Assembly: GCF_002009175.1 (NCBI RefSeq) | Contig: NZ_CP018047.1 | Coordinates: forward strand, 1,054,001-1,118,000 | DNA length: 64,000 nucleotides | Source of the DNA: Streptomyces niveus | Lineage (GTDB): Bacteria > Actinomycetota > Actinomycetes > Streptomycetales > Streptomycetaceae | Reading direction: 5' to 3' | Shown: piece by piece, positions 1-64,000 of the stretch | How positions within the stretch are numbered: the first letter of the stretch is position 1 | Layout: every line of letters begins with the position of its first letter | Notes under the pieces: model-generated | Told to the model about the DNA's origin: nothing | Seen by the model: only the letters and a program-made list of their open reading frames with translations | Databases searched by the model: none | Translations under genes and position numbers: made by a program

Positions 1-834
1 GTGCTGGTACGCGTAGAAGTCCCCGGTCCTGCCGAGCCCGGTCTGCACCTCGTCGGCGATGAGCAGCGCCTTGTGCCGGTGCAGCAACTCCTGCGCCGCC
101 CGCAGGAAGCCGGGCGGCGTCGCGCGCACGCCCTTGCCCTGGATCGGTTCGACGACGAAGCCGGCGACGTCGCCGCGCCTCAACTCCCTTTCCAGTCCGT
201 CGAGATCACCGAGCGCGAGCGCGGTGTCGGGGAGCAGCGGTGCGAATCCGTCACGGAAGCCGGCCTCGCCGTTGACCGAGAGGGAGCCGGTGGTCAGGCC
301 GTGGAAGGCGTGGGAGCAGTAGAGGATTCTGGGCCTGCCGGTGGCGTACCGGGCGAATTTCAGCGCGGTCTCGACGGCTTCGGTACCGCTGTTGCCGAAG
401 AAGACGCGGTCCAGGTGCGGGCTGTGCGTGAGCAGCTTCTCGGCGAGCAGGCCGGGCAGCGGCTGGCAGTCGAAGCGGGTGAGATCGGCGAGCGAGGCGT
501 CGAGGACGTCGTGGAGGGCCTCGCGTACGACGGGGTGGTGCCGGCCGAGGCCCATGACGCCGAAGCCGGCGAGCATGTCGAGGTAGTCATTGCCCTCGGC
601 GTCCCAGAAGTAGGCGCCCTCGGCGCGTTCGTAGACCTTGTCGAAGCCGATGGTCCGCAGCATGCGAGGGAGTTGGTGGTTGAGGTGGGCGGTGTGCAAC
701 TCGTAGCGTTCGCCGCCGCGTTCGGCGAGGAGCTTCGCGAGGTCGAAGCCCTTGCCGCGCGCCTCCGGCTCCCGATGTCCCGCCGCGCGGGGGGCGCCGC
801 CGCGCCCCGTGGCGCTCTCACTGGACTCCGTCAT
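1..834 (-). CDS. hpnO: Hopanoid-pathway class III aminotransferase, C-terminus cut by window edge
   Basis: PLP-dependent class III (ornithine/acetylornithine type) aminotransferase. In hopanoid clusters this family (HpnO) converts ribosylhopane-derived aldehyde to aminobacteriohopanetriol. The visible 278 residues contain the family signatures FFGNSGTEAVE (PLP phosphate contact), CSHAFHG and LLIADEVQTGLGRTG. The PLP-binding lysine lies beyond base 1 and cannot be seen. The ATG at 834 has an excellent GGGAGGAG ribosome site 8 nt upstream. It follows hpnH on the same strand, separated by about 106 nt containing a strong stem-loop, so it may be partly independent of the upstream operon. The assignment to HpnO rests on family plus neighbours. 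Confidence 0.85.
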   Translation of the reverse strand, partial: MTESSESATGRGGAPRAAGHREPEARGKGFDLAKLLAERGGERYELHTAHLNHQLPRMLRTIGFDKVYERAEGAYFWDAEGNDYLDMLAGFGVMGLGRHHPVVREALHDVLDASLADLTRFDCQPLPGLLAEKLLTHSPHLDRVFFGNSGTEAVETALKFARYATGRPRILYCSHAFHGLTTGSLSVNGEAGFRDGFAPLLPDTALALGDLDGLERELRRGDVAGFVVEPIQGKGVRATPPGFLRAAQELLHRHKALLIADEVQTGLGRTGDFYAYQH

Positions 835-875
835 CGTGTGTTCTCCTCCCGGAGCTGTGATCGCCGGTCAGGGCG

Positions 876-914
876 CCGGAAGGACGGCGGCGACGGGCGC
901 CGCCGTCCTTCCGG
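876..914 (-). terminator. 17-bp perfect stem-loop between hpnH and hpnO
   Basis: Arms CCGGAAGGACGGCGGCG and its exact complement flank a 5-nt loop (ACGGG). There is no U-run, as is common in Streptomyces. It lies just after the hpnH stop and before hpnO, so it is an intrinsic terminator or an intercistronic attenuator/processing stem. Confidence 0.6.
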
Positions 915-940
915 TGGCCATGACGTCACGGGCCGCCGGT

Positions 941-1960
941 CTACTTGCTTCCGGAGACCGTCTCGCGAACCGCTCGCAGCGACTCCTTGAGGGAGCCCAT
1001 GGTGGCGAGTACGGCCGTCGGTTCGTAGCCGCAGTGCGCCATGCAGTTGGCGCAGCGCGGGTCCTTGCCCCGGCCGTACTTGTCCCAGTCGGTCTTCTCG
1101 ATCAGTTCCCGGTACGTCGGGACGTACCCGTCGCTCATCAGATAGCAGGGGCGCTGCCAGCCGAAGAGCGAGTAGTTGGGAATGGCCCAGGCCGTGCACG
1201 GGAAGTCGGCCTTGCCCTCCAGGAAGTCCAGGAAGAGCGGGGAGTGGTTCAGCCGCCAGCGGGCTCTGTTGCCGCCGGAGAACGCCTTCTTGAAGAGCTC
1301 CCGCGTCTGGTCGACGCCCAGGAAGTGTTCCTGGTCGGGTGCCTTCTCGTAGGCGTAGGCGGGCGAGATCATCATCTCGTCGACCTTGAGGTCGTCGTTG
1401 AGGTAGTTGAGGACCTCGATGATGGTCTGCGGGGTGTCGGTGTTGAAGAAGGTGGAGTTGGTGGTGACCCGGAAGCCGCGCTTCTTGGCCTCCTTCATCG
1501 CCTCCACGGCCTCGTCGAAGACCCCTTCCTTGGCGACGGACTCGTCGTGCCGGTCACGCAGGCCGTCGATGTGCACGGCGAACGCGAAGTACGGCGACGG
1601 CGTGAACTTGTCCATCTTCTTGCGCATCAGCAGCGCGTTGGTGCAGAGGAAGACGTACTTCTTCTTCGCCACCAACTGCCGGACGATCTCGTCGATCTGA
1701 GGGTGCATCAGCGGCTCGCCGCCGGCGATGGAGACCATCGGCGCCCCTGATTCGAGCACCGCCCCCACCGCTTGCGCCACGGGCATGCGCTGCTTCAGGA
1801 CCCCGGCCGGGTGCTGGATCTTGCCGCAGCCCTCACAGGCGAGATTGCAGGCGAAGAGCGGTTCGAGCTCGACGATGAGTGGGAACTTCTCACGCCTGCG
1901 GAGTTTCTGTTCAACGAGGTACGTCCCGACCCTGATGGTCTGACGGAGCGGCATGGCCAT
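941..1960 (-). CDS. hpnH: Radical SAM adenosyl-hopene transferase HpnH
   Basis: Adds the 5'-deoxyadenosyl group of SAM to diploptene to make adenosylhopane, the first step of extended hopanoid side-chain synthesis. It is 339 aa. The radical-SAM cysteines sit at about residues 38, 42 and 45 in CNLACEGC (C-x3-C-x2-C), followed by the SIAGGEPL motif. A C-terminal cysteine cluster CANCMAHCGYEP is typical of HpnH. The ATG at 1960 sits 5 nt from an AGGAGGTG site made from the last codons and stop of hpnG, so translation is probably coupled. A second in-frame ATG lies two codons on. It belongs to the hopanoid operon. Confidence 0.95.
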   Translation of the reverse strand: MAMPLRQTIRVGTYLVEQKLRRREKFPLIVELEPLFACNLACEGCGKIQHPAGVLKQRMPVAQAVGAVLESGAPMVSIAGGEPLMHPQIDEIVRQLVAKKKYVFLCTNALLMRKKMDKFTPSPYFAFAVHIDGLRDRHDESVAKEGVFDEAVEAMKEAKKRGFRVTTNSTFFNTDTPQTIIEVLNYLNDDLKVDEMMISPAYAYEKAPDQEHFLGVDQTRELFKKAFSGGNRARWRLNHSPLFLDFLEGKADFPCTAWAIPNYSLFGWQRPCYLMSDGYVPTYRELIEKTDWDKYGRGKDPRCANCMAHCGYEPTAVLATMGSLKESLRAVRETVSGSK

Positions 1961-1965
1961 CTAGC

Positions 1966-2670
1966 TCACCTCCTGGGGAGCAGCAAAGAACGGTGCCATT
2001 CAAGAAAAGCCGGAATGACGGCACGAAGGACACGGAAAGCCGATATTCCACCGCGAACCGTACCAATTCGGACTAGTTCGTGCTCGGGGGCGTCCACGAC
2101 CACCCGTACGGCGGCAACCGGGCGTGACCCGGCGCTCAGAGCGCTGTGCAGCGTGGCGGCGGACTCCATGTCCACGGCGAGGGCTCCGGTGGCGCGCAGT
2201 CCGGCCCTCTCGGGGCCGCGCACCACATGGTCGGAGCCGGTGAGCGGGCCGGTGTGGACCGTACGTCCGGGCAGCGCCCGGGACAGCGCCTCCACGAGCA
2301 GCGCCGTCCCCGTGCAGGGCGTCGAGCCGTGGGGGCCCCGGGTCTCGTCGGCGACGATCAGGTCCCCGGGGTTCATGCCGGGAGCCAGACCGGCACAGAA
2401 TCCGGACGCGATGACGGCCGCGTCCCTGTTCCGGTCCGTCCCGAGCGCGCGCGCCGTCGCACGCTCGGCGTTCCCCGGGCCCATGCCCGTACGGAGCACG
2501 GTGACCGGCCCGGCGTCAGGTGTCCGGCCACTCGGGCCACTCCTGTCGCTCCGGCCCGCGCGCGTCCTCCGCAGCGCGCTTCGCAGGGCGACCTGCTCGA
2601 TGCCGAGCGCGCAGGCGATCAGCAGCGGGGTGACGGCCGGGCCGCCGGCTCCGTCGGCGGGAGAGTCCAT
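1966..2670 (-). CDS. hpnG: Hopanoid phosphorylase/nucleosidase HpnG
   Basis: Nucleoside phosphorylase-family protein (234 aa) expected to remove adenine from adenosylhopane, giving ribosylhopane (phosphate). The fold motifs visible are the early TGMGPGNAERAT loop, ASGFCAGL, and VDMESAA, the ribose-binding ME motif common to MTA/SAH nucleosidase relatives. The ATG at 2670 overlaps the shc stop by one base (TGATG). Its own stop forms part of the hpnH ribosome-binding site. It belongs to the hopanoid operon; the product is in line with the neighbours on both sides. Confidence 0.9.
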   Translation of the reverse strand: MDSPADGAGGPAVTPLLIACALGIEQVALRSALRRTRAGRSDRSGPSGRTPDAGPVTVLRTGMGPGNAERATARALGTDRNRDAAVIASGFCAGLAPGMNPGDLIVADETRGPHGSTPCTGTALLVEALSRALPGRTVHTGPLTGSDHVVRGPERAGLRATGALAVDMESAATLHSALSAGSRPVAAVRVVVDAPEHELVRIGTVRGGISAFRVLRAVIPAFLEWHRSLLLPRR

Positions 2671-4757
2671 CAGGCCCCCTTGCGGCTGTCCGCCCGGCCG
2701 TCCGCCGTCCGGGTGTCCGGCCGGCGCTCCCTGACGCTCCTCGTGCGGCCGTCGGCCGGCCGCTCGGCGCGGGCCGGCGTACGGTCCAGACGCGGTTCCC
2801 CGTTGACGTACCTGCCGAGCGCCGTGAGCGGGAACACCTGCCGGTAGAGGTGGTAGTTGATGGAGAAGTCCCACGGGAACCCGGTGCCGGTGAAGTACGG
2901 CTCGTCCCAGGAGCCGTCCTCCCGCTGGGCCGCCGCGAGCCAGGCCACGCCCCGTTCGACGGCCGGTGTCTCGCGCCGCCCGGCGGCGAGCAGCGCGAGC
3001 AGCGCCCACGCGGTCTGCGAGGGGGTCGACGAGCCGTGCCCGATCCACTTCTCCTCGCGGTACGAGCGCAGGTCCTCGCCCCAGCCTCCGTCGTCGTTCT
3101 GCACGGATTCGAGCCAGCCGACGGCGCGGCGGATCGCGGGGTGGCCGGCCGGAATCCCGGCCACGACGAGCGCCGGTACTGCGGACCCGGTCCCGTACAC
3201 GTAGTTGACGCCCCAGCGGCCGAACCAGGAGCCGTCGGCCTCCTGTTCGGTGAGCAGCCACTCGATGCCGCGCCGGGTGTCGGGATGATGGGCCAGGCCC
3301 TCGTACGCCAGCATCTCCACGACATGCGCGGTGACGTCGGCCGACGGCGGGTCGATGACCTCGCCGAAGTCGCAGAACGGCAGCCGGTTGGGGAACGGGC
3401 TGACGTTGTCGGCGTCGAAGGCGCCCCAGGCGCCGTTCCTCGACTGCATGCCGAGCGTCCAGCGCGCGCCGCGCTCGACGGCCGTGTCCAGGCGAGCGGT
3501 GTCGGGGTGGCTGACCCGGCGCAGGGCGAGGATGACCTCGGCGGTGTCGTCGATGTCGGGGTAGTTGTCGTTGTGGAACTCGAACGCCCAGCCGCCGGGG
3601 GCGAGTCCCGGCCGGCGCACGGCCCAGTCACCGGGGCGCACGATCTGCTCGTCCAGCATCCACCCGGCCGCCTTGACGAGCGCGGGGTGGTCCGGGCTCA
3701 GTCCGGCGTCGGCCAGGGCGATCGTGGCCAGGCAGGTGTCCCAGACCGGGGACTGGCAGGCCTCGATCATGCGCGAGCCGTCCTCGCGCCAGACGGCGAA
3801 CCGGTCGAGCGATTCGAGTCCTGCGCGCATGACCGGGTGCCGGAGGTCGTAGCCGAGCAGATGCAGGGCGATCACCGAGTAGACGGCCGGGGGCTGGATG
3901 CCGCCCCAGCAGCCGTCGTTCTCCTGGCGTTCGACGATCCAGCGGGCCGCCGCGTTCATCGCCGTCCGGCGAACCACGCGCGGAGCGACCTTGTGGTAGA
4001 GGTGCAGCGCCTTGTCGATACGCTGGAAGATGCCGTCCCAACTGGTCGCGGCGGCAAGGGGTTTGGCGGGGTTCGGGCGGCTCACGTCGGCGTGCAGCTC
4101 GTCCAGCGCGAAGGGCGCGGGGCGCACGGGCCGCAGGGCCGAGACGATGGTGAGCGGCACGATGGTCTGCCGGGCCCAGCAGCCGAACGAGTAGATGTTC
4201 AGCGGGAACCACTTGGGCAGGAAGATCAGTTCGGGTGGTACCTCGGGCAGGTCGTCCCACTTCCACCAGCCGAAGAGCGCGAGCCAGATCCGGGTGAAGA
4301 CCCGGCTCTCGGCGATACCGCCGTGCTCCCTGATCCAGGCGGCGGCGCGCGCCATGTGCGGGTCGTCGGGTCTGTCCCCGGCGAGGCGCAGCGCGACGTA
4401 TCCCTCGATGGTCGTGGAGAGTTCGCCGGGGCCGCCGTGGAAGGTGGCCCAGGTCCCGTCGGCCCGCTGCTCGCCCCGGATGAACCGGCCGGCGGCCTCG
4501 GTGGTCGCCGCGTCCTGGACTCCGAGGAACTGACGGAGCAGCAGATCCTCGGCGTCCATGGTCACATTGGTCTCCAGGTCGCCCTTCCACCAGCCCTGGG
4601 CGTCCTGCCGGCCGAGCAGATGCTCGACGGATCGTGCGGTGGCACGCCGTGCGGCCTCTCCGATGTCGTCCGTGACGGGAGTGGTGTCGGACGGTTCGCT
4701 CGCAGCGGCAGCATGGGGTCCCACGGCCCCGGTGCTTCCGTCGGTCGTCGCTGTCAT
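2670..4757 (-). CDS. shc: Squalene-hopene cyclase
   Basis: Cyclises squalene to hopene/hopanol; a monotopic membrane enzyme of the terpene cyclase (prenyltransferase-like alpha6-alpha6 barrel) family. It is 695 aa, slightly longer than the usual ~630-680 because of an Ala/Ser/Thr-rich N-terminus and a charged Arg-rich tail (last ~40 residues). The catalytic DxDDTA motif reads DIDDTA at about residues 401-406. Several QW-type repeats are visible, for example QNDDGGWGE and QREDGSWDE. The ATG at 4757 has a GGGGA site. Its stop overlaps hpnG. The tail has no obvious functional motif and may be a lineage-specific extension. Confidence 0.96.
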   Translation of the reverse strand: MTATTDGSTGAVGPHAAAASEPSDTTPVTDDIGEAARRATARSVEHLLGRQDAQGWWKGDLETNVTMDAEDLLLRQFLGVQDAATTEAAGRFIRGEQRADGTWATFHGGPGELSTTIEGYVALRLAGDRPDDPHMARAAAWIREHGGIAESRVFTRIWLALFGWWKWDDLPEVPPELIFLPKWFPLNIYSFGCWARQTIVPLTIVSALRPVRPAPFALDELHADVSRPNPAKPLAAATSWDGIFQRIDKALHLYHKVAPRVVRRTAMNAAARWIVERQENDGCWGGIQPPAVYSVIALHLLGYDLRHPVMRAGLESLDRFAVWREDGSRMIEACQSPVWDTCLATIALADAGLSPDHPALVKAAGWMLDEQIVRPGDWAVRRPGLAPGGWAFEFHNDNYPDIDDTAEVILALRRVSHPDTARLDTAVERGARWTLGMQSRNGAWGAFDADNVSPFPNRLPFCDFGEVIDPPSADVTAHVVEMLAYEGLAHHPDTRRGIEWLLTEQEADGSWFGRWGVNYVYGTGSAVPALVVAGIPAGHPAIRRAVGWLESVQNDDGGWGEDLRSYREEKWIGHGSSTPSQTAWALLALLAAGRRETPAVERGVAWLAAAQREDGSWDEPYFTGTGFPWDFSINYHLYRQVFPLTALGRYVNGEPRLDRTPARAERPADGRTRSVRERRPDTRTADGRADSRKGA

Positions 4758-4805
4758 GGCTTCCCCTTACGTGCAGTTGGTCCTCTGCTGTGCTGGGGTC
4801 TCCGT

Positions 4806-4837
4806 CGTCCGGCGGATCGGTGACGACCCGCCGGACG
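4806..4837 (-). other. Intercistronic stem-loop upstream of shc
   Basis: Arms CGTCCGGCGG and CCGCCGGACG (10 bp, perfect) with a 12-nt loop lie in the 146-nt gap between the prenyl diphosphate synthase gene and shc. This is the widest gap between hpnC and shc. It may modulate read-through or mRNA stability; there is no U-tract. Confidence 0.4.
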
Positions 4838-4903
4838 GCGACTACGGAGGCTTGTGGTGCGGTCAGCCTCCGGTGAGCGTGGATATGCGAATGGCGATGG
4901 TGA

Positions 4904-6046
4904 TCATCTCTTCCGTACGACGACGAAGTCCGCGAGCGCGGTGAGCTGCGCGCGGACGTGTTCGGGCATGTCGACCCGGCTCAGGGCCTCGATGGCGACG
5001 GTGTGCTGCCTGCGGGCCTCCTGGGAGGTCCACTCGCGGCCGCCCGCCTCGTCGATGAGTGCGGCCCTGGTCGCGAACTCCTCCTCCGAGAAGCTGTCGA
5101 AGTCGTTGCTCTTGGCGTCGGCGGCCAGGAGTTCGGCGAGTTGTTCCGACGCCGGGCCTCCCGCGGCGAGCGCGGCGACGACGGGCAGGGACTTCTTGCG
5201 CTGCCGCAGATCGCTCCATGTCTGCTTGCCGGTGGCCTCGGGGTCGCCCCAGATGCCGAGGAGATCGTCGACGGCCTGGAAGGCGAGGCCGAGGTGGTGG
5301 CCGTACGACTCCAGGATGTCGGCCGTCCGGTCGTCGGCGCCGCCGAGGACGGCGCCGATGGAGACGGCGCAGGCGAGCAGCGCGCCCGTCTTGTTGCCCT
5401 CCATCTCCAGGCACTCCTCGACCGTGACCCGCTCGCGGTGCTCGAAGGAGATGTCCTGCGCCTGGCCGTCGATCAGTTTGCGGCTGGCGGTGGTGAGGCG
5501 GCGGGCGGCCCGGCCGGCCTCGACGGTGCCGATCTCCAGCAGGACCTCGTTGGCGAGCGCGAAGAGCGCGTCGCCGACGAGGATCGCCTGGGCGGGGCCG
5601 TGCACCTTCCAGACGGTGTCGCGGTGGCGGCGCTGTTCGTCGCCGTCCATCAGGTCGTCGTGCAGCAGCGAGAAGTTGTGCACCAGTTCCACGGCGACGG
5701 CGCCGGGGACGCCCGTCTCGGGCGCCGATCCCGCCGCCTCGGCGGACAGCAGGGAGAGCGCGGGCCGTACCGCCTTGCCCCCGTCGCCGTCGGCGGGCCG
5801 GCCCTCGGCGTCGATCCAGCCGAAGTGGTAGGCGGCGACGGTGTCCATCGGCGGGGCGAGCCGGCCGACGGCTGCCCGCAGTACGGGGGTTGACAGGGCA
5901 CGGCCGCGCTCCAGCAGAGCGAAGACGTCCGCGGTGTCGACAGGCGGATGGGCCGGGGGCACAGTCGGCACGCTCTCTCCTCTATTAGCAGTACTCATGG
6001 GTCCCGTACGTGCCGTCGCCGTACTCGTTCTTCGCGCGCCCGTCAT
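4904..6046 (-). CDS. Polyprenyl (farnesyl-type) diphosphate synthase
   Basis: Trans-prenyltransferase, ~380 aa, making the FPP used by HpnCDE for squalene. The first Asp-rich motif DDLMD lies at about residues 130-134, with the aromatic Phe five positions upstream (NFSLLHDD), which fits C15-limited chain length. The second motif is DDLLGIWGD, where Gly replaces the final Asp of a strict DDxxD, a form common in actinobacterial enzymes. I chose the ATG at 6046 because AGGA lies 7 nt upstream and it is only 15 nt past the hpnE stop. An internal ATG at 5998 has a poorer site. Product chain length is inferred, not proven. Confidence 0.9.
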   Translation of the reverse strand: MTGARRTSTATARTGPMSTANRGESVPTVPPAHPPVDTADVFALLERGRALSTPVLRAAVGRLAPPMDTVAAYHFGWIDAEGRPADGDGGKAVRPALSLLSAEAAGSAPETGVPGAVAVELVHNFSLLHDDLMDGDEQRRHRDTVWKVHGPAQAILVGDALFALANEVLLEIGTVEAGRAARRLTTASRKLIDGQAQDISFEHRERVTVEECLEMEGNKTGALLACAVSIGAVLGGADDRTADILESYGHHLGLAFQAVDDLLGIWGDPEATGKQTWSDLRQRKKSLPVVAALAAGGPASEQLAELLAADAKSNDFDSFSEEEFATRAALIDEAGGREWTSQEARRQHTVAIEALSRVDMPEHVRAQLTALADFVVVRKR

Positions 6047-6060
6047 GGCGGCGTCCTGTC

Positions 6061-7449
6061 TCACGCGGCCTCCCGGAGCGGATGCAGGTGGGTGCGGCCG
6101 AGTTCGGACAGGGCCTCTCCCGCCGCGCTGAAACCGCTGCGGACCGCGCCTTCCATCGTCGCGGGCCAGCCGGTCGCGGTCCACGCGCCCGCCAGGAAGA
6201 GGCCGGCGGCCCGGGTGCGGGCGGCGGGGCGCAGACGCCCCACGCCGGGTGTCGGGGCGAAGGTGGCCGTCCGCTCGCGTGTCACGAAGAAGTCCCGCAC
6301 CTCGGCGCTTCTCGCCGCCGGGAGGAGACGTTTCAGCTCGGGCAGGTAGCGCTCGCGCAGTTCGGCGACGGGCAGGTCGATCTCGTCCGCGACGGCCGAC
6401 TGCGACAGCGCCACGTACTGCCCCTGCTTCAGACCCGAGGCGTCGGTGCGGTCGAAGACCCACTGCACGGGGGTGCCGATCGCGGCGAAGAAGGGTCGGC
6501 GCAGCACCTGGCGGTCGTAGACGACATGCACGTTGAGGATCGGCGACGTGCCGATGTCGAGGAGCCGGCCGGGCTGGTCGAGCGCGCCGTCCGGGAGCAG
6601 CGCGTGCGTCTCGCGCTGCGGTACGGCGAGGATCACCGTGTCCGCCTCGATGCGCTCGCCCGGTACGTCGACGCTCCAGCGTCCGTCCCCGGTGCGGGCC
6701 ACGGCCGTGACGCGGGTGCGCAGTTCGGTGCGTACGCCCGCGGAGTCAAGTGCCTTGCGGGAGAGCGTGTCGTGCAGTTCGCCCAGCGGCACCCGCGCCC
6801 AGCCGATGTCGGCCGCGCCGCGCTCGGAGAGCAGCCCGGTCTTGAAGACCATCGCGGCCAGGCCCATGGAGGCCTGTTCGGCGCGGACGTTGAGGGTGGC
6901 GACGCAGACGAGGTTCCACAGGGCCTCGACGGCGCGCGCCGACTGGCCGTGCCGGCGGAGCCAGGTCGCGAAGTCGATGCCGTCGAGCGCCGGGTCGGCG
7001 GGGTCGAGCGCCTTGAGGGCGAGCGCGGCGCGTCCTACGGACGCCTTCTCGGCGAGCGAGAGGTGCGGGTAGGCGGCGAGCCCGCCGGCGAGGTGCAGCG
7101 GTACGGGCAGGGCGTCGCGGCGCAGCCGTCCGACGCGGGGCCGGTCCGGGCGCCCCACGTCCAGTACGGGGATGTCGAGCCGGTCCTGGACGGGCGCGAG
7201 GGCGGCGCCGTCGATGCGGTCGAGCAGCCAGCGGTAGGCGGTGCAGCAGCGCAGGTACACATGCTGGCCGTTGTCGACGGTCAACTCGCCGCGGGTGAAG
7301 GAGAAAGCGAGACCGCCGAGGCGGGGGCGGCCTTCGACGAGCGTGACGCGTACTCCGGCGTCGGCGAGCTGGAGTGCGGCGGTGACCCCGGCGATGCCGC
7401 CGCCGACGACGACCGCGTGGCGGGAGCCGGTGCTGTCCGTTGTCGTCAT
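6061..7449 (-). CDS. hpnE: Hydroxysqualene dehydroxylase HpnE (FAD-dependent)
   Basis: Flavin amine-oxidase/phytoene-desaturase family protein (462 aa) that reduces hydroxysqualene to squalene as the last step of the HpnCDE route. The N-terminal Rossmann motif HAVVVGGGIAGVTAA is at about residues 11-25, followed by an LVEGRPRLGGLAFS adenine/FAD contact region. The C-terminal LFLAGAWTATGWPATMEGA signature is typical of this oxidoreductase family. The ATG at 7449 overlaps the preceding 42-aa ORF stop (ATGA) and has a GGGGAGGG site. It is the third enzyme of the squalene module. Confidence 0.93.
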   Translation of the reverse strand: MTTTDSTGSRHAVVVGGGIAGVTAALQLADAGVRVTLVEGRPRLGGLAFSFTRGELTVDNGQHVYLRCCTAYRWLLDRIDGAALAPVQDRLDIPVLDVGRPDRPRVGRLRRDALPVPLHLAGGLAAYPHLSLAEKASVGRAALALKALDPADPALDGIDFATWLRRHGQSARAVEALWNLVCVATLNVRAEQASMGLAAMVFKTGLLSERGAADIGWARVPLGELHDTLSRKALDSAGVRTELRTRVTAVARTGDGRWSVDVPGERIEADTVILAVPQRETHALLPDGALDQPGRLLDIGTSPILNVHVVYDRQVLRRPFFAAIGTPVQWVFDRTDASGLKQGQYVALSQSAVADEIDLPVAELRERYLPELKRLLPAARSAEVRDFFVTRERTATFAPTPGVGRLRPAARTRAAGLFLAGAWTATGWPATMEGAVRSGFSAAGEALSELGRTHLHPLREAA

Positions 7450-7574
7450 GCGCCCTCCCCCCGGGCTGTCGCAGTCAGGGACGCGTCCGCCGCCCGGAGG
7501 GTTGTCCGTGCGGCCGTGGTGTCGATGACCACGCGCGGGAAGGCGCGGGTGCCGGTGCCCTGCGGGAGTGTCAC
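7446..7574 (-). CDS. 42-aa translationally coupled small protein between hpnD and hpnE (DUF6380-like)
   Basis: A GTG-initiated ORF whose start overlaps the hpnD stop (GTGA, 7574-7571) and whose stop overlaps the hpnE start (ATGA, 7449-7446). Both junctions are classic 4-nt coupled overlaps, strong evidence that it is translated. The C-terminal half ARTTLRAADASLTATARG resembles small streptomycete proteins I associate with DUF6380, which share an ATLR...ASLTAT core. There is no signal peptide or metal motif. Function is unknown; it could be a small partner of the squalene enzymes or only a coupling bridge. Confidence 0.65.
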   Translation of the reverse strand: MTLPQGTGTRAFPRVVIDTTAARTTLRAADASLTATARGEGA

Positions 7575-8521
7575 GGGCGCCTCCTGACGCTCTGCCGGGA
7601 GATGTTCCTGGCGTCGAGACCGGAGAGGCCGCGCACGGCGACGTACGCCTTCTCGCGTCCCGGCAGTGAGACCCGGCCGCGCAGGACGGCGCCGGGGTCG
7701 CGTTCGATGCGGTCGAGCAGTCGGCGGTAGATACCCGCCATGGCGGCGACGCAGGCACCGCTGCGCCGGTCGAGCATGGGCAGCAGCCGGTAGCCCTCGG
7801 CGAAGAGCGCGCGGGCCCGTCTGACCTCGAAGTGGATGAGCCCGGTGAAGTCGGCGCCGGCGGGCGGGACGGCGGTGTCGAAGCCGGCCGAGCAGCCGAA
7901 CTTGGCGAGGTCGTCGGCGGGCAGGTACGTACGGCCGTTGGCCGCGTCCTCGCGTACGTCGCGCAGGATGTTGGTGAGCTGGAGGGCGAGGCCCAGGGTG
8001 TCGGCGTACTCGGGCGCGCGCTCGGTGCCGGTCGCGGTGGGGTCGGTGCCGAACACGCCGAGCGAGAGTCTGCCGATGGCTCCGGCGACGCAACGGCAGT
8101 AGATCTTGAGGTCGTCCCATGTCTCGTACGTCTCGCCCTTGACGTCCATGAGGACGCCGTCGATCAGTTCGTCGAGCCCGTCTAGCGGGAGGGCGAGGCG
8201 GCGGGTGGCGTCGGAGAGCGCGACGGCGACGGGGTCGGTGTCGTCCTCCTCGACACGGCCCTGTCCGATCCGGGCGAGGAGGGCGCGGGTGTCCTCGAGT
8301 CTCGACTGCTTGGCACCGGGCTCCAGTGTGCCGTCGCCGATGTCGTCGACGCGCCGCGAGAACGCGTAGAGCGCCGACATGGCCTGCCGCTTCTCGGCGG
8401 GCAGCAGCCGGATGCCGTAGGCGAAGTTACGGGCCTGCTGCCCGGTGACGGCCTCACAGTAGCTGTACGCGGCCAGTACCGGCGCCGACACGGGGGTCTG
8501 TTCCTGCACGATCCGGCTCAC
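7571..8521 (-). CDS. hpnD: Presqualene diphosphate synthase HpnD
   Basis: Squalene/phytoene synthase family enzyme (316 aa) that condenses two FPP to presqualene diphosphate. The first aspartate motif is RRVDDIGDG (about residues 57-64) and the second is NILRDVREDAANGRTYLP. The tyrosine-rich helix DLKIYCRCVAGAIG is also typical. The ATG at 8521 overlaps the hpnC stop by 4 nt (ATGA), and the stop overlaps the following 42-aa ORF. It is distinguished from HpnC by retaining both full Asp motifs, including the canonical NxxxDxxxD spacing. Confidence 0.93.
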   Translation of the reverse strand: MSRIVQEQTPVSAPVLAAYSYCEAVTGQQARNFAYGIRLLPAEKRQAMSALYAFSRRVDDIGDGTLEPGAKQSRLEDTRALLARIGQGRVEEDDTDPVAVALSDATRRLALPLDGLDELIDGVLMDVKGETYETWDDLKIYCRCVAGAIGRLSLGVFGTDPTATGTERAPEYADTLGLALQLTNILRDVREDAANGRTYLPADDLAKFGCSAGFDTAVPPAGADFTGLIHFEVRRARALFAEGYRLLPMLDRRSGACVAAMAGIYRRLLDRIERDPGAVLRGRVSLPGREKAYVAVRGLSGLDARNISRQSVRRRP

Positions 8522-9438
8522 CCCTTTCTGTGCGTTTTCCGCAGGACTGCTCCCACTTCACGCAGCAGACGTGGTGTGGTCGCTCTGGGCGGTCCGGGCA
8601 GTACATCGTGTCCCACGGCGGCCACCGAGGAGAGGGCGGCGCGCCCCCCGCCGACGAATCCGGCGAGAAGCAGCCGGAGCCTGCCGCGGACGCTGTGGAC
8701 CAACGGCCCTCCCTCGTCCAGGAGTTGGCCGGCACGCTCGGCCTCGAAGGCGATCAGGCTCCGTACGGAGGCACTCGCCGTCGGCGCGGCGAGGTCCGCC
8801 TCGGTGACATGGAAACGCTTCATGTCGTCGGCGGGCAGATAGATCCGGTCCTCGGCCAGGTCCTCGGCGACGTCCTGGATGTGCTCGACGATCTGGAGCG
8901 CGGTGCAGACGGCGTCGGAGCGGCGCACGCGTTCGGGGCTGGCGGTGCCGGTGATGGCGAGGACGAGCCGGCCGACGGGGTTGGCGGAGAGTTCGCAGTA
9001 CGCGACCAGGTCGTCGTAGGTGCCGTAGCGCCGTACGGACTGGTCCTGGCGGTTGGCCTCGATCAGACCGAGGAACGGCCCCGGGGTGAGCGAGTGGCGC
9101 CGGACGGTGGGGACGATGCCCCGCAGCAGCGGGTGGCCGGGGGCCGGTCCCGCCGGGGCGAACACGCGGCGCAGGTCGGCCTCGAAGGCGTCCAGCATGG
9201 CGAGCCTGTCGTCCGTCCGCGCCGGGTCGAGGCCGAGGTGACGGGCGTCGGCGCCGCCGGGTTCGAGGTCGCCGTCGCCGATGTCGTCGACGAGCCGGGC
9301 GTAGCCGTAGACGGCCATCAGGTCCTCGCGCCAGGCGCGGGGCAGAAAGAAGGGGGCGACCGGGAAGTTCTCACCCGACGCCTTGTCGAGGGTGGCACGG
9401 GAGGAGCTGTCGAACTCCTTCTGGGGGGCGCCCGTCAC
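8518..9438 (-). CDS. hpnC: Hydroxysqualene synthase HpnC
   Basis: Squalene/phytoene synthase family paralogue (306 aa) that converts presqualene diphosphate to hydroxysqualene. Visible signatures are ENFPVAPFFLPRAWREDL near the N-terminus, YARLVDDIGDGD (first Asp region) and IQDVAEDLAEDRIYLP (second). It starts with GTG at 9438, with an AGGCGG-like site about 8 nt away. It is the first large gene of the hopanoid operon. A short ORF ends exactly on this start (see next entry), so its translation may be coupled. Confidence 0.92.
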   Translation of the reverse strand: MTGAPQKEFDSSSRATLDKASGENFPVAPFFLPRAWREDLMAVYGYARLVDDIGDGDLEPGGADARHLGLDPARTDDRLAMLDAFEADLRRVFAPAGPAPGHPLLRGIVPTVRRHSLTPGPFLGLIEANRQDQSVRRYGTYDDLVAYCELSANPVGRLVLAITGTASPERVRRSDAVCTALQIVEHIQDVAEDLAEDRIYLPADDMKRFHVTEADLAAPTASASVRSLIAFEAERAGQLLDEGGPLVHSVRGRLRLLLAGFVGGGRAALSSVAAVGHDVLPGPPRATTPRLLREVGAVLRKTHRKG

Positions 9439-9497
9439 TGCGGACCGCCTGGTGCGGGGACGGCGCGACCCTCGCGGAGCTGGAGATCAACCGTCAT
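9435..9497 (-). CDS. Possible 20-aa leader ORF coupled to hpnC
   Basis: From ATG 9497 a 20-codon frame (MTVDLQLREGRAVPAPGGPQ) ends in a TGA that overlaps the hpnC GTG start as GTGA. Its own ribosome site (GGGAG) is about 11 nt away, a little far. It has no runs of a single regulatory amino acid. It could be a coupling leader, or chance. It sits in the untranslated region of the hop operon. Confidence 0.3.
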   Translation of the reverse strand: MTVDLQLREGRAVPAPGGPQ

Positions 9498-9886
9498 TGC
9501 CGTCACGTCTCCCGTTCTACACTGCCGACCCAAACATCCCATTTCGGACACGCCGCGCGGCCTGGCCACGGGGATGCCGCCGATCTGGCGGACCCTCGAC
9601 GGGTCAGCCGGGGCTTACGGACGTATCGCCGCTCTTGCCACGAATCAGCACCGCTACAGCTTACGTTGCACAACGCCCATGGCCGCGCCGGGGGACCTCA
9701 CCCACAACGTCAACGCGGAGGGCCATCTCAACCTTCCGCAGCGGTGCGGGACTTGACGGAAGTTTGACTCTTCACGGGCTGTTGGCGGACCGGAGCGGTC
9801 CCGGTCACCGGCCGGGGACGGCGGTCGGAGGCTGCGCCCGAAGAGGACTCCACACGGTCTCCGCACACGATCTTCCCATGATCCAC
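9498..9886. other. Intergenic region upstream of the hopanoid operon
   Basis: About 390 nt between the hop operon and the tetR gene (tetR also reads leftward, so its 3' end is at 9887). It must contain the hop promoter, reading leftward. A TTGACG hexamer lies on the minus strand at 9713-9708 but has no AT-containing -10 at 17-18 nt, so I do not call a promoter. No repeat or RNA gene was recognised. Confidence 0.5.
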
Positions 9887-10576
9887 TCACCGGCTCCCCG
9901 GGTGGCCCCGGGGCACCAGGAGTCCGGCGACGATCGTGTCGGTCGTGCGCACGATCACGGCGTCCCTGTCCGTGGCCGGGAGCCGGCCCATCGGCCCGTC
10001 GAGAAGGAGCATCGCGAGCCCGTGCGCCGTCGACCAGGCGGCGGCCTCGGCGCCGGGACGGTTCCCGGCGGGCATGCGGCCGGTGGCGACCAGTTCGTCC
10101 AGCGCCTGGCTGAGCAGGTTGTACGAGCGGTACTGGGGGTTGTCGGCGGGCGGCGTCACACCGCCCCAGCCGGTGTCCTCGGCCGCGCCCGGCGCCGAAT
10201 GGGAGAAGGCCGTACGGAAGAGGCCGGGGTGCTCCAGGGCGAAGCCCACGTAGCCCCGGCCGATCGCCGCCAGCCGCCGCTCGGCGGCGGCGCCGGGGTG
10301 GTCGCCCGGCGGCAGGGAGGCCGCGACCCGCTCCATGGCGTCCGCGAGGAGTTGCTGCGCGTGGATCTTGACCGCGAGGAGCAGATCACCCTGTCCGGCG
10401 AAGTGCCGGTAGGCGGCGGTGGGCGAGACGCCGGCGCGGCGGGCCGCCTCGCGCAGGACCACCTTCGCCGGTCCCCCGTCGGTCGCCAGCTCCACTCCGG
10501 CGGTGATCAGCGCGTTGCGCAGGTCGCCGTGGTGATAGCCGGCCTTGGCCCCCTGGCTCGCCCGGTTGGTCTCCAT
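9887..10576 (-). CDS. TetR-family regulator of the adjacent MmpL gene
   Basis: 229-aa TetR/AcrR repressor. The N-terminal helix-turn-helix spans GYHHGDLRNALITAG to AGVSPTAAYRHFAGQGDLL (about residues 12-65). The C-terminal ligand domain resembles the TetR_C_33/WHG type, with GRGYVGFALEHPGLFRTAF. The ATG at 10576 starts METNRASQG. An in-frame upstream start at 10645 would overlap the operator region and is less likely. It is divergent from the MmpL transporter with two palindromes between them, so it probably represses both. The ligand is unknown; it may be a lipophilic compound exported by the transporter. Confidence 0.9.
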   Translation of the reverse strand: METNRASQGAKAGYHHGDLRNALITAGVELATDGGPAKVVLREAARRAGVSPTAAYRHFAGQGDLLLAVKIHAQQLLADAMERVAASLPPGDHPGAAAERRLAAIGRGYVGFALEHPGLFRTAFSHSAPGAAEDTGWGGVTPPADNPQYRSYNLLSQALDELVATGRMPAGNRPGAEAAAWSTAHGLAMLLLDGPMGRLPATDRDAVIVRTTDTIVAGLLVPRGHPGSR

Positions 10577-10593
10577 GCCCTCATCCTGCCCGA

Positions 10594-10644
10594 TGTTGAC
10601 AGCATTAACATCCCCTGCCAGAGTCAGTGTTGACGCCGTTAACA
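10594..10644. promoter_or_regulatory. Tandem palindromic operators for the TetR regulator
   Basis: Two near-identical inverted repeats are present: TGTTGACAGCATTAACA (10594-10610) and TGTTGACGCCGTTAACA (10628-10644). Their centres are 34 bp apart, about three helical turns. The first lies 18 nt before the tetR start and the second 8 nt before the mmpL start, so bound repressor would block both divergent genes. Confidence 0.75.
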
Positions 10645-10651
10645 TTCGGAG

Positions 10652-12883
10652 ATGGGGGATCCCGTGCTGTCCAAGATCGCTGAGCTGGCCCTGAAGAGGT
10701 CACGGCTCCTACTCGTACTGGCCACCGTCGCCGTGGTCGCCATGGGCGCGCTCGGCGCGGGCGCCTTCGGCAAGCTGCTCGGCGGCGGTTTCGACGACCC
10801 CGACGCGCAGTCCTCACGCGCCGCCGTCCGGATCGACGAGAAGTTCGGGGGCGAGACCAACCTGCTGTTCCTGATCGGCTCGGAAGGCGGCGGCCGGCAG
10901 GGGCCCGGCTCCCCCGCCGTCGACGAGCGGGGCCGCTCCGTCACCGACGGCCTCAAGGACGACGCCACCGTGAGCAACGTCGTCTCGTACTGGGACACCA
11001 GGAGCCCGCGGCTGATCTCCGAGAACAGCGGCGAAGCCCTGATCGCCCTCCATGTGAAGGGGGACGAGACCGAGCGCGCCGAACGCGCCGAACAGCTCAT
11101 CGACCGCTACACGGGCGAGCGCGACGGGGTCGAGGTCCGGGCCGGCGGTGAGAGCGCCGTCAGCATCGACGTCAGCGCACAGGTCTCGGGCGACCTGGCC
11201 GTGGCCGAGGCGATCGCCGTACCGGTGACGCTCCTGCTGCTGGTCCTCGCCTTCGGCAGCCTGGTCGCCGCGATGCTGCCGCTGGTCATCGGGCTGATCG
11301 CGATCATCGGCACGTTCGCGCTGCTCTTCGTCCTCGGCAGCGTGACCGAGGTGTCGGTCTTCGCGATCAACCTGACGACCGCGCTCGGTCTGGGCCTCGG
11401 CATCGACTACGCGCTCCTGCTGGTCAGCCGCTTCCGTGAACAGCTCACCGCTGGCGAGGAGGTCCCCGAGGCGCTGCGCACCACGGTACGGACGGCGGGA
11501 CGCACGATCCTCTTCTCGGCCGCGACCGTCGCCGCCGCGCTCGCCGCGCTGCTCGTCTTCCCGCCGTTCTTCCTGCGGTCCTTCGCCTACGCGGGGATCG
11601 GCGTGGTCGTGATCGCGGTCGTCGCCGCCCTGTTCGTCGTACCGCCGCTGCTCGCCGTGCTGGGCCACCGGGTCAACAAGGGGCGGCTGCCGTGGGCGAA
11701 GACGGTACGCCGCTCGGACGCGCCCTTCTGGGGACGGCTCGCCGGACTCGTCATGCGCCGGCCCGCCCTCACCGCCCTGCCCGTGCTCGCCGTGCTGCTG
11801 CTCGTCGCGAGCCCGCTGCTGGGCGTCACGTTCGGCACACCCGACGAGCGGGTGCTGCCCGAGGACGCCGCGGGCCGACAGGTCGCGACGGCTGTCCAGA
11901 ACGACTTCCCCACCGACGAGGCGGGCGCCGTCCAGATCGTCAGCACCTCGGCCGTCGGGGCGGCGCCGCTGGCGGCGTACGCGGACGAACTGTCCCGGCT
12001 GGACGGTGTCGTACGGGTCGACGCCTCCACCGGCACCTACACCGACGGACGGAGCGAGCCGCCGGGCCCGGCCGCCGCGGCCCTCGCCCGGCCCGACGCG
12101 CAGCGCCTCGCGGTGGTCACCGACACCGCGCCCAAGTCCGTCGCCGCACAGGACCTGGTGGCCGACATCCGCGCCGTGGACCGGCCCGCGGGCACCGAGA
12201 TGCTGGTCGGTGGCACGGACGCGACGCTGGTCGACTCCCGGCAGTCCATCGGCGACCGGCTGCCCCTCGCGATCGGGCTGGTCCTCGTGACGACGTTCGT
12301 CCTGCTGTTCCTGTTCACCGGCAGCGTCGTCCAGCCGCTGCGCGCGCTGCTGCTCAACGCGATCAGTCTCTCGGCCGCGATCGGCGCGATGGTGTGGATC
12401 TTCCAGGACGGCCATCTGTCGTCACTGCTGGGATTCACCCCGCAGCCGATGGACACCTCGATGACCGTGCTGCTGTTCTGCGTCGCGTTCGGCCTGTCCA
12501 TGGACTACGAGGTGTTCGTGACCAGCCGGATGAAGGAGCTGCACGACGCGGGCGCGGACCGGACGACGACCGTCACCCAGGGTCTGGCCCGCACCGGACG
12601 GATCGTCAGCATGGCGGCCGGACTGCTGGCCGTCAGCTTCTTCGCCTTCGGGACGAGCCAGATCAGCTTCCTCCAGATGTTCGGCATCGGCAGCGGTCTG
12701 GCGATCGTCATCGACGCGGTGGCGGTGCGCGGTGTGCTCGTACCGGCCGCGATGCGGCTGCTGGGCCGCGGCGCCTGGTACGCGCCCTCCGCGCTGCGCG
12801 CGCTGCACGGGAAGGTGGGCCTCTCCGAGGAGCCGGCCGCGGCCGCCACCGCAGGGGCGGACCGTACCCCGGCGGGCGTCTGA
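10652..12883 (+). CDS. MmpL-type RND transporter
   Basis: Large inner-membrane RND/MMPL exporter (743 aa from ATG 10652). It shows the duplicated architecture: N-terminal TM, periplasmic-like loop with FDDPDAQSSRA, then TM bundles with proton-relay signatures GLGIDYALLLVSRFRE in the first half and FGLSMDYEVFVTSRMKE in the second. The ATG abuts GGAG with no spacing, so the real start may be GTG 10664 (MLSKIAELALKRSR). Substrate is unknown; relatives export lipids, siderophores or drugs. It is divergent from tetR with shared operators and followed by a strong terminator. Confidence 0.92.
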   Translation: MGDPVLSKIAELALKRSRLLLVLATVAVVAMGALGAGAFGKLLGGGFDDPDAQSSRAAVRIDEKFGGETNLLFLIGSEGGGRQGPGSPAVDERGRSVTDGLKDDATVSNVVSYWDTRSPRLISENSGEALIALHVKGDETERAERAEQLIDRYTGERDGVEVRAGGESAVSIDVSAQVSGDLAVAEAIAVPVTLLLLVLAFGSLVAAMLPLVIGLIAIIGTFALLFVLGSVTEVSVFAINLTTALGLGLGIDYALLLVSRFREQLTAGEEVPEALRTTVRTAGRTILFSAATVAAALAALLVFPPFFLRSFAYAGIGVVVIAVVAALFVVPPLLAVLGHRVNKGRLPWAKTVRRSDAPFWGRLAGLVMRRPALTALPVLAVLLLVASPLLGVTFGTPDERVLPEDAAGRQVATAVQNDFPTDEAGAVQIVSTSAVGAAPLAAYADELSRLDGVVRVDASTGTYTDGRSEPPGPAAAALARPDAQRLAVVTDTAPKSVAAQDLVADIRAVDRPAGTEMLVGGTDATLVDSRQSIGDRLPLAIGLVLVTTFVLLFLFTGSVVQPLRALLLNAISLSAAIGAMVWIFQDGHLSSLLGFTPQPMDTSMTVLLFCVAFGLSMDYEVFVTSRMKELHDAGADRTTTVTQGLARTGRIVSMAAGLLAVSFFAFGTSQISFLQMFGIGSGLAIVIDAVAVRGVLVPAAMRLLGRGAWYAPSALRALHGKVGLSEEPAAAATAGADRTPAGV

Positions 12884-12892
12884 CGGTCTGTC

Positions 12893-12943
12893 ACACCGAA
12901 GCGGCCCCCGCCGGAATCCATCCGGCGGGGGCCGCCTCGGTGT
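12893..12943. terminator. Strong bidirectional terminator between mmpL and the ABC exporter operon
   Basis: A long hairpin has arms built on GCGGCCCCCGCCGG and CCGGCGGGGGCCGC plus outer ACACCGA/TCGGTGT pairs, with a 6-nt loop (AATCCA). It lies between the convergent mmpL and tagH-like genes and can serve both. Confidence 0.85.
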
Positions 12944-12979
12944 TCTGTGCCGGGCGCTCGAACTCCCTTGGAGATCCGG

Positions 12980-13765
12980 CTACTTGCCGGTCTCCTTCTC
13001 GTACGCCTTGAGCACCTCGTCCGTCGGGCCGTCCATCAGGAGTTCGCCCCTCTCCAGCCACAGCACCCGGTCGCAGGTGTCCCTGATCGACTTGTTGCTG
13101 TGGCTGACCAGGAAGACGGTGCCCGCCTCCTTGCGCAGCTCGCGGATCCGCGCCTCGGAGCGGATCTGGAACTTGCGGTCACCGGTGGCCAGCGCCTCGT
13201 CGATCATGAGGACGTCGTGGTCCTTGGCCGCCGCGATGGAGAAACGGAGCCTCGCGGCCATACCGGAGGAGTACGTCCGCATCGGCAGCGTGATGAAGTC
13301 GCCCTTCTCGTTGATGCCGGAGAAGTCGACGATGGACTGGTAGCGCTCCCGTACCTGCTCGCGCGTCATTCCCATGGCCAGACCGCCCAGGATGACGTTG
13401 CGCTCGCCGGTGAGATCGTTCATCAGCGCGGCGTTGACACCGAGCAGCGAGGGCTGGCCGTCGGTGTACACCTTGCCGTGCTCCGTGGGCAGCAGCCCCG
13501 CGATGGCGCGCAGCAGGGTCGACTTCCCGGAGCCGTTGGTGCCGATCAGGCCGATCGCCTCGCCGCGGTACGCGGTGAAGGTGACCCCCCTGACGGCATG
13601 GACCTTGCGGACTCCGCGCGACTCGCCCTTCTCGCGCCTGAGTATGCGGCTCAGCGCCGCGGTCGCGCTGCCCTTGCCACCGCCGCCGCCGTTGACGCGG
13701 TACACGATGTGCACGTCGTCGGCGATGACGGTGGGGACGCGTCCCTGCTTGTCGAGGTCAGCCAC
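12980..13765 (-). CDS. Polysaccharide/teichoic-acid-type ABC exporter ATPase (TagH-like)
   Basis: ATPase of an ABC-2 polysaccharide exporter (261 aa). Walker A is GTNGSGKST at about residues 75-83, the signature is YSSGMAARLRF (the S-S-G-M form typical of TagH/Wzt/KpsT), and Walker B is VLMIDEALATGD. There is no C-terminal carbohydrate-binding domain, so the substrate need not carry a specific terminal cap. The GTG start at 13765 overlaps the permease stop by 8 nt. It is the last gene of the seven-gene operon starting at 20160 and probably powers export of that pathway's product. Confidence 0.92.
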   Translation of the reverse strand: MADLDKQGRVPTVIADDVHIVYRVNGGGGGKGSATAALSRILRREKGESRGVRKVHAVRGVTFTAYRGEAIGLIGTNGSGKSTLLRAIAGLLPTEHGKVYTDGQPSLLGVNAALMNDLTGERNVILGGLAMGMTREQVRERYQSIVDFSGINEKGDFITLPMRTYSSGMAARLRFSIAAAKDHDVLMIDEALATGDRKFQIRSEARIRELRKEAGTVFLVSHSNKSIRDTCDRVLWLERGELLMDGPTDEVLKAYEKETGK

Positions 13766-14696
13766 GGCCGTACCGTTCCTCCGCCTTCCAGAAGTACACG
13801 AAGCCCGCGATGCCGACGAGCAGCGACCAGGCGAGACCCGCGGCCCACACGTGCTGGGGCAGGTTCGAGGAGCCGTAGTCGTCGATCAGCGCGAAGCGGA
13901 TGAGGTCCATGTAGATGGCGGCGGGGTTGTACTGGAGTACGTCGACGATCCAGCTCGGCACGTTCGGCTTGTCGGCGAGGATCAGCGGGATGGAGAACAT
14001 CACACCGGACGCGTACATCCAGGTCCGCATGATGAACGGCATCAGCTGGGCGAGGTCGGGCGTCTTGCTGCCCAGCCGGGCCATGATCAGCGCGAGACCG
14101 GTGTTGAAGACGAACTGGAGCGCCAGTACGGGCAGCACCAGCAGCCAGGAAAGGCCCGGGAGGCTGCCGAACGCGACCACCACGGTCAGCAGCACGATCA
14201 TCGAGAACAGCAGCTGCTGGAGCTGCTGGAGCGCGAAGGAGATGGGGAGCGAGGCGCGCGGGAAGTGCAGGGCGCGCACCAGCCCGAGGTTGCCCGAGAT
14301 CGCCTTCACGCCCGCCATCACGGACGTCTGTGTGAAGGCGAACACGAACACGCCCGTCACCAGGAACGGGATGTAGACGCGGATCTCCATGCCGCGGCCG
14401 GCGTTCAGGATCAGGCCGAAGATCAAGAAGTAGACGAAGGCGTTGAGAAGCGGGGTCGCCACCTGCCAGAGCTGACCGAGTTTCGCCTGGCTGTACTGGG
14501 CCGTGAGCTTCGCCTGGGAGAAGGCGAAGATGAAGTGGCGCCGGCCCCACAGCTTGCGGATGTACTCGGCCAGTCCCGGACGGGCACCGCTCACCGACAG
14601 GCCGTACTTGGCGGCCAGTTCGGTCGAGGACAGACCGTCGTCGGGTGACGGCGGGGCGCTCATCGCGATCGCGCCGTCATGGGTTGTGTCACTCAC
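13758..14696 (-). CDS. ABC-2 polysaccharide exporter permease (TagG-like)
   Basis: Six-TM ABC-2 permease, 312 aa. A cytosolic N-terminus of ~50 residues includes AEYIRKLWGRRHFIFAFSQAKLTAQYSQAKLGQLW, the conserved region leading into TM1 of TagG/KpsM-type permeases. Hydrophobic segments follow (for example VYFLIFGLILNAG and SMIVLLTVVVAFGSL). The GTG start at 14696 is chosen for length; its ribosome site is weak, and ATG at 14663 is an alternative. It pairs with the ATPase encoded immediately downstream. The 99-nt gap before it is the widest in this operon. Confidence 0.92.
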   Translation of the reverse strand: MSDTTHDGAIAMSAPPSPDDGLSSTELAAKYGLSVSGARPGLAEYIRKLWGRRHFIFAFSQAKLTAQYSQAKLGQLWQVATPLLNAFVYFLIFGLILNAGRGMEIRVYIPFLVTGVFVFAFTQTSVMAGVKAISGNLGLVRALHFPRASLPISFALQQLQQLLFSMIVLLTVVVAFGSLPGLSWLLVLPVLALQFVFNTGLALIMARLGSKTPDLAQLMPFIMRTWMYASGVMFSIPLILADKPNVPSWIVDVLQYNPAAIYMDLIRFALIDDYGSSNLPQHVWAAGLAWSLLVGIAGFVYFWKAEERYGRG

Positions 14697-14795
14697 AAGT
14701 TGAAACTTTCGTGTTCAAGATGCGCAGCCGGTCGGGCACAGGCGTGGACGGCCGGGACCCGGAGGTAAACCCCGATGGTCTCAGAGCCGAGCCTG

Positions 14796-15668
14796 TCAGA
14801 TGACAGGCGGTCGGCCCAGTCGGGTCAGCCGCCACACCGTACGCCACTTCATGGGCCTGCGTGGACCGCACGGAGTCGTCCAGCCTTCCCGGAAACCGCC
14901 GAACCATGCCTTCAGCGCGGGCACGGTCGGGCGGCGGGCGAGCGTGAGCAGGATCCAGACGCCGAGATAGACGGGTACGACGGGGGCGGGCAGGTTGCGG
15001 CGCGCCAGCCAGACCCGGTTGCGGGCCACCATGCGGTGGTAGACCGCGTGCCGCGACGGCGGCATCGTGGGGTGGAAGAGCACCATGTCGGAGCGGTAGT
15101 CGATCATCCAGCCCGCGTCCAGCGCCCGCCAGGCGAGGTCGGTCTCCTCGTGCGCGTAGAAGAAGTCGCCGGGCAGGGCGCCGACCTCGGCGATGACCTT
15201 CGTACGGACGGCGTTGGCGCCGCCCAGGAAGGTCGTCACGCGGGAGGACCGCAGCGGGTCGGAGGCACGCAGCCGGGGGACGTGGCGGCGCTGGGTGAGG
15301 CCGGTCTCGGGGTCGGCGATCCGGAAGCTGACGATGCCGAGGACCGGGTCGGCGGCGAACGCCGCGCGGACCAGCTCGGCGGTGTCGGTGCCGGGCAGCA
15401 GCCCGTCGTCGTCGAGGAAGAGCAGGACGTCCACGTCGCCGCCGGAGGGGCCGAAGGCCTCGATGCCGACGTTGCGGCCACCGGGGATGCCGAGGTTCTC
15501 GGGCAGCTCGATGGTCCGTACGCCGTCGGGCACGTCACCGACCGGGGCGCCGTTGCCGACGACGACGACCTCGACCGGGTCGCCGTCCTGCTTGGCGACG
15601 GAGTCGATGAGGGCCCGGAGGTCGTCGGGGCGGTTGCCCATGGTGATGATCACCGCGCCGAGCCGCAT
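14796..15668 (-). CDS. GT2-family glycosyltransferase
   Basis: Inverting GT-A glycosyltransferase (290 aa). AVIITMGNRPDDLRALIDSV opens the Rossmann-like domain, LLFLDDDGLLPG holds the metal-binding acidic motif, and the FFYAHEETDLAWRAL region matches the catalytic-base ED/EETDL motif of GT2 rhamnosyl/galactofuranosyl-type enzymes. The C-terminus (VVPVYLGVWILLTLARRP) is hydrophobic and may sit at the membrane. The ATG at 15668 has GAGG 8 nt upstream, overlapping the end of the preceding gene. Donor and acceptor are unknown; galE nearby could supply UDP-galactose, but this is inference. Confidence 0.88.
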   Translation of the reverse strand: MRLGAVIITMGNRPDDLRALIDSVAKQDGDPVEVVVVGNGAPVGDVPDGVRTIELPENLGIPGGRNVGIEAFGPSGGDVDVLLFLDDDGLLPGTDTAELVRAAFAADPVLGIVSFRIADPETGLTQRRHVPRLRASDPLRSSRVTTFLGGANAVRTKVIAEVGALPGDFFYAHEETDLAWRALDAGWMIDYRSDMVLFHPTMPPSRHAVYHRMVARNRVWLARRNLPAPVVPVYLGVWILLTLARRPTVPALKAWFGGFREGWTTPCGPRRPMKWRTVWRLTRLGRPPVI

Positions 15669-15673
15669 GTCAC

Positions 15674-16453
15674 TCACCTCAGCCTGCTGGAGGCGAGGAT
15701 CGACACGAGGTGCAGCAGCGTCTGTACGACGGCGATGCCGGCCAGCACGGCGACGCCGAGCCGGGAGAAGAACAGGTCGTCCCGGACCGCGTCCAGGATC
15801 GCCAGGACCAGGATCAGCAGCGACGCCTCGATACCGAGGATGAGGCGGTGGAACTTCAGCGCCCCGGCGGCCCGGCGGGCCAGCGCCATGCCGGACGAGC
15901 GCGGCTCGGACGCCGTCTCCTTGACCGGCGGCAGGCCCTGCTGGTGACGGGCGACACCGACGAGGTCGGTCTCGGCCTTGATCAGGATGGCGCCGAGGGC
16001 GGCGAGGGTGCCGAGGAACGCCCAGAGCCAGTCGATCCGCCCCGAGCCCCACAGGTCGGCGGCGCGCAGCCCGAAGCCGAGCAGCACGGCGGCGTCGCAC
16101 AGGTACGCGGCGACCCGGTCCATGTAGACGCCGGTCATCGAGTACTGCTTCTTCCAGCGGGCGATCTCGCCGTCGACGCAGTCCAGCAGCAGATAGAGCT
16201 GGACCATCACCACACCGAGCACCGCGCCCGTGATGCCGGGCACCAGGAGGGCGGGGGCGGCGAGGACGGCCGCGGCGGTCATCACATAGGTCACCTGGTT
16301 GGGCGTGACGCTCGTGTTCACCAGGTGCCGGTCGATGCGCAGGGAGACCTCGCGCATGTAGAGCCGGCCCCCCCAGTGCTCGCCGCTCCGCCGGTCCTTG
16401 ACACCCGGGGGGTGCACGACCGGGCGTAGTTCAGCTACCGATGGCTTTTGCAT
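15674..16453 (-). CDS. CDP-alcohol phosphatidyltransferase-family protein with altered active site
   Basis: Multi-spanning membrane protein (259 aa) of the CDP-alcohol phosphotransferase family, which transfers a phospho-alcohol from a CDP-activated donor. The signature DCVDGEIAR is followed by GVYMDRVAAYLCD. The first three aspartates of D-x2-DG-x2-AR-...-G-x3-D-x3-D are present, but the fourth, the proposed catalytic base, is Ala, with the next Asp four residues further on. It may be inactive, use a shifted base, or be a partner of the larger homologue at 18214-20160. The start overlaps the dehydrogenase gene by 23 nt. Confidence 0.85.
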   Translation of the reverse strand: MQKPSVAELRPVVHPPGVKDRRSGEHWGGRLYMREVSLRIDRHLVNTSVTPNQVTYVMTAAAVLAAPALLVPGITGAVLGVVMVQLYLLLDCVDGEIARWKKQYSMTGVYMDRVAAYLCDAAVLLGFGLRAADLWGSGRIDWLWAFLGTLAALGAILIKAETDLVGVARHQQGLPPVKETASEPRSSGMALARRAAGALKFHRLILGIEASLLILVLAILDAVRDDLFFSRLGVAVLAGIAVVQTLLHLVSILASSRLR

Positions 16454-17492
16454 AGTCGACGTAGGCGTCCTTGATCTGGTCCGGGGACAGGTTGAGGTGC
16501 TCCAGGATCGTGAAGCGTCCCGGACGGGTCTGCGGTGCGTAATCCACGGCCCGGACGAACTCGTCCAGGCTGAAACCGATCTCGGCCGGCAGCACCGGCA
16601 GCCCGTGCCGGCGCAGTACTTCGGCGATGAGCTGGGACTGCGCGTGCGCGCCGCGCAGATGCATCGCGAAGGCGGCGCCGATCCCGACCTGCTCGCCGTG
16701 GCTCGCCGCCCTCTTGGGGAAGAGCAGGTCGAAGGCGTGGCTGATCTCGTGGCAGGCGCCGGAGGACGGGCGGGAGTCGCCGCTGATCGACATGGCGATG
16801 CCCGTGAGGACGAGCGCGTCGGCCAGGACGGTCAGGAACTCGTCGTCGCCGACGGTGCCGGGGTGGCGCAGGACGGCCTCACCTGCGGTGCGGCCCATGG
16901 CGGCGGCCAGGCCGTCCACGGGTTCGCCGTTGATCTCGTGGGACAGTTCCCAGTCCGCGATGGCGGAGATGTTGGAGAGCGCGTCGCCGATGCCGGAGCG
17001 GACGAAGCGGTCCGGGGCGTCGCGGACGACATCGAGGTCGACGACGATCGCGATGGGGGTCGGGACGCCGTACGAGCCACGGCCGTTGTCGTTGTCCAGG
17101 GTGGAGATCGGCGAGCAGATGCCGTCGTGCGAGAGGTTGGTGGCGACGGCCACCATCGGCAGGCCCACGCGGGCCGCCGCGTACTTCGCGACGTCGATGA
17201 TCTTGCCGCCGCCGAGTCCCACGACCGCGTCGTACCGCTTGCCCTTTATGTCGTCGGCGAGCTTGACGGCGCAGTCGATGGTGCCGTCCGCGACCAGGAA
17301 CCAGTCGGCGTCGGGCAGGACGGGGGCCAGCTTCTCGCGCAGCCCCTGCCCCGAGCCGCCGCTGATGGCGATCGCGAGCTTGCCGGACGCGGAGATCCGC
17401 TGGTCGGCGAGGAGGCCGGCGAGATCGTCCATGGCGCCGCGCGTGATGTCGACGACGACCGGGGACGGGATGAGTCGGGTCAGTACTGGCAC
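16431..17492 (-). CDS. sn-glycerol-1-phosphate dehydrogenase-like iron/zinc alcohol dehydrogenase
   Basis: 353-aa member of the group III (metal-dependent) alcohol dehydrogenase superfamily, closest in motifs to archaeal glycerol-1-phosphate dehydrogenase (EgsA) and AraM. NAD-binding GGGKIIDVAKYAA and the hallmark NLSHDGICSPIST match the archaeal SHDGxxSP motif. Likely metal ligands are Asp in RSGIGDALSN, His in SGACHEISHAFD and His in AASHGEQVG. Expected reaction: DHAP to sn-glycerol 1-phosphate with NAD(P)H. The GTG start at 17492 overlaps the nucleotidyltransferase by 13 nt. No PcrB/GGGP synthase gene is in the window, so the fate of the product is unclear. Confidence 0.85.
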   Translation of the reverse strand: MPVLTRLIPSPVVVDITRGAMDDLAGLLADQRISASGKLAIAISGGSGQGLREKLAPVLPDADWFLVADGTIDCAVKLADDIKGKRYDAVVGLGGGKIIDVAKYAAARVGLPMVAVATNLSHDGICSPISTLDNDNGRGSYGVPTPIAIVVDLDVVRDAPDRFVRSGIGDALSNISAIADWELSHEINGEPVDGLAAAMGRTAGEAVLRHPGTVGDDEFLTVLADALVLTGIAMSISGDSRPSSGACHEISHAFDLLFPKRAASHGEQVGIGAAFAMHLRGAHAQSQLIAEVLRRHGLPVLPAEIGFSLDEFVRAVDYAPQTRPGRFTILEHLNLSPDQIKDAYVDYAKAIGS

Positions 17493-18217
17493 GCGATGAC
17501 ACGGCCCTTCGCGAGGTCGTCGTGGTTGTCGATCTCCACCCAGGGGACGTCGCCGATGGGGGCGACGTCGATGGTGAAGCCTCTGTTCACGAGTTCCTGG
17601 TAGCCGTCCTCGTAGTAGAGGTCGGGGTCGCGCTCGAAGGTGGTCCTCAGGGCGTCGGCGAGTTCGTCGGCGGCCTCGGGCTCGATGAGAGTGACGCCGA
17701 TGTACTCGCCGGTGGCGGTGGCGGGGTCCATCAGCTTCGTGATGTGCCGCACGCCCTTGTCCGGCTCGGTGATGACCTTCATCTCCTCGTCGGCGAGCCG
17801 CTTCTCCGCGTCCAGCGCGAGGATGATCCTCCGGCCCTCGCCGCGGGCGGCGAGCAGCGTGCGCTCGACGGAGACGGGGTGGACGGTGTCGCCGTTGGCG
17901 AGGATCACACCGCGCTTGATGACGTCACGGGCGCACCACAGGGAGTAGGCGTTGTTCCACTCCTCGGCCTTGTCGTTGTCGACGAGCGTGAGGGTGAGGC
18001 CGTACTTCGCCTCCAGTGCCTCCTTGCGCTCGTACACGGCCTCCTTGCGGTAGCCGACGACGATCGCGGCCTCGGTGAGCCCGATCTCCGCGAAGTTGCC
18101 GAGCGTCAGGTCGAGGACGGTCGTGTCGCCGTCCACGGGCACGAGGGCCTTGGGGAGCGTGTCGGTGTAGGGGCGCAGGCGCCTGCCGGCACCGGCTGCC
18201 AGTACGAGGCCGATCAT
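17480..18217 (-). CDS. Sugar/polyol-phosphate nucleotidyltransferase (CTP/NTP transferase)
   Basis: 245-aa GT-A-like nucleotidyltransferase. The N-terminal signature LAAGAGRRLRPYTDTLPKAL (L-A-A-G-x-G-x-R-L...PK) binds the NTP, and LANGDTVHP holds the metal Asp. It resembles inositol-phosphate or alditol-phosphate cytidylyltransferases, consistent with making a CDP-activated alcohol for the two CDP-alcohol transferases beside it. The ATG at 18217 overlaps the upstream stop (ATGA), with AAGGAG 9 nt upstream. Whether it uses glycerol-1-phosphate, inositol phosphate or a sugar phosphate cannot be decided from sequence. Confidence 0.85.
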   Translation of the reverse strand: MIGLVLAAGAGRRLRPYTDTLPKALVPVDGDTTVLDLTLGNFAEIGLTEAAIVVGYRKEAVYERKEALEAKYGLTLTLVDNDKAEEWNNAYSLWCARDVIKRGVILANGDTVHPVSVERTLLAARGEGRRIILALDAEKRLADEEMKVITEPDKGVRHITKLMDPATATGEYIGVTLIEPEAADELADALRTTFERDPDLYYEDGYQELVNRGFTIDVAPIGDVPWVEIDNHDDLAKGRVIACQY

Positions 18218-20160
18218 GCGGTTTCTCCTTCGTCGTGTACGGCGGGGGCTCCGGAGGACACCCAGAACCGGATGGACTCCGTGAGCGCGATCACGGCGAC
18301 GACGACGGTGAGCAGCGTCAGAGCCGGCGGAAGGTCGAATTCGGCCGGGGAGAAGGCGGCGAGTACGGCGACGAGCAGCGTTCGGCCCTCGTGTCCGCCA
18401 AGTGACCGGACCAGCCCTCGGGGCGGGGCTCCGGCGCCGCCACGGATGCGGTACACCGTGTCGTAGTGATGGTAGGCGACCGCCGCGACCAGCCCGAACG
18501 CCGCGGGCAGGGCGCCGGGGACGTCTGCGCGGGCGGCGAAGATCAGAACGATGCCGTACTCGGCGGCGCGGAAGACCGGCGGGATGAGCCAGTCGAGCGG
18601 GCCGCCCATGCGGTGGGCGACGGCGATGCCCGAGGTCACGACGTACACCAGGGCGCCGAGGACGAGCACGGGGCTGCCCAGCGGGCCGAAGGCGGCCATG
18701 CAGACGGCCGCGGCGCCGCCCGCGACGGCGATCAGGAGGGGCAGTACGCCGGGCAGCGCGCGGGCGGGGCGCCGCATCACGCGGGCGACCAGTTCGGCGA
18801 GCGGTCCCGTGTCGGCGAGGTCGGCGAGCGCCCGCGTGGCCCGGCCGGTGCGGACGGCCCTGCGGGTCACGGAGCGCAGGACGCGGCCTGCGGTGGTGTA
18901 GCAGGCGGCGAAGGCGCAGCCGGCGAGGAGTGCGTAGAAGACGATCCTGGGGGTGGTCAGGGCGGTGAGGACGGCGATCATCGCCCAGCGCTCGCCGATC
19001 GGCAGGACGATCATCCTGCGTACCCAGACGGTCCAGCCGACGCTGTCGAGCCTGCTGGAGAGGGCGGTGGTGGGGGTGCCGACGACGGCTTTGCCCTCCT
19101 TGCCCCCGGCGGAGGCGGCAGGCGCGGCGGTGGCGTCGTGGTTCGCCTCGTTGAAGGAGAAGTCCACGACGTGCCGCACGCTCTGGAGCACCATCGCGGC
19201 GAGCGCGAGTGCCCATACGTCATCGCCGCCCCGGGCCGCGCCGATCGCGAGTCCGGCGTAGTACGCGTACTCCTTGGCCCGGTCGAAGGTCGCGTCCAGC
19301 CAGGCGCCCATCGTCGAGTACTGCAACGAGTAGCGGGCGAGCTGTCCGTCCGTGCAGTCCAGTACGAAGGAGAAGATCAGCAGCAGTCCGGCCGCGACAT
19401 AGCCGCCGCGGGTGCCGGTGGCCGCGCAGCCCGCCGCGATCAGCGCGGTGAACAGGGACGCGGTGGTGACCTGGTTGGGGGTCAGTCCACGCCGTGCGCA
19501 CCAGCGGGCGATGTAGCGGGAGTAGGGGCTGATGCAGAAGGTCGTGAAGAAGCCGTCGCGGGCCTTGACGGCCGAGCGCAGGCGTACGGCCTCGTCGTCG
19601 ACGGCCGCGACGGCGGCGAGCGCCTGTTCACGGTCGGCCGGTGTGTCCGGGACGGCGGCGACGAGCGAGCCGAGTTCGGGGCGCTGTACGGGGGTGCCGT
19701 CGGCCTCGACGGCGGCGGCGACCCGGTCGGCGAGCGGGAGTTCGGCGGTCGCGGGGGCGGTGTGGGTGAGGGGCTGCCCGGCCTCCGTGACGACACCCGC
19801 GCCGCCGGTGCGTACGGCGGGGGCGTCGGCCGCCCTGTCCGTACGGCCGGTGGCCGTGCCGTTCGTCACTGTGGTCAGCGCCACGGACAGCGCGGCTCGT
19901 GCCCCGGGCTGTGCGGTCAGTGCGCCGTCGACGGCCGCCGCCGGGAAGCGGGGATCGGTCAACGCCAGCCGCAGCGCGTGGAGATGACCGACGAAACGCT
20001 GGTCGACGAGGGCTACGCGGTCGGCGGCGGGCACCGCGGCGAGCAGGCTCAGCGCCGTGGCCGCGTCGGGCGCGGTGCGCACGTCGAATCCCAGCGACCG
20101 CAGATCGCCTTCGAGCGGCGATCCGGGTACCGGCGTACCGGTGAGGATGGCGGTCGACAG
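18214..20160 (-). CDS. Large CDP-alcohol phosphatidyltransferase with DUF5941, probable CTG start
   Basis: Membrane protein of about 648 aa in three parts. The N-terminal soluble part (~170 residues, Ala-rich) includes FDVRTAPDAATAL. The central CDP-alcohol phosphatidyltransferase domain has the complete motif DCTDGQLAR...GAWLDATFD. The C-terminal TM-rich region is one I associate with DUF5941. A GTG at 20082 is in frame but has no ribosome site. A CTG at 20160 gives MSTAILTGTPVPGS and sits exactly 9 nt after AAGGAG, with an in-frame TGA two codons further upstream, so CTG is my preferred start. It heads the seven-gene operon. It probably attaches a phospho-alcohol from a CDP donor to a membrane acceptor. 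Confidence 0.8.
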   Translation of the reverse strand: MSTAILTGTPVPGSPLEGDLRSLGFDVRTAPDAATALSLLAAVPAADRVALVDQRFVGHLHALRLALTDPRFPAAAVDGALTAQPGARAALSVALTTVTNGTATGRTDRAADAPAVRTGGAGVVTEAGQPLTHTAPATAELPLADRVAAAVEADGTPVQRPELGSLVAAVPDTPADREQALAAVAAVDDEAVRLRSAVKARDGFFTTFCISPYSRYIARWCARRGLTPNQVTTASLFTALIAAGCAATGTRGGYVAAGLLLIFSFVLDCTDGQLARYSLQYSTMGAWLDATFDRAKEYAYYAGLAIGAARGGDDVWALALAAMVLQSVRHVVDFSFNEANHDATAAPAASAGGKEGKAVVGTPTTALSSRLDSVGWTVWVRRMIVLPIGERWAMIAVLTALTTPRIVFYALLAGCAFAACYTTAGRVLRSVTRRAVRTGRATRALADLADTGPLAELVARVMRRPARALPGVLPLLIAVAGGAAAVCMAAFGPLGSPVLVLGALVYVVTSGIAVAHRMGGPLDWLIPPVFRAAEYGIVLIFAARADVPGALPAAFGLVAAVAYHHYDTVYRIRGGAGAPPRGLVRSLGGHEGRTLLVAVLAAFSPAEFDLPPALTLLTVVVAVIALTESIRFWVSSGAPAVHDEGETA

Positions 20161-20503
20161 ACGAATTCACTCCTTGACACTGACAGGGCGGACGCGCGGC
20201 GGCTGTGCCCGGCATCCGGGTCGGCGGCACGTCGGCAGAGGCTATCGGATGAACGGAAACCTGAGTTCACTGCCCGTTCACGCGCCGGACGCCATGAGCC
20301 GGGCCAATTCCGACCCGCCGGGAGATCATCATTGTCGATCGGTGCCCCGCCTCACAAACCGTGGCCGTCAGGGACCCGCAGGGGTCCCGTAAGACATATC
20401 CGACTCCGCACGGTCTGCACCGTCGAAGCCGCGACCGGCAGGTGAACGTCCGGTAACCGTACGACAGCCGGGGCGGCCCGGCGGCAGGCTCTAAGGTGAC
20501 GGC
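20161..20503. other. Divergent intergenic region between the CDP-alcohol operon and galE
   Basis: 343 nt. It holds the AAGGAG site of the leftward gene (20175-20170) and a small GGGACCC/GGGGTCCC hairpin near 20370-20388. A plus-strand TTGACA (20174-20179) has no matching -10. The galE start is preceded by TAAGGTGA, which could be a Shine-Dalgarno or a -10. No ORF is supported. Confidence 0.5.
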
Positions 20504-21487
20504 ATGACTTGGCTGATCACAGGTGGAGCGGGGTACATCGGGGCGCATGTGGCGCTGTCCATGACCGGGGCGGGAGAGCGCGTCGTCGTCCTCGACGACG
20601 TCTCGTCCGGAGTGCCCGACCGGCTGCCCGCCGAAATCCCCATTGTGCGCGGCTCGTTGCTCGACCGTGAGGTCGTGGACCGGGCGCTGGCCGACCACGC
20701 GGTGACCGGTGTGGTGCATCTCGCGGCCAAGAAGCAGGTCGGTGAGTCGGTCGAGCGGCCGCTCACCTACTACCGGGAGAACGTGCACGGTCTCACGGTG
20801 CTGCTGGAGGCCGTGGTCGCCGCCGGGGTGGAGAGGTTCCTGTTCTCGTCGTCGGCGGCCGTGTACGGCGTGCCCGATGTGGAGCTGATCACGGAGAAGA
20901 CCCCGGCGGTGCCGATCAATCCGTACGGCGAGACGAAGCTCACGGGTGAGTGGCTGGTACGCGCCACGGGCCGGGCCCACTCGCTGTCCACCGCGTGTCT
21001 GCGTTACTTCAACGTGGCGGGGGCGGCGCGGCCCGATCTGGCGGACACCGGGGTGTTCAACATCATCCCGATGTTCTTCGACCGCATCTCCCGCGGTGAG
21101 CCGATGCGGATCTTCGGCGCGGACTATCCGACACCGGACGGCACCTGCGTACGGGACTACATCCATGTCACGGATCTCGCCGACGCCCATCTGGCGGTCG
21201 CCCGGCGGCTGGCCGAGCAGGAGACACCCGGGGACCTGACGTACAACATCGGGCGCGGCGAAGGGGTGTCGGTGCGCGAACTGGCGGATCTGGTGGCGGA
21301 GGTCACGGGTCACACGGTCCCCCCGGTGGTCGAGTCCCGCCGGCCGGGCGACGCGGCGAAGGCCGTGGCGTCGGTCGAGTCGATCTCCGCGGACCTGGGC
21401 TGGACGGCGCGGCACGGGGTACGCGAGATGGTCGAATCGGCGTGGGAGGGATGGCGGCTCCGCCATCCGGAACAGGCCGCGGACTGA
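20504..21487 (+). CDS. galE: UDP-glucose 4-epimerase
   Basis: Extended short-chain dehydrogenase (327 aa) interconverting UDP-glucose and UDP-galactose. NAD-binding GGAGYIG is at residues ~7-13, the catalytic Ser/Tyr/Lys triad is FSSSAAVYG with NPYGETK (Y-x3-K), and substrate-binding LRYFNVAGA is present. Full family length. The ATG at 20504 has AAGGTGA about 7 nt upstream. It is divergent from the CDP-alcohol/exporter operon and could supply UDP-galactose to its glycosyltransferase, or act in general sugar metabolism. A perfect hairpin follows. Confidence 0.92.
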   Translation: MTWLITGGAGYIGAHVALSMTGAGERVVVLDDVSSGVPDRLPAEIPIVRGSLLDREVVDRALADHAVTGVVHLAAKKQVGESVERPLTYYRENVHGLTVLLEAVVAAGVERFLFSSSAAVYGVPDVELITEKTPAVPINPYGETKLTGEWLVRATGRAHSLSTACLRYFNVAGAARPDLADTGVFNIIPMFFDRISRGEPMRIFGADYPTPDGTCVRDYIHVTDLADAHLAVARRLAEQETPGDLTYNIGRGEGVSVRELADLVAEVTGHTVPPVVESRRPGDAAKAVASVESISADLGWTARHGVREMVESAWEGWRLRHPEQAAD

Positions 21488-21511
21488 CCCGTGAGCGATC
21501 TTGTCACTTCG

Positions 21512-21539
21512 CTGACCTGCGGGCATTCCCGCAGGTCAG
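21512..21539 (+). terminator. galE terminator
   Basis: Perfect 12-bp inverted repeat CTGACCTGCGGG / CCCGCAGGTCAG with a 4-nt loop (CATT), 25 nt after the galE stop. Confidence 0.85.
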
Positions 21540-21545
21540 AGGGAA

Positions 21546-21560
21546 TGACAACGGTGTTCA
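21546..21560. promoter_or_regulatory. Zur-box-like element upstream of the zinc exporter gene
   Basis: TGACAACGGTGTTCA has 7-1-7 dyad geometry (5 of 7 arm pairs) and fits the streptomycete Zur pattern TGAnAAC-n-GTTnTCA loosely. It lies 75 nt before the CDF gene. In S. coelicolor, zinc-loaded Zur is reported to activate zitB, so such a site is expected here. A GATACC -10-like hexamer follows at about 21575. Confidence 0.5.
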
Positions 21561-21634
21561 GTGCCGTGTTGCCCGATACCCCCCACCCGTAGTTCACTGG
21601 CCGCATCGGCTCGAACAATCCGGGAGGCATCCGC

Positions 21635-22576
21635 ATGGGGGCAGGGCACGATCACGGGCACACGCACGGCGGCGCGCCACCGCCGGGGACCGCGACGGCC
21701 GCCTACAAGGGACGGCTGCGGATCGCGCTGGGGATCACCCTGTCGGTGATGGTCATGGAGATCATCGGCGGCATCGCGTCCGACTCCCTGGCCCTGATCG
21801 CCGACGCCGCGCACATGGCGACGGACGCGGTCGGTCTCGCCCTCGCGCTGCTCGCCGTCCACTTCGCCGGCCGGCCGCCGACGAGCAACCGTACGTTCGG
21901 CCTCGCCCGCGCCGAGATCCTGGCCGCGCTCGCCAACTGCGTGCTGCTGCTCGGTGTCGGCGGTTTCCTGCTCTTCGAGGCGGTCGAGCGCTTCATCACC
22001 CCCGCCGACACCGACGGCGGGCTCACGATCATCTTCGCGGCCGTCGGCATGGTCGCCAATCTGATCTCGCTCTCCCTGCTGATGCGCGGGCAGAAGGAGA
22101 GCCTCAATGTGCGCGGGGCGTATCTGGAGGTGCTGGCCGACACACTCGGCTCGGTCGCCGTCCTGATCTCGGCGACGGTCATCCTGACCACCGGCTGGCA
22201 GGCGGCCGACCCGATCGCGTCCCTGGTGATCGGTCTGATGATCGTCCCGAGGACGGTGAAGCTGCTGCGCGAGACGCTGAACGTACTGCTGGAGGCGGCC
22301 CCGAAGGGCGTGGACATGGCCGAGGTCAGGGCGCACATGGTGGCGCTCCCGGGGGTGGCGGACGTGCACGACCTGCACGCTTGGACGATCACCTCGGGCA
22401 TGCCGGTGCTCTCGGCGCACGTGGTGGTGGACCAGTCCGTGCTGAACAGCGTCGGGCACGAGAAGATGCTCCACGATCTCCAGGGCTGCCTCGGCAGCCA
22501 CTTCGACGTGGAGCACTGCACCTTCCAGCTGGAGCCGGTGGGGCACGCCGAGCACGAGGCGAATCTCTGCCACTGA
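21635..22576 (+). CDS. zitB: CDF-family zinc exporter (ZitB ortholog candidate)
   Basis: Cation diffusion facilitator, 313 aa. The His-rich N-terminus GHDHGHTHGG is followed by six TM helices and a C-terminal cytosolic domain (VADVHDLHAWTIT...VVDQSV). TM2 holds the metal pair in ADAAHMATD (H-x3-D). The TM5 partner reads YLEVLADTLGS, with Glu where many homologues have His. Position next to idi matches S. coelicolor zitB (SCO6751). It exports zinc by proton antiport. Possible regulation by Zur through the upstream box. A stem-loop follows. Confidence 0.88.
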   Translation: MGAGHDHGHTHGGAPPPGTATAAYKGRLRIALGITLSVMVMEIIGGIASDSLALIADAAHMATDAVGLALALLAVHFAGRPPTSNRTFGLARAEILAALANCVLLLGVGGFLLFEAVERFITPADTDGGLTIIFAAVGMVANLISLSLLMRGQKESLNVRGAYLEVLADTLGSVAVLISATVILTTGWQAADPIASLVIGLMIVPRTVKLLRETLNVLLEAAPKGVDMAEVRAHMVALPGVADVHDLHAWTITSGMPVLSAHVVVDQSVLNSVGHEKMLHDLQGCLGSHFDVEHCTFQLEPVGHAEHEANLCH

Positions 22577-22599
22577 GGGCGGGGCGGTAATCCGGTGGG

Positions 22600-22616
22600 A
22601 GCGCCCGCCGGGCGCT
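22600..22616 (+). terminator. Short stem-loop after the CDF gene
   Basis: AGCGCCC / GGGCGCT (7 bp, perfect) with loop GCC, followed by GTTAGAGT. It could be a weak terminator; TAGAGT just after it could be a -10 for the next gene. Confidence 0.5.
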
Positions 22617-22676
22617 GTTAGAGTCCCGGCCGGAGACGTCGGTGTCTCCCCCGGAACGTGAGAGGAGCTGAGGTTG

Positions 22677-22745
22677 ATGACCGTCGCAGTGGAGGTCGCC
22701 ACGCGCGGCACACGGTCCTTCCCCAGCTTCCGGGCTGCCGGCTGA
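22677..22745 (+). CDS. 22-aa leader-like ORF before the methyltransferase
   Basis: ATG with a good AGGAG site 9 nt upstream encodes MTVAVEVATRGTRSFPSFRAAG and stops 60 nt before the TTG of the methyltransferase. A GACCGGT / ACCGGTC hairpin begins right at its stop. It is either a leader peptide or a small protein; no function is recognised. Confidence 0.4.
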   Translation: MTVAVEVATRGTRSFPSFRAAG

Positions 22746-22805
22746 CCGGTCGCACCACACCGGTCCCGCGTCGGCCGGAGCCCCTTCACACAGAGGGTTC
22801 TCACG

Positions 22806-23597
22806 TTGTCCGACAACGACGCACAGCACGCGCACGACGGATCGGCCGACGCCGAGCTGTACGACGCCTTCTTCTCCCTGCACCACGGCCTGCCCCGGCA
22901 GGGGCCGGGCTCCGACGCCACCACCCGGCGGCTGCTGTCCTTCGCGGGGCCGCTGCCGCCGCGTCCGCGCGCGCTCGACCTGGGCTGCGGCCCCGGCAGG
23001 GTGTCGCTCCTGCTGGCCGCCGAGGCCGGCGCGCACGTGACCGCCGTCGATCTGCACGAACCGTTCCTGGACGAGCTGCGGCACAGCGCCGCCGCCCGCG
23101 GGCTCAGTGGATCGATCAGCACGGAGACGGCGGACATGACCGAACTCCCCTACCCGGACGGGTCGTTCGACCTGCTGTGGGCGGAGAGCTCGGTCTACTC
23201 CATCGGTTTCGACAACGCCCTCGCCCGTTGGCGGCGGCTGCTGACCCCCGGCGGCACGCTGGTCGTCACCGAGTGCGAGTGGACGACGGACCGGCCGAGC
23301 GCCGAGGCGCGTGCCTTCTGGGACGCGCAGTACCGGCTCCGTACGACCGGGGAGAACTCGGCCGCGGCCGTCGCCGCCGGGTACACCGTGCGGGAGGTGT
23401 ACCGGCAGCCGGAGAGCGACTGGGACGAGTACTACGGGCCGCTCGGCGAGCGGGCCGGCTCGGCGGACCCGCAGGCGCCCGGCATGGCGCGGGCGCTGGC
23501 CCTGACGCGCGCGGAGATCGCGATGCGCCGCGAGCACGGCACGGAGTACGGATACACCGGCTACGTCCTGCGGCCGGACCTGGCGCCGGCCGAGTAG
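22806..23597 (+). CDS. Class I SAM-dependent methyltransferase
   Basis: 263-aa methyltransferase with motif I ALDLGCGPGRVSLLLA at about residues 58-73, motif II acidic residue in VTAVDLHEPF and post-motif LPYPDGSFDLLWAESS (motif III/IV region). Substrate is unknown; the fold resembles small-molecule and ubiquinone-type methylases. The start is TTG at 22806, with AGAGGG 8 nt upstream. It lies between zitB and idi. No transport or signal sequence. Confidence 0.85.
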   Translation: MSDNDAQHAHDGSADAELYDAFFSLHHGLPRQGPGSDATTRRLLSFAGPLPPRPRALDLGCGPGRVSLLLAAEAGAHVTAVDLHEPFLDELRHSAAARGLSGSISTETADMTELPYPDGSFDLLWAESSVYSIGFDNALARWRRLLTPGGTLVVTECEWTTDRPSAEARAFWDAQYRLRTTGENSAAAVAAGYTVREVYRQPESDWDEYYGPLGERAGSADPQAPGMARALALTRAEIAMRREHGTEYGYTGYVLRPDLAPAE

Positions 23598-23720
23598 CGC
23601 CACCCGTGTCCGTCCCCGCGCAGCACATCGCGGGGACGGACATGCCCGTTTCGCGGAAGTGCGGACAAGACGCTCCCGTACGGCAGACTTGGGGGCCGAG
23701 GACCGAAGCGAAGGATGGCT

Positions 23721-24314
23721 ATGCCGACCACACCTGTCACTGCGGCGAGCAGCTCGCCGAACGGCGTACAAGAATCGATCATGCTGGAGCTGGTCGACGA
23801 GGACGGCAACACCATCGGCACCGCCGAGAAGCTCGCGGCACATCAGGCACCGGGTCAACTGCACCGGGCGTTCTCCGTGTTCCTCTTCGACGAGCAGGGC
23901 AGGCTGCTGATCCAGCGCCGCGCGCTCGGCAAGTACCACTCCCCCGGCGTCTGGTCGAACACCTGCTGCGGCCACCCGTATCCGGGCGAGGCACCCTTCG
24001 CCGCCGCCGCGCGCCGTACGTACGAGGAGCTGGGCATCTCGCCCACGCTGCTCGCCGAGGCGGGGACGGTCCGCTACAACCACCCGGACCCGGAGTCCGG
24101 GCTGGTCGAGCAGGAGTACAACCACCTCTTCGTGGGGCTCGCGCAGGCGGCGCTGCGGCCGGACCCGGCGGAGATCGGTGACACGGCGTTCGTCACACCG
24201 GACGAGCTGGCCGAGCGGCACCGGTCGGCGCCGTTCTCCGCCTGGTTCATGACCGTGCTGGACGCGGCGCGCCCGGCGGTCAGGGAGCTCACGGGGTCGG
24301 CCGGGGGCTGGTAG
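23721..24314 (+). CDS. idi: Isopentenyl-diphosphate delta-isomerase, type I
   Basis: Nudix-fold isomerase (197 aa) interconverting IPP and DMAPP and so feeding the prenyl-diphosphate supply used by the hopanoid genes in this window. The active-site Cys lies in WSNTCCGHPYPG (Cys ~82/83), the partner Glu in EQEYNHLF, and the Nudix-like region spans AAARRTYEELGI. ATG 23721 is preferred (AAGGA 5 nt upstream) over ATG 23715, which overlaps the site. Its last 26 nt overlap the convergent ATPase gene. Confidence 0.94.
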   Translation: MPTTPVTAASSSPNGVQESIMLELVDEDGNTIGTAEKLAAHQAPGQLHRAFSVFLFDEQGRLLIQRRALGKYHSPGVWSNTCCGHPYPGEAPFAAAARRTYEELGISPTLLAEAGTVRYNHPDPESGLVEQEYNHLFVGLAQAALRPDPAEIGDTAFVTPDELAERHRSAPFSAWFMTVLDAARPAVRELTGSAGGW

Positions 24315-24831
24315 CACCCTCCCGGGCCTCCCGGATTTCCTCGACTTCCTGAACCTCCCGGGCCGGCACCACCGCGGCGTCGGGCGTCAGCGGGAGCAGC
24401 GCCCAGACGATCTTCCCGCCGCTCGCCGTGTGCTCGACGTCGCAGGTGCCGCCCGCCTCCAGGGTGATCTCCCGTACGAGCAGCAGACCGCGCCCGCCGG
24501 TCTGTGCGTAGTCCCGCTCCAGCGGCTTCGGCCGGTAGGGGTGGTTGTCCTCCACGGAGACCCGGATCCAGTCGGCGGCGATGGCGACCTCCACCGCGAC
24601 CTCGGGCGACAGCAGGGCCGCGTGCCGTACGGCGTTGGTCACCAGCTCCGAGACGATCAGCAGCAGCCCCTGCACGATCTCCTCGGACGCGGGGGCGCCC
24701 TGACGCTCCAGCAGGTCGCGTACGGCCCGCCGCGCCTGCGGCACGGAGATCTCGATCGAGGGGGCCGTGAACCGCCAGACCCCTTCGTACGGAAGCGGTC
24801 TGGCCGGGACACTCCCGGGGCTCTCCACCAC
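24289..24831 (-). CDS. RsbW-like ATP-binding regulator (anti-sigma/HATPase)
   Basis: 180-aa GHKL ATPase-fold protein of the small HATPase_c_2 family abundant in Streptomyces. The N-box is LIVSELVTNAVRHA, the G1-like region SVEDNHPYRP (His replaces Gly of DxG) and the G2-like region TGGRGLLLV. There is no sensor or TM region. Such proteins act as anti-sigma kinases or orphan regulators; no anti-sigma antagonist gene is adjacent. The acidic/Arg tail EVQEVEEIREAREG overlaps idi by 26 nt in convergent orientation. Confidence 0.85.
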   Translation of the reverse strand: MVESPGSVPARPLPYEGVWRFTAPSIEISVPQARRAVRDLLERQGAPASEEIVQGLLLIVSELVTNAVRHAALLSPEVAVEVAIAADWIRVSVEDNHPYRPKPLERDYAQTGGRGLLLVREITLEAGGTCDVEHTASGGKIVWALLPLTPDAAVVPAREVQEVEEIREAREGATSPRPTP

Positions 24832-25063
24832 CGCGCACCCACCCTCGGTTCCACAGCGCTCCGTCGCGCTGTTCCTCGGATCCAGAGTCTTGGGAACACG
24901 GCCGCGCCGACAGCCTCACTGAACAGAAGTCAGCGCCTATCGACGGATTGTGTCCGGGTCCTTTCGACCGTGCCTGACGGCTGACCGGTGATGGCGCTTT
25001 CCTGCCCTCTTACCTCCGGGCCTTCGCGATCACAGGTCGCCCCGCCCCGATAGCATCCGGCGC

Positions 25064-25831
25064 ATGGAGCCCACCGAGACCGCGACGCCGCGCCTGGTCA
25101 GCGCCGTCGCCGACGGGGTAGCCACCGTGACCATCACCCGTCCCGCCAAGCACAACGCGCTCACGGCGGACATGTGGCGGGCGCTGCCCGATGTGCTGGC
25201 CCGGATGGCGACGGATCCCGCTGTACGGGCCCTGGTGCTCACCGGCGCCGGCGACTCCTTCAGCGCGGGCGCCGACATCGGGGCGCTGCGCGAGCCCGGT
25301 GACGCGATACAGGATCTCAGCGTGCGTGCCGAGGAGGCGCTGGCCGCGTTCCCCAAGCCGACGCTGGCCGCCGTACGCGGCTACTGCGTGGGCGGCGGCG
25401 CCCAGTTGGCCGTCGCCTGTGATCTGCGGTTCGCTGAGGAGGGCGCGCGGTTCGGGGTCACGCCGGCGAAGCTCGGTGTCGTCTACCGCTCGTCGTCGAC
25501 CCGGCGGCTGGTGTCGCTGGTCGGCCCGTCGACCGCCAAGTATCTGCTGTTCTCCGGGGAGTTGATCGAGACCGGGCGGGCACTGCGGACCGGTCTGGTG
25601 GACGAGGTACTCGCTCCGGGCCAACTGGGCGGGCGGGTGGCCGAGTTCACCCGGATACTGGCCTCCCGTTCACAGCTGACACAGGCGGCGGCGAAGGAGT
25701 ACGCGGCGGGCCGCGAGGACCGGGACGCGTACTGGGACGAGCAGGCGCGCGGCAGCGGGGACCGCGCGGAGGGGGTGGCGGCGTTCCTGGAGCGCAGGAC
25801 ACCGCGCTTCGAATGGACGGTGCGGGACTGA
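25064..25831 (+). CDS. Crotonase-fold (enoyl-CoA hydratase/isomerase family) protein lacking both catalytic Glu
   Basis: 255-aa crotonase-superfamily protein. The CoA-binding/oxyanion segments FSAGADIGAL and RGYCVGGGAQLAVACD are present. In classical hydratases the second has Glu (GGGxEL); here it is Gln. The second catalytic Glu (in QPEIxLG) is replaced within FGVTPAKLGVV. It is therefore unlikely to be a hydratase and may be an isomerase, hydrolase or other CoA enzyme. A TAGCAT hexamer ends 7 nt before the ATG with no clear ribosome site, so the mRNA may be leaderless. Confidence 0.88.
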   Translation: MEPTETATPRLVSAVADGVATVTITRPAKHNALTADMWRALPDVLARMATDPAVRALVLTGAGDSFSAGADIGALREPGDAIQDLSVRAEEALAAFPKPTLAAVRGYCVGGGAQLAVACDLRFAEEGARFGVTPAKLGVVYRSSSTRRLVSLVGPSTAKYLLFSGELIETGRALRTGLVDEVLAPGQLGGRVAEFTRILASRSQLTQAAAKEYAAGREDRDAYWDEQARGSGDRAEGVAAFLERRTPRFEWTVRD

Positions 25832-25842
25832 ACGGCGGGGGC

Positions 25843-25865
25843 TGTCCTTGAATGCCGGACGGGCG
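25843..25865. repeat. Dispersed repeat, divergent copy (GTCCTnAAnGCCGGACGGGC)
   Basis: CTGTCCTTGAATGCCGGACGGGC matches the short repeat also found at 41743, 41822, 41858 and 54223, always between genes. Function unknown. Confidence 0.55.
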
Positions 25866-25899
25866 TACCGGCCCGTCCCGCGCCCCGGGGTTCCCGGCG

Positions 25900-25915
25900 T
25901 ACCGACCAGTCGGTA
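25900..25915. promoter_or_regulatory. Perfect palindromic operator overlapping the SCO6745-family promoter
   Basis: TACCGACCAGTCGGTA has 7-bp perfect arms and a 2-bp spacer, a form typical of TetR-family operators. It overlaps a TAACGT -10-like hexamer (25914-25919) that ends 6 nt before the ATG. The cognate regulator is not in the neighbourhood. Confidence 0.65.
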
Positions 25916-25925
25916 ACGTACCGGC

Positions 25926-26789
25926 ATGACCACTCTCGCCCCGCGCGCCGGACGCAGCTGTCACAACTCCGTCAATCCGCTCCACTCGACCGTCTACTTC
26001 TCCCCGGACCTGGACAAGGAGCTCGCCGGAGTCGGCATCGACGACCCGAGGGCCGCGTACTTCGCCGGGCGTGGCGCCGCGATGGGCGCGGTCGGGCCCG
26101 GCGTGATCGCCGCCGCCTTCTACAACTTCAGCTACGACCTCGTAGCCCGGCACGTCCCCGCCGTCTGGCGCGTCGCCTCGCCCGAGGCCGTGCTCGACGC
26201 CCGGCTGCGCGCCGTGGACTCCACCCTGCGGCGCGTCCTCGGTGAGGAGGCCGTCGCGTCCGACGAGATGGCCGAGGCGGCCCGGCTCGCGCTGCGCGCC
26301 ACCGAGGCGTGCACCCGGCACGCCCGCCCGCTCTACGCCGCGCACGCCGACCTGCCGGTGCCCGAGCAGCCGCACCTGGCCTACTGGCACGCGGCCACAC
26401 TGCTGCGCGAACACCGCGGCGACGGCCACCTCGCCGCGCTGCTGTCCGCCGGGCTCGACCCGGTCGAGGCGCTCGTCAGCCACACGGCGACCGGCAAGGG
26501 CATGTCCCCGCGCTGGGTGCTCGGCACCCGGGGCTGGCACCGTACGGACTGGGACGCCGCGGCCGGCCGGCTGCGGGAGCGTGGGCTGCTCGACGGTGAG
26601 GGCGAGCTGACCGCGGCGGGGACCGCGCTCCGCGCCGAGCTGGAGGAGCACACGGACCGTCTCGACAGCGCCCCGTACGAGCATCTGGGCGCCGAAGGGG
26701 TGGAGCGGCTGACCGAACTGGCACGCGGATTCCTAGCGGCCGCGGTCGGCGCCGGCGGCTTCCCGGACGATCTCATCGGGAAGGGCTGA
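25926..26789 (+). CDS. SCO6745-family (SalK-like) protein
   Basis: 287-aa soluble protein of the actinobacterial SCO6745/SalK family, function not established. The N-terminal Cys/His segment GRSCHNSVNPLHSTVYFSP, the GRGAAMGAVGPGVIAAAFYNFS core and PHLAYWHAATLLREHRGDGHLAAL are family features. The C-terminal region (WDAAAGRLRERGLLDGEGELT) looks winged-helix-like. There is no ribosome site before the ATG, and the -10-like TAACGT lies 6 nt upstream, so a leaderless transcript under palindromic control is likely. It stands alone between the crotonase and the LPFR small protein. Confidence 0.85.
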   Translation: MTTLAPRAGRSCHNSVNPLHSTVYFSPDLDKELAGVGIDDPRAAYFAGRGAAMGAVGPGVIAAAFYNFSYDLVARHVPAVWRVASPEAVLDARLRAVDSTLRRVLGEEAVASDEMAEAARLALRATEACTRHARPLYAAHADLPVPEQPHLAYWHAATLLREHRGDGHLAALLSAGLDPVEALVSHTATGKGMSPRWVLGTRGWHRTDWDAAAGRLRERGLLDGEGELTAAGTALRAELEEHTDRLDSAPYEHLGAEGVERLTELARGFLAAAVGAGGFPDDLIGKG

Positions 26790-26879
26790 CCGGGCCGACG
26801 TTTGCGGGGGCGGTGAGCGGCAAACCGCAGAGTGCGGGTCGGCAAGGCAGACCCGCACGTCTACCAGGAGGTTTCCGTC

Positions 26880-27011
26880 ATGCGTGCCATCGCAGATGCA
26901 CTTCGCGCCGTCGGTGGAGCGATCGCCACCGTGGTCACGCTGCCGTTCCGGCTCGTCGCCAAGCTGTTCGGCGGCGCCTCGCGCGGCGGTGGCCGCGCCC
27001 GCCGCGTCTGA
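26880..27011 (+). CDS. LPFR-motif small protein (43 aa)
   Basis: ATG with an ideal AGGAGG site 8 nt upstream encodes a 43-residue peptide: an amphipathic helix MRAIADALRAVGGAIATVV, then TLPFRLVAKLFGG and a basic Arg-rich tail. The LPFR motif is seen in a conserved streptomycete small-protein family. The hydrophobic/cationic pattern suggests membrane-surface association. It lies immediately before tex on the same strand and is easily missed because a longer frame overlaps it. Function unknown. Confidence 0.75.
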   Translation: MRAIADALRAVGGAIATVVTLPFRLVAKLFGGASRGGGRARRV

Positions 27012-27126
27012 CCCGTCGCACCACGCCACGACGTCGCCGATGGAGAGGGCGCGCGACACGGCACCCGGCCACCCGGCACAATGCAGGCACAAGCACAGCC
27101 AGCACGAGAGCCGAGTCGGGGAGAAC

Positions 27127-29499
27127 GTGACGACGTCCATCGAAGGCAGGATCGCCGAGGAACTCGGCGTACGCGAGCGGCAGGTGAAGGCGGCCGTCGA
27201 GCTGCTGGACGGCGGATCGACCGTGCCGTTCATCGCCCGCTACCGCAAGGAAGCGACCGAGATGCTCGACGACGCGCAGCTGCGCACGCTCGAGGAGCGG
27301 CTGCGCTACCTGCGTGAACTCGAAGAGCGCCGGGCGGCGATCCTGGAGTCCGTACGGGAACAGGGCAAGCTGGACGAGGCTCTGGAGGCGCGGATCCGGG
27401 CCGCCGACACCAAGTCGCGGCTCGAGGACATCTATCTGCCGTTCAAGCCCAAGCGGCGTACGAAGGCGCAGATCGCCCGCGAGGCCGGGCTCGAACCGCT
27501 CGCCGGCGGCCTGCTCGACGATCCGTCGGTGGATCCCCTGACCGCAGCGGCGGCGTTCGTCGACGCCGACAAGGGTGTGACCGACGCCGCCGCCGCGCTG
27601 GACGGCGCCCGTGCCATCCTCACCGAGCGCTTCTCCGAGGACGCCGACCTCATCGGTGAGCTGCGGGAGCGCATGTGGACGCGCGGCCGGCTCACGGCGA
27701 AGGTCCGCGAGGGCAAGGGCAACGCCACCGAGGGACCCGCCGCCAAGTTCGCGGACTACTTCGACTTCGCCGAGCCCTTCACCGCGCTTCCCTCGCACCG
27801 CATGCTCGCGCTCTTCCGTGGCGAGAAGGAGGAGGTCCTGGACCTCAGCCTGGAGCCGGAGGCCGCCGGTGCCGACGAGCAGCCGGGGCCGAGCGGTTAC
27901 GAGAACATGGTCGCCCGTCGCTTCGGTGTCGCCGATCGCGGCCGGCCCGGCGACAAGTGGCTGGGCGACACGGTCCGTTGGGCCTGGCGCACCCGGATCC
28001 TCGTCCACCTCGGTATCGACCTGCGCCTTCGGCTGCGCACCGCCGCCGAGGACGAGGCGGTACGGGTCTTCGCGTCGAACCTGCGCGATCTGCTGCTGGC
28101 CGCGCCCGCGGGCACGCGCGCCACGCTGGGGCTCGACCCCGGGTTCCGTACGGGCGTCAAGGTCGCCGTGGTCGACTCGACGGGCAAGGTCGTCGGCATC
28201 GACACGATCTATCCGCACGTCCCGGCGAACAAGTGGGACGAGTCCCTGGCGAAGCTCGCGCGGCTCTGCGCCGAGCACTCCGTCGACCTGATCGCCATCG
28301 GCAACGGCACGGCGTCCCGCGAGACGGACAAGCTGGCGGGCGAACTGATCGCGAAGCACCCGGAGTTGAAGCTCACGAAGGTGATGGTCTCGGAGGCGGG
28401 CGCCTCCGTGTACTCCGCCTCCGCGTTCGCCTCCCAGGAGCTGCCCGACCTCGACGTTTCGATCCGGGGCGCCGTCTCGATCGCCCGGCGCCTCCAGGAC
28501 CCGCTCGCCGAGCTGGTGAAGATCGACCCGAAGTCCATCGGTGTCGGCCAGTACCAGCACGACCTGTCCGAGGTGAAGCTCTCGCGCTCGCTCGACGCCG
28601 TCGTTGAGGACTGTGTGAACGGCGTCGGTGTCGACGTCAACACCGCGTCCGCGCCGCTGCTTTCGCGGGTGTCCGGCATCGGCGCCGGTCTCGCCGAGAA
28701 CATCGTCTCCCACCGCGACTCCAACGGGCCGTTCCGCTCCCGTCGGGCGCTGAAGGACGTGGCGCGGCTGGGGCCGAAGGCGTACGAGCAGTGCGCGGGC
28801 TTCCTGCGCATCCGGGACGGTGACGATCCGCTGGACGCGTCGTCCGTCCACCCGGAGGCGTACCCGGTGGTCCGCGCGATGGTGAAGACGACGGGCAGCG
28901 AGGTCGCGGCGCTGATGGGCAACGCGGGGGCGCTGCGCTCGCTGCGCCCCGCCGACTACGTGAGCGACGCGTTCGGGCTGCCGACCGTCACGGACATCCT
29001 GCGCGAGCTGGAGAAGCCGGGGCGGGACCCGCGACCGGCCTTCAAGACGGCGACGTTCAAGGACGGTGTCGAGAAGATCGGCGATCTCGCCGCCGGGATG
29101 GTGCTGGAGGGCGTGGTCACGAACGTCGCGGCGTTCGGGGCGTTCGTGGACGTCGGCGTGCATCAGGACGGTCTGGTGCACGTGTCCGCGATGTCGAAGA
29201 CGTTCGTGAAGGACCCGCGGGATGTCGTGAAGCCCGGCGACGTGGTGAAGGTGAAGGTGCGGGAGGTCGACATCCCGCGCAAACGGATCTCGCTGACGCT
29301 GCGGCTGGACGACGAGGCGGAGCCGGGCGACGGCGCCGACCGGGCTCCGCAGCAGCGTCGCGGCGGCGGTGGTGGCGCCGGTAAGCAGCGCGGCGACCGC
29401 GGCGCGAAGCGCCAGGCACCATCAAAGCAACAGCCGAAGCCGGCCCCGGCGAACAGCGCGATGGCCGACGCACTGCGGAGAGCGGGTCTCGGCGGCTGA
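27127..29499 (+). CDS. tex: Tex-family RNA-binding transcription accessory protein
   Basis: 790-aa Tex/SPT6-like protein. In order: the N-terminal Tex helical domain (VPFIARYRKEATEMLDDAQL), a YqgF/RNase H-like core (TLGLDPGFRTGVKVAVVD), helix-hairpin-helix units (GVGVDVNTASAPLLSRVSGI; SRRALKDVARLGPKAYEQC), and a C-terminal S1 RNA-binding domain (VLEGVVTNVAAFGAFVDVG) followed by a Gly/Arg/Lys-rich disordered tail. The start is GTG 27127 after GGGGAG. It acts on nucleic acids and transcription in the cytoplasm. A strong terminator follows. Full family length. Confidence 0.95.
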   Translation: MTTSIEGRIAEELGVRERQVKAAVELLDGGSTVPFIARYRKEATEMLDDAQLRTLEERLRYLRELEERRAAILESVREQGKLDEALEARIRAADTKSRLEDIYLPFKPKRRTKAQIAREAGLEPLAGGLLDDPSVDPLTAAAAFVDADKGVTDAAAALDGARAILTERFSEDADLIGELRERMWTRGRLTAKVREGKGNATEGPAAKFADYFDFAEPFTALPSHRMLALFRGEKEEVLDLSLEPEAAGADEQPGPSGYENMVARRFGVADRGRPGDKWLGDTVRWAWRTRILVHLGIDLRLRLRTAAEDEAVRVFASNLRDLLLAAPAGTRATLGLDPGFRTGVKVAVVDSTGKVVGIDTIYPHVPANKWDESLAKLARLCAEHSVDLIAIGNGTASRETDKLAGELIAKHPELKLTKVMVSEAGASVYSASAFASQELPDLDVSIRGAVSIARRLQDPLAELVKIDPKSIGVGQYQHDLSEVKLSRSLDAVVEDCVNGVGVDVNTASAPLLSRVSGIGAGLAENIVSHRDSNGPFRSRRALKDVARLGPKAYEQCAGFLRIRDGDDPLDASSVHPEAYPVVRAMVKTTGSEVAALMGNAGALRSLRPADYVSDAFGLPTVTDILRELEKPGRDPRPAFKTATFKDGVEKIGDLAAGMVLEGVVTNVAAFGAFVDVGVHQDGLVHVSAMSKTFVKDPRDVVKPGDVVKVKVREVDIPRKRISLTLRLDDEAEPGDGADRAPQQRRGGGGGAGKQRGDRGAKRQAPSKQQPKPAPANSAMADALRRAGLGG

Positions 29500-29510
29500 G
29501 CGCCGCTTGC

Positions 29511-29552
29511 GCGATGGCACCGGTCCGACATGTGTCGGACCGGCGCCATCGC
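29511..29552 (+). terminator. tex terminator (near-perfect 20-bp hairpin)
   Basis: Arms GCGATGGCACCGGTCCGACA and TGTCGGACCGGCGCCATCGC with a single A/C mismatch and a 2-nt turn, 12 nt after the tex stop. One of the strongest hairpins in the window. Confidence 0.85.
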
Positions 29553-29582
29553 CTCGCGGCCGGTGCCCGGGCGGTACGGCGC

Positions 29583-29866
29583 CCGCCCACAACCGGGCCG
29601 TAGCCACCCCGGTCCCGTAAGGACCAACCGGTCAACGGACCGGCACCGTCGCCCGCCAGCCAACGGGGACGATGTCCCGCCGGTACGACGCGAAGCCCGC
29701 CCGCACACGGGCGGTGGGCCGAGCGGGCCGAGCGGCACGCAGACAGCGTCTGCCGGACCGGCGCCGTCGCCCCACAGCCAACGGGGACGACGCCCCGCCG
29801 GTACGACGCCCCGCCCACGACCGGGCCGCGCGGCACTTCGGTCCCGGAGGGACCAACCGGTCGCCG
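29583..29866. repeat. Duplicated intergenic segments downstream of tex
   Basis: Two interleaved repeat types occur twice each. Type A, about 50 nt with CGCCCACnACCGGGCCG ... GGTCCCnnnnGGACCAACCGGT, lies at ~29583-29632 and ~29811-29862. Type B, about 55 nt with GGACCGGCnCCGTCGCCC and CAGCCAACGGGGACGA ... GCCGGTACGACGC, lies at ~29637-29691 and ~29755-29809. Several contain hairpins. This non-coding, imperfectly duplicated block separates tex from the convergent ABC-F gene; no gene is supported in 29553-29878. Confidence 0.6.
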
Positions 29867-29878
29867 GGCCGGCGGGCC

Positions 29879-31522
29879 TCAGGACTCCGTCACCTTGCCC
29901 CCCGCGACCTCGATCCGGCGGTCCGTGCGGACCGAGCCCAGCATGCGGCGGTCGTGTGTGACCAGGAGCAGCGTGCCATCGTAGGAGTCGAGCGCCGATT
30001 CCAGTTGTTCGATCGCCGCCAGGTCGAGATGGTTCGTCGGCTCGTCCAGCACCAGCAGGTTCACTCCCCGGCCCTGGAGCAGCGCGAGGGCCGCGCGGGT
30101 GCGTTCGCCCGGGGAGAGTGTCGTCGCCGGGCGCAGCACATGCGCCGCCTTGAGGCCGAACTTGGCCAGCAGCGTGCGGACTTCGGCCGGCTCCGTGTCC
30201 GGTACGGCCGCGCAGAACGCCTCCAGCAGGGTCTCCGTACCGTGGAACAGCGCGCGGGCCTGGTCGACCTCGCCGACCACCACGCCCGAGCCGAGCGAGG
30301 CCGCTCCCGCGTCGGGTGACAGCCTTCCCAGCAGGAGCGCCAGCAGGGTGGACTTGCCCGCGCCGTTCGCGCCGGTGATGGCTACCCGGTCCGCCCAGTC
30401 GATCTGGAGCGAGGCGGGCCCGAAGTGGAAGTCGCCGCGCCGGACTTCGGCGCCGTTGAGGGTCGCGACGACCGATCCGGAGCGCGGGGCGGACGCGATC
30501 TCCATCTGGAGCTCCCACTCCTTGCGGGGCTCGTCCACGGCCTCGGCGTCCAGCCGTTCGATCAGGCGCTGGGTCTGGCGGGCCTTCGCGGCCTGCTTCT
30601 CGCTCGCCTCGGAGCGGAACTTACGGCCGATCTTGTCGTTGTCCGTGGCCTTGCGGCGCGCGTTCTTGACGCCCTTGTCCATCCAGGAGCGCTGCGTCTG
30701 GGCCCGGCCCTGGAGGGCCGAGCGCTTGTCGGCGTACTCGTCGTACTCCTCACGCGCGTGCTGCCGGGCCCGCTCGCGCTCCTCCAGATACGCCGTGTAG
30801 CCGCCGCCGAAGAGATTGACCTGCTGCTGCGCCAGGTCGAGTTCGAGGACCTTGGTGACGGTGCGGGTGAGGAATTCGCGGTCGTGGCTGACGAGGACGG
30901 TGCCGGCGCGCAGGCCCGTGACGAAGGATTCGAGACGTTCGAGTCCGTCGAGGTCGAGGTCGTTCGTCGGCTCGTCCAGGAGGAAGACGTCGTAACGGGA
31001 CAGCAGCAGGGACGCCAGGCCCGCGCGCGCCGCCTCGCCGCCGGAGAGCGCCGTCATCGGCTGGTCGAGCCCGACGGTCAGACCGAGGGACGCGGCCACC
31101 TCCTCGGCGCGCTCGTCGAGGTCGGCGCCGCCGAGCCCGAGCCAGCGCTCCAGGCCCACGGCGTACGCGTCGTCGGCGCCGGGCGCGCCGTCGACGAGCG
31201 CCTGGGTGGCCACGTCGAGGGTCGCCTGGGCGTCGGTGACGCCCGTACGCCGGGAGAGGAAGTCCCGTACGGATTCGCCGGGGTGGCGCTCGGGCTCCTG
31301 CGGGAGGTGGCCCACGGTGGCGGTGGGCGGGGAGAGGCTCAGCGCCCCGTCCTCGGGCGTGTCGAGCCCGGCGAGCAGCCGGAGCAGGGTCGACTTCCCG
31401 GCTCCGTTGACCCCGACGAGCCCGATCACGTCGCCGGGCGCGACGACGAGGTCGAGCCCGGCGAAGAGTGAGCGGTCGCCGTGTCCTGCGGCGAGATTCT
31501 TGGCGACGAGAGTGGCAGTCAT
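29879..31522 (-). CDS. ABC-F family ribosome-associated ATPase
   Basis: Soluble protein (547 aa from ATG 31522) with two ABC ATPase domains and no TM segment. Walker A motifs are GVNGAGKST and GANGAGKST, signatures LSGGEAARAG and LSPGERTRAA, and Walker B plus switch VFLLDEPTNDLDL / LLVLDEPTNHLDL. The P-site linker between them is Arg/Lys/Gln-rich (SWMDKGVKNARRKATDND). ABC-F proteins bind the ribosomal E site and rescue or protect translation. MTATLVAKN is the usual beginning; a GTG at 31567 overlapping the upstream stop (GTGA) could add 15 residues. It is likely co-transcribed with the TrmH-like gene. Confidence 0.92.
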   Translation of the reverse strand: MTATLVAKNLAAGHGDRSLFAGLDLVVAPGDVIGLVGVNGAGKSTLLRLLAGLDTPEDGALSLSPPTATVGHLPQEPERHPGESVRDFLSRRTGVTDAQATLDVATQALVDGAPGADDAYAVGLERWLGLGGADLDERAEEVAASLGLTVGLDQPMTALSGGEAARAGLASLLLSRYDVFLLDEPTNDLDLDGLERLESFVTGLRAGTVLVSHDREFLTRTVTKVLELDLAQQQVNLFGGGYTAYLEERERARQHAREEYDEYADKRSALQGRAQTQRSWMDKGVKNARRKATDNDKIGRKFRSEASEKQAAKARQTQRLIERLDAEAVDEPRKEWELQMEIASAPRSGSVVATLNGAEVRRGDFHFGPASLQIDWADRVAITGANGAGKSTLLALLLGRLSPDAGAASLGSGVVVGEVDQARALFHGTETLLEAFCAAVPDTEPAEVRTLLAKFGLKAAHVLRPATTLSPGERTRAALALLQGRGVNLLVLDEPTNHLDLAAIEQLESALDSYDGTLLLVTHDRRMLGSVRTDRRIEVAGGKVTES

Positions 31523-31563
31523 CAGACCGTCGATTCTAGGGCTTGGAAACGTGGGGGCCGTGG

Positions 31564-32079
31564 TCACAGCAGGCCGGCCAGTCTGTAGAGGGCCAGGCTG
31601 CCGGCGACGGCGACGTTGAGGCTGGCGCCGGTGCCGATCATGGGGATCTCCACGCAGGTGTCCAGCAGGTCGAGCGCTTCTGGCGGGATGCCCTGCTGTT
31701 CGTGGCCCAGGACCATCACGGTGCGTCGCCGGGCGGCGGGGAGGTCCGCCAGGCGTACGGCCTCGTCCGCGAGTTCGACCCCTACGATGTGCGCGCCCCC
31801 CTCACGCTGCCGGGCGAGCCAGCCGAGCGGATCGCCCGTCCAGTGCACGCACAGGGGTCTGCGCAGGGTGTTGCCGCGCGCCAGTGCCTCCGGGACCCAT
31901 GGGAACCGCGGCAGGGCGAGGCACGCGCCGACGGCGTCGCAGGTACGGGCGAGGGTGCCGAGGTTGGCTCCGTGCAGGGGCCACAGCGGCGCCGCGTAGA
32001 GGTGGTCCCAGCAGGAGTGCCCGCGTGGGCGGCGGCTGCGGCGCAGTTCCGCGGGTGTACGGGCGCGGATCGCGGTCAT
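31564..32079 (-). CDS. TrmH/SpoU-family RNA 2'-O-methyltransferase
   Basis: SPOUT methyltransferase (171 aa from ATG 32079) with the knot motifs ANLGTLARTCDAVGA, VMVLGHEQQGIPPEAL and IPMIGTGASLNVAVAGSLALYRL, the last being the SAM-binding SLNVxVA trefoil loop. It probably methylates rRNA or tRNA; the target is unknown. A GTG at 32205 would add a Pro-rich 42-residue N-terminus that looks non-native and nearly reaches the divergent gene, so I prefer 32079 despite a poor ribosome site. It lies upstream of the ABC-F gene, a translation-related pairing. Confidence 0.85.
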   Translation of the reverse strand: MTAIRARTPAELRRSRRPRGHSCWDHLYAAPLWPLHGANLGTLARTCDAVGACLALPRFPWVPEALARGNTLRRPLCVHWTGDPLGWLARQREGGAHIVGVELADEAVRLADLPAARRRTVMVLGHEQQGIPPEALDLLDTCVEIPMIGTGASLNVAVAGSLALYRLAGLL

Positions 32080-32234
32080 CGGCGCGGGACGCCCGGCCTC
32101 CGGGGCTCTGAAGTCTTCTGGTTCAAGTGGGAGGGCGATTCGCGGCTCGCCGGGGCCATCGTCGGGTTGGGTCGAGGATGGCCCCTGGGGCGGGGGGATG
32201 TCCACCGGATTCCGTCTCGGCTACCGTCCCGGAC

Positions 32235-33185
32235 ATGAGTGACACGGTGATCGTCGTCGGTGGCGGGATCGTCGGGCTGACGAGCGCCGTCGTGCTCGCC
32301 GAGCGGGGGCGGCGGGTGCGGGTGTGGTCGCGGGACCCCGCCGTGGGGACCACGTCGGCGGTGGCGGGCGCGCTGTTCTGGCCGTACCGGATCGAGCCCG
32401 CCGAGCTGGTGGGGCCGTGGTCCCTGCGGTCGCTGCGTGAGTACGTCGCGCTGGCGCGCGATCCGGCGGCGACCGGCGTACGTGTCGTGGCGGGCCTGAT
32501 GACCGACACCCCCCTCGCGGGCCTGGGGAGTTGGGCGAGGGAGCTGCCCGAGGCGCGGGAGGCGCGGGCCGATGAGCTGCCCGGCGGGCGCGGTCAGGCG
32601 CTGCGCGCCCGGCTGCCGCTGATCGACATGCCCGCGCATCTGCGGTACCTGGAGGGGCGGCTGCGCGCCGCCGGCGGGAGCGTGGAGCGGCGTACGGTCG
32701 GCGGCTTCGCGGAGGCGGCGGCCGAGGCGCCCGTCGTGCTCAACTGCTCGGGGCTCGGCGCCCGCGAGCTGGTGCCCGACGCGTCGGTGTATCCGGTGCG
32801 CGGGCAGCTCGTGGTGGTCGAGAACCCGGGGATCGACGAGTGGTTCGTGTCGGCGGGCGAGGACACCGCCGGTACGACGTATCTGTTCCCCCAGCCGTAC
32901 GGTCTGGTGCTCGGCGGGACCGCCGACGAGCACGTGTGGGATCCGCTGCCGGACCCGGGGACCGCCGCCGCGATCGTCGAGCGGTGCGCCGCGCTGCGTC
33001 CGGAGCTGCGGGGCGCGCGGGTCCTGGTGCACCGGGTGGGGCTGCGTCCCGCGCGGCCCCGGGTGCGGATCGAGGCGGTCCAACTGCCGGGCGGGGCACG
33101 GCTGGTGCACAACTACGGCCACGGTGGCGCGGGCGTCACCGTGGCCTGGGGCTGTGCGGAGGAGGCCGCCCGGCTCGCGGGATGA
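32235..33185 (+). CDS. D-amino-acid oxidase-family FAD flavoprotein
   Basis: 316-aa DAO-superfamily protein. FAD-binding VIVVGGGIVGLTSAVVLAE opens the protein, a TTSAVAGALFWPYR segment follows, and the C-terminal DAO signature is VHNYGHGGAGVTVAWGCAEEA. It most likely oxidises D-amino acids to imino acids with H2O2; substrate preference is not visible. The ATG at 32235 has no convincing ribosome site, but a TACCGT hexamer ends 7 nt upstream, consistent with a leaderless mRNA. Divergent from the TrmH-like gene and convergent with the BCCT gene. Confidence 0.9.
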   Translation: MSDTVIVVGGGIVGLTSAVVLAERGRRVRVWSRDPAVGTTSAVAGALFWPYRIEPAELVGPWSLRSLREYVALARDPAATGVRVVAGLMTDTPLAGLGSWARELPEAREARADELPGGRGQALRARLPLIDMPAHLRYLEGRLRAAGGSVERRTVGGFAEAAAEAPVVLNCSGLGARELVPDASVYPVRGQLVVVENPGIDEWFVSAGEDTAGTTYLFPQPYGLVLGGTADEHVWDPLPDPGTAAAIVERCAALRPELRGARVLVHRVGLRPARPRVRIEAVQLPGGARLVHNYGHGGAGVTVAWGCAEEAARLAG

Positions 33186-33227
33186 ACCGCGGAGCCGGGC
33201 GGGCCTCCGTGCGCCTGGGGAGCGGTG

Positions 33228-34967
33228 TCAGCGCGGCGCCGACGTCTCCGGGGTCTTCCCGGCCGACTCGTCGTCGGGCGTCGGGCCGATCCGGATCTCG
33301 AAGTCGCCGTCGTACTGCTCGTGGCCGGCGATGACCGCGGACTCGACGACCTCGACGCCCCGCTCGCTGCGGACGATCAGCGGGTCGCTGCGCAGGTCGC
33401 GCATGAGGGCCACACACATGCCGATCATGACGAGCGCGAAGGGCGCGGCGACGAGGATCGTCATGTTCTGGAGCCCCTTGAGCGCGTCTCCCTCACCGTC
33501 GCCGACGAGCAGCATCACCGCGGCGACGGCGCCGGTCAGCACACCCCAGAAGACGATCACGTACTTGTTGGGTTCGAAGTGGCCCTTCTGGGAGAGCGTG
33601 CCCATCACGATGGACGCGGCGTCGGCGCCGGAGACGAAGAAGATACCGACGAGGATCATCACCAGCACGCTGGTGACGGTGGCGATCGGGAAGTCCTGGA
33701 GCAGCTGGAAGAGCTGACCCTCGGCCGTCGCCTCCTTGGCGAGCTGGCCCTTGTCCTCCTGGAGCCTGATGGCCGATCCGCCGAAGATGGCGAACCAGAT
33801 CAGGCTGACGGTGCTCGGTACGAGGATGACGCCGCCCACGAACTGACGGATCGTCCGGCCGCGGCTGATACGGGCGATGAACATGCCGACGAAGGGCGTC
33901 CAGCTGATCCACCAGGCCCAGTAGAAGACCGTCCAGCTGCCGAGCCATTCGGCGACGCCCCGGCCGCTGCTGGCCTCGGTTCGGCCGGCCAGTTCGGCGA
34001 GGTCGCCGAAGTAGGCCGCGATCGACGTCGGGAGCAGGTCGAGGATGAAGACGGTCGGGCCGAGGACGAACACGAACAGGGCCAGGAACAGCGCCAGCAC
34101 CATGTTGGTGTTGGACAGCCACTGGATGCCCTTCTCGACACCGGAGACCGCCGAGGCGACGAACGCCAGGGTCAGTACGGCGATGACGGTGACGAGCAGT
34201 GCGGTGCTGACGTTGTCCCGCCAGTTCAGTTCGGTGAACCCGCTGCCGATCTGGAGGGCGCCGAGGCCCAGCGAGGCCGCCGAGCCGAAGAGCGTCGCGA
34301 AGATCGCGAGGATGTCGATGACGCGGCCGGTGGGCCCGTACGCGTGCTTCTCGCCGATGAGCGGCACGAAGACCGCGCTGATCGTCTGGCGCCGCTTGCG
34401 CCGGAAGGTGCTGTACGCGATCGCGAGACCGACCACTGCGTAGATGGCCCAGGGGTGCAGGGTCCAGTGGAACAGTGTGGTGGCCATGGCGGTCTCGGCC
34501 GCCGCCGCGGAGTCCTGGGGGTTGGTGCCCGGAGGCGGGTCGGTGAAGAAGGTGAGCGGTTCGTTCACGCCGAAGAACATCAGGCCGATGCCCATGCCGG
34601 CGCTGAACATCATGGCGACCCAGGACACGGTCCTGAACTCGGGCTTCTCACCCTCCTCACCGAGTGTGATCTTGCCGTAGCGGCTGATCGCCAGCCAGAG
34701 GGCGAAGACCACGAATCCCGATGCCACCAGGACGAAGGCCCAGCCACCGTTGTGGATCAGGCCGGAGAGCATCGAACTCGACGCGCTCTCCAGGGAATCG
34801 GTGCCTGCCACCCCCCAGACCACGAAGGCGAGTGTGAGGACGGCCGTGACACCGAACACCACCCGGTCGGTCTGAGGACGTTGGGAGTCCTGTGGGTGGC
34901 CGGGGCCCGCTGTCGTCACCGACGGCGGTCCTCCTTCGGCTCCCGATTTCTGAGCGTCCTGCGACAC
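33228..34967 (-). CDS. BCCT-family betaine/choline/carnitine transporter
   Basis: Twelve-TM secondary transporter of the BetP/BetT family (579 aa from GTG 34967). It contains the glycine motif FSAGMGIGLMFFGVNEPL in TM3 (Na+-coupled type carry GMGIG), HWTLHPWAIYA in TM4 and the substrate-box tryptophans in FYWAWWISWTPFVGMFIARISRGR in TM8. Cytosolic N- and C-terminal tails are charged; the C-terminal acidic tail could sense osmolarity. GTG 34967 has AAAGG 8 nt upstream; ATG 34973 and GTG 34991 are in frame but badly spaced. Role: osmoprotectant uptake, substrate inferred. Confidence 0.93.
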   Translation of the reverse strand: MSQDAQKSGAEGGPPSVTTAGPGHPQDSQRPQTDRVVFGVTAVLTLAFVVWGVAGTDSLESASSSMLSGLIHNGGWAFVLVASGFVVFALWLAISRYGKITLGEEGEKPEFRTVSWVAMMFSAGMGIGLMFFGVNEPLTFFTDPPPGTNPQDSAAAAETAMATTLFHWTLHPWAIYAVVGLAIAYSTFRRKRRQTISAVFVPLIGEKHAYGPTGRVIDILAIFATLFGSAASLGLGALQIGSGFTELNWRDNVSTALLVTVIAVLTLAFVASAVSGVEKGIQWLSNTNMVLALFLALFVFVLGPTVFILDLLPTSIAAYFGDLAELAGRTEASSGRGVAEWLGSWTVFYWAWWISWTPFVGMFIARISRGRTIRQFVGGVILVPSTVSLIWFAIFGGSAIRLQEDKGQLAKEATAEGQLFQLLQDFPIATVTSVLVMILVGIFFVSGADAASIVMGTLSQKGHFEPNKYVIVFWGVLTGAVAAVMLLVGDGEGDALKGLQNMTILVAAPFALVMIGMCVALMRDLRSDPLIVRSERGVEVVESAVIAGHEQYDGDFEIRIGPTPDDESAGKTPETSAPR

Positions 34968-35107
34968 GGGCATCACCTTTCGGGGTTTCACGGAGCACTG
35001 GATCGGCGCTCCGTTACGCCTTGAACCCGGTCCGGCGGATCTTCGCGGGCTGATGCACGACTATCCACCGGACCGGATCTAACACATGTGACTTGCGTCT
35101 CTTTCTA

Positions 35108-36406
35108 TCAACAAGTCGCCACGGGTTGTCCAACGGTGAGGTGGTAGGTGGCGCGTCCGTCGAGCAGGAGCGGGATCAGTTTGCGCTGGGACTGGCGCAG
35201 CGGCACGAAGGCGGTGTCACCGCGTGTGGGCAGTGCCTTCACACCGTGCAACGCCAGTTCGTCCTTCACATCCGCGTACTGGGCGGCGTCGAGGCGGTAG
35301 CCGCAGGGCGGGTTCTCGACGGTGTCCTCGGGGGTCGCGGGCTCGTTGTCGGCGCCTCCGACGTAGACCGCGCCGCGGTCGAGCAGTCCGGCGGCGCGGG
35401 ACAGCGCGGTGGCGGCGGCGATCTGCGCGCGGCGCTCGTCGGTGTAGCCGAACAGGCCCTTCAGGGAGTCGAGTTGGCTGTCGACCCGGCGCCGCTGGTT
35501 CAGCGCGGGATCGTTCTCCTCGGCCTCGGACCTCGGGTCGACCCGGCTCTCGATGAGCAGACCGACGGAGTGCTTGACGCCGGAGGCGTTGCGCAGGATG
35601 CGCTCCTGGCCGTCGCCCGCGGTCTGCTTGATCGGGTCGCCGGTGACGGGGTCGGTCCAGATGCCGTACGTGCCGATGGAGTGGTCGCCGGCGCGGGCGG
35701 CCGGGCGTACGTACGCCTCCGACAGGGTCTGCGCCTCCTTGTGCACCCGCGAGGAGGTGTTGAGGTTGCGCGGCCAGAGGTCGAAGAGGTCCTTGTCGTA
35801 GTACGGCGGGGTGGCCCCGTACTCGTGCAGGTCGTAGATGATGTCGGGTTCGCGGTCGCGGGTGAGGGCGGCCATGGTGCGGCCCTCGGCCGTCTTGAGC
35901 GCGATGTGGTCGCGGTTGATGTCGACGCCGTCGGAGTTGCCACGGGTGTCGGCGGCGCGGCCGTCGGGGTTCGCGGTCGGGACGACCAGCACGCTCGTAC
36001 GGTCCAGGAAACGCTTCGTCGCGCGGTCCTTCGGATAGGCCAGGTCGCGGACGGTGGTCAGGCACGCCTCGCGGCCCGACGGCTCGTCACCGTGCTGGCT
36101 GCAGATCAGCAGAACGCTGGTCACCGAGCGCTTGTTGCCCAGCTCCACGAGGTTGAGCGGACGGCCCTGCTTGGTGGTGCCGATGGTGCTGACCGCGACC
36201 CTGTCGCCACCGCGCTCGACGGCGGCGAGGAATTCCTGCTCACGCTCCAGGGAGGTCCACTCGGCCCCGTCGCTCTCTTCGAAGCCGGTGCGCGGCGGGG
36301 TGTCGGCCGGGGCGGCGGGGCGGGCGGAGGAGGGAAGTGCGGTGAGGGGGACGACGAGGGCGGCTGCCGCCACCGACAGGACGAGGGTGCGAATCCGGGA
36401 CGTCAT
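35108..36406 (-). CDS. Secreted M14-family zinc carboxypeptidase
   Basis: 432-aa exported metallocarboxypeptidase. The signal peptide is MTSRIRTLVLSVAAAALVVPL with an Ala-X-Ala-like end near residue 32. Zinc ligands are His and Glu in SQHGDEPSG (H-x2-E) and the distal His in YDLHEYG. An NPDGR segment matches the substrate Arg/Asn region. The long C-terminal part may be a linker or Ig-like transthyretin-type domain. The ATG at 36406 has GGAGA 9 nt upstream. Role: extracellular peptide trimming for nutrition. Divergent from the LacI gene. Confidence 0.9.
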   Translation of the reverse strand: MTSRIRTLVLSVAAAALVVPLTALPSSARPAAPADTPPRTGFEESDGAEWTSLEREQEFLAAVERGGDRVAVSTIGTTKQGRPLNLVELGNKRSVTSVLLICSQHGDEPSGREACLTTVRDLAYPKDRATKRFLDRTSVLVVPTANPDGRAADTRGNSDGVDINRDHIALKTAEGRTMAALTRDREPDIIYDLHEYGATPPYYDKDLFDLWPRNLNTSSRVHKEAQTLSEAYVRPAARAGDHSIGTYGIWTDPVTGDPIKQTAGDGQERILRNASGVKHSVGLLIESRVDPRSEAEENDPALNQRRRVDSQLDSLKGLFGYTDERRAQIAAATALSRAAGLLDRGAVYVGGADNEPATPEDTVENPPCGYRLDAAQYADVKDELALHGVKALPTRGDTAFVPLRQSQRKLIPLLLDGRATYHLTVGQPVATC

Positions 36407-36580
36407 CAGTTGCGGTCTCCGAAGCTCGGCGGGGTGGTCCGACGGACGCTTGCCCCGTGAACGGATCTCCATGGGGCGGAAACGTACTCCCGTGAACAAC
36501 GGTGCGACAGAGGGCTGTCCGCGATCAGCCGTATGTCGATGGACGCACGCCGTACCTGCGGGGACGCGCGAGGGGGACTC

Positions 36581-36594
36581 TGGGAGCGCTCTCT
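36581..36594. promoter_or_regulatory. LacI-family operator upstream of the lacI gene
   Basis: TGGGAGCGCTCTCT, a GAGCGCTC-core palindrome like the other two at 40168 and 40322. It lies about 20 nt before a TACCCT -10-like hexamer (36614-36619) within the 336-nt gap between the M14 peptidase and lacI genes, which suits autorepression. I see no other element in that gap. Confidence 0.65.
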
Positions 36595-36742
36595 GGGCTT
36601 CGGGGGCAGCGGATACCCTGTACCGGTCCGGCGGCCCGTACGGTCTCCCGTACCGCCGCCGGGTCCTCCCGGGCACACACGTGTCCACCGGCCAGAACAG
36701 GGCCGTGCCCACCCGCACGGCCACCGACGAGGAGCGCCCGCC

Positions 36743-37783
36743 TTGCCCGAGCAGTCACCTGGGTCCCGGCCCACACTGGAAGCCGTCGCGGCGCGTGCCG
36801 GCGTCTCCCGGGCCACCGCGTCCCGGGTCGTCAACGGCGGTGCGGGGGTGCGGCAGCCGCTGGTCGACAAGGTGCTCAGGGCCGTCGACGAACTGGGGTA
36901 CGTGCCGAACCACGCGGCCCGCACCCTGGTCACCCGGCGGACCGGCGCGGTCGCCGTGATCATCGCCGAGCCGGAGATCCGGATCTTCTCCGACCCCTTC
37001 TTCTCGCAGCAGATACGCGGTATCAGCAAGGAACTGACCGCCCACGACACCCAGTTGGTGCTGCTCCTGCTCGAAGGTCCCGGTGACTTCGGGCGGATCG
37101 CCCGGTATCTGGCGGGCGGCCATGTCGACGGCGCCCTCGCCTTCTCGCTGCACATCGACGACCCGCTGCCGGCCATCATCCGCCGGTCGGGAACACCGAC
37201 GGTGTACGGCGGCCGGCCGAGCTGGACTTCGGCGCCCGGCGATCAGGGAGTGCCGTACGTGGACGCCGACAACCGCGGCGGCGCGCGGGCGGCCGTGCAG
37301 TATCTGCGCGACCTCGGGCGCGAGCGCATCGCGCACATCGCGGGCCCGCCCGACCAGACCTCGTCCACGGACCGGCTCGACGGCTACCGCGACGTGCTGC
37401 TCGACGCCGACCCGAGCCTGATCACCGAGGGCGAGTTCACGGTGGACAGCGGCGCGCGGGCGATGCGCGAACTGCTGGACCGGCGCCCGGACCTGGACGC
37501 GGTGTTCGCGGCCAACGACCTGATGGCGTCGGGTGCGCTGCGGGTGCTGCGCGAGCGCGGGATCTCGGTGCCCGGCGAGGTGGCGCTGGTCGGGTTCGAC
37601 GACATGGAGTCCATCGCCGAGGACACCGACCCGCCGCTGACCACGATCCGGCAGGACGTGGAGGGACAGGGCCGGCTGATGGCGCGGCTGCTGCTGCGCG
37701 GACTCGACAAGGACAGCGCGGAGGCGCGGTCGCCCGCGTCCGTGATCACACCGACCACACTGGTGCGGCGGGCCTCGGCCTGA
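36743..37783 (+). CDS. LacI-family repressor of the beta-glucan locus
   Basis: 346-aa LacI/GalR regulator. The N-terminal HTH is TLEAVAARAGVSRATASRVVNG with the hinge helix VPNHAARTLVTRRTGAVAV, then a periplasmic-binding-protein-like effector domain (VYGGRPS..., DAVFAANDLMASGALRVL, LVGFDDMESIAEDTDPPLTTIRQ). It starts with TTG at 36743, 8 nt after GGAG. It resembles CebR-type cello-oligosaccharide regulators, but neighbours suggest laminari-oligosaccharides as inducers. Three GAGCGCTC palindromes at this locus are its likely sites. Confidence 0.9.
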   Translation: MPEQSPGSRPTLEAVAARAGVSRATASRVVNGGAGVRQPLVDKVLRAVDELGYVPNHAARTLVTRRTGAVAVIIAEPEIRIFSDPFFSQQIRGISKELTAHDTQLVLLLLEGPGDFGRIARYLAGGHVDGALAFSLHIDDPLPAIIRRSGTPTVYGGRPSWTSAPGDQGVPYVDADNRGGARAAVQYLRDLGRERIAHIAGPPDQTSSTDRLDGYRDVLLDADPSLITEGEFTVDSGARAMRELLDRRPDLDAVFAANDLMASGALRVLRERGISVPGEVALVGFDDMESIAEDTDPPLTTIRQDVEGQGRLMARLLLRGLDKDSAEARSPASVITPTTLVRRASA

Positions 37784-37869
37784 GACCGAGGACCCGCCGC
37801 GTGTGGGGGGGGTGGGGCGATGGCTCGTCGTCGCACCCGGCCCTCTCGACGCCCGGAACGGGCGGGCGC

Positions 37870-40131
37870 TCAGCCCGTGGTGCTCGCGGCCGACCGCGCC
37901 GGCACCGTGAGCGTCGTACCGTCCGAGAACGTCACCGTCCGCTCCGTCGAGGCGAAGTTGTGCGCCGCGTAGGTGCTCACCCCGCCCTTCGTGAAGACGG
38001 CCGAGGTCGGGATCGACCCGGTCACCGTCGGATCGGGGGCGCCGACCGCGTCGAGCGTGCCGATCCAGTGGTGGACGTGGGCCTTGGACTCGCCCGCCTC
38101 CGGGGACAGCGCCGCCTGGCCCGCGTCCCACTTGGCCTTCGCGCCCGCCGGGTCGGCGATCGCCTCGAACTCCCAGAGGATGTCGCGCCATTCGACGGCC
38201 GGCCCGCCGTTCTCCCGCTCCATCTCGGCGATGTTGCGGCCGATGGCCTCCTTCTCACGGCCCAGGTGCAGTGAACCGCCGGTCACGGGAAGGACGTTGA
38301 TCCCGTGGATCTCCTCCGGGTTGGCGGTCCACCAGGTGGAGTACGCGCCGCCGCTGCCCCAGACCATGCCGACCGTGCCGCGCTGGAATGCCTCGGGGAA
38401 GACCTCCTGGTCGGCGTCGAACCAGTACTGCCCGATCGCCTCCGACTCGGTGGCCAGGAGGTACGAGCCCAGGTCACGCAGCTCGTCGTTGCCGGTCGCC
38501 GACCCCCACAGGACGAGTCCCGCGCTGAGGTTGATGGACTCCGACGACGACTCCTGGTTGTTGCCGGCGGCGAAGCCCTGGTGTCCGGAGGCCCAGCTGT
38601 GGCCCGCGTACACGTCGAAGCCGCGCAGGAACGGGAAGTCGCTGTCCGTGCGGCTCGGGTTGGCGGCGTCGCGCACCAGCGTCTCGACCATGCCGCCCCA
38701 GGCGGACTCGGCGGCCCACGCCTGGTCGTACTGGGCGACGATCGCCGCCGCGTACACGTAGTAGCTGTAGTGGAAGTGGTGGTCGTTGAGTTCGGTGTCG
38801 CTGCCGTACGACGCCGGGTAGCCGGTCAGCGTCTTCCAGTCGTTGTCGTAGCTGAACTCACTGGCGCCGCCCGCCGTGAACCACTCCTCAAGGCGGCCCT
38901 TGAGGAGGTCCACGATCTTGTCGCGGGTCGCGGTCTCGCCGATCTGGTCGGCGATCGGGGCCAGTTGGGCGAGCCGGCCGAGCGCCTTGCCCGTCCAGTA
39001 GGTGTCGGTCGCGCCGGAGAACGGGTCACCGGCGTTCACGACCTCGTTCAACTGCGCCTTGAGCGCGGCCGAGTCGACCCCGTTCGACTCCGGCAGCGCG
39101 GGCAGCACACCGGACGCCTTCTGGCGGGTGGTGAAGGACGTCGCCTCGCGCACCTTCATCGTGCCGCGCGGTGACACGTAGGTGTACGGGGTGAGCTGGT
39201 CGGTCGTGTTGAGCCACTGGTGCCGGTAGAGGGCCTGGATCGTGCCCTTCTCCGTGCCCTCCTGCGGCTCGGTGGTCAGGGTGTACGTCGCCTCGACGTC
39301 GCCGCCTTCGCTGTTCCAGCTCGTCGTGGAGCCGGTGACGAAGCTGTAGGCGTACTTGGCGTAGGTCGCCAGCGCGTCCTCGGAGGGCAGGAGCGCGAGC
39401 GAGAAGTAGTCCTTGTCGCCGAGTCCGGCCGTGACGGTGGAGCCCGAGACCGACCAGTCGCTGCCGCTCGGCGCGAAGAGCGCGTAGTGGTGTCCGGCGA
39501 CGGTGATGCCGAGTACGTTGCCGTCGTCGGAGAAGACGGTGGGTGCCGACGCGGTGGTGATGCGCGCGTCGCCGCCCGAGCCCTTCGCGTACACGTAGGG
39601 CATGCCGTGGCCGATGGTGGTCCGCAGTGTGCGGGTGCCGTCGGACCAGTACGGCGTGACGGTCCAGTCGGACCAGTCGTCGGCCTTGGTGTCCGGGGAG
39701 TTGAGGCCGGTCAGACCCAGGGTGAGATCGGCCTTGTGCGCGTACTCGTACTGCCGTCCGTCACCCACGATGGCGGGGGTCGTGGGATAGCCGACCTCCA
39801 GTCCGCCGGAGGTGGCCTGGTAGGTGAGCGGGTGGCCGTACATCGGGGTGGAGTACGGGTTGTCGCCGTACCGCTGATAGGCGAGCGAGGTCCACCAGTC
39901 GTTGGTGGGGACGGGCCTGTCCTTGGCCGCCTCGGTCAGTTTGGGCGTGACGGGGGCACCGACGTTGTTCGTCGGCCCCGACGTGCCTGCGGGACGGGAG
40001 TCGGAGTAACTGCCCGAGCCGACAGGGATGTTCGCGGCTGCGGCGGGACCGGCGGCAGGACCCAGTCCTACGGCGGCCATGGCGGTGACCAGAACCAGCA
40101 CCGAAGCCGGTCTGGAGCGGGAGGTGGGCAT
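37870..40131 (-). CDS. Secreted GH81 endo-1,3-beta-glucanase
   Basis: 753-aa exported glycoside hydrolase family 81 enzyme that cleaves beta-1,3-glucan (laminarin, fungal wall, callose). The signal peptide is MPTSRSRPASVLVLVTAMAAV ending AAAA-NIPVG. GH81 signatures include PTNDWWTSLAY near the N-terminus and the catalytic regions TELNDHHFHYSYYVYAAAI and FAAGNNQESSSESINLSAGL, which hold the conserved Asp and Glu residues. The C-terminal ~90 residues form a beta-rich tail without a recognised CBM. The ATG at 40131 has GAGGTG 6 nt upstream. It is divergent from the ABC importer, with a shared operator region. Confidence 0.92.
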   Translation of the reverse strand: MPTSRSRPASVLVLVTAMAAVGLGPAAGPAAAANIPVGSGSYSDSRPAGTSGPTNNVGAPVTPKLTEAAKDRPVPTNDWWTSLAYQRYGDNPYSTPMYGHPLTYQATSGGLEVGYPTTPAIVGDGRQYEYAHKADLTLGLTGLNSPDTKADDWSDWTVTPYWSDGTRTLRTTIGHGMPYVYAKGSGGDARITTASAPTVFSDDGNVLGITVAGHHYALFAPSGSDWSVSGSTVTAGLGDKDYFSLALLPSEDALATYAKYAYSFVTGSTTSWNSEGGDVEATYTLTTEPQEGTEKGTIQALYRHQWLNTTDQLTPYTYVSPRGTMKVREATSFTTRQKASGVLPALPESNGVDSAALKAQLNEVVNAGDPFSGATDTYWTGKALGRLAQLAPIADQIGETATRDKIVDLLKGRLEEWFTAGGASEFSYDNDWKTLTGYPASYGSDTELNDHHFHYSYYVYAAAIVAQYDQAWAAESAWGGMVETLVRDAANPSRTDSDFPFLRGFDVYAGHSWASGHQGFAAGNNQESSSESINLSAGLVLWGSATGNDELRDLGSYLLATESEAIGQYWFDADQEVFPEAFQRGTVGMVWGSGGAYSTWWTANPEEIHGINVLPVTGGSLHLGREKEAIGRNIAEMERENGGPAVEWRDILWEFEAIADPAGAKAKWDAGQAALSPEAGESKAHVHHWIGTLDAVGAPDPTVTGSIPTSAVFTKGGVSTYAAHNFASTERTVTFSDGTTLTVPARSAASTTG

Positions 40132-40167
40132 CGACGGCACCTCGAAGTCATGGGGGGAAAGGTAGTC

Positions 40168-40181
40168 CGAGAGCGCTCTCA
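40168..40181. promoter_or_regulatory. LacI-family operator upstream of GH81
   Basis: CGAGAGCGCTCTCA lies 37 nt upstream of the GH81 start on the minus strand. It shares the GAGAGCGCTCTC core with the site at 40322-40335. Confidence 0.75.
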
Positions 40182-40321
40182 GATGCCAAGGAACGTAAAA
40201 CTCCTGAAACCTAAGTGTCAATAGAGCTGACGGAGAAGGCGGTTGTCAGTCGGCCGACGCCGTTATGCGTTCGAGTCTTGACGGAGCGGCAGCGGTGGGG
40301 GCACGCTCCTGACGCACGTTC

Positions 40322-40335
40322 TGAGAGCGCTCTCA
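40322..40335. promoter_or_regulatory. LacI-family operator upstream of the ABC importer operon
   Basis: TGAGAGCGCTCTCA is a perfect 14-bp palindrome 44 nt upstream of the solute-binding-protein ATG. It is the best copy of the operator and defines the consensus. Confidence 0.8.
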
Positions 40336-40378
40336 AAGTGTCGCTCTCGCTTCACCCCGAAGCCAAGGGAGGCTTCCC

Positions 40379-41701
40379 ATGCCCATCTGCCGGACCGTCA
40401 GGACGTCCGCCGCACGCGCCCGGTCCACCGGACGGACCCTCGGCGCGGTCGTACTCGCCGGAGCCCTGCTCGCCGCCTGCGGATCAGGTTCGTCGGACTC
40501 CTCGGACGAGGCGGGCGGCAAGGTCACACTGACCGTCGACCTCTTCGGAGCGTTCGGCTACAAGGAAGCCGGCCTGTACGCGGAGTACGAGAAGCTCAAC
40601 CCCGGGGTCAAGATCAAGCAGAGCGACACCGAGGACGAGGCGGACTACTGGAAGTCGCTCCAGACCCGGCTCGCGGGCGGCGGCGGACTCGCCGATGTCC
40701 AAGGGGTCGAAGTGGGGCGGATCGCCTCGGTGACCCAGCAGCAGTCCGACAAGTTCGAGGACCTGAAGCGGTACGGCGCGGACAAGCTGGAGAAGGAGTT
40801 CGCCGAGGCCAAGTGGTCCGCCGCGACCACGGAGGACGGCAAGATCCTGGGCCTCGGCACCGACGTCGGGCCCGAGGCGATGTGTTACCGCACCGACCTG
40901 TTCAAGAAGGCCGGACTGCCCACCGACCGGGCCGAGTTGGCGCAGAAGTGGGCGACCTGGGACGGCTATCTCGACCTGGGCGAGCAGTACATGGAGAAGG
41001 CACCCGCCAAGAGCGCCTGGATCGACAGCGTCGGCAGTCTCTACTCGATCATGATCGGCCAGGAGAAGGAGCGGTACTACGACGCCTCCGGCGAGCTGAT
41101 CTACGAGAACAACCCGGCGGTCAAGTCCGCCTGGGACACCTCCGTCGAGGCTGCCGAGTCCGGGCTGAGCGCCAAGCTCGACCAGTGGTCACCGCAGTGG
41201 AACCAGGCGTTCGCCGCCGGATCGTTCGCCACCATCCCGTGCCCGGCGTGGATGCTCGGCTATGTGAAGGGCCAGGCGGGCGACGCCGGCCAGGGCAAGT
41301 GGGACATCGCCAAGCTGCCGGGCGGCGCGGGCAACTGGGGCGGTTCGTACCTCTCGGTGCCGCGTGCGGCCGAGCACAAGGGGGAGGCGTACGAGCTGAT
41401 CAAGTGGCTCACCGCTCCCGAGCAGCAGGCCAAGCTCTTCGAGAAGCAGGGCAACTTCCCGTCGTCCACGGGAGCGATCGAGCAGGTCGCGGACGCGAAG
41501 GACCCGTACTTCTCGGGCGCGCCGATCGGGCAGATCTTCGGTGAGGCGGCCAAGGCGGCGCCGGTGCAGGTGCTCGGCGTCCACGACGCCAATGTGGCGC
41601 AGCAGATCACGAACGCGCTGAGCGAGGTGGAGCGCAAGGGGACGGCGCCGGGCAAGGCGTGGTCGAACGCCAAGAAGGGCGTCGAGAACACGATCGGCTG
41701 A
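40379..41701 (+). CDS. ABC sugar importer solute-binding lipoprotein
   Basis: 440-aa family 1 extracellular solute-binding protein. The lipoprotein signal ends in the lipobox ALLAAC (Cys ~35), followed by a Ser/Asp linker, then the sugar-binding fold (VTLTVDLFGAFGYKEAGLYAEYEKLNPGVKI ...). Aromatic-rich segments WSPQWNQAFAAGSFATIPCPAWMLGY probably stack against glucose units. The ATG has GGGAGG 6 nt upstream. It resembles CebE cellobiose-binding proteins; the locus suggests laminari-oligosaccharides. A stem-loop after the stop may keep its expression above that of the permeases. Confidence 0.92.
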   Translation: MPICRTVRTSAARARSTGRTLGAVVLAGALLAACGSGSSDSSDEAGGKVTLTVDLFGAFGYKEAGLYAEYEKLNPGVKIKQSDTEDEADYWKSLQTRLAGGGGLADVQGVEVGRIASVTQQQSDKFEDLKRYGADKLEKEFAEAKWSAATTEDGKILGLGTDVGPEAMCYRTDLFKKAGLPTDRAELAQKWATWDGYLDLGEQYMEKAPAKSAWIDSVGSLYSIMIGQEKERYYDASGELIYENNPAVKSAWDTSVEAAESGLSAKLDQWSPQWNQAFAAGSFATIPCPAWMLGYVKGQAGDAGQGKWDIAKLPGGAGNWGGSYLSVPRAAEHKGEAYELIKWLTAPEQQAKLFEKQGNFPSSTGAIEQVADAKDPYFSGAPIGQIFGEAAKAAPVQVLGVHDANVAQQITNALSEVERKGTAPGKAWSNAKKGVENTIG

Positions 41702-41710
41702 CGGCGGGGG

Positions 41711-41740
41711 CCGGTTCACCGGGTCCGCCCGGTGGGCCGG
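41711..41740 (+). terminator. Stem-loop after the binding-protein gene
   Basis: Core CACCGGG / CCCGGTG with loop TCCG and outer CCGG/CCGG pairs. It lies between binding-protein and permease genes, a common place for partial termination or mRNA protection. Confidence 0.55.
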
Positions 41741-41742
41741 TT

Positions 41743-41879
41743 CGTCCTCAAACGCCGGACGGGCCAAAGCCGCCCCGCACGCGACCGGTCAAGCCAACGA
41801 AGCCGGCCCCGCCGCACAGGTCGTCCTCAAACGCCGGACGGGCTGCTGTCGCGCAGGTCGTCCTCGAACGACGGGCTGA
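41743..41879. repeat. Three copies of the dispersed GTCCTCAAACGCCGGACGGGC repeat
   Basis: Copies lie at 41743-41764 (CGTCCTCAAACGCCGGAC...), 41822-41845 (same, ending GGGCTG) and a degenerate one at 41858-41879 (CGTCCTCGAACGACGGGCTG). They fill the 248-nt gap between the binding protein and the first permease. The same motif appears at 25843 and 54223. Confidence 0.7.
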
Positions 41880-41949
41880 GTGGACCCGACCCGTCGTAGC
41901 CGTATCCACTCCTCCCTCCTCCCTCCTCACCCCGAAGGGCCCCCGCACC

Positions 41950-42918
41950 GTGACCCTTACCGCCACCGCGAAGGCCGCGCCGCCGCCGGTGCCCGGGCCC
42001 GTGACCGACGGGTCGTCCGCCGTACGCCGCACCTGGCGCCGGCTCTCCCCGTACGCGTACATCGCGCCGTTCTTCACGCTCTTCGCCGCCTTCGGGCTCT
42101 TCCCGCTGATCTACACGGCGTTCGTGTCGCTGTACCGGGTCGAGCTCCAGACGCCCGGCGACATGGAGTGGCGCGGACTCGGAAACTACACCGCGCTGTT
42201 CACCGACGAGTTCTTCTGGACCTCGCTGCGCAACACGTTCACCATCGGTGTCCTGTCCACCGTCCCCCAGCTCGCGATGGCGCTCGGCCTGGCCCATCTC
42301 CTCAACTACAAGCTGCGCGGCCGGACTTTCATCCGTACGGCGATCCTGCTGCCGTACGCCACCTCCGTCGCCGCCGCGACCCTGGTCTTCGCCCAGCTCT
42401 TCGGCCGGGACTTCGGGCTGATCAACTATGTGCTCGGGCTGGTCGGGGTGAGCCCCGTCGACTGGCAGACGGGCACGGTCGCCTCGCAGATCGCCGTCTC
42501 CTCCATCGTCGTCTGGCGATGGACGGGCTACAACGCGCTGATCTATCTGGCGGGCATGCAGTCCATCCCCGGCGAGCTGTACGAGGCGGCGGAGATGGAC
42601 GGGGCGTCCCGCTGGCGGCAGTTCGTCCATGTCACGCTGCCCGGCCTGCGCCCCACGATCGTCTTCACCACCATTGTGTCGACCATCGGCGCGACCCAGC
42701 TCTTCGGTGAGCCCCTGCTGTTCGAGGGGTCCATCTCCGGCGGTATCTCGCACCAGTACCAGACCCTCGGCCTCTACATGTACGAGCAGGGCTGGGGCTT
42801 CTTCCATCTGGGCCGGGCGGCGGCGATCGCCTGGGTCATGTTCGTCCTGATCGTGCTGCTCGTCGGGGTCAACGCCCTGATCGTGCGCCGCCGTTCACGC
42901 AAGGAGGCCGGCCGATGA
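41950..42918 (+). CDS. ABC sugar importer permease 1
   Basis: 322-aa MalF-type membrane permease with six TM segments. The EAA loop that contacts the ATPase reads YEAAEMDGASRWRQFVHVTLPGLRP. The N-terminus is Ala/Pro-rich and cytosolic. I chose GTG 41950 (MTLTATAKAAPPP); GAAGGG lies 10 nt upstream. It forms a heterodimer with the next protein; the pair imports the oligosaccharide bound by the upstream lipoprotein. Its stop overlaps the next start by 4 nt. Confidence 0.92.
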   Translation: MTLTATAKAAPPPVPGPVTDGSSAVRRTWRRLSPYAYIAPFFTLFAAFGLFPLIYTAFVSLYRVELQTPGDMEWRGLGNYTALFTDEFFWTSLRNTFTIGVLSTVPQLAMALGLAHLLNYKLRGRTFIRTAILLPYATSVAAATLVFAQLFGRDFGLINYVLGLVGVSPVDWQTGTVASQIAVSSIVVWRWTGYNALIYLAGMQSIPGELYEAAEMDGASRWRQFVHVTLPGLRPTIVFTTIVSTIGATQLFGEPLLFEGSISGGISHQYQTLGLYMYEQGWGFFHLGRAAAIAWVMFVLIVLLVGVNALIVRRRSRKEAGR

Positions 42919-43820
42919 CCGCGCTCGCCGCACCGCCGGCCCCGCCCACCGGTACCGAGGGGACGCCCCCTCGGCCCGAGCGGCGCAAGAGGCGCGCTCC
43001 CCGCTCGATGCACGGCGGCATGCTGTCGTACGCCATCCTGGCCGTCGCCCTGCTGATCTCGGCGTTCCCGTTCTACTGGACGATCGTCGCGGCCAGCCGC
43101 TCCAACGCCGACCTGGCGAAGGTGCCGCCCACCCTGCTGCCGGGCCCCAACCTGATCGGCAACTTCGAGGCGGTCCTCGAAGAGGCCGACATCGGGAAGG
43201 CGTTGCTCAACTCGCTGATCGTGTCGGGCTCGATCACCGTCGGTACGGTGCTGTGCTGCACGCTGGCCGGGTTCGCCTTCGCCAAGCTGCGCTTCCGGGG
43301 CCGGGGCGCGCTGCTGGCCCTGACCGTCGGCACGATGATGATCCCGCCGCAGCTGGGCGTGATCCCGCTGTTCATGCTCATCGCCGAACTCCAGTGGGTG
43401 AACCAGCTCCAGGCCGTCATCCTGCCCGGACTCGTCTCCGCCTTCGGGGTGTTCTTCATGCGGCAGTACCTCGTGCAGTCGCTGCCCGACGAGTTGATCG
43501 AGGCGGCGCGCGTCGACGGCGCGTCCACCGCGCGGATCTTCTGGTCGATCGTGGTGCCGATCGCACGGCCCGGCATGGCGGTCCTCGGCATGCTGACCTT
43601 CATGACCGCGTGGAACGATTTCTTCTGGCCGATCATCGCGCTGTCCTCGCAGGAGCCGACGGTCCAGGTCGCGCTGCGCCAGCTCGGCGGCGGCTATGTC
43701 CACGACCAGTCGGTGATCATGGCGGGAACGCTGCTCGGCACGCTTCCCGTGCTGCTCGTCTTCGGCCTGCTCGGCCGGCAGATCGTCGGCGGCATCATGC
43801 AGGGCGCCGTCAAGGGCTGA
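42915..43820 (+). CDS. ABC sugar importer permease 2
   Basis: 301-aa MalG-type permease. The EAA loop is [25 protein letters not shown], with six predicted TM helices starting at [19 protein letters not shown]. The ATGA overlap with permease 1 indicates translational coupling. No ATPase gene follows, so energising probably depends on a shared ATPase elsewhere (MsiK type in Streptomyces, inference). The GH1 gene follows after 130 nt. Confidence 0.92.
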
Positions 43821-43950
43821 GCCAACGAGCCGACGACCCGCCCGCGTCCCGAGCCCCTTCCCGGGCTCCCCACGTCCCCCACGACACCCTCCCCCGGCGC
43901 CCGCGCCCCTTCCCCCCACCGCACCGTCCCACTTCCCTGGAGTTCCTTCC

Positions 43951-45348
43951 ATGACCGCTGTCGACGCACGCCCCGAGACCACGACGGAGCGGCGGTTCCC
44001 CACCGGCTTCCGCTGGGGGACGGCCACCGCCGCGTACCAGATCGAGGGGGCCGCGTCCGAGGACGGGCGGACCCCGTCCATCTGGGACACCTTCAGCCGT
44101 ACGCCCGGCAAGGTCCGCAACGGCGACACCGGCGACATCGCCGCCGACCACTACCACCGGATGACCGAAGACGTCGCGCTGATGCGGGAGTTGGGGGTCA
44201 CGGACTACCGCTTCTCGGTGTCCTGGTCACGCGTCCAGCCGACCGGCCGGGGCCCCGCCGTACAGCGCGGTCTCGACTTCTACCGGGGGCTGGTGGACGA
44301 GCTGTTGTCCGCCGGGATCCGGCCGGTCCTCACGCTCTACCACTGGGACCTGCCGCAGGAGTTGGAGGACGCGGGCGGCTGGCCGCACCGCGACACGGCG
44401 CAGCGGTTCGCCGAGTACGCGGGGCTCGTCGCCGGTGCGCTCGGCGACCGGGTGCCGACCTGGACGACGCTCAACGAGCCCTGGTGCGCGGCGTTCCTGG
44501 GATACGCGGCGGGTGTGCACGCGCCGGGTCACACCCGCCCCGAGGCCGCGCTGCGCGCCGCGCACCATCTCAATCTGGCGCACGGCCTGGCGACCGGTGT
44601 CCTGCGCGACGCGCTGCCGGCGAAGGCGGAGGTCTCGCTGACGCTGAATCTGCACGCCGTACGCCCGCTGACGGACTCCCCCGAGGATCTCGACGCCGTG
44701 CACCGGATCGACGCGCTCGGCAACCGTGTGTTCCTCGACCCCGTCTTCCACGGCCGGCTGCCGCGCGATCTCGTCGACGACACCGCCGCGCTGACCGACT
44801 GGTCCTTCGTGAAGGACGGCGATCTGGCGACGATCTCCGCGCCGGTCGACTCGCTGGGGATCAACTACTACTCCCCCACCGTGGTCGCGAGCGGTACGTC
44901 CGATTCCCCGTCGCCGTGGCCCGGTGCCGACGAGCACGTGCGCTTCGTCCCGGCGCCCGGTCCGCGTACGGCGATGGACTGGCCGGTCGACGCCACCGGG
45001 CTGTACGACCTGCTCACCGGGTTGCGCGACGAACTCCCCGACGTCCCGCTGATGGTCACCGAGAACGGCGCGGCGTACGACGACTACGCCGATCCGTCCG
45101 GCGCGGTCCACGACCCCGAGCGGGTCGCGTATCTGCGCGCCCATCTCGAAGCCGTCCACCGGGCCATCGAGGACGGCGCCGACGTGCGCGGCTACTTCCT
45201 CTGGTCACTGCTGGACAACTTCGAGTGGGCGTACGGCTACGGCAAGCGGTTCGGCGCCGTGCACGTCGACTTCGCGACCCAGCGGCGCACACCGAAGGAC
45301 AGCGCCCGCTGGTACGCGCGGGTCATCGGCCGCGGGGGTCTGGACTGA
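43951..45348 (+). CDS. GH1 beta-glucosidase (intracellular)
   Basis: 465-aa family 1 glycoside hydrolase with the acid/base Glu in TLNEPW and the nucleophile in VTENGAAY, plus the N-terminal signature [15 protein letters not shown]. It has no signal peptide, so it acts in the cytoplasm on imported beta-linked gluco-oligosaccharides, releasing glucose. The ATG has GGAG 8 nt upstream. It is the last gene of the importer operon (binding protein, two permeases, GH1), which with the divergent GH81 forms a degradation-uptake-hydrolysis chain. The 3' end overlaps the convergent methyltransferase by 26 nt. Confidence 0.94.
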
Positions 45349-46177
45349 GCGCCACCGCCCCGAGCCCGGCGCCTCGCAGCTGGGCGACGACGACGGTGGC
45401 CTCCCACTCCTCGGAGGTCACGACCCGTGGGGCGAGCCCGTCGCCCCTGACCGTGCCGACGGCGTCCGGCACCTGGCGCTCGCTCGTCTCGAACAGCAGA
45501 TGGCCGCCGGGCGCCAGCCAGTGGGGCGCCCCGGCGGTCACCCGGCGCAGTACGTCGAGCCCGTCGGCGCCGCCGTCGAGCGCCACCAGCGGTTCGTGCT
45601 CCCGCGCCTCGGACGGCAGGAGTCCGACCTCTCCGGTCGGTACGTAGGGCACGTTGGCGATGAGGATGTCGATACGGCTCCGAAGGTCGTCCGGCAGCGC
45701 GTCGAAGAGGTCCCCTTCGAGGACCGCGGCGACATTGCGGCGGGCGCAGGCGACGGCCGCCGGGTCGATGTCGCAGGCGTACAGCTCGACGGGGCCGTAC
45801 GCGGTGGCGAGCAGCGCGGCGCCGAGCGCGCCCGAGCCGCAGCACAGGTCGACGACGACGGCGGGCCGCCCGGCGGCGGTCTGATGGATCAGGGCCGCCG
45901 CCTGCCGGACGAGGAATTCGGTGCGCCGGCGGGGGACGAAGACCCCGGCGTCGACGGCGATCCGCAGGCCGTAGAACTCGGCCCAGCCGATGACGTGCTC
46001 CAGGGGCAGTCCGGCGGTGCGGCGGCTCACCATCTCGGTGAGGGCCGCCGGGCTGTCGGCGGCGGAGACCAGCAGCCGGGCCTCGTCCTCAGCGAAGACA
46101 CAGCCCGCGGCGCGGAGCCGGGTGACGACGGCGGAGAGGGAGGGAAGCGTGGCGGAGGAGAACGGTGTTGCCGACAT
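45323..46177 (-). CDS. PrmC/HemK-like protein (glutamine-N5) methyltransferase paralogue
   Basis: 284-aa class I methyltransferase with an N-terminal helical domain ([15 protein letters not shown]...[14 protein letters not shown]) and motif [16 protein letters not shown]. The substrate-binding tetrapeptide NPPY of PrmC is NVPY here (IANVPYVP). It is a paralogue annotated in actinobacteria as putative N5-glutamine methyltransferase; the true release-factor enzyme should be elsewhere. The ATG at 46177 has GAAAGG upstream. Convergent with GH1, divergent from merR. Confidence 0.82.
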
Positions 46178-46410
46178 GGAAACCTTTCGGGGCGCCTACG
46201 GGCGCTCCGGCGGTCTCAGCCTGTCGGACGGACCGCGCGGCCGTGAGAGGGGAGCACCCGGCCTGACACTGCGGTAATGGGTCCCACCTCCTCGGTGCGT
46301 ACGCTGCTTCGGTCGGGTCACAGTACCCCACCGGCTCCGGGCACACGATCGACTTCTCGGACGGGTGCGCGCGGCATTCACCCTGCCTTTCGCAGTACTG
46401 GTGAGACAGC

Positions 46411-46423
46411 AATACTGTCGGTA
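46411..46423 (+). promoter_or_regulatory. Leaderless promoter of merR
   Basis: AATACT (46411-46416) is preceded at 17 bp by TTTCGC and ends 6 nt before the merR ATG. A CAGTACTG palindrome and an ACAGCAATACTGT half-dyad overlap the spacer and -10, as expected for an autoregulated MerR promoter. Confidence 0.5.
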
Positions 46424-47178
46424 TGGACACAGAGGCCGGAGCCGCGAAGGCGGCCGGGGCGGACCAGGAGCCGACGCTCACCGTCGACGAGCTGGCCGCA
46501 CGCGCCGGTGTCACGGTGCGCACCGTCCGCTTCTACAGCACCCGTGGTCTGCTGCCGCCACCGGTGATCGGACCGCGCCGTGTCGGCCAGTACGGGCACG
46601 ACCATCTGTCCCGGCTCGCGCTCATCGAGGAGCTTCAACACCAGGGCATGACCCTCGCGGCGATCGAACGCTATCTGGAGCAGCTGCCACCGGATCTGAG
46701 CGCGCACGATCTGGCCATACACCGGGCGCTGGTGGCGACCTGGGCGCCGGACTCCGCCGAGGAGGCGACGCGGGCGGAGCTGGAGAAGCGCGCGGGACGC
46801 GCCCTGGCCGAGGACGACATCGACCGGCTGGCGGCCATGGGCGTCCTGGCCCGTGCCGACGCCCCCGGCCGCTACCGGCTCGATCCGGGGCTGCTGCGCC
46901 TGGGAGTTGAGCTGCTGGACGTGCCGATCGCGCACGAAACGATCCTCGCCGCCCGTACGGTCCTGCTGGAGCACACCCGCTCGGCCGCGCACGCGCTGTC
47001 GCGCCTCTTCCGGGACGAGGTGTGGAATCCGTACGAGGAGAGCGAGCCGGATCCGGAGCGGGTGGCGGCGATGAGGTCGCTGTCGGCCCATATGCAGCCG
47101 ATGGTCGTGCAGGCGCTGGTGACCGCGTTCCAGCGCTCGCTCAAGGAGGAGCTGCGGGCCGCGTTCACCGACGGGTGA
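46423..47178 (+). CDS. MerR-family regulator
   Basis: 251-aa MerR-type activator. The N-terminal winged HTH is LTVDELAARAGVTVRTVRFYSTRGLLPPP (residues ~18-46), followed by RRVGQYGHDHLSRLALIEELQHQGMTLAAI and a dimerisation helix. The larger C-terminal domain (~150 residues) lacks metal-binding Cys, so it probably binds an organic or acyl-CoA ligand. It converges on the fadBA operon and may control it. No ribosome site precedes the ATG and a -10 sits 6 nt upstream, so the transcript is probably leaderless. Confidence 0.9.
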   Translation: MDTEAGAAKAAGADQEPTLTVDELAARAGVTVRTVRFYSTRGLLPPPVIGPRRVGQYGHDHLSRLALIEELQHQGMTLAAIERYLEQLPPDLSAHDLAIHRALVATWAPDSAEEATRAELEKRAGRALAEDDIDRLAAMGVLARADAPGRYRLDPGLLRLGVELLDVPIAHETILAARTVLLEHTRSAAHALSRLFRDEVWNPYEESEPDPERVAAMRSLSAHMQPMVVQALVTAFQRSLKEELRAAFTDG

Positions 47179-47214
47179 ACACGGCCCGCGGCGGACGCGG
47201 CCGGGCCGACGGCG

Positions 47215-49392
47215 CTACCGCGCGTCGTGGAACGTCTCTCCCCGCTCGGCCCTCGCCACCAGCGACGCGGGCGGCGAGAAGCGCTCCCCGTAGGTCGCGG
47301 CGAGTTCACGGGCCCGTGCGACGAAGCCGGGCAGGCCGCCCTCGTACCCGTTGATGTACTGGAGGACGCCGCCCGTCCAGGCCGGGAACCCGATGCCCAT
47401 GATGGAGCCGATGTTGGCGTCGGCGACGGTCGTCAGCACGTTCTCGTCAAGGCAGCGCACGGTGTCCAGCGCCTCCGAGAACAGCATGCGCTCCTTCATG
47501 TCGGTGAAGGGCACGTCCGCGTCGGGCTTGGTGAAGTGCTCGCGCAGGCCCGGCCAGAGGCCGGTGCGGCCGCCGTCCTCGGCGTAGTCGTAGAAGCCGG
47601 CGCCGCCGGCGCGTCCCGGGCGGCCGAAGTCGTCCACCATGCGGTCGATGACCGCGTCGGCCGGGTGCGGGGTCCAGGTGCCGCCGGACTCCTCGACCGC
47701 GCGCCGTGTCTCGTCGCGGATCCTGCGCGGCAGGGTGAGGGTCAGCTCGTCCATCAGGGAGAGCACCTTGGCCGGGTAGCCGGCCTGCGCCGCCGCCTGT
47801 TCGACGGAGGCGGGTTCGATGCCCTCGGCGACCATCGCGACGCCCTCGTTGATGAACCGGCCGATGACGCGTGAGGTGAAGAAGCCGCGCGAGTCGTTGA
47901 CGACGATCGGCGTCTTCCTGATCTGCCGTACGAGGTCGAAGGCGCGGGCGAGCGCCTCGTCGCCGGTCTTGCCGCCCTTGATGATCTCCACGAGCGGCAT
48001 CTTGTCGACGGGCGAGAAGAAGTGCAGACCGACGAAGTCGGCGGGCCGTGTGACGCCTTCGGCAAGGGCGGTGATGGGCAGCGTCGAGGTGTTGGAGCAC
48101 AGGAGCGCGTCGGGCTCGACCACGTCCTGGATCTCCTGGAAGACGCGGTGCTTGAGCGCCGTGTCCTCGAAGACCGCCTCGATCACGGCGTCGCAGCCCG
48201 CGAGGTCGGCCACCTCGCCGGTGGGGGTGATCCGGGCCAGCAGCGCGTCCCGGTCGGCCTCGGTCGTACGGCCCCGGGAGACCGCCTTGGCCAGCAGCTT
48301 CTCCGAGTACGCCTTGCCCTTGGCCGCCGCTTCGGCCGTGACGTCCTTGAGGACGACGTCGATCCCGGCGCGGGCGCAGGAGTAGGCGATGCCCGCGCCC
48401 ATCATCCCGGCGCCGAGGACGGCGACCTTGCGCACGGTGCGCCGGTCGATGTCCTTGGGGCGGCTGGCACCGGAGTTGACCGCCTGGAGGTCGAAGAAGA
48501 ACGCCTGGATCATGTTCTTGGCGGTCTGCCCGGTGACCAGTTCGGTGAAGTATCTGGCCTCGATGGTCTGCGCGGTCTCGAAGTCGACCTGTGAGCCCTC
48601 GACGGCGGCGGCCAGGATGTTGCGGGGAGCGGGGTAGGGGGCGCCGCCGGTCTGCTTCAGAAGGTTGGCGGGGAAGGCCGGAAGGTTGGCGGCGAAGCGC
48701 GGGTTGGACGGTGTGCCGCCGGGGATCTTGTAGCCCTTGACGTCCCACGGCTGCGACGACTCGGGGTGCTCGTCGATGAAGGCGCGCGCCCGGTCCAGCA
48801 TCTCCTCGGTGGTGGCGGCGACTTCGTGCACGAGACCGCTCTCCAGCGCGCGGCGCGGCGAGTACTGGGTGCCCTGGAGCAGCACCTTGAGCAGCGCGTC
48901 GGAGATGCCGAGGAGCCGTACGGTACGGGTGACGCCGCCGCCCGCGGGCAGCAGACCGAGGGTGACCTCGGGCAGGCCGATCTTGGAGCCGGGGGCGTCG
49001 AGCGCGACGCGGTGGTGGCAGGCGAGCGCGATCTCGTAACCGCCGCCCAGGGCCGCGCCGTTGATGGCGGCGACGACGGGCTTGCCCAGGGTCTCGATGG
49101 TGCGCAGGGCGCGCTTGACGGCCATGCCGGCGTCGAACGCCTGCCGGGCGTCGTCCGGGCCGAGCTTGATCATGTCCTTGAGGTCGCCGCCGGCGAAGAA
49201 GGTCTTCTTCGCGGAGGTGACGATGATGCCGCGGATGGTGTCCTTCTCGGCCTCGGCGCGTGCCGCGATCGCGGCGATCGAGGTCCGGAAGCCCTGGTTC
49301 ATGGTGTTGGCCGACTGGGCGGGGTCGTCGAGGACGAGGGTGACGACGCCTGTCCCGTCCTGCTCCCAGCGGATGGTGGTGGACTCGCTCAT
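47215..49392 (-). CDS. fadB: Bifunctional fatty-acid oxidation enzyme (enoyl-CoA hydratase / 3-hydroxyacyl-CoA dehydrogenase)
   Basis: 725-aa FadB/FadJ-type multienzyme. The N-terminal crotonase domain (residues ~1-190) keeps both catalytic Glu, in [12 protein letters not shown] and [11 protein letters not shown]. The NAD domain starts at [14 protein letters not shown] (~340) and carries the dehydrogenase motif [17 protein letters not shown], followed by the C-terminal dehydrogenase domains. It carries out the hydration and oxidation steps of beta-oxidation. The ATG at 49392 has GGAG 7 nt upstream. It lies 42 nt after the thiolase gene in the same operon. Confidence 0.94.
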
Positions 49393-49434
49393 GCTGCTGC
49401 TCCGTAGCGAAGAGATGCTTGGCGGACGGGACGG

Positions 49435-50645
<1,211 letters not shown>

Positions 50646-50649
<4 letters not shown>

Positions 50650-51854
50650 GACAGCGGCCTTTCGGGGTCGTTGGAGGTGCTGCTGGACGTGGCGGTTCCG
50701 CTGGACGTGGCGTTACTGCTGGACGTGGCGGTGCCGCTCTTGATGCTCGGGACGTCCCAGTCGTCGGCGATCCGCTCGGTGTCCGCCCCCGGCAGCGCGG
50801 GCGCGCTCCGTACGGAGGTGGGCGTCGCCGAGAAGCGCGGTGCGGGGGCCGGCTGGGTGATGCCCGCGTGGTCGGTGAAGGTGCCGCGGGCCACGAGGTG
50901 CGGATGGGCGGGGGCCTCGCGCAGCGACAGGACGGGCGCCACGCACGCGTCGGAGTCCTCGAAGACGGCCGTCCACTCGGCGCGGGTCTTCTCCTTGAAC
51001 CGGGCGGTGACTGCGGCCTTCAGCTCGTCCCAGCGGGCGAAGTCCTTCCGGGCGGGGACGTCGTCCTTGATGCCGAGCAGGTCGATGAACTCGTTGTAGA
51101 ACCGCTGCTCCAGCGCGCCGACGGCCATGTACTCGCCGTCGGCCGTCTCGTAGTTGCCGTAGAAGGGCGCGCCGCCGTCCAGCAGGTTCGCCCCGCGCCG
51201 GTCCTGCCAGCCGCCGGCCGCCGACATGGCGTGGATCATCGTCGTCAGATGCGCGGCGCCGTCGACGATGGCCGCGTCCACGACCTGGCCGGCGCCGCCC
51301 GGTGTGCGGGCGTGCTGGAGGGCGGCCAGGATGCCGATGACGAGGTAGAGCGAGCCGCCCGCGTAGTCGCCGACGAGGTTGGCGGGGACGGTGGGCGGCC
51401 GGTCGGCGTCGCCGAACATGGAGAGGGTGCCCGCGACGGCGATGTAGTCGATGTCGTGCCCGGCGCGCTGGGCGAGCGGGCCGTCCTGGCCCCAGCCGGT
51501 CATCCGGCCGTACACCAGCCGGGGATTGCGCGCGAGGCATTCGGCGGGGCCGACGCCGAGGCGTTCGGCGACGCCGGGCCGGTAGCCCTCGATGAGGACG
51601 TCGGCGCGTTCGACGAGGTCGAGGAGCTGGGCGGGTCCGTCGTCCGACTTGAGGTCGAGGAGTACGGAGCGCTTGTTGCGGTTCATCAGGTCGTACCGCG
51701 GGTCGATCCCGAGCCCGGCGCCGCCCGGCCGGTCGACGCGTACGACATCGGCGCCGAGGTCCGCCAGCTGCATGGCGGCGAACGGGCCGGGCCCGATGCC
51801 GGCCAGCTCGACCACTCGCACCCCGGCCAGCGGGCCGTTCGTTGTCGCCGTCAT
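50646..51854 (-). CDS. CaiB/BaiF family protein, alpha-methylacyl-CoA racemase type
   Basis: 402-aa class III CoA-transferase fold protein. The racemase catalytic His and Asp are visible in [10 protein letters not shown] and [10 protein letters not shown], and the [27 protein letters not shown] region is typical of alpha-methylacyl-CoA racemase (Mcr). It would epimerise 2-methylacyl-CoA so that branched acyl chains can enter beta-oxidation with FadBA. The C-terminal tail is a short Ser/Thr/Gly/Ala repeat encoded by an 18-bp tandem repeat and lies outside the fold. The ATG at 51854 has GGGAG upstream. First gene of the operon. Confidence 0.9.
50683..50736. repeat. Three 18-bp tandem repeats in the 3' end of the racemase gene
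   Basis: Units CTGGACGTGGCGGTTCCG, CTGGACGTGGCGTTACTG and CTGGACGTGGCGGTGCCG (plus-strand view) encode the repeated hexapeptide [12 protein letters not shown] on the minus strand. In-frame, so copy-number change would only lengthen or shorten the tail. Confidence 0.8.
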
Positions 51855-51948
51855 GGTCAGCTCTCCCAGCGGTGTGACACCAACGATGTAACAGCAATGA
51901 TGTTAGGAACGCCCACCACGGTGCACAAGCCCCGCCGGGGCACTGGGC

Positions 51949-51963
51949 AAGCAAGCGCTTGTT
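51949..51963. promoter_or_regulatory. Palindrome upstream of the beta-oxidation operon
   Basis: AAGCAAGCGCTTGTT holds a perfect CAAGCGCTTG core, a shape typical of TetR sites on fatty-acid genes. It lies 95 nt before the racemase start in the 323-nt divergent gap (51855-52177). The same gap has direct repeats GATGTAA/GATGTTA at ~51892-51914 close to the start. Nothing else was recognised there. Confidence 0.45.
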
Positions 51964-52177
51964 CTGTGTCTTGTTCTCTCCGATGGTCGCAGACTTCCGC
52001 GCGATCACCGCCCCGCGCGACACCCCTGACGTCCGATGCTGGTCACCCGCCCCGCCGGTCCGCCACCGCAGGCGCTAGCCTCGGCCCCCGACAACGCACG
52101 GACAGGGCATGGAACGGCACGGACAACGGCACCGACCACCGCACCGGCGACGGCGCGGCTCGAACGGCGGAGACTCG

Positions 52178-53368
52178 ATGAACAGGCAGAACGGGGCAGA
52201 ACGCCCGTACCACGTGGTGCTCTTCGGGGCGACCGGCTTCGTCGGAAGGCTCACGGCCGAGTATCTCGCCCTCACCGCGCCCGACGACTGCCGGTGGGCG
52301 ATCGCCGGCCGCGACCGGGCCAGGCTGGAGAAGCTGCGGGCCGAACTGGCCCGGCTCTCCCCACGCTGCGCGGATCTACCGCTGCTGGTCGCCGACTCCG
52401 GGGACCCGGAGTCGCTGCGGGCGCTCGCCGAGTCCACCCGGGTGCTCGCCACGACCGTCGGCCCATACGTCTGGCACGGGGAGAACCTGGTCGCCGCCTG
52501 CGCCGAGGCCGGAACGGACTACGCGGATCTCTGCGGAGAGCCGGAGTTCGTCGACCGGATGTACGTGGCGTACGAGGACCGGGCGCGGCAGACGGGGGCG
52601 CGGCTGGTGCACGCCTGCGGGTTCGACTCCGTACCGCACGATCTGGGCGCGTACTTCACGGTCAAACAGCTGCCCGCGGACGTGCCGTTGCGCATCGACG
52701 GTTTCGTGCGCACCAACGCGTTCTTCTCCGGCGGGACGCTCGCCTCGGCCCTGAACGCGCTGAGCCGCGGGCGGCAGACCATGGAGGCGGCGAAGCAGCG
52801 GCGGCTGCACGAGCCCCGGCTGGTCGGCCGCCGCGCCGTCGGGCCGCTGGGCACGCCGCACTTCAGCAAGGAGACCGGCGCCTGGGCGCTGCCGCTGCCC
52901 ACTCTGGACGCGCAGGTGGTGGCGCGCTCGGCGGCGGCGGTGCCGCGTTACGGCCCCGACTTCCGCTACCGGCACTTCGCCGCCGTCAAGTCGCTGCCGG
53001 TCGCCCTGGGCGGCACGGTGGCGGCGGGCGCGGGCGCCGCGCTGGCGCAGGTGCCCGCGGTGCGGCGGGCGCTGATGAACCGTTACGAGCCGGGGTCCGG
53101 GCCCAGCGAGGCGCGCAGGGGCAGCAGTTGGTTCACGGTGCGGTTCGTGGGCGAGGGCGGTGGACGCAGGGTGTTCACCGAGGTCGCGGGCGGCGATCCC
53201 GGCTACGACGAGACGGCGAAGATACTCGCCGAGGCGGCGCTGAGTCTGGCCTTCGACGACCTTCCCCCCACGTCGGGGCAGGTCACGACGGTCGCCGCGA
53301 TGGGTGACGCGCTGCTGGAGCGGCTGCGGTCGGCCGGGATGATCTTCCGGGTCGCGCATTCGCGCTGA
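52178..53368 (+). CDS. Saccharopine dehydrogenase-like / trans-acting enoyl reductase family protein
   Basis: 396-aa Rossmann-fold protein of the saccharopine-dehydrogenase-like family that includes mycobacterial trans-acting enoyl reductases (Rv2449c/Rv2953 relatives). NAD(P)-binding VVLFGATGFVGRLTAEYLA is at residues ~13-31, followed by WAIAGRDRARLEKLR and the HACGFDSVPHDLG motif. The C-terminal part has a short hydrophobic stretch (VALGGTVAAGAGAALAQV). It is probably involved in lipid or polyketide reduction; substrate unknown. The ATG at 52178 has GGAG 5 nt upstream. Divergent from the racemase/fadA/fadB operon. Confidence 0.85.
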   Translation: MNRQNGAERPYHVVLFGATGFVGRLTAEYLALTAPDDCRWAIAGRDRARLEKLRAELARLSPRCADLPLLVADSGDPESLRALAESTRVLATTVGPYVWHGENLVAACAEAGTDYADLCGEPEFVDRMYVAYEDRARQTGARLVHACGFDSVPHDLGAYFTVKQLPADVPLRIDGFVRTNAFFSGGTLASALNALSRGRQTMEAAKQRRLHEPRLVGRRAVGPLGTPHFSKETGAWALPLPTLDAQVVARSAAAVPRYGPDFRYRHFAAVKSLPVALGGTVAAGAGAALAQVPAVRRALMNRYEPGSGPSEARRGSSWFTVRFVGEGGGRRVFTEVAGGDPGYDETAKILAEAALSLAFDDLPPTSGQVTTVAAMGDALLERLRSAGMIFRVAHSR

Positions 53369-53381
53369 GACCGCGGAAGCG

Positions 53382-53412
53382 GTGGCGGCCCGCCCCCGGC
53401 ACGGGCCGCCAC
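53382..53412. terminator. Bidirectional terminator between enoyl-reductase-like and endonuclease V genes
   Basis: GTGGCGGCCCG / CGGGCCGCCAC, 11-bp perfect arms with a 9-nt loop, between convergent genes. Confidence 0.8.
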
Positions 53413-53467
53413 GCGCGTACGGAAGGCAGACCGGGGTGGTGCGAAGAACTCATCGCCGCGCGCCGGA

Positions 53468-54163
53468 TCAATTTCCGCGCGTGCCCTCCACGGCGTCGCG
53501 CAGCGCCTGGCGGCAGAGGGTGTCGGCCTGACGGGTCGTCTCCGGGATACGGAAGTCGCGGGCGAGGCGCAGGGTGTGCGCGCAGGCGGTGTCGAGATCG
53601 GTCCGGTGCCCGACCGAGACGAAGACGGGCTTCACACCGTCCTGCGTGCGCAGCGCGCGGCCCACCTCCTCGCCGTCGTCGGCGAGGAGCGGCGAGAAGT
53701 CGCCACGGCGGTCGGCGGGCTGCTCGTACGAGAAGGTGAACGGGTTCTTGGCGACACCGATGACCGGCAGCCCGGTCAGCACCCCGAGGTGGCTGGCGAG
53801 GCCGAACCGGCGCGGATGGGCGCGGCCGTAGCCGTCGCAGACGACGAGTCCAGGCTCGGACGTCAGGGCGTCGAGCGCGGCGAGGACGGTGGGGATCTCA
53901 CGGAAGGCGAGCAGCCCCGGCACGTAGGGGAAGGCGACCCGCCCGACGGCGGTCGCCCGGTCCACGACGTCGAGGGTGGCCGCGTCGAGGACGACGGCCG
54001 CGGCGGCGACGATGTCCCGCTCGTCGTCGTACGCGACGTCGACCCCGGTCACCAGCCCGGTCCCGGCCGCGGGCCCCGCCTCGTCCAGCACGACGAGGCG
54101 CCGCAACTCGTCCTGCACGGCCCTGGCTTCGGCCTCGTCGGCGGGCGTCCTGATGGTCGTCAT
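53468..54163 (-). CDS. nfi: Endonuclease V (deoxyinosine 3' endonuclease)
   Basis: 231-aa endonuclease V, which nicks DNA near deoxyinosine and other deaminated bases. Family motifs: VTGVDVAYDD (metal Asp), the strand-separating wedge YVPGLLAFREIP (PYxP in E. coli), VCDGYGRAHPRRFGLASHLG (metal Asp) and VIGVAKNPF. The ATG at 54163 (MTTIRTPADEAEARA) is preferred; no strong ribosome site exists, and a TAGGCT hexamer lies 8 nt upstream, so the mRNA may be leaderless. Confidence 0.93.
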   Translation of the reverse strand: MTTIRTPADEAEARAVQDELRRLVVLDEAGPAAGTGLVTGVDVAYDDERDIVAAAAVVLDAATLDVVDRATAVGRVAFPYVPGLLAFREIPTVLAALDALTSEPGLVVCDGYGRAHPRRFGLASHLGVLTGLPVIGVAKNPFTFSYEQPADRRGDFSPLLADDGEEVGRALRTQDGVKPVFVSVGHRTDLDTACAHTLRLARDFRIPETTRQADTLCRQALRDAVEGTRGN

Positions 54164-54222
54164 GGTGCGCCAGCCTATGGGTGAGGCCGGAGAGGTACAC
54201 CTGGGTCCCTCTGGTGGCCGGT

Positions 54223-54247
54223 TCGTCCCCAATCGCCGGACGGGCTG
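54223..54247. repeat. Dispersed repeat copy between endonuclease V and YciI genes
   Basis: TCGTCCCCAATCGCCGGACGG..., same element as at 41743/41822. Confidence 0.6.
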
Positions 54248-54284
54248 CATGTGCGGCCCGCCCGCGGTCGCTAGCCTGGCGATC

Positions 54285-54605
54285 ATGTTCGTACTGGAGC
54301 TGACTTACACCGCCCCGCTCGACCGTGTCGACGCGCTCGCGGCGGAGCATCACGCGTGGGTCGACGACCACTTCGCCGCGGGGACCTTCATCGCGTCGGG
54401 GCGCAAGAAGCCCCGCGACGGGGGCGTGATCCTGGCCGTCGGGGACGACCGCGCGGCGGTCGAGGCGCGCGTCGCCGCGGATCCCTTCGTGGTGGGCGGG
54501 GTGTGCGCGTACCGGATCACGGAGTTCGCCGTGGCCCGTACCGCGCCCGGACTGGCCCAGTACCGGGAGCAGCGGCCGCCGCGGTGGCCCCCGACCGGCG
54601 AGTAG
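54285..54605 (+). CDS. YciI-family protein
   Basis: 106-aa YciI/DGPF-like ferredoxin-fold protein. FVLELTYTAPLDRVDALAAEH...WVDDHFAAG gives the conserved His/Asp pair, and FIASGRKKPRDGGVIL follows the family pattern. Biochemical role is uncertain; relatives include muconolactone isomerase-like enzymes. The ATG at 54285 lacks a ribosome site and follows TAGCCT by 7 nt, so it is probably leaderless. Confidence 0.85.
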   Translation: MFVLELTYTAPLDRVDALAAEHHAWVDDHFAAGTFIASGRKKPRDGGVILAVGDDRAAVEARVAADPFVVGGVCAYRITEFAVARTAPGLAQYREQRPPRWPPTGE

Positions 54606-54613
54606 CGAAAACG

Positions 54614-54627
54614 GTGACGTAGGTCAC
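54614..54627. promoter_or_regulatory. Crp-type site upstream of the ssgA-like gene
   Basis: GTGACGTAGGTCAC fits GTGA-N6-TCAC, the streptomycete Crp half-site pair, 92 nt before the TTG start. Confidence 0.5.
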
Positions 54628-54719
54628 GCCGTTTCCCGAGCACTCTTCGGCGTGCTACGTCGTCCTTCCCTGTAGCGGAAGACGCACATCCGCCCGAGCC
54701 GTGCGAAGGGGAGCTGGCC

Positions 54720-55136
54720 TTGTCCACCGTCATCGAGCAGGCCCTGCAAGCCCGGCTGGTCGCCTCGGCGCCGCAGCTGGAGACCGTTCCCGCCACCCTG
54801 CGCTACGACGGCGAGGATCCCTTCGCCGTGCGGATGGCGTTCCCGCCCACGGCGACCCTGGAGGGCACGGAGGTGTCCTGGGCGTTCTCCCGCGAGCTGC
54901 TGACCCTCGGGATGGACGAGCCGGCCGGACTCGGTGACGTACGCGTGAGGCCGTTCGGCTACGACCGTACGGTCCTGGAGTTCCACGCCCCCGAGGGCGT
55001 CGCGATGGTCCATGTCCGCACGTCGGAGGTGCGGCGCTTCCTCGACCGCTCCCTGGGCGTCGTCCCGGTCGGCCGCGAGCATCTGCACCTGGATCTGGAC
55101 CACGACCTCGCCGAGCTGCTGCGCGACGCCTGCTGA
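54720..55136 (+). CDS. ssgD: SsgA-like sporulation/cell-division protein, probable SsgD
   Basis: 138-aa SsgA-like protein (SALP), a family confined to morphologically complex actinomycetes that guides septum and wall remodelling. Family features: LPATLRYD-like segment ATLRYDGEDPFAVRMAFP, WAFSRELLTLGMDEPAGLGDVRV and a C-terminal FLDRSLGVVPVGRE helix. It starts with TTG at 54720, 6 nt after GGGGAG. The name ssgD rests on position relative to neighbours (S. coelicolor SCO6722 from memory) more than on sequence. Confidence 0.8.
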   Translation: MSTVIEQALQARLVASAPQLETVPATLRYDGEDPFAVRMAFPPTATLEGTEVSWAFSRELLTLGMDEPAGLGDVRVRPFGYDRTVLEFHAPEGVAMVHVRTSEVRRFLDRSLGVVPVGREHLHLDLDHDLAELLRDAC

Positions 55137-55212
55137 ACCCTGCCGCCCCGTCCGTCCCGCCCGCCACGCCCGCCCCGCCCGCCCCGTCCGCCCCGTCCGC
55201 CCGAAAAACGCG

Positions 55213-55241
55213 TTGCCCCTCCCCCGGCGCGCTCGTACGGT
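55213..55241 (+). promoter_or_regulatory. Promoter of the ABC-F resistance-type gene
   Basis: -35 TTGCCC (55213-55218), exact 17-bp spacer, -10 TACGGT (55236-55241). Transcription from ~55248 would give a ~186-nt untranslated leader containing a mini-ORF. The 70 nt before it are a C-rich CCCGCCCCG-type tandem low-complexity tract with no gene. Confidence 0.6.
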
Positions 55242-55278
55242 GTTCAGCGTTCCTGTTGTCACCGAACGGAGTAGGACG

Positions 55279-55290
55279 TTGCTCTTCTGA
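55279..55290 (+). CDS. Three-codon leader ORF (MLF-stop) upstream of the ABC-F gene
   Basis: TTG CTC TTC TGA with GGAG 7 nt upstream, an ideal ribosome site for a peptide of only three residues. Its position in a long structured leader of an antibiotic-resistance-type ABC-F gene suggests a drug-sensing translated leader. Confidence 0.55.
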   Translation: MLF

Positions 55291-55296
55291 GGTCCT

Positions 55297-55390
55297 GAGA
55301 CACCGTGCCGCGCGGCTCCCTGCCCGCGCGCACCGCGTGCGACCTCGGCGATCGAGCCGTCCCTTCCCCGGTGCCCTCCGCCGGTGTCTC
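55297..55390 (+). promoter_or_regulatory. Structured leader with long-range helix before the ABC-F gene
   Basis: GAGACACCG (55297-55305) pairs perfectly with CGGTGTCTC (55382-55390). The helix begins just after the mini-ORF stop. The overlapping GGTCCTG (55291-55297) could alternatively pair with the gene's own ribosome site CAGGAGACC, giving two mutually exclusive folds. Confidence 0.55.
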
Positions 55391-55433
55391 CCACCGTTGC
55401 CCCGCATCCCTTCGCAGCAGCCAGGAGACCCGT

Positions 55434-57068
55434 ATGTCTACTTCCGCCCAAATCACTTGCTCCGCGCTCTCCTTCGGATGGCCGGACGGAAGTGTCGTGT
55501 TCGACGACTTCCAACTGGCCGTCGGTCCCGGCAGAACCGGCCTCGTCGGAGTCAACGGGTCAGGTAAATCAACCCTGTTGAAGCTCATGGCCGGCGCGCT
55601 CACCCCCACGGACGGCCGGGCGGACGTGGTGGGCGAGATCGGATATCTCCCGCAGAACGCCGTCCTCGACACCGCTCTGCGCGTCGACCAGGCGCTCGGT
55701 ATCGCGGGCGTCCGCGCCGCGCTGCTCGCCGTCGAGGCGGGCGACGCGAGCGAGGAGAACTTCGCCGCCGTCGGCGACGACTGGGACGTCGAGGAGCGGG
55801 CGCGCGCCACGCTCGACCAGCTCGGGCTCGGGCACGTGGGCCTCGACCGCACCATCGGCGAGGTGTCCGGCGGCGAGTGCGTCCTGCTGCGGCTGGCGGC
55901 CCTGCTGCTGGCCCGGCCCTCGGTGCTGCTGCTCGACGAGCCGACGAACAATCTGGATCTGTACGCGCGCCGGCGGCTGCACGCGGCCGTCGCCGCCTGG
56001 TCCGGCCTGCTGGTCGTGGTCAGTCATGACCGCGAACTGCTCGATCTGGTCGACCGGATCGCCGATCTGCGGGACGGCGAGGTCACCTGGTACGGCGGGA
56101 ACTTCTCCGCGTACGAGGAAGCCCTCGCCGTCGAACAGGAGGCCGCGGAGCGGATGGTGCGCGTCGCCGAGAGCGATGTGCAGCGGCAGAAGCGCGAACT
56201 GGCCGACGCACAGGTCAAGTTGGCGCGGCGCAAGCGCTACGGACAGAAGATGTGGGACACCAAGCGCGAGCCGAAAGCCGTCATGGCCCAGCGCAAGCGC
56301 CAGGCTCAGGTGTCGGCGGGCAAGCACCGCGCCATGCACACCACGAAGCTCGCGGAGGCGCGGGAACGGCTCGGCGAGGCGGTGGAGGCGGTGCGCGACG
56401 ACGACGAGATCCGGATCGAGCTGCCCGCCACGGAGGTCCACGCCGGTGTCGGCGTGCTGCGGCTGCGCGAGCTGGAGCTGCGGTACGGCGCGCGGGCGGC
56501 GGGTGAGTTCACGATCCACGGCCCGGAGCGGATCGCGCTGGTGGGACGGAACGGCGCGGGCAAGACGACGCTGCTGCGGACGGTCGCCGGGGAGCTGGCG
56601 CCGGTCTCCGGCGAGGCCGAGACGCTGGTGCCGACGCGCTTCCTGCCGCAGCGGCTCGACGTCCTGGACGACGCGCTGAGCGTGGTCGAGAACGTCGCGC
56701 GGTTCGCCCCCGGCGCCACCGACAACGAGATCCGGGCGCGGCTCGCCCGCTTCCTGTTCCGGGGCGCGCGGGCGAACCAGCCTGCCGGGACCCTGTCGGG
56801 CGGGGAGCGGTTCCGTGCCTCGCTCGCCGCCCTGCTGCTCGCGCGGCCGGCGCCCCGGCTGCTGATGCTGGACGAGCCGACGAACAGTCTCGATCTGGCG
56901 AGCGTGCGCGCGCTCACGGCGGCCCTGGGCTCGTACCGGGGCGCGCTGGTCGTGGCGAGCCACGACGTGCCGTTCCTGGAGTCGATCGGTGTCAGCCGGT
57001 GGCTGCTGCTCGACGGCGAGCTGCGCGACACCACGGCGGAGGAGGTACGGGCAGGTCAGCCCTCCTGA
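55434..57068 (+). CDS. ABC-F protein, antibiotic-resistance type
   Basis: 544-aa soluble double-ATPase with Walker A GVNGSGKST and GRNGAGKTT, signatures VSGGECVLLR and LSGGERFRAS, and Walker B LLLDEPTNNLDL / LMLDEPTNSLDL. The linker is long and basic (RRKRYGQKMWDTKREPKAV). It resembles antibiotic-resistance ABC-F proteins of Streptomyces (TlrC/SrmB/OleB-like group), which dislodge ribosome-targeting drugs; the target is not readable. The ATG at 55434 has AGGAGA 5 nt upstream. It is preceded by an attenuator-like leader and followed by a UvrA-like gene. Confidence 0.9.
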   Translation: MSTSAQITCSALSFGWPDGSVVFDDFQLAVGPGRTGLVGVNGSGKSTLLKLMAGALTPTDGRADVVGEIGYLPQNAVLDTALRVDQALGIAGVRAALLAVEAGDASEENFAAVGDDWDVEERARATLDQLGLGHVGLDRTIGEVSGGECVLLRLAALLLARPSVLLLDEPTNNLDLYARRRLHAAVAAWSGLLVVVSHDRELLDLVDRIADLRDGEVTWYGGNFSAYEEALAVEQEAAERMVRVAESDVQRQKRELADAQVKLARRKRYGQKMWDTKREPKAVMAQRKRQAQVSAGKHRAMHTTKLAEARERLGEAVEAVRDDDEIRIELPATEVHAGVGVLRLRELELRYGARAAGEFTIHGPERIALVGRNGAGKTTLLRTVAGELAPVSGEAETLVPTRFLPQRLDVLDDALSVVENVARFAPGATDNEIRARLARFLFRGARANQPAGTLSGGERFRASLAALLLARPAPRLLMLDEPTNSLDLASVRALTAALGSYRGALVVASHDVPFLESIGVSRWLLLDGELRDTTAEEVRAGQPS

Positions 57069-57077
57069 GGATCTTTT

Positions 57078-57110
57078 CGGGAAACCGGACAGGAGCTGTC
57101 TGGTTTCCCG
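57078..57110 (+). terminator. 15-bp stem-loop between ABC-F and UvrA-like genes
   Basis: CGGGAAACCGGACAG / CTGTCTGGTTTCCCG with loop GAG and one G-U pair, starting 10 nt after the ABC-F stop. Terminator or attenuator. Confidence 0.8.
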
Positions 57111-57125
57111 ATTAGCTTCGGGCGC

Positions 57126-59414
57126 ATGCCACAGAACATCACCATCGTGGGCGCCCGTGAGAACAACCTCAGGAACGTCTCGCTGACCATCCCCAAGGAC
57201 CGGATCACCGTCTTCACCGGTGTCTCCGGCTCCGGCAAGTCCTCGATCGTCTTCGACACCATCGCCGTGGAGTCCCGGCGACAGCTCAACGAGACCTTCA
57301 CGACGTACATCAGGAACCGGCTGCCCAAGTACGAACGGCCGCACGTCGAGGCGATCGACGATCTGTCGGTCGCGATCGTCATCGACCAGAAGCCCGTCGG
57401 CGGCAACGTCCGCTCCACCGTCGGCACGATGACCGACATCTACTCGGTGATCCGGGTGCTGTTCTCGCGGTACGGCACGCCGAGCGCGGGGGCGGCCACC
57501 GCGTACTCCTTCAACGACCCGTCCGGCATGTGCCCGGAGTGCGACGGCGTGGGCCGGGTGGTGCGGCTCGACCTCGACCGCGCGTTCGACTGGTCGAAGT
57601 CCCTGAACGGGGGCGCGCTGCTGCTGCCGGGGCTGACGGTGGGCGGCTGGGAGTGGAAGCTGTACGCCGGGTCCGGGCACTTCGACCCGGACAAGCCGAT
57701 CGACCAGTACACCGCCGAGGAGCGTCAACTGCTCCTGCACGGAGGTGATTTCACCGTCAAGGTGGAGATGAAGACAGGATCGGCCGACATGCGGTTCGAG
57801 GGGGTCGTGGGCCGTTTCACCCGGCTGTTCCTCAAGCGCGACACGGCCGGCATGTCCGAGAAGCGCAAGGAGGCCGCGAGCCGTTTCACCTCGGAGCGGG
57901 TGTGCGACGCGTGCGGCGGGGCCCGGCTGAACGAGGCGGCCCTTGCCACCCGTATCGACGGCCTGTCCATCGCCGACTTCACGCGGATGGAGGTCGCCGA
58001 CCTGGCCGAGGTGCTGGCGCGGATCGACGATCCGGTGGCGACGCCGATCGCCGCCGCCGCGCGCGCCCGGCTGGACCGGCTGGTCGGCATCGGACTCGGC
58101 TATCTGAGCCTGGACCGGGAGACGACGACACTGTCCGGCGGCGAGGGGCAGCGGCTCAAGATGGTTCGCCATCTGGGGAGTTCACTGACGGGGCTGACGT
58201 TCATCTTCGACGAGCCGAGCGTGGGCCTGCACCCGCGCGACGTGGGACGGCTGAACGATCTGCTGCGGCGGCTGCGCGACCGGGGCAACACGGTGCTGGT
58301 GGTGGAGCACGACCCCGATGTGGTGGCGATCGCGGACCATGTCGTCGACATGGGGCCGAGGGCGGGCGCGGACGGCGGACAGGTGGTGTTCGAAGGGACC
58401 GTGGAACAGCTGCGGGAGGCCGGCACGCTCACCGGGCGGCATCTGGTGAGCCGTACGCCCATGAAGGAGCGCTTCCGCTCCCCCACCGGCCAACTCCCGG
58501 TGCGGGGCGCCGCGTTGCACAATCTGAAGGGCATCGACGTACAGTTCCCGGCCGGGGTGCTGACGGCGGTGACCGGTGTCGCGGGGTCGGGGAAGTCGAC
58601 GCTGGTCTCCGAGGTCTTCACGGCCGCCCACCCGGACGCGATCGTCATCGACCAGAGCGCGATCACGGCCTCGTCGCGGTCCACCCCGGCGTCGTACATC
58701 GGCGTCATGGACACCGTCCGCAAGGTCTACGCGAAGGTGAACCGCGTCCAGCCCGGCCTCTTCAGCTTCAACTCGTCGGGCGCCTGCGCCGAGTGCGCCG
58801 GCCGCGGGATCATCTACACCGATCTGGCGTTCATGGATCCGGTGACGACCGTCTGCCAGGTGTGCGAGGGCCGGCGGTTCAACGACGACGTGCTCGCGCA
58901 CAAGGTGGGCGGCCGGTCGATCGTCGACGTCCTGGACATGACGGCCGCTCAGGCGATCCCGTTCTTCGAGGAGTTCGGCGGTGACAAGCTGCTGCTGCGC
59001 AAGCTCCGGACCCTGAACGACGTGGGCCTGACGTATCTGACGCTCGGTCAGCCGCTCAGTTCGCTGTCGGGCGGTGAGCGGCAGCGCATCAAGCTGGCGA
59101 CCCAACTGCACCGTACGGGCAGCGTGTACGTCCTGGACGAGCCGACCACCGGACTGCACATGGCGGACGTGGGCACCCTGCTGGCGCTGCTCGACCGGCT
59201 GGTGGACGCGGGGAACTCGGTGATCTGCGTCGAGCACAACATGGACGTGGTCAAGCGGGCCGACTGGGTGATCGATCTGGGCCCGGACGGCGGGAAGCAC
59301 GGCGGCGAGATCGTCTTCGAGGGCACACCGGGCGAACTGCTGCGCCACCCCAAGTCGTTCACGGCGCAGTACCTCCGGCGGGAGCTGGGCCTGTCGGACC
59401 CGTCCGGCGACTGA
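57126..59414 (+). CDS. UvrA-like drug-resistance ATPase (DrrC/UvrA2 type)
   Basis: 762-aa UvrA paralogue, shorter than housekeeping UvrA (~950 aa). Walker A motifs GVSGSGKSS and GVAGSGKST; ABC signatures LSGGEGQRLK and LSGGERQRIK; Walker B FIFDEPSVGLH and YVLDEPTTGLH. Zinc-finger cysteines are in MCPECDGVG, VCDACGGAR, ACAECAGRG and QVCEGRR. Relatives such as DrrC protect against DNA-binding drugs like daunorubicin. There is no ribosome site before the ATG, and TAGCTT ends 7 nt upstream, so it may be transcribed leaderless from its own promoter. Its pairing with an ABC-F gene suggests a resistance function. Confidence 0.92.
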   Translation: MPQNITIVGARENNLRNVSLTIPKDRITVFTGVSGSGKSSIVFDTIAVESRRQLNETFTTYIRNRLPKYERPHVEAIDDLSVAIVIDQKPVGGNVRSTVGTMTDIYSVIRVLFSRYGTPSAGAATAYSFNDPSGMCPECDGVGRVVRLDLDRAFDWSKSLNGGALLLPGLTVGGWEWKLYAGSGHFDPDKPIDQYTAEERQLLLHGGDFTVKVEMKTGSADMRFEGVVGRFTRLFLKRDTAGMSEKRKEAASRFTSERVCDACGGARLNEAALATRIDGLSIADFTRMEVADLAEVLARIDDPVATPIAAAARARLDRLVGIGLGYLSLDRETTTLSGGEGQRLKMVRHLGSSLTGLTFIFDEPSVGLHPRDVGRLNDLLRRLRDRGNTVLVVEHDPDVVAIADHVVDMGPRAGADGGQVVFEGTVEQLREAGTLTGRHLVSRTPMKERFRSPTGQLPVRGAALHNLKGIDVQFPAGVLTAVTGVAGSGKSTLVSEVFTAAHPDAIVIDQSAITASSRSTPASYIGVMDTVRKVYAKVNRVQPGLFSFNSSGACAECAGRGIIYTDLAFMDPVTTVCQVCEGRRFNDDVLAHKVGGRSIVDVLDMTAAQAIPFFEEFGGDKLLLRKLRTLNDVGLTYLTLGQPLSSLSGGERQRIKLATQLHRTGSVYVLDEPTTGLHMADVGTLLALLDRLVDAGNSVICVEHNMDVVKRADWVIDLGPDGGKHGGEIVFEGTPGELLRHPKSFTAQYLRRELGLSDPSGD

Positions 59415-59456
59415 GGACGACCGGGGGCCACGCGGACCCCTGCTGACCTGGTTTGG

Positions 59457-59486
59457 TCGTCGCCGCCTCTGCCGGGGCGGCGACGA
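59457..59486 (+). terminator. Terminator after the UvrA-like gene
   Basis: TCGTCGCCGCC / GGCGGCGACGA, 11-bp perfect arms with an 8-nt loop, between the UvrA-like stop and the DDAH ribosome site. Confidence 0.8.
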
Positions 59487-59503
59487 TCCGTCCGGAGGTA
59501 CGC

Positions 59504-60280
59504 GTGCCCAGCAGGAAAGCCTTGATCCGACGCCCCGGTCCCCGTCTCACCGAGGGCCTGGTGACCCATCTGGAGCGCACGCCGGTCGACGCCGGACTGG
59601 CCCTCGCGCAGTGGGAGTCGTACACGCGGGCGCTGCGGGAGCACGGCTGGGAGACGACGGAGGCGGCGCCGGCCGACGACTGCCAGGACGCGGTGTTCGT
59701 CGAGGACACGGTGGTGGTGTTCCGTGACGTCGCGCTGATCGCGCGCTCCGGCGCCGAGTCGCGCCGACCGGAGACCGCCGCCGTGGAGGAGGCGCTGACC
59801 GCGCTCGGCTGCTCGGTCGAGCGGGTACGGGAGCCGGGCACGCTCGACGGCGGCGATGTCCTGAAGGTTGGCGACACGGTGTACGTGGGGCAGGGCGGGC
59901 GGACGAACGAGGCGGGCGTACGGCAGGTGCGCGCCACGTTCGAGCCGCTGGGCGCGCGCGTCGTCGCCGTACCGGTGAGCAGGGTGCTGCACCTGAAGTC
60001 GGCGGTGACCGCGCTGCCGGACGGCACCGTGATCGGCCACCCGCCGCTCGTCGACGACCCGTCGCTCTTCCCGCGTTTCCTGGCCGTTCCGGAGGAGGCG
60101 GGTTCGCATGTGGTGCTGCTCGGCGGCGGGAGGCTGCTGATGGCGGCGAGCGCGCCGCGCGGCGCCGAACTGTTCGCGGATCTCGGTCTTGAGCCCGTTC
60201 CGGTCGACATCAGCGAGTTCGAGAAGCTCGAAGGGTGCGTGACCTGCCTCTCGGTACGGCTGCGTGACCTGCGCGCATAA
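59504..60280 (+). CDS. Dimethylarginine dimethylaminohydrolase (DDAH)
   Basis: 258-aa pentein-fold hydrolase converting N-methylated arginines to citrulline and methylamines. The catalytic His lies in VLHLKSAVT and the nucleophilic Cys in LEGCVTCLSV near the C-terminus; acidic substrate contacts appear in QDAVFVEDTVV and GTLDGGDVL. It starts with GTG 59504 right after an ideal GGAGG site (5 nt). Length equals characterised streptomycete DDAHs. Monocistronic between two hairpin/operator regions. Confidence 0.92.
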   Translation: MPSRKALIRRPGPRLTEGLVTHLERTPVDAGLALAQWESYTRALREHGWETTEAAPADDCQDAVFVEDTVVVFRDVALIARSGAESRRPETAAVEEALTALGCSVERVREPGTLDGGDVLKVGDTVYVGQGGRTNEAGVRQVRATFEPLGARVVAVPVSRVLHLKSAVTALPDGTVIGHPPLVDDPSLFPRFLAVPEEAGSHVVLLGGGRLLMAASAPRGAELFADLGLEPVPVDISEFEKLEGCVTCLSVRLRDLRA

Positions 60281-60340
60281 CCGCATGTAGGCGGGCATCG
60301 CGTATCCGGGCTTGGCTCCCGCCTTATCGCACCCTTAACC

Positions 60341-60367
60341 TACGGTCACGTAACCTACGAACCCGTA
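60341..60367. promoter_or_regulatory. Tandem TACG-N4-CGTA operators upstream of the desaturase
   Basis: TACGGTCACGTA (60341-60352) and TACGAACCCGTA (60356-60367), centres 15 bp apart, 29 nt before the start codon. Two matching dyads imply cooperative binding of a TetR-type regulator. Confidence 0.65.
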
Positions 60368-60395
60368 GGTACCACTCCCGTCCCCAGGAGCATCC

Positions 60396-61370
60396 GTGAC
60401 ACTCACCTCTCCCCATCTCGGCAGTTCTGAGGCGTGGACCGACGCCCGGTTGCTGTACGCGCTGGAAGAGGTGGTGGAGAAAGAACTCAACCGCCATCTC
60501 AAGGTCGCCAAGGACTGGATGCCGCACGAGTACGTGCCCTGGTCCGACGCGCGCAACTTCCCCGGATTCTTCGAGGACGGCACGGTCTGGGAGCCGGAGC
60601 AGTCCAAGGTGACCGACATCGGCAAGATCGCCCTCGTGGTGAACCTGCTGACCGAGGACAACCTCCCCAGCTACCACCACGAGATCGCCAGCCTCTTCGG
60701 CCGTGACGGAGCCTGGGGCACCTGGGTGCACCGCTGGACCGCCGAGGAGGGCCGGCACGGCATCGTGATGCGCGACTACCTGCTCGCCTCGCGCGCCGTC
60801 GACCCGGACAAGCTGGAGCAGTTCCGGATGACGCACATGGCGGAGGGCTTCGAGTCGGACAACCGCCACTCGATGCTGCACTCCGTCGCGTACGTCGCCT
60901 TCCAGGAGCTGGCGACCCGCGTCTCGCACCGCAACACCGGCCACCAGTCGGGCGACCCGGTCTGCGACCGGATGCTGGCGCGTATCGCCACCGACGAGAA
61001 CCTGCACATGGTCTTCTACCGCAACCTGCTCGGCGCGGCCTTCGAGATCGCACCGGACCTGACCATGCAGGCCGTGCGCGACGTGGTCGTGCAGTTCCGG
61101 ATGCCGGGACACGGCATGCCCGGCTTCGAGCGCGCCGCCGCGCAGATGGCGATCGGCGAGATCTACAACATGCGCATCCACCACGACGACGTGCTCCAGC
61201 CGGTGCTGCGCTATCTGAAGGTGCTCGACATCGACGGGCTCGGTCCCGAGGGGCTCAAGGCGCAGGAGGAGCTCGGCCTGTACATGGGCGGGCTCGACTC
61301 GGAGGCGGCCAAGTTCGACGAGAAGCTCGCCGCCCGCAAGGCGCGGATGGCCGCGCGCGCCGCGCACTGA
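60396..61370 (+). CDS. Acyl-ACP (stearoyl-ACP type) desaturase
   Basis: 324-aa soluble di-iron fatty acyl-ACP desaturase, relative of DesA1/DesA2 and plant stearoyl-ACP desaturase. Iron ligands come from the two E-x2-H units in TAEEGRHGIV and IATDENLHMVFY plus Glu in NLLTEDNLPSYHHEI. It starts with GTG 60396, with AGGAG about 5 nt upstream. It introduces a double bond into acyl chains and so controls membrane fluidity. The tandem palindromes suggest a dedicated repressor. No ferredoxin gene is adjacent. Confidence 0.93.
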   Translation: MTLTSPHLGSSEAWTDARLLYALEEVVEKELNRHLKVAKDWMPHEYVPWSDARNFPGFFEDGTVWEPEQSKVTDIGKIALVVNLLTEDNLPSYHHEIASLFGRDGAWGTWVHRWTAEEGRHGIVMRDYLLASRAVDPDKLEQFRMTHMAEGFESDNRHSMLHSVAYVAFQELATRVSHRNTGHQSGDPVCDRMLARIATDENLHMVFYRNLLGAAFEIAPDLTMQAVRDVVVQFRMPGHGMPGFERAAAQMAIGEIYNMRIHHDDVLQPVLRYLKVLDIDGLGPEGLKAQEELGLYMGGLDSEAAKFDEKLAARKARMAARAAH

Positions 61371-61490
61371 CCCGGTCCGGCGCGTCCGGGCGCCACCGCT
61401 CGCGCCCGGATGCCGGACCGCCGGGGCTCCGGCCCGTCGAGGGTCACCACGGCCTCATCACGCTTCCCACCAGGGTGTGTTGGCACTGAG

Positions 61491-61502
61491 GGGGAGCTCC
61501 CC
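61491..61502. promoter_or_regulatory. Perfect palindrome upstream of the chitosanase
   Basis: GGGGAGCTCCCC, 12 bp, 36 nt before the GTG start and about 23 bp before the -10-like TACGCT. Candidate regulator site. Confidence 0.45.
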
Positions 61503-61538
61503 ACGGGTGTTCGAATCCGGCATCGTACGCTTTGCGAC

Positions 61539-62456
61539 GTGAAGCCTGTCACCCGCCTCTTCCTCATAGGCGCACCCATCGTTGTCGTCGTCTCCGTCAT
61601 CTTCGGCGGAGGCGACGACTCCGCCGTACTGGCCGACAATCCGCCGGAGAACACGGCGAGCGCCGCTCCGAACCCCCTCGCCTCCGGGAGCGACGGGGAG
61701 AAGAAGAAGCTGGAGGAGCGGATCAGGAAGATGCCACCCGGTCTCGCGGCCCCCGGCAAGAAGGAGATGGCCGCCCAGATCGTCGCGAGCGCGGAGAACT
61801 CCACGCTGGACTGGCGCGACCAATACGACGCGATCGAGGACCTGGACGACGGCAACGGCTACACGGCCGGGATCATCGGATTCTGCTCGGGCACCAACGA
61901 CATGCTCCAGCTCGTCGAGGCGTACACGGAGCACCACCCGGACAACCCGCTGGCCTCGTACCTCCCCGCGCTGCGCGAGGTCGACGGCACGGACTCGCAC
62001 GACGGGCTGGACCCGGGGTTCACACAGGCGTGGGCGGCGGCGGCCGAGGATCCCGCCTTCCGCGAGGCCCAGGACAGCACGCGGGACCAGCTGTACTTCG
62101 ACCCGGCGGTCCGGCTGGCGAAGATGGACGGCCTGAGCACGCTAGGCCAGTTCATCTACTACGACGCGATGGTGCTGCACGGGCCCGGTCTCGAAGCGGG
62201 CGGTTTCTACGGCATCCGGCACGCGGCGATGAAGGAGGCGAAGACGGCGGCCGAGGGCGGCTCCGAGAAGGAGTACCTCAACGCCTTCCTCGACGAGAGC
62301 CGGCACGTGATCAGGACGAAGGTCACGGAGACACAGCGGGACACCTCGCGCATCGACACGGCGCAGCGGGTCTTCCTCAAGGACGGCAACATGGACCTCG
62401 CGTCGCCCCTGCGATGGAAGATGTACGGCGAAACGTTCCAGCTTCCCGCTTCCTGA
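61539..62456 (+). CDS. GH46 chitosanase, possibly membrane-anchored
   Basis: 305-aa endo-chitosanase of glycoside hydrolase family 46. The acid Glu lies in SAENSTLDW and the base Asp in LDDGNGYTAGIIGFCSGT, both characteristic of GH46. REVDGTDSHDGLDPGF and QFIYYDAMVLHGPG are also conserved. The N-terminus RLFLIGAPIVVVVSVIFGGG is one hydrophobic helix without a clear signal-peptidase site, so the enzyme may stay tethered by it. A ~50-residue linker precedes the domain. GTG 61539 lacks a ribosome site; TACGCT ends 7 nt upstream (leaderless). Confidence 0.88.
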   Translation: MKPVTRLFLIGAPIVVVVSVIFGGGDDSAVLADNPPENTASAAPNPLASGSDGEKKKLEERIRKMPPGLAAPGKKEMAAQIVASAENSTLDWRDQYDAIEDLDDGNGYTAGIIGFCSGTNDMLQLVEAYTEHHPDNPLASYLPALREVDGTDSHDGLDPGFTQAWAAAAEDPAFREAQDSTRDQLYFDPAVRLAKMDGLSTLGQFIYYDAMVLHGPGLEAGGFYGIRHAAMKEAKTAAEGGSEKEYLNAFLDESRHVIRTKVTETQRDTSRIDTAQRVFLKDGNMDLASPLRWKMYGETFQLPAS

Positions 62457-62563
62457 CCGGTCCTGACCAGCGGTTGTCCGGAGCCGACCGAATGCCCCCC
62501 TGATCGGCTGACCGGGCACCGGACACCGGACGGACCGGCCGACCGGGTGAACCGCTCGCCGCC

Positions 62564-62860
62564 TCAGGCGACTTCGGCCGTCCGTGTGGCGGTGCCCGCG
62601 CGGCGCAGACGTTCGCGCTCCTTCTCCGACAGACCGCCCCACACCCCGAAGCGCTCGTCGTTGTCCAGGGCGTACTCCAGACACTCGCGCCGCCCGGTGC
62701 AGGCGCCGCAGAGCTGTTTCGCCTCGCGGGTCGAGGAGCCGGGGGCCGGGAAGAAGAACTCGGGCCCGGTCTGGGCGCACAGGGCGCTCTCCTGCCAGGC
62801 GAGCTCCTGCCCCGTGCGCCCGGTGATGCTGGTGAGGGAGTTCATGGGATTGATCGGCAT
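62564..62860 (-). CDS. WhiB-like [4Fe-4S] transcription factor
   Basis: 98-aa Wbl protein with four cluster cysteines: SALCAQTGPE, then QLCGACTGRRECLEYA (C-x2-C-x5-C), and the invariant GVWGG turn before a basic DNA-binding tail KERERLRRAG. Such proteins partner sigma factors to control development or antibiotic response. The STREAKQLCxxC...NDERFGVWGG region is close to WhiB itself. ATG 62860 (MPINPMNS) is preferred; ATG 62845 and TTG 62914 are alternatives, none with a strong ribosome site. Confidence 0.9.
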   Translation of the reverse strand: MPINPMNSLTSITGRTGQELAWQESALCAQTGPEFFFPAPGSSTREAKQLCGACTGRRECLEYALDNDERFGVWGGLSEKERERLRRAGTATRTAEVA

Positions 62861-62939
62861 GGCACACACGCTGCCTGGTGCCGATAAACATTCGATCAAT
62901 GACCTGATGGGCAACCGCCGCAGAGGCGCCCCCGCCCGC

Positions 62940-63737
62940 TCACGCGTCCTGCGAGGCGCCCTGCATGAACGCCAGACGCGCGCCGTACGGGTCGCTCACC
63001 ACGGCGAACCGGCCGACGCCCTCGATGTCCGTGGGCTCCTGGACGGTCGTGCCGCCCAGTCGGTCCGAGGCCGCCACCGCAGCATCGCAGTCGCTCGTGC
63101 CGAAGTACAGGAGCCAGTTCGGCCCCGTCGCGGCGGAGCCGGGAACGGCGTCCGTGGGCACGATCCCCGCGAACATGCCGTCCGCGCCCTTACCGGCGGG
63201 GTGGACCATGATGTAGTCGCCCCCGCCTCCCGGCATCGGCATGGTGGTGGTCTCCCAGCCGAACGCCGAGCCGTAGAAGTTCGTGGCGGCGGTCGTGTCC
63301 GGGGTGGAGAGCTCGGCCCAGCAGAGGCTGCCGGGGGCGTCGACGGCCTCCAGGCCGCTGTTCTTCCCCGGCTGCCAGGTGGCGAAGGACGCACCCGCCG
63401 GGTCGGCGCACAGCGTCATCCGGCCGAGGTCCTCGACGTCCATCGGCTCGTTGACGACCGTGCCGCCGTTGTCCTTCACGGCCGATGCGGTGGCCGTGGC
63501 GTCGGAGGTCTGGAAGTAGAGCGTCCAGGCCGGCGGGGCCTGCTCCGCCGGGAGCTGCATGGCCCCGGCGACGGTCCTGCCGTCCAGCTGGAACATGCCG
63601 TAGCCGCCGAACTGGGGCCCCGCCGATACGTGGTTCCAGCCGAGGACGCCTCCGTAGTAGGTCTTCGCGCCCTCGATGTCCGGCGTGGCGAGATCGGCCC
63701 AGTTCGGTGAGCCCTGCACATAACGGGTGGTGAGCAT
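62940..63737 (-). CDS. Two-domain VOC (glyoxalase/bleomycin resistance) family protein
   Basis: 265-aa protein with two tandem VOC domains, each starting with a W-A-(D/E)-L-(A/S)-TPD motif (NWADLATPDIEGAKTYYGGVLGW and CWAELSTPDTTAATNFYGSAFGW) and ending DPxGAxFA-type strands. Similar streptomycete proteins are annotated as hydroxylase or glyoxalase-like without proven function. The ATG at 63737 has AAGGAG 5 nt upstream. Confidence 0.87.
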   Translation of the reverse strand: MLTTRYVQGSPNWADLATPDIEGAKTYYGGVLGWNHVSAGPQFGGYGMFQLDGRTVAGAMQLPAEQAPPAWTLYFQTSDATATASAVKDNGGTVVNEPMDVEDLGRMTLCADPAGASFATWQPGKNSGLEAVDAPGSLCWAELSTPDTTAATNFYGSAFGWETTTMPMPGGGGDYIMVHPAGKGADGMFAGIVPTDAVPGSAATGPNWLLYFGTSDCDAAVAASDRLGGTTVQEPTDIEGVGRFAVVSDPYGARLAFMQGASQDA

Positions 63738-63823
63738 CGTGGCTCCTTCGTGAGGCCCCCCGCGCTTGCCCTCCCGAGTCTGCTACCGATCGGGTCCCCT
63801 CGCATGTGTACGGCGGGAGGCCC

Positions 63824-63856
63824 GCCGGGCGGTCCGCTCGGCGGATTCCGCCCGGC
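63824..63856 (-). terminator. Laccase terminator
   Basis: GCCGGGCGG / CCGCCCGGC perfect 9-bp stem with a 15-nt loop just after the laccase stop on the minus strand. Confidence 0.65.
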
Positions 63857-63871
63857 GCCGGACTCGGCCCG

Positions 63872-64000
63872 TCAGTGCCCCGTGTGGCCGCCCTGGGCGT
63901 CGGCGCCCTTCGTGTCCGTCGCGCCCTTCTTCGCCGCCGTCGGGTGGTGCGGCTCGTACCCGGGGATCGTGCCGTCCGGCTTGGCGATCAGGAACAGGCC
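63872..64000 (-). CDS. Small two-domain laccase (multicopper oxidase), C-terminal end only
   Basis: The last 42 residues of a gene running off the right edge. GLFLIAKPDGTIPGYEPHHP matches the C-terminus of the streptomycete small laccase (SLAC), followed by a Lys/Gly/His-rich tail GGHTGH. The copper-binding His/Cys motifs lie outside the window. Identification is from the tail alone but is distinctive and agrees with gene order. Confidence 0.75.
   Translation of the reverse strand, partial: GLFLIAKPDGTIPGYEPHHPTAAKKGATDTKGADAQGGHTGH

Follow-up and report, generated by a model that had tools for sequence, protein, structure and literature searches.

A leader with a three-codon upstream ORF as a probable translational attenuator of an ABC-F gene in Streptomyces

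Introduction

How could an upstream open reading frame (ORF) of three codons control a resistance-type gene, and what would it sense? The question arises from a Streptomyces locus within a stretch of 64,000 nucleotides, hereafter the window, which is part of a 7.99-Mb contig. An ABC-F ATPase gene, putatively of the ribosome-protection type, is preceded there by a leader of about 186 nt, assuming that transcription begins a few bases 3' of the -10 element. The initial annotation, made from the sequence alone, proposed that the leader senses ribosomes on its three-codon ORF and that its fold shifts when one of them stalls. We followed this proposal through related ABC-F loci by alignment, covariance-model searches, folding, and arm-swapping tests. 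Its core is backed by the results, as the ORF is conserved in orthologous leaders and the helices covary.

Materials and Methods

The first set comprised 81 loci, namely 80 fetched ABC-F loci and the window, and the mini-ORF was found in 68 of them. Alignment A1, whose rows were chosen for having the mini-ORF, holds 62 of these 68 leaders. Two were excluded due to a misplaced gene start (L034 and L062), one due to a different spacing (L060), and three (L038, L076, and L079) have the mini-ORF present and the helix blocks absent. Leaving out L010 and L022 from A1 gave 60 segments, from which alignment A2 retained 43; the 17 segments dropped were mostly near-duplicates. The leader rows are mutually related.

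The covariance model R1 was built from 43 leaders and describes the 5' domain of the leader with helix A only. Helix B was left out of R1, so the leaders found with it provided a further test of that helix. Stricter filters were used in the large R1 searches (199 Streptomyces genomes and 296 genomes of the class). For aligned R1 matches, 81 loci were searched, 60 of them from the genome matches or their regions and 21 from the first set.

Folding was nested and carried out at 37 C, with masks as a stand-in for ribosomes; the footprint mask covered positions -16 to +15 of the mini-ORF start. The tests on the core of the Shine-Dalgarno (SD) sequence and the swap tests were performed on 61 of the 62 leaders, as L013 was too short.

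Results

The ABC-F gene

The features of the locus are collected in Table 1. Two ABC_tran stretches were found in the product of the gene, which matched the NCBIfam ribosomal-protection model NF000355 with an E-value of 2.3e-101 and a score of 340 bits, under the curated 380. Its homologues carry ABC-F annotation, and the closest solved structures are YheS, EttA, and YbiT, with PoxtA lower down. The gene starts at the ATG at 55434, with the SD sequence AGGAG at 55423-55427. NCBIfam models identified the flanking genes as ssgD (54720-55136, SpWSynRegSsgD) and a UvrA-like gene (57126-59414). The window frame is open from 55305, and the leader was considered as an N-terminal extension of the ABC-F protein; this was ruled out by an in-frame stop in 52 of the 62 leaders.

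Table 1. Features of the ABC-F gene and its leader in the window.
Feature	Position	Strand	Evidence
Promoter: A-rich patch 55204-55208, -35-like TTGCCC 55213-55218, 17-nt spacer, -10-like TACGGT 55236-55241	55203..55241	+	Sequence; layout in 58 of 68 leaders
SD-like GGAG, preceding the mini-ORF TTG by 7 nt	55268..55271	+	Sequence
Helix A, 5' arm (GGACG, GCTC, CTGAGGTC); includes the mini-ORF stop and part of its start codon	55274..55294	+	Covariation, RNAalifold, swap test
Upstream ORF TTG-CTC-TTC-TGA (fM-L-F-stop)	55279..55290	+	Kept as start-X-X-stop by each of the 67 aligned model matches; ORF in 68 of 81 first-set loci
Helix B, 5' arm GAGACACCG; by eye like the gene's ribosome-binding site	55297..55305	+	Covariation, complement test, swap test
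Helix A, 3' arm (GACCTCGG, GAGC, CGTCC)	55341..55362	+	Covariation, RNAalifold, swap test
Helix B, 3' arm CGGTGTCTC; in helix C this strand is the 5' arm (CGGTGTCTCC)	55382..55391	+	Covariation, complement, folding, and swap tests
Helix C, 3' arm GGAGACCCG; SD region of the ABC-F gene, nearly to ATG	55424..55432	+	Folding and swap tests
ABC-F ATPase gene with two ABC domains, putatively of the ribosome-protection type	55434..57068	+	Domain, profile, structure-relative, and homologue searches

The three-codon ORF

The mini-ORF and its ribosome site are present in the window as first annotated. However, GAGACACCG, which had been placed immediately after the ORF, is preceded by GGTCCT and begins 6 nt later, at +19 from the mini-ORF start. 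SD-like purines also precede the mini-ORF in divergent leaders, at shifted positions.

A start-X-X-TGA ORF was found in the leader of 68 of the 81 first-set loci; among the 13 without it, L059 has the leader farther upstream, past a transposase-like frame. The R1 search of 81 loci gave 67 aligned matches and left 14 loci without a match, including L060 and L079, both of which have the three-codon ORF. Sixty-six matches have start-X-X-TGA; in the remaining one, L145, a base is missing but the fourth codon is still a stop, TAG. The resulting count of 67 in 67 is not fully independent because R1 was built from ORF-bearing rows.

The start codon is TTG in 64 of the matches and GTG in three, with ATG in none. 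Codons 2 and 3 vary. The commonest peptide is MLV (LV at these codons in 45 of 67), and the window's own MLF belongs to a minority of four; the pairs RI, LI, LL, RH, EF, EN, and IS also occur, and MEI and MRN are among the further peptides. Altogether, L, R, E, I, Y, and F were seen at codon 2, and V, F, I, L, Y, N, G, S, and H at codon 3. A conserved nascent peptide, which in arrest-peptide attenuators such as ErmCL is recognised by the drug-bound ribosome, was not found in the aligned leaders. Judged from these sequences, the length and frame of the mini-ORF are conserved and its peptide is not. Such variation makes it unlikely that the leader senses a particular peptide.

The promoter

The promoter with 17-bp spacing claimed at the outset can be read directly from the sequence (Table 1). 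A scan for the strict sigma-70 consensus reported no promoter, the window's TTGCCC/TACGGT pair included. Among the 68 leaders, 58 have the layout TTGNNN-(16-19)-TANNNT ending 34-42 nt 5' of the mini-ORF, against approximately 0.016 per shuffled region, and 39 of those 58 have at least five A/T among the six bases at positions -9 to -4 relative to the TTG of the -35 element. Five of the ten leaders without the layout are of the MRI type. An A/T patch, a TTG -35 element, and a TANNNT -10 element form what we take to be the WhiB7/WblC promoter signature, and the leader promoter appears to resemble this type.

Helices A and B

The perfect 9-bp complement noted in the window, GAGACACCG at 55297-55305 with CGGTGTCTC at 55382-55390 and 76 nt between them, was retained as helix B. 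Helix A pairs the mini-ORF region itself with 55341-55362, and its GAGGTC stretch covaries with GACCTC at 55341-55346. Over the 62 leaders, 93.3% of the 1598 cells of helices A and B are paired. Changes on both sides of a pair occur in 64 cells, against 15.6 in shuffled alignments, and are spread over 11 of the 26 pairs. None of 500 shuffles scored as high on four of the five measures, and three of 500 did so on the fifth, the number of pairs changed on both sides. When the partner was slid along as a control, pairing dropped to 34-45%. The pattern of mini-ORF and complement is thus not due to chance, since helices A and B are conserved well above both the shuffled and the slid controls. Run unguided, RNAalifold recovered helix A with 11 pairs, four of them with double changes.

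A further 59 leaders found by R1 were searched for helix B; they include the leader of the paralogue in the window's own genome (L083), and at least two, L119 and L121, apparently lie on the contigs of first-set loci L051 and L044. A perfect complement of at least 8 nt was present in 44 of the 59, against 1.9% of shuffles, and the 5' arm begins exactly at +19 from the mini-ORF start in 37. Only one of nine MRI-type leaders passed the 8-nt test, because their helix B has an internal mismatch.

The swap test compared each leader's own arms with arms exchanged between the 61 leaders. Own pairing amounted to -23.34 kcal/mol for helix A, -14.94 for helix B, and -12.76 for helix C, and each value was better than 2000 of 2000 random pairings. 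When swaps were confined to leaders of the same type, own arms were still better for helix A (-23.34 against -23.03) and helix C (-12.76 against -11.83). For helix B they were no better (-14.94 against -15.29), and its swap signal therefore comes from differences between types, that is, from few events.

Helix C and the shared strand

Helix C pairs CGG.GTCTCC with GGAGAC.CCG in the window. The corresponding strand of MRI-type leaders is TGGTGCTCGCA, which can pair with TGCGAGAA..CACCA(TG). The 3' arm of helix B makes at least two pairs with the SD core in 51 of the 61 leaders, against 58% when the linker was shuffled. Column counts on the automatic alignment A1 gave no covariation for helix C (65.1% against 63.4% shuffled). 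We think that misregistered gaps are to blame, the columns occupied by the arms not being the same for both main leader types. The folding and swap tests were used as support for this helix in place of the column count.

Helices B and C need the same strand and therefore exclude each other. By eye, GAGACACCG resembles the gene's ribosome-binding site GGAGACCCG and would thus be a decoy for the 3' arm of helix B. The 5' arm of helix B lies inside helix A, separated from the 5' arm of A by a 2-nt connector in 61 of the 62 leaders, and such a connector would make full A and full B strained together. Helix A is transcribed before the 3' arm of B and could form first.

Folding with ribosome masks

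The 62 leaders folded free had a median of 0.81 for helix A and 0.00 for helix B; with the mini-ORF footprint masked, the median for B was 0.87. Under the same mask, the median number of pairs between this helix's 3' arm and the final 20 bases of the leader fell from about five to 0.13. The cost of opening the gene's ribosome-binding site went from 11.64 to 9.67 kcal/mol, with a drop of more than 1 kcal/mol in 41 of the 62 leaders and a rise of more than 1 in eight. A control mask of the same size placed elsewhere gave 11.11 kcal/mol, with 14 leaders falling and six rising.

The gene SD stays mostly paired even with the mini-ORF masked: its mean unpaired value rose from 0.14 to 0.22 (38 leaders up and 10 down, of 62). 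For the 30 nt from the 3' arm of B onward plus 20 nt of coding sequence, SD pairs decreased only from 4.04 to 3.02 on masking. The predicted release of the gene's ribosome site is thus modest in silico. When 20 coding nucleotides were included, helix A reached at least 0.5 in 49 of the 62 free leaders, and helix B reached at least 0.5 in 35 of the 62 occupied ones. The predicted minimum for the window then consisted of helix B with direct pairing between the mini-ORF region and the gene SD (pairing D), and not of A with C (A 0.12, B 0.88). The resting fold of the window is therefore not certain.

Distribution of the leader

R1 matches were found in 181 of the 199 Streptomyces genomes, that of the window included. 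Across the class, 39 of 296 genomes and 11 of 114 genera had matches, and 25 of those 39 genomes were Streptomyces. An ABC-F frame adjoins the leader in all 57 fetched loci with R1 matches at E<=0.01, these loci being those of the best matches in the genome searches. Rows with the mini-ORF outside Streptomyces include Nocardiopsis, Planobispora, Planomonospora, Actinomadura, Nonomuraea, Saccharopolyspora, and Kribbella.

Two R1 matches at E<=0.01 occur in the window's own genome. One is the window leader; the other (C1:3793179-3793308, minus strand) lies before a paralogous ABC-F gene and has the mini-ORF TTG-CGC-ATC-TGA. Five more matches at E 3.2-8.5 were taken as chance. The leader is not general to ABC-F genes, as this genome has five ABC-F-like genes for these two matches, and 13 of the 81 first-set loci are without the leader directly before the gene. 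The window contains one more ABC-F-like gene (31567-29879, minus strand), before which no leader of the three-codon-ORF type was found.

No Rfam family scored above its gathering threshold in the leader. The sole Rfam match at E<=10 was ASdes, on the opposite strand, with 17.7 bits against the 40 needed.

Discussion

Comparison of the leaders argues for a mini-ORF of three codons, for helices A to C with one strand common to B and C, for the +19 spacing, and for an ABC-F frame adjoining every fetched match. From these elements, we consider it likely that the leader is a translational attenuator with ermC-like wiring and a three-codon sensor ORF. At rest, ribosomes would quit the three-codon ORF at once, and helix A would close over it and trap the intervening stretch, in which the 5' arm of B lies. 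The later-made CGGTGTCTCC would pair with the SD region GGAGACCCG of the ABC-F gene as helix C, and little ABC-F protein would be produced. Upon induction, a ribosome held by an antibiotic at the ORF start would keep helix A open, and the free GAGACACCG would capture CGGTGTCTC as helix B, freeing the gene's ribosome site. A stalled ribosome with the start codon in its P site has a footprint that ends at about +16, short of the 5' arm of B at +19, and GAGACACCG would therefore stay free; a ribosome stalled two codons later would begin to cover this arm. The leader probably lets the cell notice stalled ribosomes and switch protection on.

In an ermC-type translational attenuator, a short upstream ORF is combined with two alternative folds, and an arm freed by the stalled ribosome unmasks the SD. 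Both elements were found here: near the leader's 5' end, a short ORF that looks translated and has a ribosome site (start-X-X-stop in every aligned match, with SD-like purines), and mutually exclusive helices of which one masks the SD (the strand common to B and C, with the swap and SD-core tests). The freed arm would likewise capture the strand that masks the gene SD. However, the ORF has three codons here against about nineteen in ermC, the peptide is variable with no conserved arrest peptide, and the helix closed at rest would contain the ORF itself. The genus and gene family are shared with leader-controlled Streptomyces ABC-F genes, lmrC for example, for which attenuation by a short ORF has been proposed. 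The WhiB7/WblC leader is also actinobacterial and responsive to ribosome drugs, with its own small upstream ORF and a similar promoter signature; it controls a transcription factor gene, whereas ABC-F frames lie beside all the fetched matches of the present leader.

A fixed ORF length with variable codons 2 and 3 fits stalling at initiation or at the first peptide bonds better than peptide-specific arrest. Pleuromutilins, lincosamides, and streptogramin A stall ribosomes at these stages. We tentatively suggest that the leader may be an antibiotic sensor free of an arrest peptide, in which the ORF is nearly the shortest possible, since length alone counts, ribosomes held early are registered whatever the codons, and the decoy arm waits at +19, just past the edge of a ribosome on the start codon. 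If true, the leader would report early-acting drugs as a class across most species of Streptomyces, and the main antibiotic-producing genus would have a widespread resistance switch that reads drug action from nothing but the position of the ribosome. Such a switch would also explain how intrinsic ABC-F genes answer several early-acting drugs without an arrest peptide, predict the inducing drug classes, and supply a search rule (three codons, with a helix arm at +19).

The mini-ORF might instead sense general translation stress, such as slow initiation or a shortage of initiation factor or tRNA, and not the drugs countered by ABC-F. Three variable codons with a weak start (TTG or GTG in all 67 matches) could report any slow start, and the promoter is like those of WblC/WhiB7 targets, which form a general ribosome-stress regulon. 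However, the ABC-F frame beside each of the 57 fetched matches suggests a sensor matched to the drugs of that protein, and we regard a general stress sensor as unlikely.

Transcription attenuation, in which the leader would set polymerase read-through by intrinsic or Rho-dependent termination and a ribosome on the mini-ORF would switch terminator and antiterminator, is distinctly unlikely in our estimate. Several Firmicutes ABC-F leaders are of this kind: those of vmlR, vga(A), and lmo0919, which, like the leader proposed here, sense ribosomes on an ORF before an ABC-F gene, have mostly been described as attenuating transcription by means of an intrinsic terminator. In contrast, no intrinsic-terminator-like site was detected in the window leader, and such sites occur without excess in the 62 leaders (seven, against 8.4% of shuffles). 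Streptomyces terminators can lack U-runs, which makes sequence scans weak, and an extra GGGC...GCCC hairpin is visible by eye in some leaders. The SD-masking helix of 51 of the 61 leaders, with its swap test, would nevertheless be needless for transcription control.

The wiring of the initial annotation, in which the stretch after the mini-ORF pairs with the gene SD until a ribosome displaces it and helix B is a constant scaffold, is highly improbable. This is pairing D, and it belongs to the predicted minimum of the window once 20 coding nucleotides are included; at three pairs or more it is predicted, with the same addition, in 10 of the 62 leaders, the window among them. Nevertheless, GGTCCTG pairing directly with AGGAG is not conserved, with own pairing at -10.73 kcal/mol against -10.83 for random partners in 61 leaders. 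MRI-type ORF arms pair worse with their own ribosome-binding sites (-8.86) than with those of other types (-10.87), and the same bases are used by helix A, which covaries. Of the two helices first claimed, the 9-bp one covaries in orthologous leaders and the other is not conserved. The swap test speaks against direct pairing as a conserved mechanism and leaves it only as a possible extra of the window. In the ermC-like wiring that we prefer, the gene SD would be masked by the 3' arm of the 9-bp helix B rather than by GGTCCTG.

Least probable of all is an RNA bound by a protein or ligand (e.g., for ABC-F autoregulation) with an incidental mini-ORF. Sequence conservation is strong, also upstream of the mini-ORF, but start and stop persist in every one of the 67 matches, although R1, itself derived from ORF-bearing rows, has no codon requirement. 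In addition, helix A as drawn leaves the first two start-codon bases unpaired, and a stop, TAG, is retained in L145.

Start codon of the mini-ORF

The three-codon ORF of the leader began with TTG or GTG in all 67 aligned leader matches, and ATG was found in none. The first two bases of this start codon are nevertheless unpaired in helix A, formed by the mini-ORF region, as drawn. Selection may favor a weak mini-ORF start.

Leaders at other ABC-F loci

The genome from which the window derives harbors a further leader copy of the MRI type (named by the peptide of its three-codon ORF), 5' of a paralogous ABC-F gene, approximately 65% identical. At locus L059, the ABC-F gene appears to be separated from its own leader because a transposase-like ORF sits between them. 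In two Nocardia loci (L076 and L079), the three-codon ORF TTG-ATT-TCN-TGA (MIS) lies just 65-68 nt 5' of the ABC-F gene, and helices A and B are apparently absent from both leaders, which are perhaps a minimal version.

Seven more distant ABC-F relatives, from Micromonospora (four), Streptomyces (two), and Actinomadura (one), carry a conserved leader peptide unlike the three-codon ORF, M-x(1-3)-GDDDISG-stop. In some of these leaders, a CTCCGGG/CCCGGAG repeat, identified by eye, flanks the peptide stop.

Other features of the window

Another ABC-F-like gene of the window, located closely 3' of a different reading frame, scored 370 bits against the NCBIfam ribosomal-protection ABC-F model NF000355 versus a cut-off of 380; no leader of the three-codon-ORF type was found before it. 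The Streptomyces window also contains a match of 72.2 bits to ASdes (RF01781), described in Rfam as a TB sRNA.

Locations of leaders, genes, and other features
Feature	Location	Strand	Distance to gene
Second leader copy (L118)	G000:C1:3793179-3793308	minus	
L059 leader/gene locus	L059:564-681 and 796-2433	minus	
GDDDISG-type leaders	L064, L066, L067, L068, L071, L072, L073		130-200 nt 5'
ABC-F-like gene	window 29879-31567	minus	
ASdes match	window 60747-60814	minus
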